Assembly: GCF_010119195.1 (NCBI RefSeq)
Contig: NZ_WRXL01000001.1
Location: forward strand, 248,001 to 312,000
DNA length: 64,000 nucleotides
Reading direction: 5' to 3'
DNA from: Haloarcula salina
GTDB taxonomy: Archaea > Halobacteriota > Halobacteria > Halobacteriales > Haloarculaceae
The notes beneath the pieces were generated by a model. The model was not told the DNA's origin, ran no database searches, and was given only the letters and a program-made list of their open reading frames with translations. Made by a program: the position numbers and the translations under genes. Of this stretch, positions 1-64,000 are shown piece by piece. Every line of letters starts with the position of its first letter. Positions within the stretch are counted from its first letter, which is position 1.

Positions 1-395
1 GCGACATTCACCGCTACGAGCCGCCGCGCGAGAGCACGGCGGCCGCCGTCGGCATCGTCCTGCTGACCGTCATCCAGGTCGTCCTCGTCGGCCTCTTCAC
101 CTACGGCATGATCGCCGGCTGGGCCTCCGGGGTCGGGACGACGCTGACGGTGCGACTCATCGAGGCCAACATGTTCCTCGGGGGCGTGCTGACCGCAATC
201 TTCATCGACCTCGCGTTCATCATGTTACTGTACCGCAAGGAGTTCCTCCCCGACGTGATGATCGTCAAGAAGCGCCGGCGCAAGTGGGAGGACCTCTACG
301 TCCGACAGGAGGACGTCGACGGGGAGACGATGACCGACGGAGAACAGTTTGTCGAGACGTTCAAACGCGCCGTGTATCCATACTACAAGAAATAA
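1..395 (+). CDS. Small membrane protein upstream of Rieske gene (5' truncated)
   Basis: The gene is cut by the window edge. Reading frame 3 is open from base 3 and ends at the TAA at 393-395, giving at least 130 residues. Two hydrophobic segments are visible: one rich in Val/Leu/Ile right after the visible N-terminal region, and one starting near the asparagine-methionine pair encoded at about 168. A basic linker (KKRRRKW) and an acidic tail ending in YPYYKK follow. It lies 3 bases before the Rieske gene, so it is probably co-transcribed and is an accessory part of the cytochrome bc-like complex. Haloarchaeal cytochrome b operons usually start with such a gene (I believe the family is DUF7318). 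The internal ATG at 108 is not the true start, because coding potential continues upstream. Confidence 0.75.
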   Translation, partial: DIHRYEPPRESTAAAVGIVLLTVIQVVLVGLFTYGMIAGWASGVGTTLTVRLIEANMFLGGVLTAIFIDLAFIMLLYRKEFLPDVMIVKKRRRKWEDLYVRQEDVDGETMTDGEQFVETFKRAVYPYYKK

Positions 396-398
396 CAT

Positions 399-1262
399 AT
401 GCCACTTGATGAAGACAAGTATCCGGCCGAGACAGGTCGGCGACGGTTCGTAAAGGGCGTCGTCGGGAGCGCCGCGCTCTCGAGCGTCGGCGTCGGTGGC
501 GCTGCAGCCGTCGACGCGACGACGGACGCAGCCGGCGAAGGCGGCGGGACGACGCAGTTCGTCGCCGTCGAGAACACCGACGGCCCCGCACCGCGCGGAA
601 TGCCGATCATCCCCATCGAAATCAACGGCGGCGAACTCCAGGGCGTCTGGCCCGAGTACGACCCCGATGCCGGGGTCGCGATCGCCCGCGACTTCGGCGG
701 GAGCGGCATCGACTACTCCTCGGCCTGGTTCCAGTACTGCGGGATGCAGACCGCACAGGGTATCTACCCGCAGGCCGAACAGGACAACCTCTTCCGGAGC
801 AGCAGCGGCTCCTACGCCTGGCAGGGCGAGGTCGAAGACGGCACGCCGCTGACCGTCGACATGTTCGACGATTACAAGGAGTGGGGCAACGGTATCGGGA
901 ACGCCGGGATCGGGAAGCCCGCGAGCGCGAACTGGCGCTCCGACGGCGACGTCAAGACCATCCCAGTCCAGCTCATCCGCTCCGTCGAGGTCGAGAAGAT
1001 GGCAAACGGCGAGGGCAAGTACAGCAGCCTGCCCAGCAGTATCCAGAGCTTCATCTCCGAGGCGACGGCAGACGGGTTCATCGCCTGGCTGAACAAGTGC
1101 ACGCACTTCTGCTGTGTGCCCGGGTTCAAGACCCAGGAAGGGAGCGCCAACTTCGGCGCGGCCAACGACATCTACTGCCAGTGCCACCAGTCCGTGTACG
1201 ACCCGTTCAGCCCGATCCAGAAACAGTTCGTGGCACTGCCACGCCCACCACAGACGGAGTAA
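399..1262 (+). CDS. petA: Rieske iron-sulfur subunit of a cytochrome bc-type complex
   Basis: This 287-residue protein carries a [2Fe-2S] cluster of Rieske type and would pass electrons from quinol toward a soluble copper or haem carrier outside the membrane. A twin-arginine motif (TGRRRFVKG, residues about 10-18) followed by a hydrophobic Ala/Gly/Val stretch indicates Tat export with retention as an N-terminal anchor. The cluster ligands are in CTHFCCVPGF and CQCHQS near residues 228-270, close to the canonical CTHxGC and CxCHxS boxes. The ATG at 399 follows the previous stop by 3 bases, and the cytochrome b gene starts 3 bases after this stop, so the genes form a tight operon. Confidence 0.92.
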   Translation: MPLDEDKYPAETGRRRFVKGVVGSAALSSVGVGGAAAVDATTDAAGEGGGTTQFVAVENTDGPAPRGMPIIPIEINGGELQGVWPEYDPDAGVAIARDFGGSGIDYSSAWFQYCGMQTAQGIYPQAEQDNLFRSSSGSYAWQGEVEDGTPLTVDMFDDYKEWGNGIGNAGIGKPASANWRSDGDVKTIPVQLIRSVEVEKMANGEGKYSSLPSSIQSFISEATADGFIAWLNKCTHFCCVPGFKTQEGSANFGAANDIYCQCHQSVYDPFSPIQKQFVALPRPPQTE

Positions 1263-1265
1263 CAC

Positions 1266-2069
1266 ATGAGTCTCGAACGCAAAGACGAACACGACCACAA
1301 AGGCTGGATGGAATCGCGCGATCTGACGCCGATCGAATCGGTGTACCTGACCGTGCTCGTCTGGCTCGACAAGCGCCTGCGTGTGGTTGACTACCTGGAG
1401 ATCCTCGAGGACCTCTACTACAAGGTCAACATGCAGATGCCAAAGAGCCACACGGAACAGTACAACCTCGACAACAAGTTCTGGTACTGGTACCCGCTGT
1501 ACGCACTCGGGTCGTTCTCGACAGTCGCGTACGTCGTCGCGGCGATTTCGGGCGCGCTGCTCGGGTTCTACTACGCCCCCGCGGCGGCCGCGGCCGACGG
1601 CACACCGACCATCGCGTACGATTCGGTGCTGATCATCATGGGCCAGCTCAACCTCGGGTACTTCCTCCGGTCGGTCCACCGCTGGGCCGCACAGATCATG
1701 GTCGCGGCCGTGTTCCTGCACATGCTCCGCGTGTACTTCACCGGCGCGTACAAGGAACCCCGCGAGCTGAACTGGATCATCGGCATCGTCCTCATCTCGC
1801 TGACGCTGGTGTTCGGGTACACGGGTTACCTGCTCCCGTGGAGCCAGCTGTCCTACTGGGCGGGCCAGATCGGCGTCGAGATGTCGCTGTCCATCCCGCT
1901 CATCGGGGAGTGGGTCGCACAGCTACTGTTCGGCGGGTTCTCCCTGTCGCAGTCGACGCTGCAACGGATGTACATCCTGCACGTGTTCTTCTTGCCGTTC
2001 ATCACGACCGCCATCATCGCGGTCCACATCGGCATCGTCTGGATGCAGGGGATCGCGGAGCCACACTGA
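1266..2069 (+). CDS. petB: Cytochrome b, N-terminal haem-binding half
   Basis: A 267-residue membrane protein equivalent to cytochrome b6. Several transmembrane helices carry the histidines expected to hold two b haems: HRW plus a later FLHMLR in one helix region, and LHVFF and AVHIG near the C-terminus. GYTGYLLPW matches the conserved b6 stretch after the second helix. The N-terminal hydrophilic part with many charged residues is longer than in plants, as in other haloarchaea. It oxidises menaquinol together with the Rieske protein upstream and the subunit IV-like protein downstream (4-base gap). Split cytochrome b of the b6f kind is normal in this group. Confidence 0.92.
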   Translation: MSLERKDEHDHKGWMESRDLTPIESVYLTVLVWLDKRLRVVDYLEILEDLYYKVNMQMPKSHTEQYNLDNKFWYWYPLYALGSFSTVAYVVAAISGALLGFYYAPAAAAADGTPTIAYDSVLIIMGQLNLGYFLRSVHRWAAQIMVAAVFLHMLRVYFTGAYKEPRELNWIIGIVLISLTLVFGYTGYLLPWSQLSYWAGQIGVEMSLSIPLIGEWVAQLLFGGFSLSQSTLQRMYILHVFFLPFITTAIIAVHIGIVWMQGIAEPH

Positions 2070-2073
2070 TACC

Positions 2074-2841
2074 ATGAGCGACAACACCACAGACGACGAC
2101 GTTCGCACGGACGGTTCCGGAACCGGTATCGTCTCGCCGGACGACGAGACCCCCGCGTGGTCCGAACGCAAGGAGCGGACCCAGGGGCTCTCCCGGCTGA
2201 CCTACGAGTACTTCGAGCGCGCTCGCCGCGAGGACCAGGACCTGCGCCAGGAGTCCGACTACGTCGAGCGCGACGTGCTCGCCTTCCCGGCCTGGCCACA
2301 CGAGATGATGCGCAACATCGCGCTCACCTCGTTCTTCGTCGGGATGATCCTGTTCGTCTCGGCGACGCTCCCGCCGGAGATGCCGAACCCGGCCAACTCC
2401 AGCGTGACGCCGGCCATCATCCTGCCGGACTGGTACCTCTACTGGTCCTTCGGCCTGCTCAAGCTCGGCCCGCTGAATCCCGACCTGAGCATCCTCGGCG
2501 GCACGAAGCTCATGGCCGACCGAACCTACGGCGTGCTCGCGAACGTGGTCGTCGTCGGCTTCGTCGCCATCGTGCCGTTCCTGAACAAGGGGTCGGCGCG
2601 CCGTCCCGTCGAGCAGCCCTTCTGGGCGGCCGTCGGGATGTCCGGCGTCATCTTCAGCTTCACCATCGCCGCGCTGTCCATCAAGAACCTCATCCCGATG
2701 GACTCCCACCTGCTGTTCGACCTGACGTTCCTCGTGCCCATCGTCAGCGCGACCATCACCTACGCAGTGCTAAAGACGATGCGCGAGGGCTACATGTTCG
2801 ACCTCAACCGCCGGTACTACCGACTCCGGCCGCCGAAGTAA
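2074..2841 (+). CDS. petD: Cytochrome b, C-terminal half (subunit IV type)
   Basis: A 255-residue protein matching the C-terminal part of cytochrome b. It has a long acidic N-terminal extension (about 85 residues), then the motif PEMPNPANSS and PDWYLYWSFGLLKL, which corresponds to the conserved subunit IV region around the PEWY quinol-oxidation site. PDWY stands in place of PEWY, a substitution known in other lineages. Three or four transmembrane helices follow. It starts 4 bases after petB and completes the membrane core of the quinol-oxidising complex. Confidence 0.9.
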   Translation: MSDNTTDDDVRTDGSGTGIVSPDDETPAWSERKERTQGLSRLTYEYFERARREDQDLRQESDYVERDVLAFPAWPHEMMRNIALTSFFVGMILFVSATLPPEMPNPANSSVTPAIILPDWYLYWSFGLLKLGPLNPDLSILGGTKLMADRTYGVLANVVVVGFVAIVPFLNKGSARRPVEQPFWAAVGMSGVIFSFTIAALSIKNLIPMDSHLLFDLTFLVPIVSATITYAVLKTMREGYMFDLNRRYYRLRPPK

Positions 2842-2915
2842 CGCGCTGTTTTCGACGCGATTTCGCCGGCCGCCGTCTCGCCGCAGTAAAGTAGCTCCCG
2901 CCCCTAGCCACGGTG

Positions 2916-3227
2916 ATGACAGACGACCAGTCGGCGGACTCGGGGAATCAGCGACGCGACGTCGTCGTCCCCCTGCGGGTCTACAAGACGGTCACCGTGT
3001 TCTCGACGCTGTTCGCCGTCGCCAGCGTCGTGGCCGGGTTCATACTCGTCGACGTGGCGACCCAACTCGCGTCCGCTCCGGTGTCGGAAATCGACGTGCC
3101 GGTCGCCATCGCTGGCATCGGCGCCATCCTCGCGGGGACGGTGGTCTACGCCTTCTCGACGCGCTTCCGGACCGAGGAAATGGGAAAGTCTAAAGACGAC
3201 GCTGACAAACCTTCAGATAATGGCTGA
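2916..3227 (+). CDS. Small two-helix membrane protein of the cytochrome operon
   Basis: About 103 residues. An in-frame GTG at 2913 directly precedes the ATG at 2916; I take the ATG. A polar N-terminus is followed by two hydrophobic helices (the VFSTLFAVASVVAGFILV region and the VAIAGIGAILAGTVVYAF region) and a lysine/aspartate-rich tail. The gene lies 74 bases after petD and overlaps the next gene by 8 bases, so it belongs to the same transcription unit. It resembles a haloarchaeal family I recall as DUF7315, always linked to cytochrome bc genes. Its function is unknown; an assembly or accessory role is inferred from position only. Confidence 0.72.
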   Translation: MTDDQSADSGNQRRDVVVPLRVYKTVTVFSTLFAVASVVAGFILVDVATQLASAPVSEIDVPVAIAGIGAILAGTVVYAFSTRFRTEEMGKSKDDADKPSDNG

Positions 3228-3489
3228 CGAGTTCATGAAGGGGTTCGCGTGCCTCATGATCGGCGGGCTCGGATGGATGACCATCGGCGGCTGGTACCGC
3301 ACTCCGAGTTTCGAGGGGGCACAGATTACGGGCGAAGTGACCGTTGAGAATCTCACGCTGTACGACCAGATCGGCCTGTTCATGGGCGAGGCGTTCTTCT
3401 GGTTCGCCGTCTTCGGCGCGCTGACGTTCTGGGTCCTGCTCCCCCTCGCCAGCGAGTTCCGAACCTACCTCGACGAGCGGTCGGCCTGA
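3220..3489 (+). CDS. Small membrane protein, last gene of the cytochrome operon
   Basis: An 89-residue protein starting inside the previous gene (ATG at 3220, previous stop at 3225-3227), a translational-coupling arrangement. It has an N-terminal hydrophobic segment (MKGFACLMIGGLGWMTIGG), a short extracytoplasmic loop, and a second hydrophobic helix (FFWFAVFGALTFWVLLPLA) ending in an acidic tail. It is probably the family I recall as DUF7314, found with the cytochrome b genes of haloarchaea. No catalytic motif is visible. The role in the complex is inferred from conserved neighbourhood. Confidence 0.7.
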   Translation: MADEFMKGFACLMIGGLGWMTIGGWYRTPSFEGAQITGEVTVENLTLYDQIGLFMGEAFFWFAVFGALTFWVLLPLASEFRTYLDERSA

Positions 3490-3528
3490 ATTCGGGTCGT
3501 CTAGTTCGTTGTCTTTTCTTATCGACCG

Positions 3529-3708
3529 TCAGTTCGCCGCGCGGTCGCGCTGTACGGTCTGATCGTCTTCGCGCACCGAGATTCCACGGGACCGGAGGGC
3601 AGTCTCGAGCTTCTCTGTCGAGACGCCGCTGTAGTCAGCCGCTTGTTCGAGCGTGAGTGTCCGGCCACGGTACAAAGTCAACGCCGTCGTGAGGGACCTG
3701 TATGACAT
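3529..3708 (-). CDS. Small HTH-like haloarchaeal protein (59 aa)
   Basis: Reading the minus strand from the ATG at 3706-3708 gives 59 residues ending with a TGA at 3529-3531. It starts MSYRSLTTALTLYRGRTLTL and continues with EQAADYSGVSTEKLETALRS, a pattern of two helices with a turn (QAAxxSGVS) typical of a helix-turn-helix unit, then a short acidic/basic tail. It resembles a family I recall as DUF7317, which occurs as a tiny stand-alone protein in haloarchaea. It is convergent with the cytochrome operon. A TATA-like element (TTTAATA on the minus strand, 3741-3747) lies about 33-39 bases before the start, consistent with a short leader. It may bind DNA; this is inference from the fold pattern only. 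Confidence 0.72.
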   Translation of the reverse strand: MSYRSLTTALTLYRGRTLTLEQAADYSGVSTEKLETALRSRGISVREDDQTVQRDRAAN

Positions 3709-3742
3709 CGTTCTCTACACCACCACCAATACATTACGAGTA

Positions 3743-3859
3743 TTAAACTATTTCGGCGGTTAGTGCCCAGTCATCCGAGTTATTCCAGATATAATACTCC
3801 ATTTGATCCAATATCTCCGAAATAAGATTGTGTTCTATAAATTCCTCAGTGTAGTCAGT
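3743..3859 (-). pseudogene. AT-rich coding remnant (38 codons, no start)
   Basis: On the minus strand a frame between a TGA at 3860-3862 and a TAA at 3743-3745 reads TDYTEEFIEHNLISEILDQM followed by EYYIWNNSDDWALTAEIV. The composition (Glu, Ile, Asn, Tyr, Trp) looks like a protein C-terminus rather than random translation. The DNA is clearly more AT-rich than its neighbours, and there is no start codon before an internal methionine at codon 20. I read it as the decayed 3' end of a lost gene, perhaps acquired. It may equally be chance; I cannot name a family. The rest of 3863-3999 holds no gene I can support. Confidence 0.35.
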
Positions 3860-3999
3860 TCACACGGTTCGAGCACGAGCGTCCCAATTGTGCTCTGACG
3901 GCCGGTGACGCGGGAACGCCGAAGCGGTCGGCACGCTACGATCGCGAGACGAGCGGCCACGGAGAAGACAGCGATGGGAAGAGAAACCGTGAGACGGTG

Positions 4000-4461
4000 T
4001 TAGACGATGGCGCTCCAGGGGCCCTTGATGACCCAGAACAGGCTCTGATAGCCCGCGTACATGAACACGACCAGCGCGGCTACGATGGCGCCCTTCGGTC
4101 GCTCGAGGGGAATGTCACGGCGCGCTTCGACCTTCCGAGACTCGAACTCGAAGAAGTCGGTGACGACGGCTCCGAGGACGAGCACCGACAGGACCATGCC
4201 GCCGTGCTGGTGGAGCGTCGTGTAGTAGAACGACAGCAGGACCAGCGCGACGTTCGAAGCGGTGTGGAGCGGATAGCGGCTGACCGCTTCGGCTCCGCCG
4301 TCGTCGTACTGTCTCGTGTGCCGTCGGTGGGCGAGCGCCCGGGTGACGAAGTTGGCAACCACCAACACGAGGATGACGTATTCGATGAGGTACGTGCCAC
4401 CGGGTGCGGTACTCCCCAGGATGGTGTCCAGTGGCCCGAAGAGGGTTACGGATGGCTGCAT
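4000..4461 (-). CDS. Four-helix membrane protein, haloarchaeal conserved
   Basis: A 153-residue protein with about four transmembrane helices: YLIEYVILVLVVANFVTRAL, the ASNVALVLLSFYYTTLHQHG region, MVLSVLVLGAVVTDFFEF, and GAIVAALVVFMYAGYQSLFW near the end. A conserved-looking HRRHTRQYDDGG loop joins helices 1 and 2. The ATG lies at 4459-4461. It resembles a haloarchaeal family I recall as DUF7313, often close to the cytochrome bc genes, so a link with respiration is possible but unproven. No catalytic residues can be assigned. Confidence 0.7.
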   Translation of the reverse strand: MQPSVTLFGPLDTILGSTAPGGTYLIEYVILVLVVANFVTRALAHRRHTRQYDDGGAEAVSRYPLHTASNVALVLLSFYYTTLHQHGGMVLSVLVLGAVVTDFFEFESRKVEARRDIPLERPKGAIVAALVVFMYAGYQSLFWVIKGPWSAIV

Positions 4462-4512
4462 ATCTCATGCTCTGTCCGAAGCCCATTAGTGTCTTTCCAA
4501 TCTCCGGCGGCG

Positions 4513-5223
4513 TCACCCGAACCGAGACCGGCTCTGGGCGACCACGGCGACGCGGACCGGGGGTGCGGTCGAGATCGCGACCCCCTCGTCACAGGCGACC
4601 GTCCGCGACGGCCGGTCGTCGAGCAGCAACTCGACGGTCGCTTCGTCGCGGGCGACCGTCACGCCGATGTCGTCGACCGGGAGGACCCAGTGATCGGGAT
4701 CGGTGGCGAACGGGGCGATGGGCGCGACGACGGCCTGCGCCGACGGTGCCAGGATCGGTCCGCCGACGCGGTGGGCGTAGCCCGGCGAGCCGGCCGCCGT
4801 CGCGACGACGACGCCGTCGGCGCGGAACTGCCCGATGTGGTCGGCCGCCGAATCGATAGCGAACTCGGAGATGCGAGCGGCGTCGGCCGTGACGAGTGTG
4901 ACATCCCAGAACGCCCGGTCGACGGTGCCGTCGGCCGCTTCGACGGCCAGCACCGGGTGCGATTCGACCCGGGCGTCGCCGAGCGTGGCGACGGCGTCGG
5001 CGACGGCCGTTCGGGGAACCGAGCGGACGCCGCGCCCGGCATCGACCGGGACAACGAGCGGGTCTGCCTCGGCCCGGGCGACGGCCGTCATCGCGGCCTC
5101 GCCGACGGCGACGACGCGGTCGGTCGCCGGGACCGTCCCGTCGCCGATTTCGACCGCGACGCCGGCCTCCTGCAGGCGGTCGGCGACGGCGGCGTCACCG
5201 ACCACGCCCACGGTGTGTTCCAT
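4513..5223 (-). CDS. NAD kinase-like protein with degenerate active site
   Basis: A 236-residue protein from the ATG at 5221-5223 (chosen because upstream in-frame sequence is arginine-rich noise). The C-terminal half keeps the NAD-kinase signature as DGVVVATAAGSPGYAHRVGG (about residues 137-155), followed by PILAP. However, the N-terminal Asp-rich box GGDGT is replaced by VGEAAMT (about 40-46). The Asn-Glu pair that binds the nicotinamide ribose is also not recognisable; the equivalent region reads AFWDVTLVT. ATP:NAD phosphotransfer is therefore doubtful. It may be a regulatory or ligand-binding paralogue. It is followed on the same strand by nothing coupled, and lies 82 bases downstream of the reductase gene. 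Confidence 0.72.
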   Translation of the reverse strand: MEHTVGVVGDAAVADRLQEAGVAVEIGDGTVPATDRVVAVGEAAMTAVARAEADPLVVPVDAGRGVRSVPRTAVADAVATLGDARVESHPVLAVEAADGTVDRAFWDVTLVTADAARISEFAIDSAADHIGQFRADGVVVATAAGSPGYAHRVGGPILAPSAQAVVAPIAPFATDPDHWVLPVDDIGVTVARDEATVELLLDDRPSRTVACDEGVAISTAPPVRVAVVAQSRSRFG

Positions 5224-5305
5224 CACTGGAAGGTCCGAGCCGTCGGGGAAAAATCTGCCGCACCGCCGCCGTCCGCGCCGCGCTCGGCCGGCTCGCGTGA
5301 CCCGA

Positions 5306-6538
5306 TCAGATGCCAAGCCGGCGGCGAGCGTACGCCGCGATGACCGGCACGTCGGAGAGGTGCGCCAGCTTCGCGATGGCCCGCCGGTCGCCGCTGTTGA
5401 TCTGCTTCAGCGTGTCGTCGGCGGTCTGGCGGAGGTCCGCCATCAGTTGATCGTAGCGCTCGTTGGGCGCGAGATACAGCAGTTCGGTCATCATCAGCCG
5501 GGCGCTGTGTTTCGGGGCCACGTCGCTGTGCCACAGCTGGTCGTAGACCGACAGCGTCTCCGCGGAGGTGTCCGGCTCGTCGGGCGTCAGCGCCGCGTCG
5601 ACCGTCGCGGCGGCGGCGCGGGCCGACTTCATCCCCTTGTGGATGCCCTCGCCCCACAGCGGGTCGATCGTCGGGACGGTGTCACCGATGGCCATGAAGC
5701 GGTCCGTGCTCATCGACTTCGGTGGCTGGATGTGCGCCGAGCCCCGGTGCTGCTGGCCCTCGATGCGCTCCGCTCCGTCGAATCGGGGGTCCGAATCGAG
5801 CCAGTACTCCAGGTAGTCGTCGATGCCCATCCCGTCTTTCGCGTACTTGTGGTGAGAGCCGTTCTGGATGTAACAGAGGCCGACCTTCGCCGTGTCGGCC
5901 CCCGTGTGGAAGATCCAGGAGTAGCCGCCGGGAGCGAGATCGTGGTCCAACCGCAGCATCATCGCGTCACGGAGGTCGGCGTAGTCGTCGTGGTTCACGT
6001 CGACGCCCTCGAGCTCGTACTCGACGCCGATGGCCTGGTGGTCGCGCTGGAGGTCGCACACGTCGAGCTTCTTCGCCAGCGGCGCGGCGGGGCCGGTGGC
6101 GTCGATGACGATGTCCGCGTACACTTCCTCGTCGCCGTCGTACCGGACGCCGGCGATCTCGCCGTTCTCCATGATTGGCGCGGACACGCGGGCGTCGAAC
6201 CGGTAGGTCGCGCCGTGGTCGCGTCCCTCGGCGACCAGCCAGCGCTTGAACTCGGCGAACTCGAGGACCGCGCCGGTCTGCTTGCGAACGTAGTGGTCGT
6301 TCGGGGACTCGAGGACGACGTTGTCCGTGTAGTTCATCACGACTTCGTCGGGGATGCTGAAGGAGGTCATCGCCGACATGAACGTCCCGGCGGTCGACTT
6401 GTTGCTCTGACGCGGGAACCCGTCCTCGGACTCGGTTTCGAGGACGAGCACGTCGTAGTCTCGCTCCGCCAGATCACGGGCACACTGGGCTCCTGCGGGC
6501 CCGGCCCCGGCTATCACCACGTCAAAGCGCTCGCGCAT
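5306..6538 (-). CDS. Geranylgeranyl reductase family flavoprotein
   Basis: A 410-residue FAD-dependent enzyme from the ATG at 6536-6538. It opens with DVVIAGAGPAGAQCARDLAE (Rossmann GxGxxG, residues about 6-25) and an acidic residue ending the second strand (VLVLETE). The motif SMSTDRFMAIGDTVPTIDPLWGEGI contains the second FAD-binding box (GD) near residue 285. Members of this family hydrogenate geranylgeranyl chains of archaeal ether lipids or of menaquinone. The haloarchaeal genome normally has several paralogues, so the exact substrate is open. The gene is divergent from an orphan gene with an isoprenoid-enzyme-like Asp motif, which supports an isoprenoid role. Confidence 0.82.
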   Translation of the reverse strand: MRERFDVVIAGAGPAGAQCARDLAERDYDVLVLETESEDGFPRQSNKSTAGTFMSAMTSFSIPDEVVMNYTDNVVLESPNDHYVRKQTGAVLEFAEFKRWLVAEGRDHGATYRFDARVSAPIMENGEIAGVRYDGDEEVYADIVIDATGPAAPLAKKLDVCDLQRDHQAIGVEYELEGVDVNHDDYADLRDAMMLRLDHDLAPGGYSWIFHTGADTAKVGLCYIQNGSHHKYAKDGMGIDDYLEYWLDSDPRFDGAERIEGQQHRGSAHIQPPKSMSTDRFMAIGDTVPTIDPLWGEGIHKGMKSARAAAATVDAALTPDEPDTSAETLSVYDQLWHSDVAPKHSARLMMTELLYLAPNERYDQLMADLRQTADDTLKQINSGDRRAIAKLAHLSDVPVIAAYARRRLGI

Positions 6539-6648
6539 GGTTGTGGGTGATTCCTGTTCGTAATCAGTCTTTCCGAATAGGGTGACGCCGGTCTCGAAAG
6601 GGTAAAGGCGGCCCCCGCCACACCACCGGAACACCCGGGGCACACACG

Positions 6649-7872
6649 ATGGTTCTCAAGACAGGCGCAGGCGCGCTCGCGGACAGGCGGCGACTTCCCA
6701 CGGCGCTACGAGCGGTGCTGGGATACTACGCGGACACCGGCGTCTTCGACTACGCCAGCCTCTCGCTGAAATCGGAGATCGACGACCGCACGGAACAGAT
6801 GGTCGACGACGTGACCGCCCGCGTCGAGGACGCGCTCGAAGCCGAGTTCGGTCAGCCGGTGGACTTCTCCTACGACACGAAGCTCATCCTACCCGCCCAG
6901 CTCACGCTGGGCTACGTCTACCGGAACGCCCGCCAACAGGCCCCCGGCGACCCCGTCATCGACGCCATCGCCGACGGCGTCCCGGCGGTCGACGAGACGG
7001 CGCTGGAACAGGGGCCGGCCCAGGACCTCGCGCCCCGCGAGATGGTCGTCCGGGCCGAGCAGATGACGCGCCTGTCCATCGAGGCGCTGCTCGACGGCGA
7101 CATGCGCGACGCGATCAACGACGAGGAGTTCGAGGACTTCGAGGTCGAGTTTGAGGCGGGCGAGGGCGACCGCCGGGAGCCCTCGAAGCGACGCGAACCG
7201 TGGAGCGGGAGCGAGGCCGACCGACGGCGCGTCGCCGAGGTCGCACAGGAGGCGCTCCAGTCGCACCTCGACGGCCTGCTCGAGGACATGCCGCCGGTCG
7301 TCGCGGAGGCCTACCAGTGGGCCGTCGACTACAGCGAGGCACACCAGGCCCGCGACGAGCACTTCCGGGACCTGATGACCGCGGCCGAAGACGGGGACGA
7401 GGACGCCCTCGACGCCGTCCGCGAGGAGTACAAGTTCGCGACCTACGACGAGGAGCCCGCGACCTTCACCGAGCGGGAGAAAGCCCTCCCGTACAGCAAG
7501 ACCCAGTACGCCCGCGTCGGGGTCATCTACGACGGTATGCTCGACCTGTACCGGCTCGCCGGACTGGACATCGACCGCGAGTTCGCGAAGGCCATCGTGC
7601 TCGCCATCATCGGCGCGCAGGTCTGGCTCGACGACGTGGACGACTACGACGACGACCGCCGGGAGGGACAGCTCACGCCGGTCACCGCCGAGTACCTGCT
7701 CGCGCCGGACGACGAAGCCGCCTACCGCCGCGTCGTCGACGTGACCGAGCAGTACCTCGACCTGGCGAAGACCTACGCGACCGAGGCCGACTCGCCGCTG
7801 ACCGGCGTCGCCGTCGAGTACATTTACCGCTCGGGCGTGCCCGGCGTGTTGCCCGGGAACCCCGACCGCTGA
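6649..7872 (+). CDS. Helical protein with Asp-rich, class I isoprenoid-enzyme-like motif
   Basis: A 407-residue, strongly acidic and mostly helical protein from the ATG at 6649. The one motif that stands out is QVWLDDVDDYDDDRREGQLT at about residues 324-343, preceded by a helix (FAKAIVLAIIGA). This arrangement, a helix ending in an Asp-rich DDxxDxxxD box with Gly-x-x-Thr after it, resembles the second metal-binding region of class I isoprenoid synthases. No clear first DDxxD is found; DDVTARVEDALEAEF near residue 53 is a weak substitute. A hydrophilic, poorly conserved middle (160-195) separates two helical halves. It is divergent from a geranylgeranyl reductase gene 110 bases away. Function is inferred; it may not be an enzyme. 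Confidence 0.6.
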   Translation: MVLKTGAGALADRRRLPTALRAVLGYYADTGVFDYASLSLKSEIDDRTEQMVDDVTARVEDALEAEFGQPVDFSYDTKLILPAQLTLGYVYRNARQQAPGDPVIDAIADGVPAVDETALEQGPAQDLAPREMVVRAEQMTRLSIEALLDGDMRDAINDEEFEDFEVEFEAGEGDRREPSKRREPWSGSEADRRRVAEVAQEALQSHLDGLLEDMPPVVAEAYQWAVDYSEAHQARDEHFRDLMTAAEDGDEDALDAVREEYKFATYDEEPATFTEREKALPYSKTQYARVGVIYDGMLDLYRLAGLDIDREFAKAIVLAIIGAQVWLDDVDDYDDDRREGQLTPVTAEYLLAPDDEAAYRRVVDVTEQYLDLAKTYATEADSPLTGVAVEYIYRSGVPGVLPGNPDR

Positions 7873-7954
7873 TCGGCGACCGCGCCGCGCACCCGCCCCA
7901 GCGACTGCCCGAGAGCGATAGCGTTTACTCCTGGCCGACCCCAGCGAGACGTGA

Positions 7955-8503
7955 ATGCTCCACTCGTGGCCGGGACGGATCGCGGGCGTCGTCGCTCTCC
8001 TGGCCGTGCTGTTCGCGCTGGTGGTCGGGTTCGGCTCGCTCGGACCCGCTCCCGAACTCGGGGCGTACCCGGACGGGGAAGCGCTCGCTCAGGAGTACGA
8101 CGCCCACGTCGGCGACGAGATTCAGGTGACGGGGACCGTCGTCCGGACCGACCCCGTCGCTATCGCCGTCGAGTACGACTTCTACGCCGACGGTGGCCGT
8201 CACACCGGGGTCCTCGAACTGACCGTCACAGCGGTCTCGACGGCCGTCAGCGAGGGAGAGACGGTACAGGTGTACGGCACGCTCCAGTCCGACCGGACCG
8301 TCGTCGCGTCGAACAGTGTGGCCATCCCGGCGGCCAACTTCGCCTCGATGTACGTCGTCTCCGCGCTCGCCGGGGTGTGGACGCTCGGGCGACTCGTCTG
8401 TGGCTGGCGGATCGACTGGCGACGCGGTGCGTTCCGTCGGCGCGACGACCCGCTCACGCCCGGTCGGTCGGCCCTCACCGCGGTCAGGGAGGCCCTCGAC
8501 TGA
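7955..8503 (+). CDS. Two-helix membrane protein with OB-like domain
   Basis: A 182-residue protein with an N-terminal hydrophobic helix (IAGVVALLAVLFALVVGFGS), a beta-rich extracytoplasmic domain and a C-terminal helix (MYVVSALAGVWTLGRLVCG), ending in a basic and acidic cytoplasmic tail. The middle contains HVGDEIQVTGTVVRTDPVAI and VSEGETVQVYGTL, which look like the strands of an OB-fold (CcmE/NfeD-like pattern G-D-x-V-x-V-x-G). I know no function. The stop overlaps the start of the next gene by one base (TGATG at 8501-8505), so the two membrane proteins are translated as a pair. Confidence 0.72.
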   Translation: MLHSWPGRIAGVVALLAVLFALVVGFGSLGPAPELGAYPDGEALAQEYDAHVGDEIQVTGTVVRTDPVAIAVEYDFYADGGRHTGVLELTVTAVSTAVSEGETVQVYGTLQSDRTVVASNSVAIPAANFASMYVVSALAGVWTLGRLVCGWRIDWRRGAFRRRDDPLTPGRSALTAVREALD

Positions 8504-9000
8504 TGCCGGACCTGCTGTCGCACGCGTTCATCGCGTTCACGCTCTGTACGCTCCTCGCGCGTCGGTACGGCTGGCTCACCAATGAGTACGTCACCGTCGG
8601 CATGGCGGGGGCGTTCATCCCCGACATGGCGAAGGTCAAACTCGTCGTCGACGGGGCGGCGGTCGGGGCGGCGCTCGACCTCCCGTTCAATTGGTTCGGC
8701 ATCCACACGCTCGGCGGCGCGGTCGTCTCGGTCCTGATCGGCGTCGTCGCCGTGACGCGCGAGGACCGTCGGCGCGTGCTCGCACTGCTCTCGCTCGGAG
8801 CCGCCAGCCACCTGCTCGCCGACGCCCTGCTGTTCAAGGCGTCGGGCCGCTCCTACCCGCTGTTCTGGCCGCTGACGCAGTATCACCCGCCGACGCCCGG
8901 CCTGTACCTGAGCACGGACCTCTGGGTCGCGGGCGCGACCGGGGCCGTCGCGGCGGCGACGTGGCTGGCGGTGCGGTGGCGAGCGTCGACCGCGGCGTGA
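8503..9000 (+). CDS. Membrane-bound metal-dependent hydrolase (YdjM/LexA-regulated type)
   Basis: A 165-residue protein from the ATG at 8503. It begins PDLLSHAFIAFTL and contains FIPDMAKV, IHTLGGAVVS and ASHLLADALLF; these spaced His/Asp residues in membrane helices are the pattern of the PF04307 family (putative membrane-embedded metal-dependent hydrolases). Four or five hydrophobic segments are visible. It is coupled to the upstream OB-like protein by a one-base overlap and its stop lies 3 bases from the convergent photolyase gene. A second member of the family occurs at 33642-34148. Substrates of this family are unknown. Confidence 0.75.
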   Translation: MPDLLSHAFIAFTLCTLLARRYGWLTNEYVTVGMAGAFIPDMAKVKLVVDGAAVGAALDLPFNWFGIHTLGGAVVSVLIGVVAVTREDRRRVLALLSLGAASHLLADALLFKASGRSYPLFWPLTQYHPPTPGLYLSTDLWVAGATGAVAAATWLAVRWRASTAA

Positions 9001-9003
9001 CGG

Positions 9004-10374
9004 TCACCGTACCCCGAGCGCGCGTTCGAACACCCGCTGTGCCCGCTCGTAGGCCGCGTCCCGGTCGACGATGGGACTCGGATACTCGGGCGCCAGCCGC
9101 TCGCGCTCGTCCTCGGAGAGCGTCGGCCAGTCGACGACTTTCTCGGGCGGCACGCCGCGGAGCTCGGGCACGTAGGCCGTGACGTAGTCCGCGCCGGCGT
9201 CGTACTTGTGCAGTTGTGCGACGGGATCGAAGATGCGAACGGCGACCGAATCGGTCCCGGTGGACGCGATCCACTGCCAGTTCGCGGCGTTGTTCGCCGG
9301 ATCGTAGTCCAGCAGTTGCTCGCGGAAGTGACGCTCCCCGATCCGCCAGTCGACCAGCAGGTGCTTGGTCAGGAACGACGCGACGTTCTGGCGCGGGCGA
9401 TTGTGGATATAGCCCTCGCGGTCGAGCTGGCGCATCCCGGCGTCGACGAGCGGGTAGCCCGTCTCGCCGCGCTTCCAGGCCGCGACGTGGTCCGGGTCGT
9501 TCTCCCACTCGATGGGGTTCGGGACGGACGTGTAGTTCTCCGACGCGAGCGCCGGATTGCGGAACAGAAGGTGGTAGTTCGCCTCGCGCCAGGAGAGTTC
9601 GTAGCGGTACTTCTCGACGTTTCGCTGTGCGTCCCCGCTCACCTCGGCGTGGCGGTCCGACGCGTCCGCCCACACCTCGCGAATACCGATCATGCCGGCC
9701 GCGAGGTACGGCGACAGCCGCGAGACGGCGTTCGCGGGGCGGTCCACGGCGGCCGCCACGTCGTCGCGCGTGTCGCGATACGTCTCGATACCGTCGGCGA
9801 GGAAGTCGTCGTAGCGCCGGCGGGCGACCCGGTAGCCGGCGTCCGGGAGCTCGATGTCCGTCTGGACAGACGGTGGGGTCGCCGGATCGTCGAGCGTCAC
9901 GAGCGCGTCGCCGTCGGGGGCGTCGACCGGCGACGGCTTGGCTCGCGTCTGCCAGTCGTCGTGGAACCGACCGTGGGTCTCGTACCGTTCGTCCAGCGTC
10001 GCGGGATCGACCAGCACGAGGTCGGTCCGCGAAGCCGTCGCCACGGCCTCAGCCACCCGTCGCTGTCGATCGCGGCGCTCCGGAGCGTAGTGCTCGTTGT
10101 AGAACACGCGGTCCGCGCCGTACTCCGAAACGACATCGGAGAGGACCGCCGCCGGCGAGCCCTCGCGGACGAGCAGGTCGCCGCCGCGGTCGCGATAGGC
10201 CCGCTTCAGCGCCCGGACACCGGCCAGGGAGAACGCTCGCTGTCGCGCCCCAAGCCCCGCAAGCAGGTCGGCGTCCACGACGTACACCGGCAGGACCTCG
10301 CCGTCCGCGGCCGCGGCCGCGAGCCCGCGGTTGTCCGGGACGCGCAGGTCCCGCTGATGCCAGAAGACGTGCAT
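9004..10374 (-). CDS. phr: Deoxyribodipyrimidine photolyase / cryptochrome family
   Basis: A 456-residue class I photolyase. The N-terminal alpha/beta antenna domain starts HVFWHQRDLRVPDNRGLAAA. The C-terminal helical FAD domain includes GETGYPLVDAGMRQL, NRPRQNVASFLTKHLLVDWR and NNAANWQWIASTGTD, close to the family signature around the FAD and the tryptophan electron chain. It repairs UV-induced cyclobutane pyrimidine dimers using blue light, a normal need in sunlit brines. The length fits the family. It is monocistronic, convergent with the small membrane-protein pair. Confidence 0.92.
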   Translation of the reverse strand: MHVFWHQRDLRVPDNRGLAAAAADGEVLPVYVVDADLLAGLGARQRAFSLAGVRALKRAYRDRGGDLLVREGSPAAVLSDVVSEYGADRVFYNEHYAPERRDRQRRVAEAVATASRTDLVLVDPATLDERYETHGRFHDDWQTRAKPSPVDAPDGDALVTLDDPATPPSVQTDIELPDAGYRVARRRYDDFLADGIETYRDTRDDVAAAVDRPANAVSRLSPYLAAGMIGIREVWADASDRHAEVSGDAQRNVEKYRYELSWREANYHLLFRNPALASENYTSVPNPIEWENDPDHVAAWKRGETGYPLVDAGMRQLDREGYIHNRPRQNVASFLTKHLLVDWRIGERHFREQLLDYDPANNAANWQWIASTGTDSVAVRIFDPVAQLHKYDAGADYVTAYVPELRGVPPEKVVDWPTLSEDERERLAPEYPSPIVDRDAAYERAQRVFERALGVR

Positions 10375-10487
10375 ACCGTCCGTTAGGGTTCCGGGCGTAT
10401 GGACGCGGCCCCGATTCTATTGTGTACGAGACCGATTGAAGCGGTGCCATCGCCCGTTGCGAGACCAGAAACCATCGCGGTCAGCGT

Positions 10488-10742
10488 ACGGCGGCCTGTG
10501 GCCGCCGTTTCACGACTTCGCGGCGTCGCCGCGAAGTCGCCTTTTTCGCCACCGAAAGACTCGCTTCGCTCGTCTTTCGAGCCTTGCTTCGCTTCGCTCA
10601 GCAAGACCACGTTTTTCGAGTCGAGCGGGACCAAAGGTCCCGCGGACCATGCGAACGGGCGCTTCGCGCCCGTGAGCAGAGAGCCTTCCCACAGCGCGCT
10701 CGTAGAGCGCGCGAGGAAAGGCGACGACGAAAAACGTGGTCT
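10488..10742. repeat. Array of perfect short hairpins with three-base loops
   Basis: Seven hairpins follow one another in about 255 bases between photolyase and korB. Perfect ones: 10488-10508 (9-bp stem, loop TGT), 10513-10539 (12 bp, loop GTC), 10625-10643 (8 bp, loop AAA), 10655-10673 (8 bp, loop TTC), 10694-10712 (8 bp, loop GTA). Two more are near-perfect: 10554-10578 and 10583-10605. A 15-bp perfect inverted repeat, AGACCACGTTTTTCG at 10604-10618 and its complement at 10728-10742, encloses three of them; the right arm overlaps the korB stop codon. The region has no ORF I accept. It could be a complex 3' end or terminator of korB, a structured RNA, or a mobile palindromic element. Confidence 0.85.
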
Positions 10743-11604
10743 AGTAGAACTCGCGGACCAGATCCATCGCGCCCTCGGGCGCGCCGTCGGGGATCTCGGC
10801 CATCGACTCTGTGACGCCCTCCCGCTCCTCGAAGGGGACGGAGCCCTCGTCCTGGTAGAGGACGCCCATGTACTCCTTGTCGCTCTCCAGGATCTTGTCC
10901 TTGGCCTGGTCCCGGTCGGTCCGGTCGTGGTCGGTCTCGTCGAGGTCCACGATGGCGTCCCGGAAGTAGTCGTAGGTGTCCACGTCGTTGAACGTGACAC
11001 AGGGCGAGTAGACGTTCACGAAGCCGAAGCCGTCGTGCTCGATGGCCTCCTGGACGATCTCGGCGTGGCGCTGGGCGTTCGAGCTAAAGGACTGTGCGAT
11101 GAAGGTCGCGCCGGAGGCCAGGGCGAGCGCCTTGGGGTTGACCGGCGGCTGGTTCGGGCCGTCGGGCGAAGTCGAGGTCTCGAAGTCCTCGCGCGAGGTC
11201 GGCGAGGCCTGGCCCTTGGTGAGGCCGTAGATGCGGTTGTCCATCACGACGTAGCTCATGTCGACGTTGCGCCGGACGGCGTGGATGAAGTGGCCGGCAC
11301 CGATGGAGTAGCCGTCGCCGTCGCCGCCCGAGACCATCACTTCGAGGTTCGGGTTGGCCATCTTCACGCCGATGCCCACGGGCAGCGCGCGGCCGTGGAC
11401 GCCGTGGAGCGCGTAGCTGTGCATGTAGGTTCCGATCTTGCCGGAACAGCCGATTCCGGCGACGATGAAGGTGTTGTCGGGGTCGTTGCCCGTCTCGGCC
11501 AGCGCCTTCATCATGCCGTTCATCGTCCCGAAGTCGCCGCATCCGGGACACCAGGTCGGCTGCTTGTCGGACTTGAAGTCTGTGAAGCGAACGTCGGAGC
11601 TCAT
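10741..11604 (-). CDS. korB: 2-oxoglutarate:ferredoxin oxidoreductase, beta subunit
   Basis: A 287-residue thiamine-diphosphate-binding subunit. TWCPGCGDFGTMNGMM near residue 17 carries the CxxC that holds a [4Fe-4S] cluster in this family, AGIGCSGKIGTYMHSYALHG follows, and GGDGDGYSIGAGHFIHA with a downstream MDNRIYG forms the Mg-ThDP motif (GDG...N). Together with the alpha subunit it oxidatively decarboxylates a 2-oxoacid and reduces ferredoxin. The lengths (287 and 587) and sequence match haloarchaeal Kor rather than pyruvate-specific Por, which is a recollection-based distinction. Its ATG overlaps the korA stop (11601-11604). Confidence 0.88.
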   Translation of the reverse strand: MSSDVRFTDFKSDKQPTWCPGCGDFGTMNGMMKALAETGNDPDNTFIVAGIGCSGKIGTYMHSYALHGVHGRALPVGIGVKMANPNLEVMVSGGDGDGYSIGAGHFIHAVRRNVDMSYVVMDNRIYGLTKGQASPTSREDFETSTSPDGPNQPPVNPKALALASGATFIAQSFSSNAQRHAEIVQEAIEHDGFGFVNVYSPCVTFNDVDTYDYFRDAIVDLDETDHDRTDRDQAKDKILESDKEYMGVLYQDEGSVPFEEREGVTESMAEIPDGAPEGAMDLVREFY

Positions 11605-13364
11605 TGTGCTGCCTCCTGTGGTTTGTCGAGCGTCTGCTTGATCTCGTCTGCGAGTTCGTCGGCCTTGAACCGCACGCCGTTGTACTTGTTGATGCGCTCG
11701 ACGCGTTCGAGCACGTCGTGTTCGATGATGTCCGCGAACTGCCCGGTGGCGTTACACTCGACGACGATGACGTTGTCGGCCGCCTGGATCTCCTCGGTGA
11801 GGTCCGGGCGCGGGAAGATGTACGGGACCGAGAGGAACCGGATGTCGTAGCCGTCGTCTTCGAGGAGTGTCAGCCCCTCGCGGAGCGCGCCCTCGTTGGA
11901 GCCCCAGGAGATGACGAGCGTGTCGGCGTCCGCGTCGCCGAACTCGCGGTAGTCGAAGTTCTCCTGCTCGCGAGCCGTCTCGACCTTCCGCTGGCGCTTG
12001 TCGACCTGTTCGATGCGCACGTCGGTGTCCTCCGTCCGGCGACCGAGTTCGTCGTGTTCGAGGCCGGTGGTCATGTGCGCGCCGTCGGTGGTCCCGGGGA
12101 AGGCCCGCGGCGAGACGCCGTCTGCGGCCGGGAAGTGGGCCTGGAAGCGGCCCTTCTCGTCCAGCCAGGTGTCGACGTCGTCCCCGTCGACGACCTTGCC
12201 GCGGTCGATCTCGACTTCGTCCATGTCGAAGGTCTCGGGCGAGAACGTCTGTTCCGTTACCGCCATCGCGAGGTCGGAGACGAGGAAGACCGGCGTCTGG
12301 TACTTCTCGGCGAGGTTGAACGCCTCGACGGTCTTCCAGAAGCACTCGGAGACGGTGGTCGGCGCGACGACGAACCGCGGGATCTCGCCGTGGCCGCCGT
12401 ACAGCGTCATGTTGAGGTCGCCCTGTTCCTGCTTGGTCGGCATCCCGGTCGAGGGACCGGAGCGCATGACGTCACAGATGACCAGCGGCGTCTCGCTCGT
12501 GGCGACCAGCCCGAACGTCTCGGTCATCAGGTCGATTCCTGGGCCCGACGTGGCGGTCATCGCCCGAGCGCCGGCGCGAGCGGCACCCAGCGCCATGTTG
12601 ATGGCGGACAGCTCGTCCTCGGCCTGGACGACTTTACCGCCGTACTGGTCGACGCGGCCGGTCATGTACTCCATCACGTCCGTCGCGGGGGTGATGGGGT
12701 ACCCCGCGTAGAAGCGACAGCCGGCGGCGATGGCGCCCATACCGATGGCCTCGTCGCCGTTCAGCAGGACGTAGTCGGCGTCGGTTGTCTCGAGGTCGTA
12801 GTCGAAGTCCTCGTCGAACTCCTCGCGGACGTACTCCTGGCCCTTCCGGGCGGCTTCCTTGTTGTTCTCGACGATGGCCTCGCCCTTGTCCCCGAAGCGC
12901 TTCTTGAGGCTCTCGTCCAAGTTCTCGATGGGGAAGTTCGTCACCTCGCACGCCGCGCCGAGCGCGACGACGTTCAGCATGATCGCGCCGCCGGCGTCTT
13001 CGGCGAGACGCTTCAGCGGCACTTCGAGCGCGGTGGCGTCGCCCGGAACCTCCACGTCCTGCATCGTCGAGCGCTCGCCGTCGTAGATGATGACGGAGTC
13101 GTCGTGGAGCTCGTCCTCGTTCTCGTGGATGGTTCGTTCGGTGAGTGCGATCAGGATGTCCAGGCGGTCGACGACGCTCTCGACCCGGTCGACGGACGTC
13201 CGGACTTTGTACGCGGTGTAGCCCCCGCGGATGCGGGAGGCGAAGTCCTTCGAGGTGAAGACGTGACGACCGGCCCGGGAGAGCGCCTGCGCGAAAATCT
13301 TCCCGGTTGAGTCGATTCCATCGCCGGCTTCACCGCCGATGGCCCAGTTCAGGTCCTCTGGCAT
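11601..13364 (-). CDS. korA: 2-oxoglutarate:ferredoxin oxidoreductase, alpha subunit
   Basis: A 587-residue fused gamma-alpha subunit. The N-terminal domain begins NWAIGGEAGDGIDSTGKIFA (gamma-type GGxGxG binding region, residues about 5-24). The pyrimidine-binding domain starts near residue 215 with NGDEAIGMGAIAAGCRFYAG and YPITPATDVMEYM, followed by ATSGPGIDLMTETFG. Domain III (VISWGSNEGALREGL) is at the C-terminus. The start at 13362-13364 was chosen because it opens directly with the conserved domain. With korB it feeds electrons from 2-oxoglutarate into ferredoxin in the oxidative citric acid cycle of haloarchaea, which lack the NAD-linked complex for this step. Confidence 0.9.
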   Translation of the reverse strand: MPEDLNWAIGGEAGDGIDSTGKIFAQALSRAGRHVFTSKDFASRIRGGYTAYKVRTSVDRVESVVDRLDILIALTERTIHENEDELHDDSVIIYDGERSTMQDVEVPGDATALEVPLKRLAEDAGGAIMLNVVALGAACEVTNFPIENLDESLKKRFGDKGEAIVENNKEAARKGQEYVREEFDEDFDYDLETTDADYVLLNGDEAIGMGAIAAGCRFYAGYPITPATDVMEYMTGRVDQYGGKVVQAEDELSAINMALGAARAGARAMTATSGPGIDLMTETFGLVATSETPLVICDVMRSGPSTGMPTKQEQGDLNMTLYGGHGEIPRFVVAPTTVSECFWKTVEAFNLAEKYQTPVFLVSDLAMAVTEQTFSPETFDMDEVEIDRGKVVDGDDVDTWLDEKGRFQAHFPAADGVSPRAFPGTTDGAHMTTGLEHDELGRRTEDTDVRIEQVDKRQRKVETAREQENFDYREFGDADADTLVISWGSNEGALREGLTLLEDDGYDIRFLSVPYIFPRPDLTEEIQAADNVIVVECNATGQFADIIEHDVLERVERINKYNGVRFKADELADEIKQTLDKPQEAAQ

Positions 13365-13579
13365 TATATCGCACGGGTAGCCCTCGGGGTAGGAAAAGCC
13401 TTCCGTAAACGCCCGCGCGCGTGTAACTCGGTTTCGAGTTAACACCGGCAGGGATGCCCGAATGTTGGAAGAAGGAACCGGTCGCATTCGCAGACAGCCG
13501 GAATTTGCGGCATATATCTCCGCTTCGCGTGACGAACGCCGACCGTAATTCCCATGCCGGGCCGCGGCGAGGTACCGGT

Positions 13580-14215
13580 ATGGACGAACGCGAACTCGCC
13601 GTGGTCGCCGTCCGAGACGTGGGACCGGACACCGTCGCCATCGACATCGAAACGCCGGACGCGTTCGACGCGCAACCGGGCCAGTTCGTCAAGCTGACGC
13701 TGACCGTCGACGGCGAGGACGTCTCGCGGTTCTACACCGTCTCCTCGCCCGCGGTCGAGGACGCCTTCGAGATCACGGTCGGTATCGACCCCGACGGGGA
13801 ACTGGCCCCCCAGCTCGGCGCGCTCGAAGCGGGCGACGCCGTCCGCATCGCCGGGCCGTTCGGCTCGGATTTCTACGAGGGCGAGGCCCGCGCCGTCGTG
13901 CTCGCCGGCGGTCCCGGTGTCGGGCCGGCGGTCGGCATCGCCGAGCGGGCGCTCGAAGACGGGAACGAGGCCGCCGTGGTGTACCGGGACGACGAGCCGG
14001 TTCACGAGGAGCGCCTGGACGCGCTCGCCGAGGCCGGCGCGCTCGTCCGCGTCGTCGGGGCCGACGAAGACCTCACGGAGCACGTCGCGGACGCCGTGGC
14101 CGACGGCGGGCAGGTGTTCATCTACGGGTTCGCGGACTTCCTCGACGCCGCGACCGAGGCGCTGGACGCGGCCGGCGTCGACACCGACGACGCCAAGGTC
14201 GAGAACTTCGGGTAG
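13580..14215 (+). CDS. FAD/NAD-binding ferredoxin-reductase-like protein
   Basis: A 211-residue oxidoreductase of the ferredoxin-NADP reductase fold, from the ATG at 13580. The flavin domain contains RFYTVSSPA (the RxYS flavin-binding motif, about residues 52-60) and AGDAVRIAGPFG; the nucleotide domain begins VLAGGPGVGPAVGIAERALE (about 105-124). The protein is short and the C-terminal FCGP-type motif reads VFIYGFADFLDAA, so no partner domain such as a 2Fe-2S ferredoxin is present. It is divergent from korA, and a role in ferredoxin or quinone-linked electron transfer is plausible. Partner and substrate are unknown. Confidence 0.8.
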   Translation: MDERELAVVAVRDVGPDTVAIDIETPDAFDAQPGQFVKLTLTVDGEDVSRFYTVSSPAVEDAFEITVGIDPDGELAPQLGALEAGDAVRIAGPFGSDFYEGEARAVVLAGGPGVGPAVGIAERALEDGNEAAVVYRDDEPVHEERLDALAEAGALVRVVGADEDLTEHVADAVADGGQVFIYGFADFLDAATEALDAAGVDTDDAKVENFG

Positions 14216-14224
14216 CGCGGCCGC

Positions 14225-15094
14225 TCAGGCCTCGTCGCCGGCGTCAGGCGACCGGACGGTCAGGACGGGGACCGGCGCGGTCCGGACGATCTTCTCGGTG
14301 ACGCTCCCGAGCAGGTAGCGGTCGATACCGGTCCGCCCGTGCGTGCCGATGACGACGAGGTCCACGTCGTTGTCGTCGATCGCCTGAAGGATCACCTGGT
14401 AGGGAATCCCGTGTGCGACGGCCGTCTTGACGGCATCGACGCCGTCCTCGTAGAGGCGATCGGACGCGGTGGCGACGGCGTCGTCGGCGACGGACTCCAG
14501 CTCGTCGATGATGACGCTCGACCCCACGTCGATACCGAGCGAGCGCGTGTCCACGGCAGAGAGCACGTGGACGGTCGCGTCGGTTGTACTGGCGAGCGCC
14601 GCGGTCGGCTCGATCGCCGCCTCGGCCCCGCTGCTGCCGTCGGTCGGGAGCAGGATGTCGTCGAACGAGACCTCGCCCGCCTCGGCGTCGGCCTTGACCG
14701 AGAGGACCGGCACGTCGGACAGGCGGACCACTTTCTCCGTGACGCTCCCGAGCAGGTAGCGCCGGACGCCGGTGCGCCCGTGGGTCCCCATGACGACGAG
14801 GTCGACGCCGCTCTCGTCGGCGTAGTCGAGTATTTCCTCGTGGACGACGCCCTCGCGCACGGCGGGCGTCACGTCGATACCGTCGGCGCTGACCGCGTCA
14901 GCGTGCTCGTCGACAAAGGCCGCCGCTGGCGAGTCGCCGTCCCTATCCCACTCGTCGGTCCGCGGGCCGTGCTCGTCGACCACGGAGAGGACGTGGACCG
15001 CCGAACCGTACTGCTTCGCGAGGGTCACTGCGGCCTCGAAGGCCCGCTCTGAGCCGGGGCTGTCGTCGATGGGAACGAGGATGGTATCGAACAT
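14225..15094 (-). CDS. Tandem universal stress protein (two UspA domains)
   Basis: A 289-residue protein made of two UspA domains. Domain 1 starts FDTILVPIDDSPGSERAFEA, domain 2 starts near residue 148 with FDDILLPTDGSSGAEAAIEP. Each ends with the ATP-binding signature: VMGTHGRTGVRRYLLGSV and VIGTHGRTGIDRYLLGSV (GxxGxxxxxxxxGS). The duplicated end is also visible at DNA level. Both domains look ATP-binding competent. Such proteins respond to stress and energy state; haloarchaea have many. It stands alone between the flavin reductase (convergent) and a divergent DUF211 gene. Confidence 0.92.
   Translation of the reverse strand: MFDTILVPIDDSPGSERAFEAAVTLAKQYGSAVHVLSVVDEHGPRTDEWDRDGDSPAAAFVDEHADAVSADGIDVTPAVREGVVHEEILDYADESGVDLVVMGTHGRTGVRRYLLGSVTEKVVRLSDVPVLSVKADAEAGEVSFDDILLPTDGSSGAEAAIEPTAALASTTDATVHVLSAVDTRSLGIDVGSSVIIDELESVADDAVATASDRLYEDGVDAVKTAVAHGIPYQVILQAIDDNDVDLVVIGTHGRTGIDRYLLGSVTEKIVRTAPVPVLTVRSPDAGDEA
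14292..14761 (-). repeat. Intragenic direct repeat of the two UspA domains
   Basis: Two 29-base copies with a single mismatch, at 14292-14320 and 14733-14761, encode the GSVTEK-containing end of each UspA domain. The repeat reflects the internal duplication of the protein, kept similar by selection or gene conversion; it is not a mobile element. Confidence 0.8.
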
Positions 15095-15260
15095 CGCTTG
15101 TGGACCCGGTGTTCGCCGGCGGGCGTGATAAAGTGTCGTGACGGGTGTGGGTATCCATCACCGTCGAGAATACGCCCAACTAGCAAGCCGGTCGAGTCCG
15201 GGAACGCGACCCGTTTCTGTCACCCCCACATTTAGGGAAAACACGGTCGACAGTCGACGC

Positions 15261-15551
15261 ATGGCAACCGTCCGCCGACTCGTCATCGACGTGCTGAAGC
15301 CCCACGAGCCGCCGCTGATCGACTTCACCGAGCGGATCGCCGCTCAGCACAGCGTCGCCGGCGTGACCGCCTCGCTCGTCGAGCGCGACAAGGAGGTACA
15401 GAACGTCAAACTCACGCTCGAGGGCGACGGCGTGGACTACACGTCGGTCCAGGAGGCCGTGGAGGAACTGGGCGCGTCGGTCCACTCGATCGACGAGGTG
15501 AGCTGCGGCGAGCGCGTCGTCGAGGAGCGAGCCACGTTTCAGGACCGCTGA
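15261..15551 (+). CDS. DUF211 family protein
   Basis: A 96-residue protein from the ATG at 15261. The sequence (RRLVIDVLKPHEPPLIDFTE, later HSVAGVTASLVERDKEVQNV and SVHSIDEVSCGERV) matches the archaeal DUF211 family (PF02680), small ferredoxin-like-fold proteins with the pattern LDVLKPHEP and GV..a...iD. Some structures of this family show metal binding in oligomers, but no physiological role is established. It is followed 3 bases later by a VIT1/CCC1-like transporter gene, so a joint role in metal handling is possible. Confidence 0.88.
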   Translation: MATVRRLVIDVLKPHEPPLIDFTERIAAQHSVAGVTASLVERDKEVQNVKLTLEGDGVDYTSVQEAVEELGASVHSIDEVSCGERVVEERATFQDR

Positions 15552-15554
15552 GCC

Positions 15555-16136
15555 GTGGTCTCGATACGCCAGTTGCTGACGCGCCTCCTCGGGAAGGAGG
15601 ACGTGCGCGCCATCTCCCGGCGGTACTTCATCTCCAACGGCTTCGACGGCACGCTGACGAGCATCGGTATCGTCGTCGGCGCGGTGCTGTCGGGCGTTCC
15701 CGACGGCGCCACCGTCATCAAAATCGGCCTCGGCGCGGCGGTGGGCCTCGGCACGTCCGCGGTCTGGAGCGTCTGGGAGATCGAGCGCGCGGAGACGCGG
15801 GCCGAGATCCTCCGCATCGAACAGGCCATGCTGGCGGACTTAGACGACACCCGCATCCAGCGCGAGCAGCGCGGCGCTCGCGTCCTGCACGCGACGATGA
15901 GCGGCCTCGGTCCGCTCATCGGCATCGCCGTGCCGCTCGTCCCGTTCTTCTTCGAGGGGTCGGTGCTGACGATGGGCGAGGCCGCGCTGGTCGCCGTCGG
16001 GCTGGGTATCGGCGTCCTCGGCGTCTTCGGCGCGTACATGGGTTCGATCTCGGGCCAGCGGTGGTACGTCGCCGCGGCCCGGATGGGCCTCGCCGGCCTC
16101 GTGGTGGCCGTCATCAACTACGTCATGCCCGGCTAG
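15555..16136 (+). CDS. VIT1/CCC1-like membrane protein
   Basis: A 193-residue protein with a GTG start at 15555, three bases after the previous stop. The N-terminal segment ISRRYFISNGFDGTLTSIGI resembles the first helix of the CCC1/VIT1 iron-manganese transporter family, with a conserved FDG instead of the usual F-D-G-L. Four to five hydrophobic helices are seen, with a charged central helix (EIERAETRAEILRIEQAML) like the metal-collecting helices of the family. Coupling with DUF211 suggests a metal-related unit. Transport direction and metal cannot be told from sequence. It ends 4 bases inside the convergent ATPase gene. Confidence 0.75.
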   Translation: MVSIRQLLTRLLGKEDVRAISRRYFISNGFDGTLTSIGIVVGAVLSGVPDGATVIKIGLGAAVGLGTSAVWSVWEIERAETRAEILRIEQAMLADLDDTRIQREQRGARVLHATMSGLGPLIGIAVPLVPFFFEGSVLTMGEAALVAVGLGIGVLGVFGAYMGSISGQRWYVAAARMGLAGLVVAVINYVMPG

Positions 16137-18784
16137 GCGGCGTCGACGCGCCTGACTCCCCAGCCGACGAGGGCGAGCAGCGGCGCGCCGACGGCGAGCA
16201 TCACCGCGATCAGCCCCCAGTCGGCGACCCCGAGCGCGACCGTCCCGAAGTACTGTCGGAGCGGCGTGTACAGGATCGCGAGGTGGAGGGCGAGCGAGGC
16301 GGCGACGGACGCGGCCAGCCACGGGTTCGAGAGCAGCGGCGTCTCGCGCGTCCAGCGCACCACGTACAGCTTCACGAACTCAAGCGCGACGAACCCGGTG
16401 AACACCATCGTCATCGCGTAATCCGTGGTGGACGGCGCGCCGTCGAGCGCGTACGTCATCAGCCCCAGCATGAGCGCCGTCGCGACCAGCCCCATGCCGC
16501 CGATGAGCGTCAGCATCTGCCGGTCGATGATGCCCGTCTCGCCCGAGCGGGGCTCGCGGTCCATCACGTCGCCGGAGGGGTCGGCCCCGAGCGCGAGCGC
16601 CGGCAGGCCGTCGGTCAGGAGATTGATCCACAACAGTTGCACCGCCGGGAGGATGAGGTAGCCAAAGAGCGACGCGATGAAAACCAGCAGCACCTCGGCG
16701 GCGTTCGCGCTCAACAGGTAGCCGACGAACTTCCAGACGTTGTCGAAGATGGTCCGCCCGCGGCGGATGGCGTTGCGGATGGTGGCGTAGTTGTCGTCGA
16801 GCAGGACGATGTCGCTGGCCTCCTTCGCCACGTCCGTCCCGCGGACGCCCATCGCGATGCCGATGTCGGCGTTCTTCAGCGCCGGCGCGTCGTTGACGCC
16901 GTCGCCGGTCATCGCCACGGAGTGGCCGTTGCCCTGGAGCGCTTTGAGCACGCGGACCTTGTGGGTCGGTTCCATCCGGGCGAACACGTCGACCGCTTCG
17001 GCGCGCTCTGAGAGCGTCTTGTCGTCCATCTCGGCGACCTCCGTGCCGGTCAGCACGTCGGATTCGATCCCGATTTCGGCGGCGATAGCGGTGGCCGTCA
17101 CCGCGTTGTCGCCGGTGACCATCTTCACGTCGATGCCGGCGCGGTGCGTGTCCGCGATGGCGTCCCTGACGGCCGACCGAGGGGGGTCGATCAACCCCTG
17201 CAGGCCGACGAAGACGAGGTTCTCCTCGGGGCCGCCGTCATCGCTTCGTTCCTTGTACGCGAATCCGAGGACCCGGAGCGCGTCGCCGGCGAAGGAGTCG
17301 ACCTGCTCGGCAATGCGCTCGCGGGTCGCGTCGTCCAAGTCGGTCGGCCCGTCCGCGGTGAGCACCCGCGTCGAGCGGTCGAGGACCACCTGCGGCGCGC
17401 CCTTGACGTACACTTCGTCGTCGTGTACCGTCGCCATCCGTCGGCGTTCCGAGGAGAAGGGAACTTCGTCGGTCCGCGGGCGTTCCTCGCGGAGCGCCTC
17501 GACGTCGATACCGCACTGGCTCGCGCCGTCGACCAGCGCCCGCTCGGTCGGGTCCCCGTCCTCGGCCGTGGCGTCGTTACACAGCACGCCGATTTCGAGG
17601 AGTCGGCGGAGCCGCTCGCCCTCGACGGAGGCCGGGCGGTCCTCGCCGCCGAGGTCTGTCGCTTCGTCGTACACCCAGGCGGCCCTGAGGCGCATCTCGC
17701 CCTCGGTCAGGGTCCCGGTCTTGTCCGTACAGACCACGTCGACCGCGCCCAGGCCCTCCACTGCGGGGAGCGTCCGCACCAGCGCGTTCTCGTCGGCCAT
17801 CCGCCGGACGCCCAGCGCGAGCGTCAGCGTCACGACCGCGGGCAGGCCTTCGGGGATGGCGGCGACGGCGAGCGAAATTGCGGTCAGCGCCGCCTGCACG
17901 AGCGCGGTCCCGCCGAGGGAGAGCACCGGCACGATGACGACCGAGAGCGCGACGACGCCGAGACCCAGGCGTCGGCCGAGCGTGTCGAGGTCGCGCTGCA
18001 GCGGCGTCTGGCTGTCCTCGGCGCTGAGCAGTTCCGTCGCGATCGCCCCCATCTCCGTCTCCATCCCGGTCTCGACGACGACGGCGACGGCGCTCCCCCG
18101 CGTGACGCTCGTGCCCTTGTAGAGCACGCTCGTCCGCTCGGCCAGCGGTGTCTCCTCCGCCACGGGCTCGACGCTCTTCTCGACGGGCATGCTCTCGCCG
18201 GTCAGCGCCGCCTCGTCGACTTCGAGGGACTGCGACTCGACGACGCGGCAGTCAGCCGGCACGACGTCGCCCTGCTGGAGGACGACCACGTCGCCGGGGA
18301 CCAGCGCCGTCGCCTCGACGGTCTGTTCGGTCCCGTCCCGTCGAACCACCACCTCCGGTGTGGCGAGCTCGCGGAGCGCCTCAAGGCTCTGCTCGGCACG
18401 GTACTCCTGGACGAAACCGAAGACGCCGTTCCCGAGGAGGATGATCCCGATGAGCACCGCGTCGACGGTGTGTCCGATGGCCACCGACAGCGCGGCCGCG
18501 CCGAAGAGGACCCAGATGAGCGCGCTGGAGAACTGCGAGAGGAACACCCACAGCGGGCTCCGGCCCTCGCTCGACGTGATCTCGTTCGGGCCATCGGCGT
18601 CGAGTCGCGAGGCCGCGTCGTCGGCCGACAGGCCTCCCTCGGCGCTGTCGAGCGCCTGGAACACGTCGTCGACCGGGCGCGCGTGCCAGGAGGCGTCGCG
18701 CCCGTCGGGACGCCCGTCGCGGGTCTGTTCGGTCGATTGCGGTCCGCTCTCGCCGGTCGTCGGCTGCGTCCCGGTATCCGACAT
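16133..18784 (-). CDS. Cation-translocating P-type ATPase, Ca2+ (type II) like
   Basis: An 883-residue P-type ATPase. Order of domains: N-terminal cation ATPase domain (SWHARPVDDVFQALDS), actuator motif LTGESMPVEK, helix M4 with PEGLP, phosphorylation site DKTGTLTEGEM, hinge TGDGVNDAPALKNADIGIAM, and M6 with LLWINLLTDGLPALALG. PEGLP and NLLTDG are typical of SERCA/PMCA-type calcium pumps rather than heavy-metal pumps, and there is no CPC motif or metal-binding domain. It probably exports Ca2+ (or Mn2+) using ATP. The VIT1-like and exchanger genes nearby also concern divalent cations. Confidence 0.9.
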   Translation of the reverse strand: MSDTGTQPTTGESGPQSTEQTRDGRPDGRDASWHARPVDDVFQALDSAEGGLSADDAASRLDADGPNEITSSEGRSPLWVFLSQFSSALIWVLFGAAALSVAIGHTVDAVLIGIILLGNGVFGFVQEYRAEQSLEALRELATPEVVVRRDGTEQTVEATALVPGDVVVLQQGDVVPADCRVVESQSLEVDEAALTGESMPVEKSVEPVAEETPLAERTSVLYKGTSVTRGSAVAVVVETGMETEMGAIATELLSAEDSQTPLQRDLDTLGRRLGLGVVALSVVIVPVLSLGGTALVQAALTAISLAVAAIPEGLPAVVTLTLALGVRRMADENALVRTLPAVEGLGAVDVVCTDKTGTLTEGEMRLRAAWVYDEATDLGGEDRPASVEGERLRRLLEIGVLCNDATAEDGDPTERALVDGASQCGIDVEALREERPRTDEVPFSSERRRMATVHDDEVYVKGAPQVVLDRSTRVLTADGPTDLDDATRERIAEQVDSFAGDALRVLGFAYKERSDDGGPEENLVFVGLQGLIDPPRSAVRDAIADTHRAGIDVKMVTGDNAVTATAIAAEIGIESDVLTGTEVAEMDDKTLSERAEAVDVFARMEPTHKVRVLKALQGNGHSVAMTGDGVNDAPALKNADIGIAMGVRGTDVAKEASDIVLLDDNYATIRNAIRRGRTIFDNVWKFVGYLLSANAAEVLLVFIASLFGYLILPAVQLLWINLLTDGLPALALGADPSGDVMDREPRSGETGIIDRQMLTLIGGMGLVATALMLGLMTYALDGAPSTTDYAMTMVFTGFVALEFVKLYVVRWTRETPLLSNPWLAASVAASLALHLAILYTPLRQYFGTVALGVADWGLIAVMLAVGAPLLALVGWGVRRVDAA

Positions 18785-18791
18785 CGACCGT

Positions 18792-19241
18792 TCAGGTCCC
18801 GCGCTGGAGTTCCTCGCGAGCGGTCAGTTCGTCCGGCACCAGCCGGAAGAACTCGAAGGTGACCTCGCGGACCGGGCGGTCGAACACGTCGACGAGCGGG
18901 ATGTCGACGCGCTCGAAGCCGTCGAGGACCTCGCTCGTGATGTCGTCGCGCGACGCGTCTTCGAGCCGCCCGCTGGCGACGACGCTCTTCCAGGGCTCGT
19001 CGCCGTCGCCGTAGGTCACGAACGTCACCGGACGGCCGTCGAGGTGCCCCTTCTCGCTGTCGCGGTTCGCGGCCAGACGGAAGTAGAAGACGGAGTCCTC
19101 GGGGTCGTAGCCGTACGAGACCGGGGCCGCGTACGGGGCTGTCTCCTCGTCCACCGCGAGCGACAGGACCCCCGTTCCGCCGACGCCGAGGAACGCGTCC
19201 CGGTCGTCGGCACTCATCTCGGTGCGCTTCGTTTCAGCCAT
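18792..19241 (-). CDS. Pyridoxamine 5'-phosphate oxidase family (flavin-binding) protein
   Basis: A 149-residue split-barrel protein from the ATG at 19239-19241. The pattern GVGGTGVLSLAVDEETAPYA then PVSYGYDPEDSVFYFRLA and a C-terminal FEFFRLVPDELTAREE matches the FMN-binding barrel family common in archaea. The exact substrate is unknown; true vitamin B6 synthesis is unlikely because the family has many paralogues. A TATA element on the minus strand (TTTATTTA around 19263-19270) is about 25 bases before the ATG, suggesting a leaderless transcript. It lies 7 bases upstream of the P-type ATPase gene, so both may be co-transcribed. Confidence 0.82.
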   Translation of the reverse strand: MAETKRTEMSADDRDAFLGVGGTGVLSLAVDEETAPYAAPVSYGYDPEDSVFYFRLAANRDSEKGHLDGRPVTFVTYGDGDEPWKSVVASGRLEDASRDDITSEVLDGFERVDIPLVDVFDRPVREVTFEFFRLVPDELTAREELQRGT

Positions 19242-19347
19242 ACGAGATATCACTCGCCGACGGTAAATAAAGCCCCGCGCGCCTCGCGACCGACCGGGAA
19301 CTCCCGGGCGGAATAAGACATATAACGGTCGGTTGCGAACTGTTGCC
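19242..19347. promoter_or_regulatory. Divergent leaderless promoters
   Basis: Two opposite TATA-like elements share 106 bases: TTTATTTA on the minus strand near 19263-19270 for the flavin protein, and ATATAAC on the plus strand near 19319-19326, about 25 bases before the ATG at 19348. Both distances place the transcription start at or next to the start codon. Confidence 0.6.
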
Positions 19348-19638
19348 ATGCGCGAGGCACGTCGGACGACACGCCAGCGCATCGCTGACCAACTGCGCGA
19401 GGAACCCATGGCGGCGGGGACAATCGCGAACGTTTTCGAGATTCAGACCAGCGACGCGCTCACACACGTCGAACACATCGCGAAATCGCTCGACGCGACC
19501 GACGAGCAGCTGCTCGTCGCCCCGCCCGAGTGCGAGGAGTGCGGCTTCACCGACTTCGACGACCTGACGAACCGGCCGAGCAGGTGCCCCGAGTGCAAGT
19601 GCGAGTCGGTCGCCGAACCGGCCTACCGGATCGGCTGA
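19348..19638 (+). CDS. HTH and zinc-ribbon transcriptional regulator
   Basis: A 96-residue protein from the ATG at 19348. The N-terminal half (REARRTTRQRIADQLREEPM then IANVFEIQTSDALTHVEHIA) has the helices of a small winged helix. The C-terminal half contains CEECGF and, after 18 residues, CPECKC, a four-cysteine zinc ribbon. This HTH plus ribbon arrangement is a common archaeal regulator design, with the ribbon binding zinc or protein. The target is unknown; the divergent flavin protein and P-type ATPase are natural candidates. The transcript is probably leaderless. Confidence 0.8.
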   Translation: MREARRTTRQRIADQLREEPMAAGTIANVFEIQTSDALTHVEHIAKSLDATDEQLLVAPPECEECGFTDFDDLTNRPSRCPECKCESVAEPAYRIG

Positions 19639-19659
19639 CGCGGTATCACCGCCGCGGCG

Positions 19660-20076
19660 TTAGTTCCCGGAGAAGCCGATGCGACCGCGCGAGGAGAGGT
19701 CGTGGTCGCCGGAGGGCCCCTGCTGCTCGAACTCGTAGCGGTCGTCGGTCAGGTAGACGACGCCGTCCTCGACGGCGACCGACACCTCCTCTAAGACCGC
19801 GCCCTCGCAGGGGCCGTAGTTACACAGGCCGGAGTCCGATTCGAACGTCGCGCCGTGTTTCTCACACACCAGTTCGCCGTTGCGGACCGTCGCGCCGTCG
19901 CCCTTGTCGAGGCGGATGTCCCGCCAGTGGGGGCAGTAGTTCTCGAAGGCGACGACGGCGTCGGACAACTGCACGACGAACGCCTCCGTCGTGTCGAAGC
20001 CGTCCCGGACCGTGAACAGGAAGGTTCCGTCGTCGGGCACCTCATCCAGCGCGACGATACGACTGTCCTCGTCCAT
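19660..20076 (-). CDS. Rieske-type [2Fe-2S] ferredoxin
   Basis: A 138-residue soluble protein from the ATG at 20074-20076; upstream in-frame codons look non-coding. It carries a Rieske centre: CPHW near residue 50 and CEKHGATF near residue 73, i.e. C-x-H and C-x2-H. The residues between and after (FESDSGLCNYGPCEGAVLEE) fit the ferredoxin subunits of dioxygenases and nitrite-reductase-like proteins, with the loop PCEGAVL. No signal peptide is present, so it acts in the cytoplasm. No oxygenase gene is adjacent. It is convergent with the zinc-ribbon regulator. Confidence 0.85.
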   Translation of the reverse strand: MDEDSRIVALDEVPDDGTFLFTVRDGFDTTEAFVVQLSDAVVAFENYCPHWRDIRLDKGDGATVRNGELVCEKHGATFESDSGLCNYGPCEGAVLEEVSVAVEDGVVYLTDDRYEFEQQGPSGDHDLSSRGRIGFSGN

Positions 20077-20269
20077 GCTGGTCACCCGTACGATTCTCGG
20101 GGGTTTCAAACCGCCGGTCGCCACAGGATAGTGACTACACCGGCTTCGATCGGTCGTCGGGGGGTTGCCATTCAGGGCGACGGCTGTTTGGGTGTCGAGA
20201 CCCCGTCCAGTTTGCGATGACAGATCAGGGGAGTTTGCCGAATAATGCACCGCTCAGTTCCTGTTACCC

Positions 20270-20326
20270 CAAATTTATAATGAAGTAATTATTCATCAAT
20301 TTTCACTGCCGGAACAGGTCCGGCAG
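20270..20326 (+). promoter_or_regulatory. Amylase promoter and leader hairpin
   Basis: A TATA-like AAATTTATAATG at 20270-20281 would start transcription near 20300. The leader then holds a perfect 8-bp hairpin, CTGCCGGA at 20306-20313 and TCCGGCAG at 20319-20326 with a 5-base loop, ending 18 bases before the ATG. Most genes here are leaderless, so a structured leader is notable and may be an operator or an mRNA control element. Confidence 0.5.
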
Positions 20327-20344
20327 AACCACGGTTCGACACAG

Positions 20345-21646
20345 ATGACACGAAACGCAATCCCAGGCGAGGCTCGACGCTCTCGGCGAACAGTTCTCAA
20401 AGGCATCGGCGCGCTCGGTGCGGCGGCGGTCGGTACGTTCGTCCCGTCCGGTCCCGCGAGCGCAGTCGGGTCGAGCGCCGTCTACCAGTACTACCACACG
20501 GACTGGAGCGAGATCACCGCCAATCTGGCGACGCTCGCAGAACAGGGCTACGACGCGATACAGGTCCCGCCCGCTCAGCGGAGCCGACTCGACCGGAGCC
20601 ACCAGCGCGGCGTGACGGACCCGCCGCTGGGCTACCAGCCGGTCGACTACACGGACTTCGACAGCGTGTTCGGCACGGAGGCGGAGTACGAGACGATGGT
20701 CGAGACGGCCCACGACCACGGGCTCGACGTGGTCGCCGACGCCGTCATCAACCACATGGCGGCGAACGACGATTTCCGCGGCGCACCGGGCTACACCTTC
20801 GCCGATCTGCCGTATTTCAGTGAGCGGGATTTCCACCCACAGGACCCGATCGACTACGACGACCCGGAGTCGGTCGAGGACGACTGGCTCGTCGGACTCA
20901 AGGACCTGAAAATCGAGTCCTCGTACGTCCGTGGACAGCTCGAAAACTACGTTGAGAAGTACGCGAATCTCGGCGTCGACGGGATCCGGTGGGACGCCGC
21001 CAAGCACGTCCCGGAGTCGTTCTTCCGGGACTACGCCAATCAGTGGGCCGACGACCTCGGGCTCTGGACCGTCGGCGAGGTCCTGCAGGGAAGCGTCGAC
21101 TACTGCCAGGGCTACGCCGACACCGGGATGTCGGTCACCGACTACCCGCTGTACTACACCATGAAGGAGGACGCGTTCCACAGCGGCGGGGACATGCGCG
21201 CCCTGGACGGGGCCGGCCTGGTCGACCAATCGCCGTTCCGGTCGCTGACGTTCGTCTCCAATCACGACAGCGACCCGCCCGAGTACGAGAAGCTCGCGTA
21301 CGCCTACATCCTGACCTACGAGGGGTATCCCCGCGTCTACAGCAACCGAATCGGAATCACGGACGGCGACGTGCAGAACCTGCTCTGGATCAGGAACAAC
21401 CTCGCGGGCGGCTCGTCGAAGACCCGGTACGTGGACCGTGACCTCTACGTCTACGAGCGGACGGGGAACCTCCTCGTCGGCCTGAACCGCTCGAGCAGCC
21501 AGCGGAGCGCGTGGGTCTCCACGGGCTGGAGTTCTCGGACGCTCAACGACTACAGCGGGAACGCGGGGAACGTCTCGACGGCGGGCGACGGCCGGGTGCA
21601 GGTGTCCGTCCCGCCGACGGGCTGGGTCTGTTACGCGCCTGAGTGA
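20345..21646 (+). CDS. Secreted alpha-amylase (GH13), Tat-exported
   Basis: A 433-residue protein. The twin-arginine signal SRRTVLKGIGALGAAAVGTF (about residues 18-37) directs folded export. The GH13 barrel motifs are all present: DAVINHM (region I), GIRWDAAKH with the nucleophile Asp (region II, near residue 218), GEVLQG with the acid/base Glu (region III) and FVSNHDSD (region IV). A short C-terminal beta domain (VYERTGNLLVGLNRSSSQRS) completes a small archaeal-type alpha-amylase. It hydrolyses alpha-1,4 glucans outside the cell. It is a single gene with its own promoter and a leader hairpin. Confidence 0.93.
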   Translation: MTRNAIPGEARRSRRTVLKGIGALGAAAVGTFVPSGPASAVGSSAVYQYYHTDWSEITANLATLAEQGYDAIQVPPAQRSRLDRSHQRGVTDPPLGYQPVDYTDFDSVFGTEAEYETMVETAHDHGLDVVADAVINHMAANDDFRGAPGYTFADLPYFSERDFHPQDPIDYDDPESVEDDWLVGLKDLKIESSYVRGQLENYVEKYANLGVDGIRWDAAKHVPESFFRDYANQWADDLGLWTVGEVLQGSVDYCQGYADTGMSVTDYPLYYTMKEDAFHSGGDMRALDGAGLVDQSPFRSLTFVSNHDSDPPEYEKLAYAYILTYEGYPRVYSNRIGITDGDVQNLLWIRNNLAGGSSKTRYVDRDLYVYERTGNLLVGLNRSSSQRSAWVSTGWSSRTLNDYSGNAGNVSTAGDGRVQVSVPPTGWVCYAPE

Positions 21647-21685
21647 CCGTCCGAGCGCGTGACGGCCGAGAAAGAGTCCTTCGTC

Positions 21686-22558
21686 TCAGTAGTGCTCGGC
21701 CTCGACGCGGTCGTCGAACAGCCGCTGCAGCAGTTTCGTCATCGGTCCGGTCCCGACGGGGATGCCGTCGACTGACTCGACCGGGCGGATCTCCCACGTG
21801 GAGTTCGTGAGGAACGCCTCGTCGGCGTCGCGGACGGCGTCGAGCGAGTAGTGGCCGGTCTCGACGGGGAAGTCCTCGGCTCGGGCGAGGTCCATCACCA
21901 CGTCGCGGGTCACGCCGGGGAGCAGGTCGAGGTCCGCGCTCGGCGTTCGCAGGCCGTTCTCCGTGACGAAAAAGAGGTTGCTCGTCGCGCCCTCGACGAC
22001 GTTCCCGTCCGTGTCCCGGACGAGGCACTCGTCGGCGGGGTCGCCGCCCGCGGCCGCTTTGCGGAGTTCCAGTCGGCCGAGGATACCGTTGAGGTAGTTG
22101 TGCGTCTTCGCGTCCGCCGGGACGGCCTCGCCGGGAATCCGCCGGGTCCGCACCGTCTGGACCGATGCCGGGCCGTCCCAGACGCGCTCGCCGTCGCGGC
22201 CGCCGCGAGGCAGTTCCGAACAGAGCACCACGGCCGTCGGGTCCACGTCGGGATCGGGCGTGAGCTTCCCCGGCTGAACGCCGCGGGAGACCGAGAGGCG
22301 GACGTAGGCCTCGGTGAGGTCGTTGGCCGCGAGCGTCTCGTCGACGCGCTCGCGGAGGTCGTCGGGGACGGCGTCGGCGAAGCCGAGCGTCTCGGCGGTC
22401 CGCTGGAGGCGCTCGCGGTGGGCGTCCCACGCGAACGGGTCGCCGCCGTAGGCCCGGAGCGTCTCGAACGCCGCGTCGCCGTACATGAAGCCGCGGTCGC
22501 GCACCGACACCCTCGCCTCGTCCGCCGGGACGAGGTCGCCGTTTACGTGGTAGTGCAT
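21686..22558 (-). CDS. pabC: Class IV aminotransferase: aminodeoxychorismate lyase
   Basis: A 290-residue PLP enzyme of fold type IV, from the ATG at 22556-22558, which overlaps the end of pabA by 16 bases. Motifs: VSVRDRGFMYGDAAFETLRA (about residues 18-37), KTHNYLNGILGRLE with the PLP-binding lysine (about 150), and EGATSNLFFV. The position as third gene after pabB and pabA points to 4-amino-4-deoxychorismate lyase, giving p-aminobenzoate, rather than branched-chain aminotransferase. The family alone cannot separate the two, so the assignment rests on the operon. Confidence 0.85.
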   Translation of the reverse strand: MHYHVNGDLVPADEARVSVRDRGFMYGDAAFETLRAYGGDPFAWDAHRERLQRTAETLGFADAVPDDLRERVDETLAANDLTEAYVRLSVSRGVQPGKLTPDPDVDPTAVVLCSELPRGGRDGERVWDGPASVQTVRTRRIPGEAVPADAKTHNYLNGILGRLELRKAAAGGDPADECLVRDTDGNVVEGATSNLFFVTENGLRTPSADLDLLPGVTRDVVMDLARAEDFPVETGHYSLDAVRDADEAFLTNSTWEIRPVESVDGIPVGTGPMTKLLQRLFDDRVEAEHY

Positions 22559-23243
22559 AGCAGGCAGAAGTTCTCGATCATGGTCTTGCCGTGGTCGGTC
22601 AGGATGCTCTCCGGGTGGAACTGGACGCCGAGGTGCGGTCGGTCGCGGTGGCGCACCCCCATCACGACGCTGGCCTCGTCGGTGCCGAGGTGACCGTCCC
22701 CGTCGGTCGGTCCGGCACTCTCCTCGCCCGCCCCGCCGGTGACGGTGTAGGCCGTCTCGGTCAGCGCGTCGGGCAGGTCCTCGCGGTCGACGGCGAGCGA
22801 GTGGTAGCGGCCGACCTCGACGGGGTCGGGCAGCCCCTCGAAAACGCCGGTGCCGTCGTGGGTGACGGCCGACGACTTGCCGTGGACGACCGCCTCGGCG
22901 TGGCCGACCGGCGCGCCGTTGGCCGCACACAGCGCCTGGTGGCCGAGACAGACCCCGAGCGTCGGGTACCGGAGGTCCGCGAAGATCGGCATCGAGACGC
23001 CGGCCTCCTCGGGGGTTCCGGGGCCCGGCGAGACGACGATGCCGTCCGGGTCGAGGTCGCGGATCGCGTCCACGTCGACGGCGTCGTTGCGCCGGACCAC
23101 CACGTCGTCCTCGGTCCCGCCGAGGCGCAGGACCACCTCGCCGACGTACTGGACGAGGTTATAGGCGAACGAGTCGTAGTTGTCGACGACGAGGACAGTC
23201 GGGGCGAGTGCGTCGGGGTCGCTGCCCGCCGCGTTCGCCCCGC

Positions 23244-23247
<4 letters not shown>
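22543..23247 (-). CDS. pabA: Aminodeoxychorismate synthase, glutamine amidotransferase subunit
   Basis: A 234-residue class I glutamine amidotransferase. Seen: [20 protein letters not shown] at the N-terminus, the oxyanion strand [12 protein letters not shown], the nucleophile GVCLGHQAL and the catalytic HPES near the C-terminus. It releases ammonia from glutamine for the PabB subunit. An acidic insertion ([20 protein letters not shown]) about residues 170-190 is a haloarchaeal adaptation. The start overlaps the end of pabB by 4 bases. An anthranilate (TrpG) role is possible on sequence alone, but the adjoining lyase gene favours p-aminobenzoate. Confidence 0.87.
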
Positions 23248-24713
<1,466 letters not shown>

Positions 24714-24761
24714 TACTGCAGGAAAGCGGCGCGGCGACTAACTCCCTTGCGGTTCGCGCAG

Positions 24762-25370
24762 TCAGTACGCCGCGGCCCGCTCGACCCAGCCGGCGACCCG
24801 GCTCTCTGAGAGGTCGGTCTCGGCCGCGATGTCGGCGGCGTCCGCGGCGGCGAGGTCGCCGACAGTCTCGATGCCGATGTCGGCGAGGCGCTCCGCGTAC
24901 GCGGGCCCGATGCCCTTGATCTCGGTGACGGGGTCGTCCGATCCCTCGGCCGCCGCGTCGGCCTCGGCGGCGTCCTCCCCGTCAGATGCGGCTGCGTCCC
25001 CGTCGTCGGATTCGGCGGCGCCGCCTTCACCCGCCGGTTCGGCCTCGTCGATGACGGGTTCGTTCTCACCCGTGGCGTCGTCGATGGCTGGCTCCTCGTT
25101 GGCCTCGGTGTCGGAGTCGGACGCAGCCTCGGCGTCGATATCCGTATCGGTGTCAGCGTCCGGCTCGACGCCCGCGTCAGGCGTCGCCTCGGACGCGTCG
25201 CCCCCGGCGGTGCCGACCTCGCTCGTCGCGGTGTTCGTCCCCTTCACGGCGTCCTCGTCTTCAGTAGAAGGCTCGCGCTCGACGGTGACGTCGACGTCGG
25301 AGGCCGTCGACGTGGTCGAACTCGACCCGTCGAGCCCGAGGGCGGATTTCAGCTTCTGAAGCAGACCCAT
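24762..25370 (-). CDS. Helix-hairpin-helix protein with long acidic linker
   Basis: A 202-residue protein from the ATG at 25368-25370. The N-terminus (GLLQKLKSALGLDG) is a short amphipathic helix, followed by about 120 residues of extremely acidic, low-complexity sequence (Asp, Glu, Ala, Ser, Thr). The C-terminal 60 residues form a HhH unit: IKGIGPAYAERLADIGIETV, then DLAAADAADIAAETDLSESR. HhH domains of this kind bind DNA or act as protein modules in ribosomal and RNA polymerase relatives. The linker is probably disordered. Function is unknown. It lies between aroE and pabB on the same strand. Confidence 0.8.
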   Translation of the reverse strand: MGLLQKLKSALGLDGSSSTTSTASDVDVTVEREPSTEDEDAVKGTNTATSEVGTAGGDASEATPDAGVEPDADTDTDIDAEAASDSDTEANEEPAIDDATGENEPVIDEAEPAGEGGAAESDDGDAAASDGEDAAEADAAAEGSDDPVTEIKGIGPAYAERLADIGIETVGDLAAADAADIAAETDLSESRVAGWVERAAAY

Positions 25371-25421
25371 ACACGAACGTATTTTGCCCCCACACAAATC
25401 TCTTACCTGTGGCCGCTTGCG

Positions 25422-26219
25422 CTACAGGTTCGCACGGAGCGCGTCGTTCATCGCCGCGACGGGGGCCTCAGCGCCGGTCCACAGCTCGAACGCCTCGACG
25501 CCCTGGAACAGGAGCATCCACGCCCCGTCGACGGTCGTCGCGCCCGCGTCCGCGGCGTCGCGCAGCAGTCGCGTCTCGATCGGCGTGTAGACCGCGTCGA
25601 GCACCGCGAGGTCGCCGTGCAGTGCGGACGCGGGGACCGGCGTCTCGTCGCTCTCCATGCCGACGCTCGTGCAGTTCACCAGCACGTCGGCGTCGGCGAG
25701 CAGGTCCCCGAGTTCGTCGAGCCCGTGGCCCGTCGCGCCGGGCACGTCGTCCGCGAGCGCGTGCGCCTTCGACTCGGTTCGGTTCGCGATGCGGACCGAC
25801 AGGTCCTCGTCGGCGAGGCCGAACGAGACCGCGCGCCCGGCGCCGCCGGCACCGACGACGACGGCCGTCCCGGACAGCGCCACGTCGTGGTGCGAGAGGG
25901 CGCGGACCGCGCCGACGGCGTCGGTGTTGTGGCCCGTCGGCGTGTCGCCCGAGAAGTCGACGGTGTTGACCGCGCCGATGCGCTCGGCGAGCGGGGTCGG
26001 CTCGACGGCCTCCATCACGTCCTGCTTGAACGGGATGGTGACGTTGAGCCCCGAGACGCCGAGCGTCTCGGCCGCCTCGACCGCCGCCGCACCCTCGTCT
26101 GCGGGCGGCTCGAAGGCGACGTAGCGCGCGTCGAGGCCGAGTTCGTCGTAGCCCGCCTCGTGCATCGGCGGGGACAGCGAGTGACCGACCGGGTTCCCGA
26201 TGAGACCGTAGACGTCCAT
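25422..26219 (-). CDS. aroE: Shikimate 5-dehydrogenase
   Basis: A 265-residue enzyme from the ATG at 26217-26219. It begins [20 protein letters not shown], the shikimate-binding SLSP loop. The catalytic lysine lies in [17 protein letters not shown] follows, the NADP Rossmann motif is [15 protein letters not shown] and [10 protein letters not shown] holds the phosphate-binding arginine. The length is standard. It reduces 3-dehydroshikimate to shikimate on the way to chorismate, the substrate of the pab operon 700 bases downstream. Confidence 0.93.
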
Positions 26220-26359
26220 ACGAACGCCAGCGGGCCCCGGTCGTATGAACGCCACGCTCTGGTGCGAGCGAGCCCTGTGCCGTGGGTTCAGGCTCGGAAT
26301 ACCTCGTCCAGTCGACGGTTTCGCAAGCTTTTCACGCGGACCTGACCACACCTCGGGTA

Positions 26360-27745
26360 GTGAGCAGTCTACGTCATCCCCTGGTACAGGTCGCCGTCGC
26401 GTTCGCCCTGACGGCCACCTGGGTCGGTCTGCTGGTCACCGGGACCGAAGTCGGAACCGTCGCGACCGTCGCGATCAGCGGATTCGCGGTGCTCGGCGCG
26501 TCGTTCCTCCTCGCGTGGGGGGCGGAGACGGCCGAGAAGGACGTGCCGCGCGCGTTCGCCATCGCCGTCCTCGCCATCCTCGCCGTCGCCCCCGAGTACG
26601 CCGTCGACGCGCTGTACGCCTGGAACGCCGGGGCCGGCGGCGCGACGGCCGAGGCCTGCAGTCAGCTCTCCGCGCAGGCCGTCGAGGCCGGCGAGACGCA
26701 GCTGGCCCGTGCCTGTCACGACGCCAACCTCGCCATCGCGAACATGACCGGCGCGAACCGCATCCTCATCGGCCTCGGCTGGGCCGGCATCGCGGTGTTC
26801 ACCGTCATGCGCGCGGCGTCGACCCGCGACACCGCCGTGGTGAACCGCGACGGCTTCCTGAACGACGCGGTCCAGCTCGACACCGACATCGCGATGGAGA
26901 TCGCCTTCCTCTTTCTGGCGACCTGCTGGGCGTTCCTCGTGCCCTTCGGCGGCGGCATCGGCGCGCTCGACACGCTGTTTCTCGTCGGCCTCTACGTCGC
27001 GTACATCGGCCTCGTGCTCAGATCCGACATCGAGCAGAGCGAGCACACCGTCGGGGTCCCGAAGTACTTCCAGGAGTGGTCGCTGCCGTGGCGGCCCATC
27101 GTCGTCCTCCTGCTGTTCGGCTACTCCGGCGCGATGATCTTCACCGCCGTCGAGCCGTTCGCCCACGGCCTCGAAGAGATCGGTCTCGACAACGGCATCC
27201 CCGAGTTCTTCATGATCCAGTGGGTCGCGCCGCTGGCGAGCGAGTCGCCGGAGCTCATCGTCGTCGCCGTGCTGGTCAACAAGGCCCGGTCGACCGCGGG
27301 CTTCAACGCCCTCATCTCCTCGAAGCTCAATCAGTGGACGCTCCTCATCGGGACCATCGCCGTCGTCTACTCCATCGCGCTCGGCGGCTACGGCGTCCTC
27401 CCGTTCGACGCCCGACAGGGGGCGGAGATCTGGATCACGGCCGGACAGTCGTTCTTCGCGCTGGCAATCCTCGTCAACTTCGAGATCAGCATCCGCGAGG
27501 CGGTGGTGCTGTTCGCGCTGTTCATCTCGCAGGTGCTCCTGGAGTTCGCGCTCATCAGGGACCTCGTCGAACTGCCGCTGAACAGCCACGACCTGCTGCT
27601 GGCCTACACCGCCCTGTACCTCGTCGCGGGCGGGGCGCTGTTCGCCCACCGCCGGCGGGCGCTGAAGCGCCTGTTCGGACTGGCCGGCGACGCCATCCGG
27701 AGCGCGTTCGGTCGCGAGCAGGTCTCCGGGGAGCAGGCGGACTGA
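26360..27745 (+). CDS. Sodium/calcium exchanger family protein
   Basis: A membrane protein of about 461 residues with a probable GTG start at 26360; an upstream in-frame GTG at 26282 is possible but the extra 26 residues look non-coding. Eleven or so hydrophobic helices are seen. The two alpha-repeat regions of the CaCA superfamily are recognisable as [18 protein letters not shown] and, in the second half, [20 protein letters not shown] followed by [14 protein letters not shown]. The conserved acidic residues (Glu in PEY, Glu in SESPE) fit cation coordination. It probably exchanges Na+ or H+ for Ca2+. The stop overlaps the start of dtdA by one base. Confidence 0.8.
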
Positions 27746-29100
27746 TGCTGGGGATCGTCGTCTCGCGCGAAGACGCAGCGTCCGAACACATCGGCGAACA
27801 CCTGCTGTCGCTGCGCGACTGGGACCGCACCACCGACGACAGCCGCGCTGACGCCGACGGCGGGGGAACGGTGTACCGAACGGACGCCGTCGAACTCCGC
27901 GAGTTCGAGTCGCTGCACCTGCACCTCGACGGCGTGGCGTCGGCCTTCGGCGACGTGGACTTGCTCGTGTTCGCCTCGAAGCACGCCGGCGAGACGGACG
28001 AACTGCTGACCGCCCACCACACCGGGAACTTCGGCGTCGCGGAGTACGGCGGCCGCGACGGCCGCTTCGCCCGCGCCTGCCCGAGCGCGCATCGCGAAGT
28101 CGTCTCGGCGCTCGACGACCACGCGCCCCCCGACTACGAGGTCGGGATGGAGTGCACCCACCACGGACCGACCGACGTGGGCGCCCCCTCGATGTTCGTC
28201 GAGGTCGGCAGCGCGCGCGAGCAGTGGGAGGACCCCGCCGCCGCCGAGGCAGTCGCGAGAGCGATCCTCGATCTGGCCGAGGAAGCGCCCGACGCCGCGG
28301 GCGAGAACGGCACGCGCCGCCACCTCGTCGGCCTGGGCGGCGGGCACTACGCGCCGCGCTTCGAGCGGGTCGTCCGCGAGACGGACTGGTCGGTCGGCCA
28401 CGTCGCCGCCGACTGGTCGCTGGACGCGCTCGACGAGTGGGCCGACGACGAGGACGAGCGCGACGCCGTCCTCGACCGCGCCTTCCGGGCGAGCGCGGCC
28501 GACTACGCGCTCATGGAGGGCGAGCGCCCCGGTCTCCGGGACGCCGTCGAGTCGCTCGGCCACCGCGTCGTCGGCGAGACGTTCGTCCGCGAGACCAGCG
28601 GCGTCCCGCTCGGACTCGTCGAGGAGCTTGAGACCGAAGTCCAGTCGGTCGAGGGCGGCCTCCGATTCGGCGAGCGAGCGGTCGGGTACAGCGGCGAGTG
28701 GACGGTGCTCGACCTCCCGGCGGACCTGCTCGCGGACGCTCGCGGCATCGACGACGAGGCGCTACGCGAGGCCGTCGAGCGACACGCGGTCGCGTTCGAC
28801 ACCGACCAGAACGGCACGGTCGTCACGGAGCCGGTCGTCGTCCGCGCGGGGACCGACGTCGAGGCGCTCGTCGATCCGCTTGCCGACATTCTCGAAGCGG
28901 GGTACGACAGCGTCGCTAGAGAGGACGGCGACATCGTCGCCCGCGAGACCGCGTTCGACCCCGACCTCGCGCGAACCGCGGGCGTCCCCGAAGGCCCGAA
29001 GTTCGGCAGGCTCGCCTCGGGCGAGTCGATCGAGGTCGACGGCGAAGAGATCGGCCCGGAGCGGTTCCAGCGGGAACGTATACGTCGATACACGCTGTGA
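27745..29100 (+). CDS. dtdA: D-aminoacyl-tRNA deacylase, archaeal/plant type
   Basis: A 451-residue protein. The conserved core includes DLLVFASKHAGETDELLTAH, TGNFGVAEYGGR, MECTHHGPTDVGAPSMFVEV and LVGLGGGHYAPRFERVV, the typical histidine-rich motifs of the archaeal/plant DTD2 (GEK1) family. Those residues bind zinc and position the water. It removes D-amino acids wrongly attached to tRNA. A C-terminal extension of about 150 residues is normal in haloarchaea. It is translationally coupled (ATGA-type one-base overlap) to the exchanger gene, which is a curious pairing. Confidence 0.92.
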   Translation: MLGIVVSREDAASEHIGEHLLSLRDWDRTTDDSRADADGGGTVYRTDAVELREFESLHLHLDGVASAFGDVDLLVFASKHAGETDELLTAHHTGNFGVAEYGGRDGRFARACPSAHREVVSALDDHAPPDYEVGMECTHHGPTDVGAPSMFVEVGSAREQWEDPAAAEAVARAILDLAEEAPDAAGENGTRRHLVGLGGGHYAPRFERVVRETDWSVGHVAADWSLDALDEWADDEDERDAVLDRAFRASAADYALMEGERPGLRDAVESLGHRVVGETFVRETSGVPLGLVEELETEVQSVEGGLRFGERAVGYSGEWTVLDLPADLLADARGIDDEALREAVERHAVAFDTDQNGTVVTEPVVVRAGTDVEALVDPLADILEAGYDSVAREDGDIVARETAFDPDLARTAGVPEGPKFGRLASGESIEVDGEEIGPERFQRERIRRYTL

Positions 29101-29203
29101 ACACGCGCGTCTCAGTCGCCGAAACTGACGTTCGGCGCGTCAGACGCGTGTCAGACGTGAGGGGAAAACTAATAACTGTTCGTCTGCAAGGGGGTTTTAA
29201 ATT

Positions 29204-30364
29204 ATGGATTCGATAATCGACGACGCTATCGACGAGGCCGAACAGGAAGGGGAGGACGCGGACGGAGGACGTGTCGACAAGTCGACATCGACGCCGTCAC
29301 AGGACATGTCGACCTCCGGGACGATGTCCGACGAGGAACTCGCGAGCGTCGTCAAGGACTTAGAGACGAAGATCACCGTCGTCGGCTGCGGCGGTGCGGG
29401 CGGGAACACGGTCACCCGGATGATGGAGGAAGGCATCCACGGGGCCAAGCTCGTCGCCGCCAACACGGACGCCCAGCACCTCGCCGACGAGGTCGCTGCC
29501 GACACCAAGATCCTCATCGGCCGCAAGCGCACCGGCGGCCGCGGCGCGGGCTCGGTCCCGAAGATCGGCGAGGAGGCCGCCCAGGAGGACATCGAGGACA
29601 TCCAGCAGTCCATCGACGGCTCCGACATGGTGTTCGTCACGGCCGGCCTCGGCGGCGGGACCGGCACCGGCGCGGCCCCGGTCGTCGCACAGGCCGCCCA
29701 AGAGGCCGGCGCGCTCACGATCTCTATCGTCACCATCCCGTTCACCGCGGAGGGCGAGCGACGCCGCGCGAACGCCGACGCCGGCCTCGAACGACTCCGC
29801 TCCGTCTCCGACACCGTCATCGTCGTCCCGAACGACCGCCTGCTCGACTACGCGCCCTCGATGCCGCTGCAGGACGCGTTCAAGATCTGCGACCGCGTGC
29901 TCATGCGCTCGGTCAAGGGCATGACCGAACTCATCACCAAGCCCGGCCTCGTCAACGTCGACTTCGCCGACGTTCGAACCATCATGGAGAACGGCGGCGT
30001 CGCCATGATCGGCCTCGGCGAGTCCGACTCCGAGAACAAGGCCCAGGACTCCATCCGCTCGGCCCTCCGCTCGCCGCTGCTCGACGTGGAGTTCGACGGC
30101 GCGAACAGCGCCCTGGTGAACGTCGTCGGCGGCCCCGACATGAGCATCGAGGAGGCCGAGGGCGTCGTCGAGGAGATCTACGACCGCATCGACCCCGACG
30201 CCCGCATCATCTGGGGCGCGTCGGTCAACAACGAGTTCGAGGGCAAGATGGAGACGATGATCGTCGTCACCGGCGTCGAGAGCCCGCAGATCTACGGCCA
30301 GAGCGAGGCCCAGCAGGAGAAGGCCGCCCAGCAGATCGGCGAAGACATCGACTACGTCGACTGA
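29204..30364 (+). CDS. ftsZ1: Cell division protein FtsZ1
   Basis: A 386-residue tubulin-like GTPase. The acidic N-terminal extension (about 50 residues) precedes [20 protein letters not shown]. The tubulin signature GGGTGTG is at about 150-156, and the T7-loop region is [20 protein letters not shown] followed by [10 protein letters not shown]. It polymerises with GTP. In haloarchaea FtsZ1 and FtsZ2 assemble the division ring, FtsZ1 first. The gene starts 103 bases after dtdA and precedes secE and spt5, the usual haloarchaeal order. A TATA-like AAAACTAATAA (29165-29175) lies about 30 bases before the ATG. Confidence 0.94.
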
Positions 30365-30481
30365 GGCGTTCTGTGACACGGGTGCGGTTTCGCTTCTTGT
30401 ACACTTGAGCCGCGGCTCCGGCCCCGTCTCTCGCCGCGACGCATCACAATATAGAAAAGCCACCAGTGGGTACGACCCGCT

Positions 30482-30661
30482 ATGGACGTTCCGTACGACC
30501 TCACCTCCTACATCCGCGTACTCAAACTGGCGAGTACGCCGTCGTGGGAGGAGTTCTCTCAGATCGCGAAAATCGCCGGCGCGGGCATCGCGCTGGTCGG
30601 ACTACTCGGGTTCATCATCTTCGCCGTCATGACGTTCGTCCCAGGCAGCAAGCCGGTGTAA
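30482..30661 (+). CDS. secE: Protein translocase subunit SecE
   Basis: A 59-residue protein from the ATG at 30482 to the TAA at 30659-30661. It opens with a polar amphipathic helix (YDLTSYIRVLKLASTPSWEE) and ends with one transmembrane helix (IAKIAGAGIALVGLLGFIIF then VMTF). The pattern RVLKLASTPSWEEF before the helix is the archaeal SecE/Sec61-gamma signature. It clamps SecY in the membrane channel. It is located 5 bases before spt5, the conserved pairing. Confidence 0.93.
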   Translation: MDVPYDLTSYIRVLKLASTPSWEEFSQIAKIAGAGIALVGLLGFIIFAVMTFVPGSKPV

Positions 30662-30665
30662 ACAG

Positions 30666-31103
30666 ATGAGTATCTACGCAGTCAAAACCACGGCCAGTCA
30701 GGAGCGCACCGTCGCGGACATGATCATCTCGCGCGAGGAAGACGAGATCCACGCCGCGCTCGCGCCGGACTCGCTGACCAGTTACGTCATGGTCGAGGCC
30801 GACAACCCGGCCGTCTTCGACCGCATCCTCGACGAGATCCCCCACGCCAACGGCGTCGTCCAGGGCGAGTCCTCGATGGCGGAAGTCGAGCACTTCCTCT
30901 CGCCGAAGCCCGACGTGGAGGGCATCGCCGAGGGCGACATCGTCGAACTCATCGCCGGCCCGTTCAAGGGCGAGAAGGCGCAGGTCCAGCGCATCGACGA
31001 AGGCAAAGACCAGGTCACCGTCGAGCTGTACGAGGCGACCGTTCCGATTCCGGTCACCGTGCGCGGCGACCAGATCCGCGTGCTGGACAGCGAAGAACGG
31101 TAA
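30666..31103 (+). CDS. spt5: Transcription elongation factor Spt5
   Basis: A 145-residue protein with a NusG N-terminal (NGN) domain starting IYAVKTTASQERTVADMIIS and a KOW domain with EGDIVELIAGPFKGEKAQVQ (about residues 85-105). Together with Spt4 it binds RNA polymerase and increases processivity. It is the last gene of the ftsZ1-secE-spt5 cluster. The annotation length agrees with archaeal Spt5. Confidence 0.93.
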   Translation: MSIYAVKTTASQERTVADMIISREEDEIHAALAPDSLTSYVMVEADNPAVFDRILDEIPHANGVVQGESSMAEVEHFLSPKPDVEGIAEGDIVELIAGPFKGEKAQVQRIDEGKDQVTVELYEATVPIPVTVRGDQIRVLDSEER

Positions 31104-31352
31104 GCGTCAGACGGGGCGAACACGGCGATTCGAAGCGGTCGCCGACTCGCTCACAGCCGGATTCAGTACCGTCTCGACGCCGGGTTTTCCCGAGAGTTCG
31201 TTCGTCCGGATGGTCTCTCCTCGTATTCGATCGGGTGCCGGAATCGCCGCAGACAGCCATTCAAGGGAGAGTTTCGAACCGCGGACGTGTCTCGGAGGGT
31301 ATGTTACGGGACCAATATATACGGGTGTCCACGTCGTTGGGACCGTATCAGC

Positions 31353-32012
31353 ATGAGCGTTCTACTGGAGTTCACCGTCGCGAGCAAAGAGTTCCAACTG
31401 GGACAGGTACTCGCACACCCTTCGGGGATGCACATCGAGATCGAACGGGTCGTGCCGACGGGAGACCAGATCATGCCCTTCATCTGGGTGACTGGGGACG
31501 ACCACGCTGAGTTTGAGGAATCGGTTCGAGATCACGCTGCAGTCAGAGAACTGGTCGCTCTCGATCCAATCAGCAACAGTTGCCTGTATCGACTCGAGTG
31601 GGAACACGCCGGGGACGACATCGTCGACGGCATCGCGCTGGCGGAGGGGACCGTCCTCGAAGCGACCCGAGACGAGCAGTGGCTGTTCCGACTGCGCTTT
31701 CCCGACCACACCGGTCTCACCGAGTTTCACAACTACTGTACCGAACACGAGATCTCCATTCACGTCGAGCGGACCTACACGCTCAGTGAGGCGACCGACG
31801 AGCACCGCCAGTTCGACCTGACGGACGAACAGCGCGCGGCGCTCGTCCTGGCGCTACGCCGCGGGTACTTCGCGACACCCCGAGAGACCAGTCTCGGCGA
31901 CATCGCCGACGAGCTCGACATCTCGCGACAGGCGCTGTCGAACCGGATTCGTCGGAGCAACGAGAAGGTGCTCCAGACGGTGCTGATCTCGTCGTTTCCC
32001 GACATCGAGTGA
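31353..32012 (+). CDS. Bacterio-opsin activator type HTH regulator
   Basis: A 219-residue protein from the ATG at 31353. The N-terminal domain of about 150 residues has a beta-rich ligand/sensor pattern (LEFTVASKEFQLGQVLAHPS and later LFRLRFPDHTGLTEFHNYCT), like the domain before the HTH in Bat-type proteins. The C-terminal HTH reads LTDEQRAALVLALRRGYFAT followed by TSLGDIADELDISRQALSNR, the HTH_10 (bacterio-opsin activator) signature. A TATA box AATATATA at 31314-31321 precedes the start by about 35 bases. The target genes are unknown; no opsin gene is near. Confidence 0.87.
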   Translation: MSVLLEFTVASKEFQLGQVLAHPSGMHIEIERVVPTGDQIMPFIWVTGDDHAEFEESVRDHAAVRELVALDPISNSCLYRLEWEHAGDDIVDGIALAEGTVLEATRDEQWLFRLRFPDHTGLTEFHNYCTEHEISIHVERTYTLSEATDEHRQFDLTDEQRAALVLALRRGYFATPRETSLGDIADELDISRQALSNRIRRSNEKVLQTVLISSFPDIE

Positions 32013-32215
32013 GGTTCCCACTTAGTAGGTTTTACAAGTCAACCACGTCTCGTAACCCGGTTGGACGGATACAGCAGGTATGTCCTTTCGTCGCACTGGC
32101 CTCGGGGAGTACAGGACCCGCCACGCACGGGAGAGCGGTGAGGGCGGCCGCCGCGCGTACGAGAACCGTGAAGGCGGATGCCATGACTAGTGACGGCAGC
32201 GGCGAGGCGAGAAGT

Positions 32216-32440
32216 ATGGCGACGAGACCCGACGTGACGGGCGGCTATCGGTGGACGTGCCCGCTCTGTGAGAAGTCACAGACGAACTACCTCAGCGGGG
32301 GCGAGGACGAAGCGACGGTCGTCCAGGCACTGGAGGCACACATCCGCGTCTCCGACGGCGACGGACACGGTGAGGCACACACGATTCCCGAGGAGATAGA
32401 CGCTGATTCGCTGACGAACCACATCGTCGAGACGGACTGA
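32216..32440 (+). CDS. Small CxxC zinc-type protein
   Basis: A 74-residue protein from the ATG at 32216 (an alternative ATG at 32183 adds 11 residues). It starts with a polar segment and has one CPLCEK motif (GYRWTCPLCEKSQTNYLSGG), followed by an Ala/Val helix (VVQALEAHIRV), a histidine cluster (DGDGHGEAHTIPEEI) and an acidic tail (SLTNHIVETD). One CxxC with downstream histidines suggests a C2H2-like zinc site. No family name is certain. It is convergent with the next small zinc protein, perhaps related in type. Confidence 0.65.
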   Translation: MATRPDVTGGYRWTCPLCEKSQTNYLSGGEDEATVVQALEAHIRVSDGDGHGEAHTIPEEIDADSLTNHIVETD

Positions 32441-32471
32441 GACGCCGGTTCGGCGCTATTCGCGGACCGCC

Positions 32472-32768
32472 TCAGGCGTCGCCTTCGAGGCGTTCGATGA
32501 CCTCGCTCATGTTGGCGGCGGACTCCACAGACTCCTTGATCTGCTCGCGGCGGCGGACCTCGGCGGCGGAGGCGTCGTAGGCGCGGACGTACTCGGCGCG
32601 GGAGTGTTCGTCGAAGGCGTGCTTGATGGCGAAGTAGCCGTCGGGGACGACCGCACCGCAGACCTTGCACTCGATGCGGTCGTGTTCGACCGACTGGTGG
32701 ACGATGAGTTCCTCGACGCGGTCGAACTGTCTGTCGTCCCCTTCGATGGCGCACTCCCAGCGTGGCAT
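32472..32768 (-). CDS. Small C2H2-type zinc finger protein
   Basis: A 98-residue protein from the ATG at 32766-32768. It contains one CKVCGAVV pair and downstream AIKHAFDEHSRAEYVRA, giving a CxxC...HxxxxH zinc finger (about residues 34-54). The N-terminus PRWECAIEGDDRQFDRVEEL and the charged C-terminal helix (RRREQIKESVESAANMSEVI) resemble a conserved haloarchaeal family that I recall as DUF7565. Binding of nucleic acid is plausible, not shown. It faces the PHP-like gene divergently. Confidence 0.72.
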   Translation of the reverse strand: MPRWECAIEGDDRQFDRVEELIVHQSVEHDRIECKVCGAVVPDGYFAIKHAFDEHSRAEYVRAYDASAAEVRRREQIKESVESAANMSEVIERLEGDA

Positions 32769-32883
32769 TTGCTCAGTGGCAGGCGGCGCGGGGGTAAAAA
32801 CCTTGGCTGACACCTGTCAGACGGTTGCGACTCGGCGTGGCGAAACGGAAACCCCTAATGGCACTACGGCGATACCATCTTCC

Positions 32884-33645
32884 GTGCAACGCGAGGGGTA
32901 CGCCGTCGACATGCACGTGAAAGTGCTCGACGAGCGGGTGGTCGAGCGGGCCAAAGAGCGGGGGCTGGACGCGCTGGTGTACGCGCCGCACTTCACGCGC
33001 CTTCCAGAGATACGCTCGCGAGCGGCGGCGTTCTCCGACGACGAACTCACGGTCTTTCCGGCCCGGGAACTGTTCACCGGGGCCTGGCAGGAGCGCCGCC
33101 ACGTGCTCGCCATCGGACTCGACGAGCCGGTGCCGGACTTCATCACCCTCGAAGGAGCGATGACGGAACTGGAACGACAGGGCGCGGCCGTCCTCGTCCC
33201 CCACCCCGGCTACCTGAACGTCAGCATGGGCCTCGAGGACATCGAGCGCTACCGCGACATCATCGACGCCGTCGAGATCTACAACCCCAAGCAGCTCTCC
33301 TATCACTGGGACCGCGCCCGTGCGTTCGCCGAGCGGACCGGCCACGAGACGTTCGTCTCGTCGTACGCGCACCTCCGCGGGACGGTCGGCGAGGTGTCAG
33401 TCGCCTTCGACGAGGGACTCGACGACGTGACTGCGCTGACCCGGGCGCTCAAGACCGACGCGAAGCGGACGCTGATCCATCGGGACGGCCCGTCCCACGC
33501 GCTGCGGCGCGCGCTTGAGTGGGCACATCTGGGGTTCGAGAACACGTGGGGGAAGTTCGACCGACTGATGCTCCAGGGGACGGAGCCGACACACCCTGAC
33601 CACGTCGCTTACGACGACCGCTTCGACGACGTGAAGGTCTACTAG
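32884..33645 (+). CDS. PHP-related protein without the usual metal motif
   Basis: A 253-residue protein with a probable GTG start at 32884. It aligns in outline with PHP (polymerase and histidinol phosphatase) proteins: YAVDMHVKVLDE at the place of HxHxxxSD, LDALVYAPHFTRLPEI for the second motif, VFPARELFTG for the Glu motif, LVPHPGYLN for the HP loop, and VEIYNPKQLSY. Several metal ligands are replaced, so catalysis is uncertain. The C-terminal TEPTHPDHVAYDDRFDDVKV looks like the PHP-associated tail of haloarchaea. Function is unknown. Confidence 0.68.
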   Translation: MQREGYAVDMHVKVLDERVVERAKERGLDALVYAPHFTRLPEIRSRAAAFSDDELTVFPARELFTGAWQERRHVLAIGLDEPVPDFITLEGAMTELERQGAAVLVPHPGYLNVSMGLEDIERYRDIIDAVEIYNPKQLSYHWDRARAFAERTGHETFVSSYAHLRGTVGEVSVAFDEGLDDVTALTRALKTDAKRTLIHRDGPSHALRRALEWAHLGFENTWGKFDRLMLQGTEPTHPDHVAYDDRFDDVKVY

Positions 33646-34148
33646 ACGAGGAACGCGCTGTTCTCCGCGACGAAGGCGCTGACGCCCGGCGGGAGGTACT
33701 GGGGCACCACGTGGATCAACAGCGCCACGGCGGCCAGTTCGAACACCGTAATGACCACGGTGACGATTTCGGCGTACTCGCTCGAAGTGGTCACGCCCGT
33801 CGGCGACCCGTACTCCCGGTCCGAGACCGGATAGAACAGCGCGATCCCGCGCCGGGAGCCGAAGTAGTCGAGGACGTAGTGGGTGAGGACGCCGAGCCAG
33901 ACCCACTGGAGGTTGCCCGCGTGGTACAGCGGGTGGGCGAGGAAGATCACGAGGACCGGGATGTTGTGCAGGGTCTTGCGGTGTTTGCCGAAGGCGGTGT
34001 CCACGTCGGGAAACAGCGCGCCGAGGACGACCGGGAGGAACACCTCGGCGATCGTCGCGAACGTCGTCACGTCGCCGGAGGGGTCGAGGACGTACCCCAG
34101 ACCGATGCTCAGGAGGACGGCGTTCAGTACGTGCCCGCGTTTGTTCAT
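33642..34148 (-). CDS. Membrane-bound metal-dependent hydrolase (YdjM type)
   Basis: A 168-residue membrane protein, second PF04307-like member in the window. Seen: KRGHVLNAVLLSIGLGYVL, FLPVVLGALFPDVDTAFGKH with the FPDVD motif, RKTLHNIPVLVIFLAHPLYH and VLTHYVLDYF. The spaced His/Asp set fits metal binding in the membrane. A C-terminal helix (EIVTVVITVFELAAVALLIH) follows. Its last 4 bases overlap the convergent PHP-like gene. Its biological role is unknown; phospholipid or DNA-damage links have been suggested for bacterial relatives. Confidence 0.78.
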   Translation of the reverse strand: MNKRGHVLNAVLLSIGLGYVLDPSGDVTTFATIAEVFLPVVLGALFPDVDTAFGKHRKTLHNIPVLVIFLAHPLYHAGNLQWVWLGVLTHYVLDYFGSRRGIALFYPVSDREYGSPTGVTTSSEYAEIVTVVITVFELAAVALLIHVVPQYLPPGVSAFVAENSAFLV

Positions 34149-34184
34149 CTACCGGAGCGTAACTGTCCCCGGTAAAAGACCTTG

Positions 34185-34694
34185 CTACTCCCGTATGGCG
34201 GTTTCGAGGTCGGACAGCGCCTGCGTCGCGATCCGGTCTTTGATCTCCAGCCGGTCGCCGTCGAACTCGTGGTGAGAGGCGGTCACGCCGGACTCGTTTG
34301 TCTCCCACGGGGCGGCCTCGGCGACGGCGATGTAGACCGTGCCCACGGGCGTCGTGTCGGTGCCGCCGCCCGGGCCGGCGACGCCGGTCGTCGCCACGCC
34401 CCAGTCGGTCCCGGCGGTGTCGCGGACGCCCTGAGCCATCTCGACGGCGACCGCCTCCGACACCGCGCCGTGGGCGTCGAGGGCCTCGCGGGAGACGGCC
34501 AGGAGCTCCTGCTTGGCCGCGTAGGAGTAGGTGACCAGCGAGCGGTCGAAGTAGTCGCTCGACCCCGGTACGTCCGTGAGCTTCGAGCCCACCAGCCCCC
34601 CGGTACAGGACTCGGCGACTGCGAGCGTCTCGTCGCGCTCGCGGAGGCGGTCGCCGACGCGCTGGTGGACGGGGGTATCGGTCGCGTCGTCCAT
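34185..34694 (-). CDS. CinA C-terminal (nicotinamide-nucleotide amidohydrolase) protein
   Basis: A 169-residue stand-alone CinA C domain from the ATG at 34692-34694. Diagnostic segments: TLAVAESCTGGLVGSKLTDV, DYFDRSLVTYSYAAKQELLA, VAVEMAQGVRDTAGTDWGVA and TTGVAGPGGGTDTTPVGTVY. This domain deamidates nicotinamide mononucleotide to nicotinic acid mononucleotide (PncC) in bacteria. The length equals that of PncC without the MoaB-like N-terminal domain. It is divergent from a tiny membrane protein. Confidence 0.87.
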   Translation of the reverse strand: MDDATDTPVHQRVGDRLRERDETLAVAESCTGGLVGSKLTDVPGSSDYFDRSLVTYSYAAKQELLAVSREALDAHGAVSEAVAVEMAQGVRDTAGTDWGVATTGVAGPGGGTDTTPVGTVYIAVAEAAPWETNESGVTASHHEFDGDRLEIKDRIATQALSDLETAIRE

Positions 34695-34772
34695 ACCGGG
34701 TGCTGGTCGCGCCCTCGAATAAGCGTTCAGGTCAGGCCACATACATTTCAGTGCGCGGGAACAAACGGTCGT

Positions 34773-34916
34773 ATGAGCTATCAGACGACGATCGGCTGGT
34801 CACTCGTTTCCTCGGGGCTCGTGACGCTCGCGCTCTGGGCGCTGCCCGGGTCGGACATCCTGTGGGGACTGCTCTTGCTGGCCCTCGGCGCGGTGACCCT
34901 GTACATCCGCCAGTAA
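34773..34916 (+). CDS. Tiny membrane protein (47 aa)
   Basis: A 47-residue protein from the ATG at 34773 to a TAA at 34914-34916. Two short hydrophobic stretches make up most of it: GWSLVSSGLVTLALWALPG and ILWGLLLLALGAVTLYI. The reading frame, balanced codon use with GC-rich third positions and start position support a real gene. The downstream aminotransferase begins 38 bases later on the same strand. No family known to me. Confidence 0.6.
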   Translation: MSYQTTIGWSLVSSGLVTLALWALPGSDILWGLLLLALGAVTLYIRQ

Positions 34917-34954
34917 ACGGAAAGACAGACGGGTCCGGCGCTCGGAGTGCGGAC

Positions 34955-36073
34955 ATGGACTACGAGGAACCCCAGTTCTTCCGGGTCATGCAGTACGCGG
35001 CCCGCGCGGACCGGGACGTGGTCGACATGGTCTCGGGGAACCCCGACTGGGACCCGCCCGAGGGGCTCCGAGACGGCCTCAGAGACTACGCCGAGGCCGA
35101 CGCCGGCGACTATCAGTACCCGCCCAGCGTCGGCCTCGCGGGCCTCAGAGACGCGATCGCCGCGCGCCGGGGCGTTGACCGGAACAGAGTGCTCGTCACG
35201 AACGGCGCGGGCGAGGCGAACCACCTGGCGATGACGGGGGGCCTCCACTACTTCGACGGGACAGAGGTACTGCTCACCGACCCCGTCTACCCGTACTACG
35301 CCGGGCGCGCGAACTTCCTCGGCGCGGACCGCTCGTTCGTCCCCGTCGCGGAGGACAACCGCCTCCGACCGGCCGACGTGCGGGCGGCCGCGAGCGAGGA
35401 GACGGCGGTCATCGTCGTCAACTCCCCGAACAACCCCACCGGCGCGGTGTACGACGCGGACGCGATGGCGGAGTTCGCCGCCATCGCCGAGGAGAACGAG
35501 GCCCTGCTGGTCAGCGACGAAGTGTACGACCACTTCGACTTCAGCGGTCGGTTCGCGTCGGCGCTCGACGCCGACTCGCCGAACGTCGTCGCCACTAACT
35601 CATTCTCGAAGACGATGGCGATAACGGGCTTTCGCGTTGGCTACGCCGTCTTCCCGCCGGAGGACGGCCCCACCGGCGAGCTCTTAGAGCGGGCGCGCAC
35701 TCAGCACATGTTGACGAACGTCACCGGCAGTCGGCCGGCACAGTACGCCGTCCTGCGGGCGCTGAAGACGACCCCACCGGACTACTACGCCGCGTGCCGG
35801 CGACGCCTCGAGCGGCGCGTCGACGCGTTCTGCGACGCGCTCGCGGAGGCCGGCGCGGCCTATAACCGTCCGGAGGGCGGCTTCTACGTGCTGGCGCGCT
35901 TTCCCGACTTCCCCGGGACGTTCGAGAACGTCTACGAACTGATCGACGAGGCCGGCGTCGCCGGGATGCCCGGCGAGGCGTTCGGCGAGTCCCGCAGCGA
36001 CTGGATCCGCTTCGCGCTGGTGACGCCGCGGGTCGACGAGGCGGCCGCGCGGCTGGCGGCGTACTTCGAGTGA
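34955..36073 (+). CDS. PLP-dependent aminotransferase, class I
   Basis: A 372-residue fold-type I aminotransferase from the ATG at 34955. The N-terminal DVVDMVSGNPDWDPPEGLRD and GDYQYPPSVGLAGLRDAIAA correspond to the usual substrate arm; NSPNNPTGAVYDADAMAEFA holds the cofactor Asn, SDEVYDHFDFSG the Asp/Tyr pair, and SFSKTMAITGFRVGYAVFPP the Schiff-base lysine (about residue 223). It belongs to the broad aspartate/aromatic/valine group; the substrate is not determinable. It lies directly upstream of the methylaspartate cluster but on the opposite strand (convergent), so a role there is only suggestive. Confidence 0.85.
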   Translation: MDYEEPQFFRVMQYAARADRDVVDMVSGNPDWDPPEGLRDGLRDYAEADAGDYQYPPSVGLAGLRDAIAARRGVDRNRVLVTNGAGEANHLAMTGGLHYFDGTEVLLTDPVYPYYAGRANFLGADRSFVPVAEDNRLRPADVRAAASEETAVIVVNSPNNPTGAVYDADAMAEFAAIAEENEALLVSDEVYDHFDFSGRFASALDADSPNVVATNSFSKTMAITGFRVGYAVFPPEDGPTGELLERARTQHMLTNVTGSRPAQYAVLRALKTTPPDYYAACRRRLERRVDAFCDALAEAGAAYNRPEGGFYVLARFPDFPGTFENVYELIDEAGVAGMPGEAFGESRSDWIRFALVTPRVDEAAARLAAYFE

Positions 36074-36104
36074 AAAGAACGGCCGCACAGTTCGGTCGGC
36101 CGAC

Positions 36105-37145
36105 TCAGCCGAAGATCAAGTCGACGGCGTTCGCCCGGTCGAGCACGTCTTCGTCGTAGTACTCCTCGGTCTGTGCGGGGTGGGCCTCGTCGATGGCTCG
36201 CACCGTCTTGACGGTGTTGGCGAAGTTCTTGTAGGTGGCCTCGTCGACCATCTGGCCGTCGACGACCACCGCGCCCGTGCCCTCGCGCTTGGCCTCGTTG
36301 AACGACTCGATCTTGTGGAGGTCCCGCTCCAGTTCGTCGGCCGTCGGCATGTGGATGCGGTTTGCCTGCTCGGTCTGCTTCGGGTGTAGCGACCACGAGC
36401 CGTCGATGCCGATGGTCGCCTCGTGTTCGACCTGGTCGGCGTAGCCCTCGGCGTTGTAGTAGGTCACGCCGGCGCGCTCGTGGAACAACTGGTCGAACGG
36501 GCCGCCGATAGCGGCGACGCCGGCCGCGCTGGTCTCGTTCGAGAGCGCTTCGAGCAGGCCGTCCCAGCGCGGGCGCTCGCCGTGGAGCGCGCGGCCGCCG
36601 AGTTCGGCGGTGTAGTCGACCGGCCCGAAGACGAGCGCTGACAGCCGCGAGTCGGCGGCGTACTGGCAAATCTCCCGCAGATCCGAGCGCGCGCGTGCGG
36701 TTTCGAGGATGATCGCCAGGTCCAGGCTCCCCTCGTCGAGGCCGGCGTCGCGCTCGGCGTCGGCGACGACCCCCGCGGCGTCGCGCACGTCGTCGAGGCG
36801 GCCGACCTTCGGGAAGACGAAGCCGTCGATGTGCTCGCCCACCTCGTCGGCGAGTCGCTCGACCTGCTCGACGCCGCGCTCGCAGGCGTCGGCGTCGTCG
36901 TAGGCCCACTCCACGCGCGGGAGGATGTCCCCGGCGAAGTCGGGCGCGTGGTCGGGGACGTGCGCGACGATGTTGTCGACGGCCTCGCCTTTCATCGACG
37001 GGGCCGTCCCGTCCTCGATGTCGGGGACGAGCCAGTCGGGGGCCTGGAAGCCCTCGCTCGTCAGCCCAGAGCGGAGGAACTTCGCGCTGTCGTCGTTCGG
37101 TATCGCGGCCGGTGCGGTCTGGAAGGTGCGGCAGAGTCGTGTCAT
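36105..37145 (-). CDS. Beta-methylmalyl-CoA lyase (CitE/HpcH family)
   Basis: A 346-residue member of the HpcH/HpaI citrate lyase superfamily. PDWLVPDIEDGTAPSMKGEA has the metal-binding DIEDG, HIDGFVFPKVGRLDDVRDAA the barrel strand with a lysine, LAIILETARARSDLREICQY the conserved glutamate, and LVFGPVDYTAELGGRA the Asp loop. In the methylaspartate cycle this lyase splits beta-methylmalyl-CoA into propionyl-CoA and glyoxylate, and the same family performs malyl-CoA cleavage/condensation. The start overlaps the previous gene by 4 bases, so it is the last gene of the operon. Confidence 0.87.
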   Translation of the reverse strand: MTRLCRTFQTAPAAIPNDDSAKFLRSGLTSEGFQAPDWLVPDIEDGTAPSMKGEAVDNIVAHVPDHAPDFAGDILPRVEWAYDDADACERGVEQVERLADEVGEHIDGFVFPKVGRLDDVRDAAGVVADAERDAGLDEGSLDLAIILETARARSDLREICQYAADSRLSALVFGPVDYTAELGGRALHGERPRWDGLLEALSNETSAAGVAAIGGPFDQLFHERAGVTYYNAEGYADQVEHEATIGIDGSWSLHPKQTEQANRIHMPTADELERDLHKIESFNEAKREGTGAVVVDGQMVDEATYKNFANTVKTVRAIDEAHPAQTEEYYDEDVLDRANAVDLIFG

Positions 37146-38218
37146 GTGTCTCGCTGGATGAGTGCGGTTCGCCGGCCCGAGTAGACCGGGGTCTGGTCCT
37201 GGTTGAACGCGACGTGCTCGAAGGTGACCGCGCCGGCCCGGTCGGGACCGGCGTCCAGGTCGGCGTCGAGGACGCGCGTGAAGCCGTAGATCGTGTCGCC
37301 GAGCGTGACGAAGTCGTGGAAGCGCTCGTCCGCGAAGCGCCGCTCGCGGTAGGTCGCCTCGTCGGAGCGGGCGTGTGCCAGCGCGACGGAGCGCGTCACG
37401 TCGCCGTACGCGACGATGTCGCCCGACGGCGAGTCGGCCATCTCGTCGCGGTTGTGGTGCTGGCGCGCGGTGTTGAGCGTCGCCAGCGGCAGGCCGGCGA
37501 CGAGCTGGTCGTCCATCGTCCGACCGCGCTCGTGTCGGTAGGCGACGGCGGCGTGCTCCTCGCGGGCGGTGTCGAGCGCCCGCCGGAAGTCCTCGAAGTG
37601 CTCTCCGTCGGGCGTCACGAGCGTGTCGGGGAGCGTCGGGCCGCCCTCGTCCTGCTCACCGACCGCGCCGCCGTCTGTCGCCGCCGGCTCGCGGCGCGGA
37701 ATCATGTTCGTCCGCTCGTACGTCACCAGCGTCTCGCCCGTCTCGCGGTCGCGGCCCTCCGTCTCCCACGTGACGATGCCGTACTTCGGCCGGGACGAGG
37801 AGGTCCGCGTGTCGACGACGGTCGAGGTGACGGCGAGCGACGTGCCCGCGGTCGCCGGGTGGTGAAAGCGCACGTCGTCGCGCCCGAGGAAGTATCCGCC
37901 CTTCTCCGAGAGGTCTTCGACGGTGATTCCCATGACGCAGGCGAGCAGGTAGTCCGGGTGGACGGGCACGCCCTCGTAGTCGCGCTCGCTGGCCGCGTCG
38001 GCGCGCCAGTACGCCGGGTCGTGGTTGAGCGTCTGGCCCATCCACTGCTCGCTGCCGTGCTGTGAGAGGCGCAGGCCGGGGTCGTGGACGAGTTCGTCGC
38101 CCTCGGCGAAGAACTCGAAGAAGTGGCCCTTCTCTCTGGTCTCGGCGCGGTCGAGCAGGGCGTCGAACGTCTCGGCGTCCGAGAGGTCCATCGCCTCGGA
38201 GTCGGTCCAGTCAGTCAT
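37142..38218 (-). CDS. mch: Mesaconyl-CoA hydratase (MaoC-type)
   Basis: A 358-residue double hot-dog protein from the ATG at 38216-38218, which overlaps the mal stop by 8 bases. FFEFFAEGDELVHDPGLRLS starts the first domain and GRDDVRFHHPATAGTSLAVT holds the hydratase-like loop; LVAGLPLATLNTARQHHNRD is the second domain. It hydrates mesaconyl-C1-CoA to beta-methylmalyl-CoA, the step before the lyase next to it. Assignment follows from family and position between the ammonia-lyase and lyase genes. Confidence 0.86.
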   Translation of the reverse strand: MTDWTDSEAMDLSDAETFDALLDRAETREKGHFFEFFAEGDELVHDPGLRLSQHGSEQWMGQTLNHDPAYWRADAASERDYEGVPVHPDYLLACVMGITVEDLSEKGGYFLGRDDVRFHHPATAGTSLAVTSTVVDTRTSSSRPKYGIVTWETEGRDRETGETLVTYERTNMIPRREPAATDGGAVGEQDEGGPTLPDTLVTPDGEHFEDFRRALDTAREEHAAVAYRHERGRTMDDQLVAGLPLATLNTARQHHNRDEMADSPSGDIVAYGDVTRSVALAHARSDEATYRERRFADERFHDFVTLGDTIYGFTRVLDADLDAGPDRAGAVTFEHVAFNQDQTPVYSGRRTALIQRDT

Positions 38219-39479
38219 CGGCCGGCACCTCCCGTGTGGCCTCCCGGCGTGCAAGCGCCCGCCGCATCTCGTTGGTGACGACCATGAAGCCCTCGTCGAA
38301 GCCCATCCCGGGCTTGGCGAGCACCTGCGCGGCGTCGGTCGCCAGCGCGACGTGGGCGCAGGCCCGCGCCGAAGTCACGGTCTCGTTGCAGGTCCCGCCG
38401 AGGTACGCGCGGGTGTCCGTGCCGTCGCAGTACAGGACCGCCTCGGCCGAGCGCTGGACGCCGCCGAGGTCAGGCGTCTTCACCTGGACCAGGTCGGCCG
38501 CGCCCGCGTCGACGAACGCCTGCACGTCCTCGAAGGTGTTACACCACTCGTCGGCGACGATGTCGACCTCGACGCCGGCGTCGGCCAGCCCCTCGCGGAG
38601 TTCGGCCATCTCGGCGATCTGGTCGGCGCGGCCGCCCGCGTCCATCGGTCCCTCCACCTGCAGGGGGTACGGCGCGGCGGCCTCCCGGAGCGTCTCGAAG
38701 TAGTCGGTCACCTCGGTCCGGTCGTACGGCGGGCCGAACACCTTCCCGAGGATGCCGTACACGTCGACGTGGAAGCGCGGCGAGTACCCCTCGGGGCCGA
38801 GCGCGCCCGCCCGGTCCGAGAGCCACGCGAGGTACTCGCGCAGGCCCTCGCCGTCCTCGCCGACCTTCTCGACGCTGTTGAACAGGCCGTGTGGCAGCAC
38901 CGGGACGCCCTTGATGAGCATCTTCTCGGCGTTGATGCGGCGCTCGTCGCCGGACTGGCCGAACACCGGGACCGGCGAAGTCGCCGGCTCGGTGTCGTAG
39001 GCGTCGGCGAGCACGTCCGTCGGCGTCACGCCCTGGGCCCGCGCGGCGGCGTTCAACAGCGCCTGTGAGACGCCGTATCGGACCGCCGTGTGCAGTCGGT
39101 CGCCGCCGGAACGCTCGGGGTCCATCTCCTCGACGAGCGTCGCGTTCGCCCGGAACTCCGTCGCGTCCCGCCCGCGCAGGGCGTCGGCGACCGGGCCCTC
39201 CACGACCGGGCGGTACGCCTCGGCGCGGAACAGCGGGTCCCGGCCGCCGGCCCCGGAGTACTGGACCGCGGCGCAGTCGCCGGTCGCGACCGTGCCGTCC
39301 GCGAGTTCGAGTTCGACGATGAGCGCCTCGCCGGCCTCGCGAATGCGGTCGAACCCCTCGGTCACGGGCTGGCCGTCGTAAGCGAACCCGGACTGCGTCG
39401 CGCCCTCCTTGATTGCCCGCTGGTCGTCGAAGAAGAAGCCCGACAGGCCGGGAATCGTCAGAACGTCCTCAATCCGCAT
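38211..39479 (-). CDS. mal: Methylaspartate ammonia-lyase
   Basis: A 422-residue enolase-superfamily enzyme from the ATG at 39477-39479. The N-terminal domain starts RIEDVLTIPGLSGFFFDDQR, the barrel includes YSPRFHVDVYGILGKVFGPP, the Mg-binding EGPMDAGG and ADEWCN, and DLVQVKTPDLGGV carries the catalytic lysine. It eliminates ammonia from (2S,3S)-3-methylaspartate to give mesaconate. It overlaps the mutase large-subunit gene upstream by 11 bases, so it is co-translated with glutamate mutase. Confidence 0.92.
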   Translation of the reverse strand: MRIEDVLTIPGLSGFFFDDQRAIKEGATQSGFAYDGQPVTEGFDRIREAGEALIVELELADGTVATGDCAAVQYSGAGGRDPLFRAEAYRPVVEGPVADALRGRDATEFRANATLVEEMDPERSGGDRLHTAVRYGVSQALLNAAARAQGVTPTDVLADAYDTEPATSPVPVFGQSGDERRINAEKMLIKGVPVLPHGLFNSVEKVGEDGEGLREYLAWLSDRAGALGPEGYSPRFHVDVYGILGKVFGPPYDRTEVTDYFETLREAAAPYPLQVEGPMDAGGRADQIAEMAELREGLADAGVEVDIVADEWCNTFEDVQAFVDAGAADLVQVKTPDLGGVQRSAEAVLYCDGTDTRAYLGGTCNETVTSARACAHVALATDAAQVLAKPGMGFDEGFMVVTNEMRRALARREATREVPADD

Positions 39480-40932
39480 CGCTCGCACCCCCCGCGGGCT
39501 TGCCGTCGCCGGTCGGTCTCCCGATGAGCTTTCCGTCGCTGATGGCGTCCACGTCGTCGGCCACCATTCGGAACGACTGGTCGCGGCCCTCAGTTCGGGC
39601 GCGCTCGCCCAGTCGAGCCGCGTGGATCTCCTTGATGTCGTCCGGGAGCGCGAGGTCCGCGAACTCGAAGATGCGGACCCGGCCGTCGTCGTCCCGCGCC
39701 GGTAGCACCGCGCCCTTGGCGGCGTCGCTCGGCGCGAACGGCACGTCCAGCGCGCCGCTGTCGAACGCCTCGATGACGCCGCGGGCGACGTCGCCGTCGC
39801 CGGCCGTGAGAACGGCCTCCATCAGCGCGTGCGTCGTCCGCTCGATCAGTCGCTGTTCCTCGTCTATCCCACCCAAGTCGATGTCCTGTTCGATCATCAT
39901 ATCGATGAGCTGTCTCGTCGTTCGCAGTCCGGCCGCGTTGGCCTCCTTCGTCGGCACGCCCTGGAACTCCTGGGGCGACTTCGTGATGACTTTGTCCGGC
40001 TTGGCGACGGCCGCCGTCGCGCCGCCGAGGCTGATGACGCCGTTGGCGCGCGCCTCGTCCGGCGGGAACCCGCCCATCCACTCGTGGAAGACGGTGGTGA
40101 CCGTCACCTCGTCGGGCAGGTACTCCTCGCCGAGCGCGCGCAGGGCGCGCAGCGCCGCCACGTCCTGAACGAGGTTTCCGACCTGCCCGTACCCGAGCGT
40201 GAGCGAGCGGACGCCCTGCGTGGCGGCGAGCTGGCCCTCGACGAGCATCACCGCGATGGCGATGCTCGGCGGGACGAGCGTCCCCGTCAGCGGGCCGAAC
40301 GGCTCGCGGTTGATCGTGACGCCGCGCTCGGTGTACGCGCCACAGAGCCGGTCGACGAACTGCCAGTGCTCGATTGTCGTCGCCAGGTCGTGGCGCTTCG
40401 TGTAGGGAATGTTGTACGAGATGGGGCCGCCCTCGAAGCTCTGGAAGCCGCCGGCGAGGGTGACCATCGCGAGCAGGCGGGCGTCGGGCGTCCCGTGGCG
40501 CACCTCGACGGGCGCGTCGAGCGCCCGGATGAGCCGCCGGCAGTCCTCGACGCCGTGGTTCACCGCTGGGAAGCCGTTGAGTTCGTTCTCCTCGCTCCCG
40601 CGGGAGGCTGCCAGTCCCTCCTCGGCCTTCTCGTACTCGTTGTCGCGTGTGTACGAGTCGATGGTCGTCGGCAGGAGGTCCGCGCCGCCCTCGTCCTGCA
40701 GGTAGCGCAGGAGGTCGATCTGCTCTTCGAGGCAGGGAACTCCCGCGCGCGGCTGGAGGAGCGGTCTGTCGGCCGACTCCAGAACGGTGGCGAACTGCTT
40801 GGACGGCGGTAGCGACTCGTGGAAGGCGATTGCCTCCTCGAAGTCCACCTGCCGGCCGGTGTGCCAGTTGTCCCGGAGGTCGTTTGCGATGCGCTGTAGC
40901 TGGTCGTCGCTGAGCCGCTCGTCAGTTGGCAT
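39469..40932 (-). CDS. mutE: Glutamate mutase (methylaspartate mutase), large subunit E
   Basis: A 487-residue barrel protein from the ATG at 40930-40932. Characteristic stretches: LQPRAGVPCLEEQIDLLRYL, TTIDSYTRDNEYEKAEEGLA, LNGFPAVNHGVEDCRRLIRA and TVTTVFHEWMGGFPPDEARA, matching the E subunit that holds the substrate and adenosyl part of coenzyme B12. With subunit S it rearranges L-glutamate into (2S,3S)-3-methylaspartate. It starts 2 bases after the mutS stop. The presence of both subunits with mal, mch and lyase makes the cycle complete. Confidence 0.93.
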   Translation of the reverse strand: MPTDERLSDDQLQRIANDLRDNWHTGRQVDFEEAIAFHESLPPSKQFATVLESADRPLLQPRAGVPCLEEQIDLLRYLQDEGGADLLPTTIDSYTRDNEYEKAEEGLAASRGSEENELNGFPAVNHGVEDCRRLIRALDAPVEVRHGTPDARLLAMVTLAGGFQSFEGGPISYNIPYTKRHDLATTIEHWQFVDRLCGAYTERGVTINREPFGPLTGTLVPPSIAIAVMLVEGQLAATQGVRSLTLGYGQVGNLVQDVAALRALRALGEEYLPDEVTVTTVFHEWMGGFPPDEARANGVISLGGATAAVAKPDKVITKSPQEFQGVPTKEANAAGLRTTRQLIDMMIEQDIDLGGIDEEQRLIERTTHALMEAVLTAGDGDVARGVIEAFDSGALDVPFAPSDAAKGAVLPARDDDGRVRIFEFADLALPDDIKEIHAARLGERARTEGRDQSFRMVADDVDAISDGKLIGRPTGDGKPAGGASDAD

Positions 40933-40934
40933 GG

Positions 40935-41375
40935 TCACCCGTCAACCTTGATCTGCTCCGCCTCTGTGGTCGTCAGCTGGAGGTCGCTGCGGAGCTTGGC
41001 GATGGCCTCCTCTGGGTCGGTCTCCGCGTCGAAGACCCGATCGAAGCCCATCTCGCGGAAGGTCTCGCGCGTGTCCTCGAAGTCGTTCTGCCCGACGGCG
41101 AGGTTGCCGCCGACGTAGGTCAGGACGTCGAGGCCGGCCGCGTCGAGTTCCTCGTGGAGCCCCTCGCAGTCCTGGCGCGCGTGGCCGTACAGCGAGGATA
41201 CAAGTACCGCCTCGGCGTCGTGAGATTTCGCGGCGCTGACGAACTCGTCCTGTGAGGTCTGGACCCCGAGGTTGATGACCTCGAAGCCCGCGGACGAGAG
41301 CGCCTGCTCGAGAATCGTGATACCGACGACGTGTGCGTCGGAGCCGATCACGCCGAGGATAACGGTCCGGGGCAT
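40935..41375 (-). CDS. mutS: Glutamate mutase, B12-binding small subunit S
   Basis: A 146-residue cobalamin-binding domain. TVILGVIGSDAHVVGITILE has the base-off DxHxxG motif (Asp14-His16), and LVSSLYGHARQDCEGLHEEL plus DVLTYVGGNLAVGQNDFEDT the SxL and GG regions. It binds adenosylcobalamin and pairs with subunit E. It is the first gene of the minus-strand operon. A minus-strand TATA (TTTATA around 41402-41407) about 27-32 bases before its ATG suggests a leaderless start. Note that the symbol here means mutase S, not the mismatch-repair protein. Confidence 0.92.
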   Translation of the reverse strand: MPRTVILGVIGSDAHVVGITILEQALSSAGFEVINLGVQTSQDEFVSAAKSHDAEAVLVSSLYGHARQDCEGLHEELDAAGLDVLTYVGGNLAVGQNDFEDTRETFREMGFDRVFDAETDPEEAIAKLRSDLQLTTTEAEQIKVDG

Positions 41376-41496
41376 GTACTACGTCGTGGTCGGCGGGCAG
41401 GTATAAACCTAATGGTCTTTCATGATAATACGGCCTTATATGATTTATAATGAATTATCACAAGGGTTTAGGCCCCCGCCCGCTCGTGGTTTCGGT
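41376..41496. promoter_or_regulatory. Divergent promoter of the methylaspartate cluster
   Basis: This AT-rich 121-base region separates the mutase operon from the CoA-transferase gene. It carries GGTTTATAC on the minus strand (41401-41409) for the operon, and TTATATGATTTATAATG on the plus strand (41436-41452) for the CoA-transferase. It is a natural control point for the whole cycle. No obvious palindromic operator is seen. Confidence 0.6.
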
Positions 41497-42684
41497 ATGG
41501 GTGCGCTTGACGACCTGCGTGTGCTCGACCTCACGCAGGTCCTCGCCGGACCGTACTGTACGATGTTGCTCGCGGACATGGGCGCGGACGTGGTAAAGGT
41601 CGAGCGCCCGGGCGGCGACCTCATCAGGTCGAACCCGCCGTTCGTCACCGACCGCGAGCGCGAAGCCTACGGCGGCTACTTCCAGAGCGTCAACCGCGGG
41701 AAGCGCTCGCTCGAACTCGACCTGCGGACCGACGCCGACCGCGAGGCGTTCCTCTCGCTGGTCGAGCGCGCGGACGTAGTGGTGGAGAACTTCAAAGCCG
41801 GGACGATGGAGAAGTTCGACTGCGGGTACGAGACCCTGCGCGAGCGCAACCCACAGCTCGTCTACTCCTCCATCCGTGGCTTCGGCGACCCGCGCACCGG
41901 CGAGACCCACCGCCAGGGCCAGCCGTCGTTCGACCTCATCGCGCAGGCGCTCGGCGGCGTTATGGAAATCACCGGCCAGCCGGACGGGCCGCCGACGAAG
42001 GTCGGTCCCGGCGTCGGCGACCTCTTCACCGCGGCGCTGAACGCCGTCGGCATCCTCGCCGCCGTCCACCACCGCGAACGCACCGGCGAGGGCCAGTACG
42101 TCGACACCGCGATGTACGACTCGATGGTCTCGCTGTGCGAGCGGACGGTGTATCAGTACTCCTGTGACGGCGAGTCTCCGACCCGGCAGGGCAACTCCCA
42201 CCCGACGCTGTTCCCTTACGACTCCTTCGAGGCCGCCGACGGCCACGTCGTCATCGCGGCGTTCTCCGACGGCCACTGGGAGGCGCTGTGCGAGGCGATG
42301 GACCGGCCCGACCTCGCGGCCGACTACCCCGACGCCGGGAGTCGGATCGCCAACCGCCAGGCGCTGCGGGCGGAAATTGCGGACTGGACCGAGACGGTCG
42401 AGACCGAGACCATGCTGGACCTGCTCGAAGGCCGCGTGCCCGCCGCGCCGGTCCAGAACACCGCTGACATCTTCGACGACCCCCACATCCGCGACCGCGA
42501 CATGCTCGCCGACGTGGATCAACCGGGCGCTGACGACCGGATGACTATCGCCGGCAGCCCGATCAAGATGACCGAAACGATGCCCGAACCGGGCGGGCGC
42601 GCACCGCTGCTCGACGAGCACCGGGACGAACTACTGGCAGAAATCGAAGAGGCGACAGCAGGCCGCGTGGAAGGCGACGACTGA
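41497..42684 (+). CDS. mct: Succinyl-CoA:mesaconate CoA-transferase (family III)
   Basis: A 395-residue CaiB/BaiF-type CoA-transferase from the ATG at 41497. VLDLTQVLAGPYCTMLLADM, GADVVKVERPGGDLIRS, FQSVNRGKRSLELDLRTD, VVENFKAGTMEKFDCGYETL (with the catalytic Asp region nearby) and GQPSFDLIAQALGGVMEITG are the family III landmarks. In the cycle it activates mesaconate with CoA from succinyl-CoA. Function is assigned from family plus divergent position next to the other cycle genes; other acids cannot be excluded. Confidence 0.87.
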   Translation: MGALDDLRVLDLTQVLAGPYCTMLLADMGADVVKVERPGGDLIRSNPPFVTDREREAYGGYFQSVNRGKRSLELDLRTDADREAFLSLVERADVVVENFKAGTMEKFDCGYETLRERNPQLVYSSIRGFGDPRTGETHRQGQPSFDLIAQALGGVMEITGQPDGPPTKVGPGVGDLFTAALNAVGILAAVHHRERTGEGQYVDTAMYDSMVSLCERTVYQYSCDGESPTRQGNSHPTLFPYDSFEAADGHVVIAAFSDGHWEALCEAMDRPDLAADYPDAGSRIANRQALRAEIADWTETVETETMLDLLEGRVPAAPVQNTADIFDDPHIRDRDMLADVDQPGADDRMTIAGSPIKMTETMPEPGGRAPLLDEHRDELLAEIEEATAGRVEGDD

Positions 42685-42695
42685 GCGCGACCCAG

Positions 42696-43913
42696 TCAGT
42701 CTCCCAGTCGGTCAGCGATCGCCTCGACCTGTGGCAGGGTCGACACCGCGTATCCCGTCAACAGGGCGAAGACGGGGCCGAGCGGCGCGCGGTACCGCCA
42801 GGCCATGCTGACGAGCGTCACGGACACGACCGCCGTCACGACGACGATCGGCGAGAGGAGGAGCGTCGCGACGTCGGGCCGACGGCGAATCGCCTTGACC
42901 CCGCCGTAGATCGATCCCAGCAGGAGTGGCACCAAGACGAGGGCATTGAAGACGTTCCAAAATGGACTCTCCCAGGCGTCGACTAACGGGACGTACAGTA
43001 CCAGCACCCGGAGTGCCGACATGATCGCGATATGGTCCGCGTTCACCAGGACGAACTCCACGAAGCTTCCGCTCGGCCGTGGCGTGTACACGTACTCCGA
43101 GAAGAACAGATCCGTCTTGCCCTGATAGAGGATCCAGCCCTCTCGCCAGCCGATTTCGACCTGCTTGAGTTTCCGACGTGCGCTGGAAAAGACCAGAATA
43201 ATCGCCGGAAGAATCACCGATGCCGACGTGGCGAACCACCGCGGGAGCACATTTAACCGATACGGCGAATCGGATGGGAGGATATCGAGTGCGAGCCAAC
43301 AAGCGACAATCGGCATGCCGAACGGTCGCGTCGTCGAGAGCCATAGCATACTGCCAAACACTGCCGCTCTGCGCCGGGTCCCCGGATTCCGCTTGTATGC
43401 GACGAGCGAGCCGATGGTGAGGACAAACACGAAGACGAACGTCGTCTCGGCCAGGAGGAACGCGGTGTACCGGAACGTGTCGAACAACAGGGCGATCGAC
43501 ATCCCTGCTACGAAGCCGCCGACGCGATTCGTGAGTTGCGATCCGATGTAGAAGACGAGGACAGCCGTCGACGCCGAGACGAGGATCTGTACGAGTACCC
43601 ATGCGAGCCCGCTCCCACCACTCAGCCACTCGACGACACAGAAGGGAATGTTGAACCCGAGATACATCAACCCCTTTACCTTCGACACCACGTTCAGGGG
43701 TTCAGTCGCCAGAATCTGGCAACTGCGTCTGAACGCAGGAGTGTCACCGGCAACGCGTACCCCATCGTGGACCTGCAGGATCCGAACGAGATAGAGCAGT
43801 CTGAGAACAAGTGCCGTCACGAAGACGACGGCCGCCGCGTAGGCTCTCCTCTCCAGGAGACGACTGATGAGTGCCGTGAACGAATAGTTCGCGCGAGAGT
43901 GACTGTGACTCAT
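42696..43913 (-). CDS. Multi-spanning GT-C-like membrane glycosyltransferase
   Basis: A 405-residue membrane protein from the ATG at 43911-43913, with about 10-11 hydrophobic helices. The first loop after helix 1 reads VHDGVRVAGDTPAFRRSCQI, the acidic (D/E) positions expected in the first extracytoplasmic loop of GT39/ArnT-type transferases that use polyprenyl-phosphate sugars. RAYAAAVVFVTALVLRLLYL is helix 1. The third codon positions are less GC-biased than in neighbouring genes, hinting at acquisition. The sugar and acceptor are unknown; S-layer glycosylation is a guess. Confidence 0.6.
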   Translation of the reverse strand: MSHSHSRANYSFTALISRLLERRAYAAAVVFVTALVLRLLYLVRILQVHDGVRVAGDTPAFRRSCQILATEPLNVVSKVKGLMYLGFNIPFCVVEWLSGGSGLAWVLVQILVSASTAVLVFYIGSQLTNRVGGFVAGMSIALLFDTFRYTAFLLAETTFVFVFVLTIGSLVAYKRNPGTRRRAAVFGSMLWLSTTRPFGMPIVACWLALDILPSDSPYRLNVLPRWFATSASVILPAIILVFSSARRKLKQVEIGWREGWILYQGKTDLFFSEYVYTPRPSGSFVEFVLVNADHIAIMSALRVLVLYVPLVDAWESPFWNVFNALVLVPLLLGSIYGGVKAIRRRPDVATLLLSPIVVVTAVVSVTLVSMAWRYRAPLGPVFALLTGYAVSTLPQVEAIADRLGD

Positions 43914-44064
43914 TCTGCGAGATGAACTCGGTACTGCTGTTTTCGGTGTTGTTATATTACCCCTTTGAAACCGCGGCCGAGACTTCGCCGGCATCCCGCC
44001 GCGAGAGCCGACGGCCACGGTCGCTAGACAGGACCATTATCTATCATGAGCCGTACGATAGTCT

Positions 44065-44499
44065 ATGGTCGAAGTTCCAGACGCTCTCAATACGCTCTTC
44101 AGCGCGCAAGTCGAGTCCGACGGCGACCGGTACGTCGTCGAGATTCCGAAACGCGAGGTCAGCCACGGCGCCCTCGCCCCGGGCGAGACGTACCGCGTCG
44201 GGCTCCTCTCACAGGTAGACGGGGAGACAGCGACATCGACACCGGAACCGGCACGCGAGACCGACTCGGTCAGTACGTCGTCAGGCGTCCCACAGCCACC
44301 GGTCGACGAGGGCGAGGTCCGCGAGGTGACCATCGAGTCCCTCGGCGATCAGGGCGACGGAATCGCCAAGGTCGAGCGCGGCTACGTCGTCATCGTTCCG
44401 GACGGACAGCCCGGCGACTCGCCGACGGTGGAGATCGAGACCGTTCAGGAGAACGTCGCCTTCGCGAGCGTCGTCGACACCGACGGCCAGCGCGCGTAG
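44065..44499 (+). CDS. TRAM domain RNA-binding protein
   Basis: A 144-residue protein from the ATG at 44065. The C-terminal 65 residues form a TRAM domain: GEVREVTIESLGDQGDGIAK, VERGYVVIVPDGQPGDSPTV and VQENVAFASVV. The N-terminal part (NTLFSAQVESDGDRYVVEIP, VGLLSQVDG) is a small beta unit followed by a disordered Ser/Thr/Pro-rich linker. Archaeal TRAM proteins bind RNA and act as cold-shock-like chaperones. Several paralogues usually occur per genome. It starts about 25 bases after an ATTATCT element. Confidence 0.87.
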   Translation: MVEVPDALNTLFSAQVESDGDRYVVEIPKREVSHGALAPGETYRVGLLSQVDGETATSTPEPARETDSVSTSSGVPQPPVDEGEVREVTIESLGDQGDGIAKVERGYVVIVPDGQPGDSPTVEIETVQENVAFASVVDTDGQRA

Positions 44500-44643
44500 T
44501 CGCCCCGCGGCGCTCCCGGCTCGTTACCGGTCGGCTCTCACGTCCGGAAGGAGGGCGTGAGCGGTGCCGTTCGCCCACTTGAATGGGATCTGTCGCTCGC
44601 GATAGAAGTCCAAGAACGACTAGTAATCACAGCATCACAAACG

Positions 44644-44655
44644 TTTATATAATTT
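44644..44655 (+). promoter_or_regulatory. TATA box of tbp
   Basis: TTTATATAATTT at 44644-44655 lies about 30 bases before the tbp ATG at 44679, so the transcript is likely leaderless. A second AT-rich stretch, TATTTAAAACA, overlies the expected initiation site and could bind TBP itself. Confidence 0.7.
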
Positions 44656-44678
44656 AAGTTCGGTATTTAAAACACTAT

Positions 44679-45239
44679 ATGGTCGACCCAAAAGAGAGCA
44701 TTGACATCGAAAATGTCGTTGCTTCGACCGGAATCGGACAGGAACTCGACCTTGAGAGCGTCGCGATGGACCTGGAGGGGGCCGACTACGACCCCGAGCA
44801 GTTCCCGGGCCTCGTCTATCGCACACAGGACCCCAAGTCCGCCGCCCTCATCTTCCGGTCGGGCAAGATCGTCTGCACCGGCGCGAAGTCGACGGACGAC
44901 GTGCACCAGAGCCTGCGTATCGTCTTCGACAAGCTCCGCGAACTCAACATCCAGGTCGACGACGACCCGGAGATCGTCGTCCAGAACATCGTCAGCTCCG
45001 CCGATCTGGGGAGCTCGCTCAACCTGAACGCCATCGCCATCGGGCTTGGACTGGAGAACATCGAGTACGAGCCCGAGCAGTTCCCGGGCCTCGTCTACCG
45101 ACTGGACGAACCGGACGTGGTCGCGCTGCTGTTCGGCTCCGGGAAGCTCGTCGTCACCGGCGGGAAGCGCAAGGAGGACGCCGAAGAGGCCGTCGACACC
45201 ATCGTCGAGCGTCTCAGCGACCTCGGCCTGCTGGACTGA
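44679..45239 (+). CDS. tbp: TATA-binding protein (TBP)
   Basis: A 186-residue general transcription factor built of two direct repeats. Repeat 1: IENVVASTGIGQELDLESVA, YDPEQFPGLVYRTQDPKSAA and LIFRSGKIVCTGAKSTDDVH; repeat 2: VQNIVSSADLGSSLNLNAIA, YEPEQFPGLVYRLDEPDVVA, LLFGSGKLVVTGGKRKEDAE. The paired phenylalanines and valines that kink the TATA box are present. Length and acidity are typical. Haloarchaea have several TBPs; this looks like the housekeeping type. Confidence 0.95.
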   Translation: MVDPKESIDIENVVASTGIGQELDLESVAMDLEGADYDPEQFPGLVYRTQDPKSAALIFRSGKIVCTGAKSTDDVHQSLRIVFDKLRELNIQVDDDPEIVVQNIVSSADLGSSLNLNAIAIGLGLENIEYEPEQFPGLVYRLDEPDVVALLFGSGKLVVTGGKRKEDAEEAVDTIVERLSDLGLLD

Positions 45240-45370
45240 GACAGACCGCGGCGGACAGAGGTCACACAGTTTTATCCCCGAACCGCTTCCGAGCGACCGC
45301 GTCGGCGGCGACCGTCCGACGCCGACGCGAACCCCGCGGTTCAAATACCATCGCGCCCAACCCCGTTCCG

Positions 45371-47812
45371 ATGGCAGACCCCGCCTCGACGGGCACGGAG
45401 TCCTGGCGCGAGTACTTCGGCTTCGACGAGCCGTACGACAACCAGGCCGACGCCGTCGAGCGGGCGATCGAAGCGGGAAAAGCCCGCGGCTTCCTCGCGA
45501 TGGAGGGGCCCTGCGGGACGGGCAAGACGATGGCCGCGCTCACCGCCGCGGCGACGCTCGTCCGCGACACCGACCTCTACGAGCGCGTCGTCGTCGTCAC
45601 GCCGGTCAAACAGCAGCTCCAGCAGTTCGTCGACGACCTCCGGACGCTCAATGCGGGCGTCGAGGAGCCGTTTTCCGGCATCTCGCTCGTCGGCAAGCGC
45701 GACCTGTGTCCGTACGGGCGGGAGGGGCTGTTTCCCGACGACGCGAGCACGCACGACCGCTGTGAGGACCTGCGGGAGGCGACGGCGCGCTTCGTGGAGG
45801 ACGACGGGCGCTCGGACGGGGCAGCGGTCGCGGACGCGGCGGTCGCCGGCGAGGCCGACGACGACCAGTGGTGGGACCCGCGGAAGGGACAGGACCTCGC
45901 GGCGGCCGCCCGCCCCGACGCCGCCTCGCAAGCGACCCTCGGCGAAGACACGCTCTCGACCGCGGGCGCGCACTCCCCGTACCGGCCGAGTCAGCCGACC
46001 GCCCCGGAATCGATGGCCGAGGGATCGGACCCGCCGCTGTACTGCCCGTTCGAGGCGGACTGGTACGCCCGCAACAAGGGCTCGCCCGTCGACTTCTCCG
46101 CCGGCGAGCACGGCGTCGTGACGATGGCCGACTACCTCCCGGCGGCGACCGAGCGGGGGACGTGTCCCCACCGCGTGATGAGCGTCCTGCTCTCCGCGGC
46201 CGACGTGATCGTCGGGAACTACAACCACCTGTTCGACCCGGCGTCGCGGCCGCTCCTCTCGGAGGTGCTGGACGAGCAGACGTTCGTGATCGTCGACGAG
46301 GCCCACCGCCTCGAAGAGCGCGTCAGGGACCTCCTGTCGGACCGCATCGGCAGGCAGACGCTCGTGCAAGCGCGCAACGACTGTAACACGCTGATCCAGC
46401 GCGCCCAGCAGAGCGCCGACCACAAGCGGCAGGTGCGCGAGGTGCTGTCGGCCCGCGAAGTACCGCTCGATGCGGTCGATCAGGCCCGGACGTTCTACGA
46501 CGACCTCCTGGGCTGGCTCGACGACCGCGTCGAGTCCTTCCTCGACGCCGAGTACGAGGGGTGGCGCGCGGACCTGTCGACACTCCCCGAACACGACATG
46601 GAGATCCCGCTTCGCGACCCTGACACCGTCGAGCGGGACGAGCTCACCGAGTGGGCCGAGCGCCGTGGCTACGACGGGACGGTCTGGCGGACGCTGTCGC
46701 AGGTCGGCGCGGCCGTCGAGGACGTGATCGACCAGCTCGGGCTGACCCGCCAGCCGGTGTGCGCCGCCGTCGGCGTCCTCGCGGGCCACTGGTGGGAGCG
46801 CGATCACGCGACCTTCCTCCGAGAGATCGAACTGGAGCACTCGCCCGACGAGCGCCGCCGCGGCGAGGCCGACTACCGGGCCGCCTACACCGCCGGGCTG
46901 TGCTGCTACAACTGCATGCCCGCCACGGCGCTCCGGAACGTCTTCGACGACCTCGGCGGCGGCGTTCTCATGAGCGCGACGCTGGAACCGCTCGACGTGT
47001 TCACCCGCGTCTCGGGGCTGGACGCGATGGCCGAGGACGGCACGGGCGGGGTAGACGAGAGCGACGGCCGGCCCGTTCGGACGACGACCTACGACCTCCC
47101 CTTTCCCCCGGAGAACCGCGCGTCGTACCTCGTCGACGCGACGCCGTTCACCGCCCGCAACCGCGGCGACCCGGAGGCGATGGAGCCGCTGGGTGAGGAC
47201 TGGAACCCCACCCGCGACGAGTACGCCCAGGCGCTCCGGGCGCTCGCGCGCTCGCCGGGCAACGTCATGATCGCGATGCCTAACTACCGCGAGGCGCGCT
47301 GGGCCGGCGCGTACCTCCGGGAGGCGGTCGAGAAGTCGGTACTCATCGACGAGTCCTCGAGCAACGAGGAGACGGAGCGCACGAAACGCGAGTTCTTCCG
47401 CGGCGAGGGGCGGGTCCTCGTCACCTCGACGCGCGGGACGCTGACGGAGGGCGTCGACTACGACGGCGCGAAGCTCTCGACCTGTGCCGTCGTGGGCATT
47501 CCGCTGGTCAACATCGGCTCGCCGCGCGTGCGCGGCGTCCAGCGGGCCTACGGCGACGCCTTCGGCGAGGACAACGCCTTCGAGTACGCCCTGACCGTCC
47601 CCGCGGTCCGCCGGGCGCGACAGGCCATCGGCCGCGTCATCCGCGGGGCCGACGAGGTCGGCGTCCGCGCCCTCGTCGGTCGCCGCTACGCCCCGGACGC
47701 CCGCCACTCCGTCTATCCCTACCTCCCCGAGGGCGAGCGCGAGGAGTTCACGCGGATGACGCCTGACTTCCTCGCCTCCCAACTGGAGTCGTTCTGGAAC
47801 GACCATCGGTGA
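45371..47812 (+). CDS. XPD/DinG-type superfamily 2 DNA helicase
   Basis: An 813-residue helicase. Walker A is AMEGPCGTGKT (about 43-53), Walker B the DEAH box in FVIVDEAHRLE (309-312). Four cysteines, C113, C131, C225 and C265, can form the [4Fe-4S] cluster of the XPD family, but C131 and C225 are separated by a 90-residue Asp/Ala-rich insertion. The C-terminal half contains GVLMSATLEPLDVF, RGTLTEGVDYDGA, VRRARQAIGRVIRG with the motif VI arginine. It unwinds DNA 5'-3', in repair or transcription-linked tasks. It is the only gene between tbp and a zinc microprotein. Confidence 0.88.
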   Translation: MADPASTGTESWREYFGFDEPYDNQADAVERAIEAGKARGFLAMEGPCGTGKTMAALTAAATLVRDTDLYERVVVVTPVKQQLQQFVDDLRTLNAGVEEPFSGISLVGKRDLCPYGREGLFPDDASTHDRCEDLREATARFVEDDGRSDGAAVADAAVAGEADDDQWWDPRKGQDLAAAARPDAASQATLGEDTLSTAGAHSPYRPSQPTAPESMAEGSDPPLYCPFEADWYARNKGSPVDFSAGEHGVVTMADYLPAATERGTCPHRVMSVLLSAADVIVGNYNHLFDPASRPLLSEVLDEQTFVIVDEAHRLEERVRDLLSDRIGRQTLVQARNDCNTLIQRAQQSADHKRQVREVLSAREVPLDAVDQARTFYDDLLGWLDDRVESFLDAEYEGWRADLSTLPEHDMEIPLRDPDTVERDELTEWAERRGYDGTVWRTLSQVGAAVEDVIDQLGLTRQPVCAAVGVLAGHWWERDHATFLREIELEHSPDERRRGEADYRAAYTAGLCCYNCMPATALRNVFDDLGGGVLMSATLEPLDVFTRVSGLDAMAEDGTGGVDESDGRPVRTTTYDLPFPPENRASYLVDATPFTARNRGDPEAMEPLGEDWNPTRDEYAQALRALARSPGNVMIAMPNYREARWAGAYLREAVEKSVLIDESSSNEETERTKREFFRGEGRVLVTSTRGTLTEGVDYDGAKLSTCAVVGIPLVNIGSPRVRGVQRAYGDAFGEDNAFEYALTVPAVRRARQAIGRVIRGADEVGVRALVGRRYAPDARHSVYPYLPEGEREEFTRMTPDFLASQLESFWNDHR

Positions 47813-47885
47813 GTTCCTGTCGATGAATCGGAACATATGGCGGGCAACGGAAAGCCTATACAGCGTGGAACGAGTGTTTGTATAG

Positions 47886-48047
47886 ATGCCCGAGTGTCAG
47901 AACTGCGGCGAGTTCGTTACCGAGCAGTACGTACGGGTCTTCACACCAGAGGCCGTCGAGGGTCACGGGCCGCGCGTCTGCCCGAACTGTGAGGACAAAC
48001 TCCGGGACGGCGCGGACGTTCGCGAAGCCCGGTCGTCGAGACAGTAG
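47886..48047 (+). CDS. Zinc microprotein (53 aa), two CxxC motifs
   Basis: A 53-residue protein from the ATG at 47886 to a TAG at 48045-48047. It reads PECQNCGEFV at the start and VCPNCEDKLRDGADVREARS in the second half, two CxxC pairs forming one zinc site. It matches a haloarchaeal microprotein family that I recall as DUF7563 (PECQNCG...VCPxCEDKxRDGA). A TATA-like CCTATAC about 30 bases upstream suggests a leaderless mRNA. Haloarchaeal zinc microproteins are often regulatory, but this one has no assigned job. Confidence 0.8.
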   Translation: MPECQNCGEFVTEQYVRVFTPEAVEGHGPRVCPNCEDKLRDGADVREARSSRQ

Positions 48048-48098
48048 GGCGACTCGTTTTCGGGAAGTACACAAGGCCGGCAGCGCGTAGCTACTGCC

Positions 48099-49172
48099 AT
48101 GAGCGAACTCGACGTTGAGGCGGTCGACGAGATCGACGCCCCGACGGGAATCGACGCGGCCGAGTACGTCCTCTACGGAGGGAAAGGCGGCGTCGGGAAG
48201 ACGACCTGCGCCGCGGCGACCGCGCTGGCGTCGGCCCGCGACGGGACGGCGACGCTCGTCGTCTCGACTGACCCCGCGCACTCGCTGTCGGACACGCTGG
48301 ACGCCGACATCCCGGCGACGCCGACGCGAATCCGCGAGGAGATCCCGCTGTTCGCGGCCGAGATCGACCCGGAGGCCGCCGTCGGCGACGGGCCGCTGGG
48401 CGTCGACGGCGACGCCTTCGGCGGGATGGGCGACCTGCTCGGCGGCGACGGCATGATGGGCGGGGGCGGTGCAGAGGCTGGTGACCCAATCAGCGGCGAA
48501 GACGGTCTGCTCGGTGGGTCCATGCCGGGTGCCGACGAGGCCGCCGCCATGCGCCTGTTGCTCGACTACGTCGACGACGACCGCTTCGACCGCGTCGTCA
48601 TCGACACCGCGCCGACCGGCCACACCCTGCGCCTGCTCGAACTCCCGGAGACGATGGACTCGATGGTCGGGAAGATCCTCCAGCTCCGCGAGCGCTTCTC
48701 CGGCATGATGGGCAATCTCACCGGGATGTTCGGCGGCGATGACGACGACGTGGACGCCGAAGCCGGTATCGAGGACCTCCGCGAACTCTCGGACCGCATC
48801 GAACACCTGCGCTCGATCCTCCAGGACCCGGGGCGCACTGACTTCCGGATCGTGATGGTCCCCGAGGAACTCTCCGTCGTCGAGTCCGAGCGCCTGCTCG
48901 GCCGGCTGGCCGAGTTCGACATTCCCGTCGGGACCGTCGTCGTCAACCGAGTGATGCAGGACCCGAGCGAGGTGCTCGGCGGGGACGTCGACATCCCGGG
49001 CCCGAACCACGACGACTGCGAGTTCTGCGCGCGGCGCTGGCAGGTCCAGCAGGAGGCGCTGGCGCGCTCACAGGACATGTTCCGCGGGCACGACGTGCGC
49101 CGCGTCCCGCTGTTCGCGGAGGAAGTGCGGGGCGAGCGGCTGCTGGGCGTCGTCGCGGCCTGTCTGGACTAG
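48099..49172 (+). CDS. Get3/ArsA-type ATPase
   Basis: A 357-residue ATPase of the ArsA/Get3 class. The deviant P-loop is YGGKGGVGKTTCAAATALAS (about 26-45), followed by STDPAHSLSDTLDADIP (switch I). The switch II Asp is in VVIDTAPTGHTLRLLELPE. Two glycine/methionine-rich stretches, GGMGDLLGGDGMMGGGGAEA and RFSGMMGNLTGMFGGDDDDV, could form the hydrophobic substrate groove. CEFCARRWQ near the C-terminus holds a CxxC, known in Get3 for dimer zinc. It probably chaperones tail-anchored or hydrophobic proteins; arsenite export is less likely as no ArsB-type gene is near. Confidence 0.86.
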   Translation: MSELDVEAVDEIDAPTGIDAAEYVLYGGKGGVGKTTCAAATALASARDGTATLVVSTDPAHSLSDTLDADIPATPTRIREEIPLFAAEIDPEAAVGDGPLGVDGDAFGGMGDLLGGDGMMGGGGAEAGDPISGEDGLLGGSMPGADEAAAMRLLLDYVDDDRFDRVVIDTAPTGHTLRLLELPETMDSMVGKILQLRERFSGMMGNLTGMFGGDDDDVDAEAGIEDLRELSDRIEHLRSILQDPGRTDFRIVMVPEELSVVESERLLGRLAEFDIPVGTVVVNRVMQDPSEVLGGDVDIPGPNHDDCEFCARRWQVQQEALARSQDMFRGHDVRRVPLFAEEVRGERLLGVVAACLD

Positions 49173-49993
49173 CTCGTCAGCGTTCGGAACACGTCGAAGG
49201 CGGCGTCGCGCCACCGCGCCGGGAGGTAATCGAGCATGAGCAGGAGCTTCGCGCCCTGGCCGACGGGGTATCGCGGCTCGGGGTCGCTCGCGCTCGCGGC
49301 GTCGCGGATCGTCAGCGCGACCGCGCCGGGCGCGACCGACAGCGCGTCCCGGACCCCGACGAGGTTCGAGTCCTCTTGTGCCCGATAGAGCCAGTCGTAC
49401 GCGCCGGTCGGTTCCAACCCGTCTGGGGCCGCGTCCGGACCGCCTCCAGCGGCGGCATCCACGGGACCGGGCTCGACGAGCACCACGTCGACGCCGAACT
49501 GCTCGACCTCCATCCGGAGCGCGTCGCTCAGTCCCTCCAGCGCGAACTCCGAGGCCGCGTACGCGCCCTGATTCGGGAAGGCGATTCGCCCGGCGACGCT
49601 GGAGACGTTGACGACGGTCCCGTTCTCGCGGGCCCGCATGTGCGGGAGCGCCTCGCGGACGAGGCGATGTGGCCCGTAGACGTTCCTGTCGAACTGCTCG
49701 TGCAACGCCGCCGTGGGCACGTCCTCGACCGCGCCGAACTGCGCGGCGCCGGCGCCGTTCACCAGGCAGTCGAGTCGGCCCTCCGCCTCGACGAGCGACT
49801 CGACGACGCGCTCGCACTCGCGTGGGTTCGTCACGTCGAGTTCGGCCGTCTCGCAGCCGTCCTCGGCGAGGTCGGACAGGTCCGACTCGTCGCGCGCGGT
49901 CGCCCAGACGATCCAGTCGTCGGCCAGGAACGCCTCGGCGGTCGCGCGCCCGATTCCCGACGCCGCCCCCGCTATCAGCACCGTCTTCGCCAT
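49169..49993 (-). CDS. SDR-fold protein lacking the catalytic lysine
   Basis: A 274-residue short-chain dehydrogenase/reductase from the ATG at 49991-49993. The cofactor motif is VLIAGAASGIGRATAEAFLA, the NNAG motif reads NGAGAAQFG, and the serine is in VVNVSSVAGRIAFPNQG. The active-site YxxxK is YAASE (Tyr145-Glu149): GAG replaces the lysine codon. The lysine is needed to lower the tyrosine pKa and bind the ribose, so activity is doubtful or altered. It is convergent with the Get3 gene with a 4-base overlap. Substrate unknown. Confidence 0.82.
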   Translation of the reverse strand: MAKTVLIAGAASGIGRATAEAFLADDWIVWATARDESDLSDLAEDGCETAELDVTNPRECERVVESLVEAEGRLDCLVNGAGAAQFGAVEDVPTAALHEQFDRNVYGPHRLVREALPHMRARENGTVVNVSSVAGRIAFPNQGAYAASEFALEGLSDALRMEVEQFGVDVVLVEPGPVDAAAGGGPDAAPDGLEPTGAYDWLYRAQEDSNLVGVRDALSVAPGAVALTIRDAASASDPEPRYPVGQGAKLLLMLDYLPARWRDAAFDVFRTLTS

Positions 49994-50137
49994 GTGTTGG
50001 CCGGTGGAACACACCCCGGACAGTTATAGTGTCGGTTGTCGGCGGTCAGGTCCGCGGCGGCGGGACCGTGCCGAGGTTAGCGACGCGGTCCCGGATCAAA
50101 GCGGGCGGCGCGTCCCCGACCGAGGCCGGCGGCGCGG

Positions 50138-50938
50138 TCACTCCACAGACGCCTTCGCCTCGTCGGCGTAGCTGTCGGCCAGCCGCGTCGGTTCGGGGAG
50201 CTTGTACCCGTCGGTCGTCGCCTCGACGAGGTCGGCGGCGGTCGACGCGGCGACGCGGTGGCCGGGACTGACGATGAGGGGGTTGATGTGGCGGTTCCGC
50301 GAGTCGTACTGTCGCGTCTGGACGGCGTGGCCGATGCGTGTCCCATCGGCGCACGTCTCCACCGACTCGTCGGCGGTGATGGGGATTCGCGTGCCGACCG
50401 GGTATTTCTCGTCCAGCGACCGATCCGGCGTGCCACAGAGGAGGCTCTTGGCGACGCCGACGGCCGGAACGTCCAGCGTGACGCCGACGTGCGTCGCCAG
50501 TCCGGCTTCCCGGAAGTGGATGCGTCCGCTGCCGTCGACGAGGATCACGTCCGGCTCGTGTGAGAGTTCGGCGAACGCCGCCAGTATCGCCCCGCCCTCG
50601 CGAAACGACAGCAGGCCCGGGATGTAGGGAATCTCGGTCCGCTCGACGGCGTGCACGCGCTCGACCACCTCGCCGTCCCGGAGCACGACGATGGCGGAGA
50701 CCGCTCGGTCGCCGACGAACGCCTGGTCGACACCGGCGACGATCGGCGGTTCCGCGCCATCGCAGGTCTCACCCAAAGTCGCCTGCTCGGTGTCCGTCGG
50801 CTCACTTCCGATTCGGGCCGGTGACACGGCGAGGTCGTCCTCGAAGCGCGCGGCGTCGGCGATGTCGCGCTGGAGGGCCTCCATCTCTGCCTGGGACAGC
50901 GACGGATCGGGGACGAACTCGGGGCGAACGGGCTCCAT
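50138..50938 (-). CDS. nfi: Endonuclease V
   Basis: A 266-residue nuclease from the ATG at 50936-50938. VAGVDQAFVGDRAVSAIVVL carries the first catalytic Asp in GVD, YIPGLLSFREGGAILAAFAE the glycine/Arg-rich loop with conserved SFREG, and DVILVDGSGRIHFREAGLAT the second Asp (DG). GVAKSLLCGT and PLIVSPGHRVAASTAADLVE follow, with the histidine. It cuts near deoxyinosine in DNA or inosine in RNA. It starts 2 bases after the rhomboid gene, so both form an operon. Confidence 0.93.
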   Translation of the reverse strand: MEPVRPEFVPDPSLSQAEMEALQRDIADAARFEDDLAVSPARIGSEPTDTEQATLGETCDGAEPPIVAGVDQAFVGDRAVSAIVVLRDGEVVERVHAVERTEIPYIPGLLSFREGGAILAAFAELSHEPDVILVDGSGRIHFREAGLATHVGVTLDVPAVGVAKSLLCGTPDRSLDEKYPVGTRIPITADESVETCADGTRIGHAVQTRQYDSRNRHINPLIVSPGHRVAASTAADLVEATTDGYKLPEPTRLADSYADEAKASVE

Positions 50939-50940
50939 CG

Positions 50941-51864
50941 TCACGGTCGCCGGCGGCCCGGACCGCCAGGTCCGCCGGGCCCGCGGCCGCCGCCGAACTG
51001 TATCTGCCCGGGAATGCGGCTGCGCCCTTTGACCCGCTGGCCGTACCACAGCCCGATGACGAGGCCGATGAGGTGCGCGAGGTGCGCAATGTTGCCCGCG
51101 AGCAGGCCCGACCCCATCGGATTGAGTGATCCCATGATGCTCAACAGGAAGTAGAAGCCGGTGATCGCCCAGATGGGGACCGGGATCAGGAAGTAGAGGT
51201 ACACCTTGAGGTCGGGCTTCAGTACCGTCAGAAACGCCATGATCGCGAGCGCGGCGCCGCTGGCTCCGAGGACGCCAGCCGAGGTTCCCTGTACGGCCTG
51301 GATGGCGATCTGACCGAGGCCCGCCAGGACGCCGGACGCGAGGAAGAACGCCGCGAACTTCTTCGAGCCGATCTGTTGCTCGACGAGACGGCCGAAGAAG
51401 TAGATGATGATGCCGTTCCCGAAGATGTGATAGAAGCCGAAGGGGGCGTGAGAGAACACGGACGTGACCCAGGTCCAGACGTACTCGGGGTGGCTCGGAT
51501 GGAGCACGAACAGCGCCTGAAAGGCATCGGAGCCGAGCGCTAGGATGACGACGTGCTCGAGGATGAACACGATGCCCATGATCGCCAGGAACAGGTACGT
51601 GACGTTCCCGCGGAAGTACGCGAGCGGGCCGCCCGTCCCGGTGTTGATTCCGAGGCGGTCGCCGACGCCACCGCTCGACGTGTCACCGCTGCTCACGCTG
51701 TCGTCGAACCCGCTGTCGAACACGCCGCCGGGATCGTCCCAGTTCTGCAACCCGGCACAGTCGTGGGCCTCGGGGAGACGGTGTTCGGAACAGTAGGTCC
51801 CGCCGCAGTGCCCACACTGATACGGCATGTTCTCTTGCTTCCCACAGGCGTCGCACTCCGACAT
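50941..51864 (-). CDS. Rhomboid intramembrane protease with N-terminal zinc finger
   Basis: A 307-residue protein. The N-terminal 40 residues form an AN1-like zinc finger: CDACGKQENMPYQCGHCGGT then YCSEHRLPEAHDC. About seven hydrophobic helices follow. The catalytic serine is in GVLGASGAALAIM and the histidine in AHLAHLIGLVIGL, with HIFGNGIIIYFFG supplying the N-loop HxxxN. The tail is Gly/Arg/Pro-rich. It cleaves membrane proteins in the lipid bilayer. The zinc-finger fusion may link recognition to ubiquitin-like or nucleic-acid ligands. It is paired with endonuclease V by adjacency only. Confidence 0.9.
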   Translation of the reverse strand: MSECDACGKQENMPYQCGHCGGTYCSEHRLPEAHDCAGLQNWDDPGGVFDSGFDDSVSSGDTSSGGVGDRLGINTGTGGPLAYFRGNVTYLFLAIMGIVFILEHVVILALGSDAFQALFVLHPSHPEYVWTWVTSVFSHAPFGFYHIFGNGIIIYFFGRLVEQQIGSKKFAAFFLASGVLAGLGQIAIQAVQGTSAGVLGASGAALAIMAFLTVLKPDLKVYLYFLIPVPIWAITGFYFLLSIMGSLNPMGSGLLAGNIAHLAHLIGLVIGLWYGQRVKGRSRIPGQIQFGGGRGPGGPGGPGRRRP

Positions 51865-51966
51865 TGGCTCACGTTAGGAGAGGCCGGTGCAAAGGGATTG
51901 TGTTTGGAAAAAGAGACGACGAGATGCGGCAGCCCGGAATGCGACGAGTTCGAGCGGTCGAGTGCG

Positions 51967-52911
51967 TTAGGCGCCTCCGTCGGGCCCCTTCTCTGCGTCC
52001 CGAAGCACGCCGATCCACGCCGGGTCCCCGTCATACTCGATCGAACCGCCGGACACCTCGATGGTGAGCGCCTCGCCGTCGGCGCGCTGCCCCTCGAACG
52101 CCGAGTGAAAGGAGTCGAGATCGTCGGCCTCGGAGGCCCGAATCGAATCGAGGAACTGCTCCTCCTCCCTGTCGGGCGCGAGCACCGTCGGCGACTCGTC
52201 CACCAGTTCGCTCTGGTCGTACCCGAAGATGTCCGCCAGCTTCTGGTTCACGTAGACGAACGTCCCGTCCTGAATGATGCAGACCCCGGCGAGTTCTTGC
52301 TCGACGAGGCGCTGGTACCACGAGAGGGCGTTCCAGAACTGCTGTTCCGTGCGGTGCTGCTCGATCGCGTTCTCGACGCGGTTCGCCAGCACCTCGTACG
52401 TGTCCGAACCGGCCCCCTTCTGCATGTAGTCCGTGACGCCCGAGGCGATCGCCTCGCTCGCGATCTCCTCGCTCCCCTTGCCGGTAAAGAGAATGAACGG
52501 AACGTCGGCGTACCGCTCGCGGACGATCTCGAGGAACTCCAGTCCGTCGGTGCTCGGCATCTCGTAGTCGCTGACGATGCAGTCCACGTCCTCGGACTCC
52601 AGGAAGTCCAGCGCCGCGACGACGCTGGTCTTCGAGACGACGTTCAGATCCTCGGTGATGCGAGAGAGGTACAGTTCGACCAGTTCGCCCACCTGCGGGT
52701 CGTCGTCGACGTGGAGGAGTGTGGACTCCTGGGACTCCTGATCCGTCGCCAGCGGAATCGGGACTTCCGTCCGTACCTCTTCGGGAGTGTTCGCTGACTC
52801 GGTCCGGATGAGGGGGACTCGCCGCGTCGTGGCGCGGCTGCTCCCCCGAATCGCGCCGTCGGGTAAATCGACGGTCCGACCGCCGAGCGTCCACGGTCCG
52901 TCGGTCTTCAT
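51967..52911 (-). CDS. Response regulator receiver with PAS domain
   Basis: About 314 residues if started at the ATG at 52909-52911; the first 60 residues look non-conserved and the true start may be further in. The receiver domain begins TLLHVDDDPQVGELVELYLS, with the phosphoacceptor in VDCIVSDYEMPSTDGLEFLE and the Lys in DYMQKGAGS. A PAS domain follows (LAGVCIIQDGTFVYVNQKLA then DIFGYDQSELVDESPTVLAP). No histidine-kinase or DNA-binding domain is present. It may relay signals by protein contacts. The gene precedes a long AT-rich gap upstream. Confidence 0.75.
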   Translation of the reverse strand: MKTDGPWTLGGRTVDLPDGAIRGSSRATTRRVPLIRTESANTPEEVRTEVPIPLATDQESQESTLLHVDDDPQVGELVELYLSRITEDLNVVSKTSVVAALDFLESEDVDCIVSDYEMPSTDGLEFLEIVRERYADVPFILFTGKGSEEIASEAIASGVTDYMQKGAGSDTYEVLANRVENAIEQHRTEQQFWNALSWYQRLVEQELAGVCIIQDGTFVYVNQKLADIFGYDQSELVDESPTVLAPDREEEQFLDSIRASEADDLDSFHSAFEGQRADGEALTIEVSGGSIEYDGDPAWIGVLRDAEKGPDGGA

Positions 52912-53293
52912 CGGCGGCACCCATGCCTCGCGTGCAGACCAGGCCCCGAACGCTTCGATTCGACAGTTCGCGTGCACACGCCCTGAGCCCGCACTGCGAT
53001 GTTTCGTCGAAGTCGCGTTGCCACCCGATCTGCGACTCCGCGCCGTCCAGTCTCGTTCGTCGTTTGTAGTTCAGCCATCGATACCCAATCCTGCATGTCC
53101 ATTGCGTCGCAGCCCACTAAACAATATTGATAGTTTCAACGATCGGTTCCGCTCAATCAAGCGCCGTCGGACACCAATTCTCCGAACGAATATTCTCAGA
53201 AATGTTAACGGCAGTTCGAGAGTTAGTTTTGTGGTAGTTGACTATTATTTTCAGAGTTAATATAATCTATAATATGTAGGTACTATTCAAATA
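52912..53293. other. Gene-poor AT-rich interval
   Basis: These 382 bases hold no gene I can support. Two overlapping short frames (a plus-strand frame from 52787 and a minus-strand frame from 53117) lack any conserved pattern. From about 53120 on, the DNA becomes strongly AT-rich with scattered TATA-like elements, in contrast to the GC-rich neighbourhood, and leads to the promoter of the microprotein gene. This is the composition expected of an acquired or regulatory segment. Confidence 0.6.
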
Positions 53294-53304
53294 TTTTTAA
53301 TTTA
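53294..53304 (+). promoter_or_regulatory. TATA box of the microprotein gene
   Basis: TTTTTAATTTA lies 27-37 bases before the ATG at 53331, the distance of a leaderless haloarchaeal transcript. Another AT-rich run (TATAATCTATAATATG) lies at about 53261-53276. Confidence 0.6.
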
Positions 53305-53330
53305 CATCCCATCGACAGTCAAATCGTATC

Positions 53331-53462
53331 ATGTCCGATACCACCATGCGCGAATACCTCGCAGAGCACCCGAAAATGGCCGGCGCACTGTTCACCCTCC
53401 TGATGCTGCTGACGCAGGCGGGGAACGCGGCGGCGAACAACAACGCGTACTTCGGCCCGTAG
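53331..53462 (+). CDS. 43-residue hydrophobic microprotein
   Basis: A 43-residue protein from the ATG at 53331 to a TAG at 53460-53462. A charged N-terminus (DTTMREYLAEHPK) precedes a hydrophobic helix (MAGALFTLLMLLTQ), then AGNAAA and a tail NNNAYFGP. It therefore looks like a signal peptide with a possible signal-peptidase site (AxA) and a very short mature peptide, or a single-pass membrane peptide. It resembles a haloarchaeal family I recall as DUF7503 (a ~45-residue protein ending in GP). It is convergent with the CHAT protease gene, ending 66 bases before it. Role is unknown. Confidence 0.75.
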   Translation: MSDTTMREYLAEHPKMAGALFTLLMLLTQAGNAAANNNAYFGP

Positions 53463-53528
53463 AAAAGATTTCGAGAGAATTTCGTAACGCTATTCTGCCG
53501 TACTCCCACGAAAGACGTTCGTAACAGA

Positions 53529-55631
53529 TTAAAAGACGGTACGTAGATCGACCGACGTACTCCAGTGCAGGTCGCCGTCAATTCTAACAGGCACCTCCTG
53601 AAGTTTGAGGAACTCTGAGATTTCATCATGAGTTGCACGGAACGTTCCAAGCCGGCCAGACGTTAAGAAATGAGACTCGCAGCTCTCAATAAAGGGCATA
53701 ATAATCGTTCCTAAACCTTTGACATCTGTCGGATAGGTGTACATAGTAACTGAAAAGCCATCTTCTGCCTCGCTGATTTCGAGGAGGTTCGGCGTCCCGC
53801 TCTGTACCTGTGTCACCGTGATCCCGCCGTCGCCGACGACGATGTACTGGCCGCCGAGGATGCTCTCGTCGCGGGCGATGGTCAGCGCCGCCCGGAGCGG
53901 GAACCCGCAGTTCATCAGGCGCGCGACTGTCTCGCCGATTCGGACCGCGCCGTCGTTGAGGACCTCGTTGAGGGTGACGATGCCACCGATCGCCCCGTTT
54001 TCGACGAGCGCGAGGCCCTGGTTGTATGAGTTACAGGCGTTCAGGAGGAACGTGTCGACGCCGACCGAGTCCAGTTCCGTCGCGTCGAGCTTGCCGTCGG
54101 TGCAGGTGAAGCCCTCGTAGTCGGTGTGGCCGATGTAGTGGAAGAACTCCGTGTCCGACGTGAGGACGCGTTCGAGTTCCGCCCGCGTCAGGTCCTGTTC
54201 GACGGTCACGTCGAAGGGCAGGTCCTCCCGGGACCCGTACACCTCGTCGACGAGGTGTCGCTCTGCCTCCATCCGGGTGTCGTTCTGGACCACGGTGATG
54301 GAGATGTCGCCGGCGTTGCGCTCGCGGTCCAGGCGGTGCTGGAACGCCTCGACCGTGAGCTTGCTCGCGCCGATGGGGATGCTGTCGCCGATCCAGGCCT
54401 GTTCGAGCGTGTCCGTGGACTGGGGCTGGACGTAGTCGTCCCTGGGCGGGACGGTGTCGGCGGTGGCCGCGCGGGTGACGGTACCGGCACCGGCCGAGCG
54501 GGTGATCACGTCGTTGCGGGTGAACTCCGCTTGTGCTTCGGCCGGGATGCTCGCCTCGTTCATCGTCGGCTGCTCGTGAGTTCGGACCAGCGCGAGGTCG
54601 TCGACGACGTAGGGCAACTGCTCGGCGTTAGCAGCCACGGGGTCGACGTGCGCCGTCAGCCGCCACTCGGGGATGTGCTCTTCGAGGACGTCGTAGGGGA
54701 CGTCGAGGTACGCGGCGACCTGCTCGCTGAGCGACGCCTCGTACAGCGCCGCGAAGTCGAGGTCGACGTACGGTTCGATCGCGTGGCGCTCGTGGAGCGA
54801 GATCTGGTGGAACCCCTCCGTGCGAGTCACGCAGTCGAGGAAGAACAGCCGTTTGAGCGTCCGGCCGACCTCGGTCTCGAAGCCCCGCGCGGTGTCGAGC
54901 GAGTACGAAAAGCCGGTGTCGGTGACGAGGCGGGGCTCCGACGCGGGGACGAGCGACGCGCCGAGGTAGTACGACAGCGGGGCGGCGACGAACACCGACG
55001 CGAGGTCGGGCGGGAGTTCCAGGCGCACCCCGGTGTCGGGCACGTCGAGCTGCGACGGGATGTCGAGGCGGTCGCCGAGCTCGATTGCCGGCGGGTGGCC
55101 GCGGAGCGTCGGATACGAGCGCTCCGGGTCGTGGGCCTTCAGCGCGGACCCGAAGGTCTCGACGGCGGCCATCATATCGACCGGATCGTCGGTGGTCGTC
55201 ACGGTCGCCGCCGGTCGGTCGTGCTGTGAGCGCGCGCCGAGCAACACCTCGGTCGGCGACTCGAACTCGATTCGGGTCTCGTTCAGGTCGACGGACACTT
55301 CGAAGGCGGCGTCGAGGTGGACGTAGGTCTTGATCTGTGTACAGGGATCGAGGATGTAGGCGTCCTCCTCGAAGGACTCGGACTCGAACTGCTGGACCTC
55401 GCCGACCATCGACCCGTCGGCGTCGCGGACGTACACCATGACGACCGTCGGGAGCACGAGCTCCGTCGTCCGGATCGAGACGGCGTCGCTGACGGGGAAC
55501 AGAAACGGATCGGTCGAGGCCGGTTCGCAGTCGAGTGGACCGGGCGTGTAGAGGCGGTAGCGCTGGCGCTCGATCTCGTCGATGACCTGAATCCCGTCCT
55601 GGTCGTCGAGCGGTTCGAAAGTGAGGGTCAT
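53529..55631 (-). CDS. CHAT-domain caspase-like protease
   Basis: A 700-residue protein from the ATG at 55629-55631 (upstream frame is poorly coding). The N-terminal 430 residues are beta-rich and lack a named domain, starting LTFEPLDDQDGIQVIDEIER. The CHAT domain (about 440-610) shows VTVVQ-type strands, FFHYIGHTDYEGFTCTDGKL with the catalytic His502, VDTFLLNACNSYNQGLALVE with the nucleophile Cys533, and GGIVTLNEVLNDGAVRIGET. Thus the His/Cys dyad of caspase/separase-like peptidases is intact. CHAT proteases cut partner proteins in cell death and defence systems. The only neighbour that could be a substrate is the convergent microprotein. The gene is alone on its strand. Confidence 0.82.
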   Translation of the reverse strand: MTLTFEPLDDQDGIQVIDEIERQRYRLYTPGPLDCEPASTDPFLFPVSDAVSIRTTELVLPTVVMVYVRDADGSMVGEVQQFESESFEEDAYILDPCTQIKTYVHLDAAFEVSVDLNETRIEFESPTEVLLGARSQHDRPAATVTTTDDPVDMMAAVETFGSALKAHDPERSYPTLRGHPPAIELGDRLDIPSQLDVPDTGVRLELPPDLASVFVAAPLSYYLGASLVPASEPRLVTDTGFSYSLDTARGFETEVGRTLKRLFFLDCVTRTEGFHQISLHERHAIEPYVDLDFAALYEASLSEQVAAYLDVPYDVLEEHIPEWRLTAHVDPVAANAEQLPYVVDDLALVRTHEQPTMNEASIPAEAQAEFTRNDVITRSAGAGTVTRAATADTVPPRDDYVQPQSTDTLEQAWIGDSIPIGASKLTVEAFQHRLDRERNAGDISITVVQNDTRMEAERHLVDEVYGSREDLPFDVTVEQDLTRAELERVLTSDTEFFHYIGHTDYEGFTCTDGKLDATELDSVGVDTFLLNACNSYNQGLALVENGAIGGIVTLNEVLNDGAVRIGETVARLMNCGFPLRAALTIARDESILGGQYIVVGDGGITVTQVQSGTPNLLEISEAEDGFSVTMYTYPTDVKGLGTIIMPFIESCESHFLTSGRLGTFRATHDEISEFLKLQEVPVRIDGDLHWSTSVDLRTVF

Positions 55632-55866
55632 AGGGCGAAGGTGGAGGGAACCGTGGTAGTCTCGTCTCGACCGAACGGTCGATAGCGGCAAAAAGATATC
55701 GCCGACACCCTGCATTCTCAGTGACGTGTCATCGAGAGAACGGTCGGTCAGCGGGCCGTCCCGTCACGTGTCGGAGGACCTCCGGCCGACATGACCGTCT
55801 TCGGACGAGGTGGCGGGTCGCGGGGGAGCGAAGCGAGTAAGGGGGTCCCGCCCCAACGGGTGGATA

Positions 55867-56319
55867 GTGAAGGAGTTCGAGCGCAAGCAACTGCTAGAGC
55901 GCATCGAACGGGACAGCGCGACCGTCGGTGCGGACATCCCCGACGAGATCACGATCCAGGGCGAGGAGGTCGAACTGCGGTCGTTCGTCTTCGAGATCAA
56001 GCGCCGGGACACGATCCCGTCGGGAGAGCGAGAGCGGGTGACGCAGGCGAAGAAGAACCTGCGGCGCGAGCGCCTCCAGCGCAAGCAGCGCATCGAGGAC
56101 GGCGAGGTGAGCTACGAGCGCGGCGAGGAGCTGGCGAACGCCATCATCGGCATCGACCGCGCGCTCAACGCCCTCGAACAGCTCGGCCCGGCGAACCTCG
56201 AACAGGAGGCCCAAGCCCAGGAGGCCGCCGACCAGAAGCGCTGGATGAAGTTCCTGCAGAAGGCGCTGGGCCACCAGGACGCGGATTCCGGCACGGGTCG
56301 TGCCGGGCGGAGCCTCTGA
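55867..56319 (+). CDS. DUF5788 family protein
   Basis: A 150-residue, highly charged helical protein with a likely GTG start at 55867. KEFERKQLLERIERDSATVG opens it, PDEITIQGEEVELRSFVFEI follows, and RVTQAKKNLRRERLQRKQRI forms a basic helix; the end is a long acidic/amphipathic helix. It matches the haloarchaeal DUF5788 family. No catalytic motif; binding to nucleic acid through the basic helix is plausible. It is followed 1 base later by polX, so it may act in the same repair unit. Confidence 0.82.
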   Translation: MKEFERKQLLERIERDSATVGADIPDEITIQGEEVELRSFVFEIKRRDTIPSGERERVTQAKKNLRRERLQRKQRIEDGEVSYERGEELANAIIGIDRALNALEQLGPANLEQEAQAQEAADQKRWMKFLQKALGHQDADSGTGRAGRSL

Positions 56320-56320
56320 C

Positions 56321-58056
<1,736 letters not shown>

Positions 58057-58057
<1 letters not shown>

Positions 58058-58518
58058 TGCGGGACCGACTCTTGCTCGACGCGATGCTCGGGAAACTGGC
58101 GACGTACCTGCGGATGTGCGGCTACGACGCGGCCTACGCGCTCGACCGCGACGCTGAGGCCGACGAGGACGCGCTCGGCCTCGCTGTCTCCGAAGACCGA
58201 CTGTTGCTCACGCGGGACGAGCGCCTCGCGAACCGCGCCCCCGAGAGCGTCCTCCTCACCGAGCGCGACGTGACCGACCAGCTCCGCGAACTCGCGGTCG
58301 CGGACTTCCCCCTGGAATTGCCCGCGGAGCCGTCGCGGTGTAGCGCCTGTAACGGCCCGGTCGAGCGGGTCGAGCCGTCCGAGCGGACACCGGAGTACGC
58401 GCCCGATGCCAGCGACGAGCGGGTCTGGCGCTGCGCGGACTGCGGGCAGCACTTCTGGAAGGGGAGCCACTGGGACGCGGTGGCGGCGACGCTCGGTGAC
58501 CTGGAGTCCGGGGAGTGA
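58057..58518 (+). CDS. Mut7-C RNase-like protein with zinc ribbon
   Basis: A 153-residue protein beginning DRLLLDAMLGKLATYLRMCG, the PIN-like Mut7-C signature (LDxMLGxLAxxLRxxG), with EDRLLLTRDERLANRAPESV as the second acidic region. The C-terminal part holds CSACNGP and CADCGQHFWKGSHW, a zinc ribbon. Mut7-C (PF01927) domains are predicted RNases. It is coupled to polX by a one-base overlap (TGATGC), hence likely involved in nucleic-acid repair or decay. Confidence 0.87.
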
Positions 58519-58542
58519 AAAGAGCGGGCAGAGCGCCCGAGC

Positions 58543-59565
58543 TTACAGCCCGCGAGCCGCGTCGACGGCGTCGTCGACGGACCCTTCGACGACCACGCCG
58601 GTGGTCACGTCCTCGTCGTCGGTCCAGTACACGACGGCGCGGCCGTCACGCTCGACGGCCGTGGCGTTCCGGCCGTCCACCTGGACTGTCGTCCCGTTCT
58701 TCACCGATTCGAGATAGGTCGACGCGCCGGTCGCGCTCACGAGCGTGACGTTCCCGTCGGCCCCGTCGTAGCGCTGGAACACCGCCGTGCCGTCCGGACG
58801 GCTGACGGAGCGCGCTTCCTCGAACGTCCCGTCGTCGCACGCGGGCAGGTCGAGGGCCGTCGCCGACTGGGCGGCGGCGAAGGTGTCGTACGTCTCGACG
58901 GTCGTCACGGCGACGCGGTCAGCCGGCGGCGCGAACTGGCTGTCGTCGATGCTGACGTTGAACCGCGTCTCCGAGACGCTGACCGCGGTCCGGTTGGTCC
59001 CGTCGTCCGTCGTCATCCGCAGCACGCGGTAGTCCTCGGTGGCTACCCACAGCGAGGTGTCCGGCGCGTCGAGACTCTCGTTCGTCGGCTCCAGATCGAG
59101 GACGTAGGCCGACTCGCCGTCGAGTTCGGTGGTGTTCACGAGCGTCGCCGTGACGTTCGTCTCGGGGAACGGGTCGGCGGTGTCGTTCATCCCCGCCGAC
59201 CGGGCGGGCAGTTCGCGGGCGTACGACTCGTTCTCGCCGACGGCCCAGACCACCGACCCGTTCGTCCCCATCTCGTAGGTGGCGTCGTCGCTCGTGACGG
59301 CGGCCCAGGTCTGATTCGGTTCCGCGGCGGCGTACTCGACCGTCGCCGTCGTCGAGTTCGTCTCGTTCGCCACCGTCACCGTCGCGGTTCCGGTGACGGT
59401 CCGGGCCGCGTCGTAGCGGGCTTCGGCGCGGTCGAGCACCTCGTCGCCGGACGGCTGAGCCACCGCAGAGAGCCCCGTGACGCCGGCGACGGCCCCCGCG
59501 GCGAGCAGTCCGACGGTCACCACCACTGCGACGATCGCCAGCCTCCGCCCGGAGTCTGGTAGCAT
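58543..59565 (-). CDS. LolA-like lipoprotein-carrier family protein
   Basis: A 340-residue protein from the ATG at 59563-59565. An N-terminal hydrophobic helix (LAIVAVVVTVGLLAAGAVAG) anchors or exports it. The rest is an extracytoplasmic, Thr/Asn/Asp-rich domain with beta strands: DEVLDRAEARYDAARTVTGT, PNQTWAAVTSDDATYEMGTN, LDLEPTNESLDAPDTSLWVA and VLRMTTDDGTNRTAVSVSET. This is the pattern of haloarchaeal outer-membrane-lipoprotein-sorting-like proteins. Haloarchaea lack an outer membrane, so the function differs from bacterial LolA. It is divergent from a MacB-type exporter. Confidence 0.78.
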   Translation of the reverse strand: MLPDSGRRLAIVAVVVTVGLLAAGAVAGVTGLSAVAQPSGDEVLDRAEARYDAARTVTGTATVTVANETNSTTATVEYAAAEPNQTWAAVTSDDATYEMGTNGSVVWAVGENESYARELPARSAGMNDTADPFPETNVTATLVNTTELDGESAYVLDLEPTNESLDAPDTSLWVATEDYRVLRMTTDDGTNRTAVSVSETRFNVSIDDSQFAPPADRVAVTTVETYDTFAAAQSATALDLPACDDGTFEEARSVSRPDGTAVFQRYDGADGNVTLVSATGASTYLESVKNGTTVQVDGRNATAVERDGRAVVYWTDDEDVTTGVVVEGSVDDAVDAARGL

Positions 59566-59679
59566 TGACCGGTCTTGGGACCGAACGAATAAGTGGGTTC
59601 CTCCTGTCAGAGCGGTGGTGTGTCCGGCGGCGGCGAGCGCCGTCGAACCCCTCATTGTCGTCGGGGCCGTACCGGGGGT

Positions 59680-60387
59680 GTGAGCGAGACAGCGAACGCC
59701 ACCGTCGTGGTCGACGGCGTCAGCAAGCACTACGACCTCGGCGGGCGAGTGACGGCGCTCGACGACGTGAGCCTGACGCTGTCGAAGGGCTCGTACACGG
59801 CGATCATGGGCCCGAGCGGCTCCGGCAAGAGCACGCTGTTGAACCTCGTCGGCGGCCTCGACACGCCGTCGGCGGGGCGCGTCGTCGTCGACGGTCGGGA
59901 CCTGTCGTCGGCCGGCGAAGACGAACTGGCCGCCGTCAGGGGGACCGATGTCGGGTTCGTCTTCCAGACGTTCAATCTCATGCCCCGCCTGACCGCCGTC
60001 GAGAACGTCGCTCTCCCGCTCGTGTTCGACGGCTGGGACCGCGACCGACGCCGCGAACGAGCGCTGTCGCTGCTGTCGGACGTGGGGTTGGGCGACAGAA
60101 TCGACCACCTCCCGACGGAGCTGAGCGGCGGGCAGCGCCAGCGCGTCGCCATCGCGCGCGCCCTGTCGACCGAGCCCGCGCTGATCCTCGCCGACGAGCC
60201 GACCGGCAACGTCGACACCGAGACCGGGGCGCGCATCCTCGACGTGTTCGACGACCTCCACGCGGCGGGCAACACCCTCCTGCTCGTGACCCACGAACGA
60301 CACGTCGCCGAGCGAGCGGAGCGCGTGGTCCACGTCGAGGACGGCCGCGTTCGGTCCATCGAGGAGACGCCGGAGGGGACGGACTGA
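59680..60387 (+). CDS. ABC exporter ATPase, LolD/MacB type
   Basis: A 235-residue ATPase with a GTG start at 59680. Walker A is MGPSGSGKSTLLNLVGGL, the Q-loop VFQTFNLMPRLTAVENV, the signature LSGGQRQRVAIARALS and the Walker B/D-loop LILADEPTGNVDTETG, ended by the H-loop LVTHE. It energises the adjacent permease, with which it overlaps by one base. Together they may move lipids, lipoproteins or peptides out of the cell, or work as a mechanotransmission device with the divergent LolA-like protein. Confidence 0.93.
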   Translation: MSETANATVVVDGVSKHYDLGGRVTALDDVSLTLSKGSYTAIMGPSGSGKSTLLNLVGGLDTPSAGRVVVDGRDLSSAGEDELAAVRGTDVGFVFQTFNLMPRLTAVENVALPLVFDGWDRDRRRERALSLLSDVGLGDRIDHLPTELSGGQRQRVAIARALSTEPALILADEPTGNVDTETGARILDVFDDLHAAGNTLLLVTHERHVAERAERVVHVEDGRVRSIEETPEGTD

Positions 60388-61622
60388 TGGACCCCGCCGA
60401 GAGCGTCCGGATGACGGTCCGCTCGATACGGGGCCACAAGCTCCGGTCCGCCCTGACCGTCGTCGGCGTCGTCATCGGCATCGCCTCGGTCATCACGTTC
60501 GCCACGTTCGGCGCGAGCGTCGAGACCGAGATCGTCGGCGACATCGAGACGACGAACGCGGGCAACGTCTACGTGTTCGCCACCGCGTCGGGCGACGACG
60601 ACTTCGACCGCGTGCTCCAGCCGGTGTTCACGGAGTCCGACGTGAACCGACTGGCGGCCACGGACGGCGTCCGCGCGGCCTTACCGAGAGGCATCGTCCG
60701 GACGCAGTCCATCCGCCACGGGAACCAGACGCTCGCCAGACAGCAGGTGACGGCGACGCGGCCGGCCAGCTTCACGCCGAGCGTGCTCGTCGAGGGCCGC
60801 GCGTTCGAGTCCGGCGAGGACGCGGTCGTCGTCAACGAGGACATGGCGCGGTCGTTCGACGGGAACCTCAGCGCGGGCGAGACGGTGACGCTGACGACGG
60901 CCGACGGCGAAGAGCGGACGCTCGCGGTCGTCGGCGTGGTCAACGGCACGCGAGGAGAGCTCCCGGTCAGCGACTTCGCCCGCCAGCCGCGGGTCTACGT
61001 CCCCATCGAGCCGTTCTACGACGCCGTCGTCGAGAGCCCGTCGGCGGGCGTCCGCCAGCGCGCGTACCCGCAGGTGACGCTCGTCGCTGACCCGCGGCGG
61101 ATCCCGGAGACGCAGTCGGCGGTGCAGGCGTACCTCTCCGAGGAGTCGGACGCGCGCTCGCTGTCGGCGGACGACACGGACCTGGTCGCGCGCTCGGGCA
61201 GCGACTTCGTCGAGCAGATCAGCGACGTGATCGAGCGGATCACGCGCTTCGTCACCGGGATCGCGGTCATCGCGCTCGTCGTCGGGGCCATCGGCATCGC
61301 CAACGTCATGCTGGTCAGCGTCACCGAACGGACCCGTGAAATCGGGATCATGAAGGCCGTCGGTGCGCGCAACCGCGACGTGATGCAGATCTTCCTCGTC
61401 GAGGCCGCCCTGCTCGGTGCGTTCGGGTCGCTCCTGGGCGTGCCGCTGGGACTGGTGGTCGGCTACGCCGCGACGCGATACGCCGAGGTCACGTTCTCGC
61501 TCGCCCCGCTGTGGATGGGGCTGGCGGTCGCTGTCGGCGTCCTCGTCGGCGTTCTTGCCGGTCTCTATCCCGCGTGGCGGGCGGCGCGGGTCGATCCCAT
61601 CGACGCGCTGCGACACGAGTGA
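60387..61622 (+). CDS. ABC exporter permease, MacB/FtsX type
   Basis: A 411-residue permease from the ATG at 60387. Helix 1 follows ESVRMTVRSIRGHKLRSALT, then an extracytoplasmic MacB_PCD-like domain (NAGNVYVFATASGDDDFDRV through VADPRRIPETQSAVQAYLSE), then three helices with the FtsX motif VSVTERTREIGIMKAVGARN, LLGVPLGLVVGY and YPAWRAARVDPIDALRHE. It has the four-helix topology of type VII exporters. The coupled ATPase is immediately upstream. Confidence 0.92.
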   Translation: MDPAESVRMTVRSIRGHKLRSALTVVGVVIGIASVITFATFGASVETEIVGDIETTNAGNVYVFATASGDDDFDRVLQPVFTESDVNRLAATDGVRAALPRGIVRTQSIRHGNQTLARQQVTATRPASFTPSVLVEGRAFESGEDAVVVNEDMARSFDGNLSAGETVTLTTADGEERTLAVVGVVNGTRGELPVSDFARQPRVYVPIEPFYDAVVESPSAGVRQRAYPQVTLVADPRRIPETQSAVQAYLSEESDARSLSADDTDLVARSGSDFVEQISDVIERITRFVTGIAVIALVVGAIGIANVMLVSVTERTREIGIMKAVGARNRDVMQIFLVEAALLGAFGSLLGVPLGLVVGYAATRYAEVTFSLAPLWMGLAVAVGVLVGVLAGLYPAWRAARVDPIDALRHE

Positions 61623-61674
61623 GCGCTCCGGGGATTCAGAACACCGAAATACGTGGTCCACCTAGCCGCCGGCG

Positions 61675-62154
61675 ATGACCCTCTCGGAGGAGGCCCGCGA
61701 GCGACTCGCCGACGTCGTCGAACTTCAGCCGACGAAGAACAGCGAGCTACAGGAGCGCTGGGACATGGACAGCGGGAGCGAGGTCCACCAGTACCTCGAA
61801 TCGGAACTCAAGGAGCACTACTACCGCGACGACAACAGCCTGATCTGTGCGACGCCGGAGGCGACGACGCTCATCGACGGCGCGGACTCGGACCGGGTCC
61901 AGACGGTGACGGTCACGCCGCTCCAGCAGGCCGTCGTCGACGTGATCGCCGGCCCCGACGAGGAGAGCCAGAGCGTCGTGTCGGTGCTGCACGCGCTGCG
62001 CGACGCCGGCGAGGACCGCGAGACGGACGAGGTCCGGTCCGCGCTGCGGAGCCTCGCAGACAAGGGCATCGTCGAGACGATACAGAAGACCGTCCCGACG
62101 TTCAGGCTGGCCGTCGCGCGCGACGAACTGGACATCGAACTGGCCGAAGAGTAA
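61675..62154 (+). CDS. Winged-helix protein (DUF5797 family)
   Basis: A 159-residue protein from the ATG at 61675. SEEARERLADVVELQPTKNS and ELQERWDMDSGSEVHQYLES build a winged helix (WDMDSGSEVHQYLESELK as recognition helix), followed by a second wHTH-like part (LQQAVVDVIAGPDEESQSVV, EVRSALRSLADKGIVETIQK). It corresponds to the haloarchaeal DUF5797 family. It probably regulates transcription; targets unknown. It lies on the same strand as the exporter, 52 bases downstream. Confidence 0.82.
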   Translation: MTLSEEARERLADVVELQPTKNSELQERWDMDSGSEVHQYLESELKEHYYRDDNSLICATPEATTLIDGADSDRVQTVTVTPLQQAVVDVIAGPDEESQSVVSVLHALRDAGEDRETDEVRSALRSLADKGIVETIQKTVPTFRLAVARDELDIELAEE

Positions 62155-62191
62155 CGCCCTACGTCACGTTCGGCCGGTCGCGTCGGCCCCG

Positions 62192-63220
62192 CTATTCTGA
62201 GAGCCCCGGTCGCTGCCGACGTCGACGCCGGTCGAGCAACCGTCGTATCGCCCCGCCAGGGCCGCCGTCGAGCGGCCAGCCCTTCGACCGCCAGATCGGT
62301 GGCTCTGGTTCGTACGACGGGCACGCGCCGCGACACTCCGCGGCCGTCGGAACGCGCTCTTTCGCCGCGCAATAGGGATAGACGCCCGTCTCGTCCGCGC
62401 GGAGTTGGAAGTGCCGACAGTCGGGCCGCATCGTGTCGGCGTAGGCGCGCCAGCCGCGCTCGTAGGCCCGCTCGGCGATGGCGAGGCGGCGCTCGCGCTT
62501 CCAGTCCGGGTCGACGTACTCGAAGCGGGCCGCGCTGTGGTCGTCGTCTGGACGGTCGAGGATGCGAGTTCCAGGGTCGGCGACCGACAGCGACCGCGGC
62601 TGCCAGACGTCCTCGGCCGTGCCGCGGTCGGCGTCGACGGTCAGGACGCCGGCCGCCGCGGGCATGTCGGTCAGCAGGACGGGCTCGACGCGCTCGCCGG
62701 TCGCCGCCGTGGCGACCCACACCTCGTCGGCCAGCGACAGCGCGACGTCCCGCTCCAGTTGCGGCGCGAGGTCGCGGGCCGCGCTGGCCGTCAGGTCCGG
62801 CTTGTTCTCGATTGCGACGATCCGGCGGAGCCAGTCCGGGTAGGGACGAACCCGCCGGATCTGGATGCGGTTTCCTCGCTTTCGCGTATCGAGCGCGTCG
62901 CGGTCAGCGGCCTCGTGGATCGATTCGCGGACGTAGCGCCACGGATACCCGGGGTCGGGGAGCGCGTCGCGGTAGTACGTCCAGTCGGCCGGTGCGTTCC
63001 GAAGGACGTGCAGAAGGTCAGAGTCGAACGATTCCGCGCCGAGCTTCGCTCGCTCGCGGAGCCCGTCCGGGTCGCACTCGAGGACGACGGTGTCCCACCG
63101 GCGGTGTTTCGTTCCCAGTTGGCGGGCGACCAGCACCGCCGAATCGTCGGCCGGCACCCACGCCCGCTCGGCCCACTGGCAGACTTGCAGTTCGAACGCG
63201 AACTCAGAGGTGACCGACAC
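62192..63220 (-). CDS. DUF5787 protein, PD-(D/E)XK nuclease-like
   Basis: A 342-residue protein with a likely GTG start at 63218-63220, opening SVTSEFAFELQVCQWAERAW. The core reads VLVARQLGTKHRRWDTVVLE with Asp in WDTVV and, later, PDWLRRIVAIENKPDLTASA with the ExK pair of restriction-type nucleases, then a Lys/Arg helix. Near the C-terminus four cysteines (DCRHFQ, YPYCAAK, AECRGACPSYEPEP) may hold a metal or iron-sulfur cluster. It matches the haloarchaeal DUF5787 family. A nuclease role (RecB/Cas4-like) is inferred from the motif. Confidence 0.72.
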   Translation of the reverse strand: MSVTSEFAFELQVCQWAERAWVPADDSAVLVARQLGTKHRRWDTVVLECDPDGLRERAKLGAESFDSDLLHVLRNAPADWTYYRDALPDPGYPWRYVRESIHEAADRDALDTRKRGNRIQIRRVRPYPDWLRRIVAIENKPDLTASAARDLAPQLERDVALSLADEVWVATAATGERVEPVLLTDMPAAAGVLTVDADRGTAEDVWQPRSLSVADPGTRILDRPDDDHSAARFEYVDPDWKRERRLAIAERAYERGWRAYADTMRPDCRHFQLRADETGVYPYCAAKERVPTAAECRGACPSYEPEPPIWRSKGWPLDGGPGGAIRRLLDRRRRRQRPGLSE

Positions 63221-63383
63221 GGGCAACGCTTCGGCCGTGGACAGCAAAACGTTTTATCGTGCGGCCGACGCCGTCGGTATCCTTCCAGTATTCCACAGAT
63301 ATGACACCACTCGACAGTGGTATTATTTTATTTATATATCGCTACGAAAGTTTTATTCTTGCAGACGGGATGCCCAGTAGTGT

Positions 63384-63857
63384 ATGGATAAACATCCACG
63401 AGCAAACCTCGAAAAGAAAGCTGGACTCGGCAAACGGTTCGCGGCGCGGTTCCTCGACGGGCTCCTTATCGGCGTCATCTTCGGAGCCATCTTCTTCGTC
63501 ATCGGCGGTGTCGGCGGTGCAGCCTCCGGCGAGAACAACGCCGTCGTAACAGGATTAGCAGGGGCCTACCTCTTCATGCTCATCGGATTCCCGTTCATTT
63601 ACTTCCTCTATCACACCATCATGGAAGCGATGTACGGGTACACGCTCGGGAAACACGCGCTCGGACTCGTCATCACCGACGAGAGCGGCAGCGACATCAC
63701 CTGGGTCGACTCGATCGTCAGGAACGTGTTCCGACTCGTCGGCTTCTTCTTCTCGCCGTTCTCGGCGCTGTTGGCTGTGATTCTCATCGCGGTGAATGAC
63801 GACGAACAGCGCCTCGGCGACATGGCCGGAAGCACCGTCGTCGTCGAACAGGCCTAA
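63384..63857 (+). CDS. RDD family membrane protein
   Basis: A 157-residue protein from the ATG at 63384. GKRFAARFLDGLLIGVIFGA holds the RDD arginine/aspartate signature (R-x-x-D) at the first helix. Three or four helices follow, with YGYTLGKHALGLVITDESGS and RLGDMAGSTVVVEQ the characteristic mid and C-terminal motifs. RDD proteins are short membrane proteins linked to ion or transport functions. The AT-rich stretch with TATATATCG upstream (63341 region) is its promoter. It stands alone. Confidence 0.87.
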   Translation: MDKHPRANLEKKAGLGKRFAARFLDGLLIGVIFGAIFFVIGGVGGAASGENNAVVTGLAGAYLFMLIGFPFIYFLYHTIMEAMYGYTLGKHALGLVITDESGSDITWVDSIVRNVFRLVGFFFSPFSALLAVILIAVNDDEQRLGDMAGSTVVVEQA

Positions 63858-63938
63858 GCGGACACCGACACCTGTTTCGAACAGCGTTCGAGAGAGCCAC
63901 CGCTGTCTCCGTCGGCGGATCGGCGACCGCGACGGTCC

Positions 63939-64000
63939 CTACTCCTCGTCTTCGTCGCGCTCGTCGAGGAACTCGTGTGCCTCTTCGAGTATCTCGCGGG
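63939..64000 (-). CDS. 3' end of an acidic protein (truncated by window)
   Basis: The minus strand shows the last 20 codons of a gene, reading REILEEAHEFLDERDEDEE, closed by a TAG (bases 63939-63941). The glutamate-rich amphipathic helix with an acidic tail is typical of haloarchaeal proteins. The rest lies outside the window, so no function can be given. Confidence 0.6.
   Translation of the reverse strand, partial: REILEEAHEFLDERDEDEE

Follow-up and report, generated by a model that had tools for sequence, protein, structure and literature searches.

Organization of the locus

The window, i.e., the whole analysed stretch of 64,000 nucleotides from Haloarcula salina (contig NZ_WRXL01000001.1, positions 248,001 to 312,000), carries two convergent genes with the following features, given in coordinates of the window:

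53270..53330, + strand: AT-rich stretch ahead of the small gene, promoter-like (upstream composition common to the family)
53331..53462, + strand: partner gene, encoding a DUF7503 microprotein of 43 amino acids (PF24335 match; convergent with CHAT relatives across haloarchaea)
53331..53435, + strand: leader with variable N-terminus, H13-P-K-M, hydrophobic stretch and predicted cleavage site A33-A34-A35 (column statistics for 135 members)
53436..53459, + strand: predicted C-terminal peptide NNNAYFGP with its Gly-Pro end (count of Gly-Pro ends in the family; pN = 0; repeat unit elsewhere)
53529..55631, − strand: CHAT-like cysteine protease, 700 amino acids (motifs and predicted fold; PF12770 below threshold)
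55197..55631, − strand: N-terminal β-rich region, residues 1–145 (AlphaFold2 secondary structure)
54567..55184, − strand: α/β region, residues 150–355, probably a pseudo-protease half and a candidate site of peptide binding (separase and gingipain alignments; partner-linked residues)
53832..54404, − strand: predicted catalytic CHAT domain, residues 410–600 (AlphaFold2 model, fold match, motifs HYIGH and LNACNS)
54126..54128, − strand: codon of His502, 98% conserved
54033..54035, − strand: codon of Cys533, 98% conserved

The stop codons of the two open reading frames are 66 nt apart, which confirms both the coordinates and the distance given in the preliminary description of this DNA. The length of 700 residues is counted from the ATG chosen there, and an upstream ATG at 55715 is a possible alternative start. 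The AT-rich surroundings of the small gene, also pointed out earlier, proved to be a family trait: mean GC content over the last 100 nt upstream of 114 DUF7503 genes was 33%, with a minimum about 30–40 nt before the ATG, and TAAGATAAATTTATT-like elements are frequent in these regions. The upstream region common to the family is thus AT-rich and TATA-like.

The small protein: a conserved leader and a Gly-Pro tail

The 43-residue protein matched the Pfam family PF24335 (DUF7503) over positions 1–42 of 42 with an E-value of 1.8e-21 (score 75.9 bits, cut-off 27); Pfam assigns no function to this family. The Pfam match, the purifying selection described below and the TATA-like upstream region of the family identify the small open reading frame as a genuine gene. 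In the gene tables of NZ_CP100001.1 (L228, 4588-4991) and NZ_CP085340.1 (L230), which are incomplete, no gene is annotated at the DUF7503 site, and the family may therefore be under-annotated.

Alignment of 135 members on the invariant Pro revealed the motif H/N-P-R/K-M followed by a hydrophobic stretch, within which a Leu and a Phe are kept in 134 of 135 sequences. At the end of this part, position −3 is Ala or Val in 127/135 members, position −2 is free, and position −1 is Ala or Gly in all 135. Such a (−3, −1) pattern is the signal-peptidase rule, and the hydrophobic part fits a signal-peptide-like leader with a predicted signal-peptidase-like site. Behind the predicted site follow 7–9 variable residues, including a Gly-Pro end that forms the C-terminus in 121 of 136 distinct peptides. 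For both Gly and Pro, each of the four possible codons is in use; since every synonymous codon occurs and repeats of the unit lie far from the stop codon in some genes (see below), a cause at the nucleotide level, such as a terminator or an overlap of stop codons, was ruled out.

Within the genus of the window, the terminal Gly-Pro showed pN = 0 at a pS of 0.66, i.e., at saturated synonymous change. The dN/dS ratio was about 0.10 for the leader and about 0.14 for the variable tail, so the residues preceding Gly-Pro evolve faster than the leader; in other clades the ratio for the tail rose to about 0.4. No positive selection on the peptide was found in the clades where dN/dS could be computed (0.14–0.42). 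As judged from these codon comparisons, the tightest constraint within the tail lies on the terminal Gly-Pro. The synonymous divergence itself differed in this genus between leader codons (pS 0.23) and tail codons (pS 0.66), for which codon bias or an RNA-level constraint on the leader is a possible explanation. The 15 peptides of 136 that have no terminal Gly-Pro end in TIR, TIS, TIG, TID, TVT, SGI or LGT, and most of them still adjoin an intact CHAT gene. Loss of Gly-Pro was also considered as a companion of the loss of CHAT catalytic residues, and no such link appeared among the relatives compared.

The CHAT-like protease

The 700-residue protein contains the CHAT motifs HYIGH and LNACNS. 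Its His502/Cys533 dyad had been numbered correctly from the window alone and is nearly invariant: each of the two residues is conserved in about 98% of the relatives, and the six positions H498/H502/C510/N531/C533/S535 are all retained in 186 of the 197 distinct ones. The Pfam profile PF12770 (CHAT) gave 13.7 bits (E = 0.044), below its cut-off of 24, and the designation "CHAT-like" thus refers to fold and motifs only.

The AlphaFold2 model, built from 89 sequences (pLDDT 91.9, pTM 0.92), comprises a β part (residues 1–145), an α/β part (150–355), a disordered linker (about 378–389), the catalytic domain (about 410–600) and a C-terminal β/α part. Accordingly, the 430-residue β-rich N-terminus proposed earlier holds up to residue 145 or so, and residues 150–350 are modelled as α/β. 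Among solved structures the best fold matches were separase (5fby; 1.9e-8), SAVED-CHAT (8tl0; 9e-7), gingipain (4ief; 2e-6) and the TPR-CHAT protease of Craspase (7y84; 6e-5), all of which resemble the model in the fold of the catalytic half and in the His/Cys dyad. The protein is therefore predicted to be a CHAT-like clan CD protease with a caspase-like fold. The alignments with separase and gingipain extend over 410–500 columns and suggest a pseudo-protease half, that is, an architecture of one inactive and one active caspase-like half as in those enzymes; with TM-scores as low as 0.2–0.4, this is a lead only. Unlike these proteins, the haloarchaeal protease is accompanied by a tiny protein consisting of leader and peptide; Pfam revealed no TPR in it, the model being a mixture of β and α/β parts, nor was a SAVED domain found, and residues 1–145 belong to no named family. 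The two viral fold matches below 1e-3 were discarded: the alignment extends over no more than about 180 columns in one case and is poor in the other.

Pairing of the two genes across haloarchaea

Among 293 haloarchaeal genomes of the order, DUF7503 was detected above the cut-off in 249 and CHAT relatives in 268. A CHAT relative was present in each of the 249 DUF7503-positive genomes vs 19 of the 44 DUF7503-negative ones (Fisher p ~1e-24, kinship being ignored), and 25 genomes had neither a CHAT relative nor DUF7503 above the cut-off. Of the loci anchored on DUF7503, 30/30 and 58/60 (88/90 altogether) were convergent with a CHAT gene, mostly with a gap below 100 nt; among the loci anchored on CHAT, a convergent DUF7503 gene was found in 31/32 and 33/40, the genomes of the two locus sets overlapping partly. 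The best 150 DUF7503 places and the best 150 CHAT places yielded at least 66 convergent neighbour pairs with gaps of 7–133 nt, and most of the other places in these sets were sampled and read as sequence. The pairing is also followed within a single genome: ten of the 12 DUF7503 genes of G190 adjoin a full-length CHAT gene of their own and one adjoins a CHAT fragment, the twelfth having only a distant CHAT fragment, and the C-terminal peptides of these 12 paralogues are nearly all different.

As judged from this comparison of genomes, the pairing is not due to chance, is deeply conserved and is near-universal in haloarchaea. That the two genes act together, as proposed in the preliminary description from adjacency, is strongly supported by their nearly constant co-occurrence, their joint absence from other genomes, the one-to-one match of small genes to CHAT paralogues and the fixed convergent position. 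In this survey both co-occurrence and convergent position were kept at most of the sampled loci, and neither a predominance of CHAT homologues without the microprotein nor a general loss of the dyad was encountered.

Among the 153 loci whose flanking sequence was long enough, 45 have a gene of DUF7504 (PF24336), the Pfam number next to DUF7503, as the same-strand neighbour immediately upstream of CHAT, often overlapping it (e.g., L228, L229, L203 and, in G000, C9:338178 and C1:655342). DUF7504 shows weak similarity to PAXNEB (Elp4) and DUF7090. The CHAT gene of the window is without DUF7504, five copies of which are located elsewhere in the genome.

Exchange of the leader for peptide repeats in one genus

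In the genus g72 the CHAT gene is kept in all 12 species, with 79–91% identity to the copy of G199. Three of them (L203, L205, L206) possess a normal DUF7503 gene, with leader and a nine-residue tail ending in SGP. In the other nine the MSxxDS start is preserved, the hydrophobic segment is gone and the nonapeptide is repeated 2–14 times in units of T/N-A-D-GNxGGISGP-Y/F/M or a close variant, each consisting of the predicted nonapeptide and a spacer of four residues. The repeat proteins retain the C-terminal Gly-Pro, their genes overlap the CHAT stop codon, and CHAT is intact. The 13 units of L196 have twelve identical core residues; their nucleotide differences, 5.6 per 36 nt, are without exception synonymous. 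The well-supported inner branches of the g72 tree, which alone were used as its outgroups are distant and badly chosen, require at least two changes between the leader and the repeat form. Since the leader was lost and the nonapeptide multiplied with synonymous differences only, this comparison of genes shows the peptide to be selected in its own right and the membrane segment to be dispensable in g72, which argues against a membrane-killing effector; the functional part is in all likelihood the peptide and not the segment.

Precisely such an effector had been envisaged earlier: the protease would cleave DUF7503, and the freed hydrophobic peptide would damage the membrane. CHAT proteases are known to activate membrane-killing effectors, e.g., bacterial gasdermins, by cleavage, and the haloarchaeal pair resembles these systems in that a CHAT or caspase-like protease has a dedicated membrane-tied neighbour; the obligatory pairing and the almost invariant Leu and Phe of the segment agree with this idea as well. 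However, the partner of 43 residues is no gasdermin or pore-former, its segment looks like a leader ending in a signal-peptidase-like site, nine species of g72 have the pair without this segment, and it is the tail, most constrained at its Gly-Pro end, that was multiplied there. Moreover, almost the whole order possesses the pair, which had no match among the anti-phage defence systems of PADLOC-DB and gave no virus or phage relatives in a viral-contig scan or a phage tblastn search. Considering these facts, we regard membrane killing by the microprotein as distinctly improbable.

Variants of the pair and protease genes with no intact partner

Beside distant CHAT paralogues, diverged leader proteins were found whose tails are longer but retain the final Gly-Pro (L167, L172, L175, L188, L190, L195); in L183 (DGPREP), L194 (SGPTNP) and L227 the dipeptide precedes the C-terminus by a few residues. 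In L224 a Gly-Pro protein is encoded divergently upstream of CHAT, and the association is hence independent of convergent overlap.

Gly-Pro located a few residues before the end, together with the fixed-spacer repeats of g72, which resemble a multi-copy propeptide, might suggest that CHAT is a maturation enzyme, trimming or releasing a secreted peptide by a cut near Gly-Pro (in the repeats) for a receptor located elsewhere, with no killing involved. Yet Gly-Pro is already C-terminal in most members, so that a cut after it would have no effect, and cleavage of the leader is predicted on the outer side of the membrane, out of reach of a protease in the cytoplasm; we consider a role in maturation very unlikely.

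In L127 (G067:C3) an inversion of a block comprising DUF7503 and a response regulator has its breakpoint at the DUF7503 tail; it removed Gly-Pro, separated the two genes and left CHAT intact, thus representing a natural mutant. At L146 and L157 the partner is missing and the CHAT dyad is intact. A second CHAT subfamily is located between glyA and tbsP (L169-L174, L222 at G000:C9:225274-227217, L223, L225, L226), one copy being present in the genome of the window; no clear Gly-Pro partner was seen at the loci of this subfamily that were examined. Antisense open reading frames ending in Gly-Pro at L182 and L178 overlap tbsP or lie close to it and, being doubtful, were excluded as evidence.

Comparison of 72 partner-bearing with 8 glyA-linked partner-less CHAT sequences indicated that S135, H137, E170, T271, E272, R282 and Y297 are kept in the former and lost in the latter, which makes residues 135–312 a candidate peptide-binding region.

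A tail bound by the protease could also restrain it. The microprotein would then be an inhibitor or antitoxin, with the Gly-Pro tail placed in or near the protease as a product-like or, as in securin, pseudosubstrate inhibitor and the leader anchoring the enzyme to the membrane. In accordance with such a function, each protease has a small partner of its own, even among paralogues of a single genome; separase, one of the closest folds, has an inhibitor of this type, and tandem repeats would increase the inhibitor dose. Nevertheless, dyad-intact CHAT genes are retained despite a broken tail (L127) or a missing partner (L146, L157 and the glyA-linked subfamily), which would be unexpected if the peptide were needed to restrain a lethal protease, and inhibition appears rather unlikely to us.

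Outside the order, CHAT relatives were recognized in four genomes of one family of the same phylum (L218-L221), beside dnaG or a UPF0146-like gene, and no Gly-Pro partner was found next to them in these four genomes; the Gly-Pro end of the UPF0146-like open reading frame in L219 is absent from its relatives and was attributed to chance. In G180 (C1), five dispersed, near-identical solo DUF7503 copies of 170–290 nt without CHAT (L273-L275, L254, L259) look as if they were mobile, in a MITE-like manner.

A proposed peptide ligand read by a protease

The reading we prefer, with a probability of about 0.5, is that DUF7503 supplies a peptide ligand and the separase/gingipain-like CHAT protease reads it. 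The small gene would encode a precursor, whose conserved hydrophobic leader directs the chain to the membrane or across it and is followed by a private peptide of 7–9 residues with the Gly-Pro end. The adjoining cytoplasmic protease would read its own peptide, probably via the N-terminal or pseudo-protease half, and its activity would be altered by the bound, clustered or concentrated peptide. From the observed pairing, constraint on the peptide, exchange of leader for repeats and conserved dyad, and from the predicted fold, we infer the binding, its direction, the release of the peptide and a downstream substrate. The persistence of CHAT genes with intact catalytic residues at loci where the partner is broken or missing inclines us towards activation rather than inhibition as the effect of the peptide, a leaning that is unproven. 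The fuller proposal, that private Gly-Pro peptides directly control a separase/caspase-like protease, with many such pairs per cell and a switch from leader to cytoplasmic repeats in one genus, is advanced tentatively.

Several observations speak against a ligand. The leader implies a location outside the cell, and the leaderless repeat form implies the cytoplasm, a weak point that only re-import, inward display or a different mode of action in g72 would solve. The peptides with no terminal Gly-Pro mostly stand beside an intact CHAT gene, the conservation of the leader goes far beyond the needs of an ordinary signal peptide, and the glyA/tbsP subfamily has no clear partner.

Phr and AimP are peptide precursors of bacteria and phages that are read by a TPR receptor of the RRNPP type. 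With about 43 residues, a leader and a short variable C-terminal peptide with the last two residues fixed, DUF7503 proteins are similar to these precursors, and both a predicted export leader with cleavage site and a variable peptide with fixed end are found in them. Unlike Phr/AimP, the haloarchaeal system is archaeal, its genes are convergent instead of tandem, tandem-repeat forms occur, and the presumed reader is a protease; the neighbour of DUF7503 is CHAT-like, and no RRNPP-type TPR receptor was found beside it.

A literature search retrieved no paper naming DUF7503 and no publication on its pairing with CHAT; this pairing and the putative peptide nature of the family are described here. 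A near-universal two-gene module of haloarchaea, recorded so far as an unnamed DUF and a "hypothetical protein" or "caspase family protein", thereby becomes testable: both peptide and protease are defined, and natural mutants exist in which the leader is lost, the tail broken or the peptide repeated in tandem. Archaeal caspase-like proteases would thus be linked with peptide ligands, and the module would, if the proposed reading is true, represent a principle of peptide signalling with no archaeal example in the literature searched.

Haloferax volcanii exhibits strong caspase-like activity, the responsible protein of which was, according to the authors, still to be identified (PMC3615174); a CHAT relative is a candidate source of this orphan activity. 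Profile-search controls detected both DUF7503 and DUF7504 in H. volcanii, which makes genetic analysis possible in this model organism.
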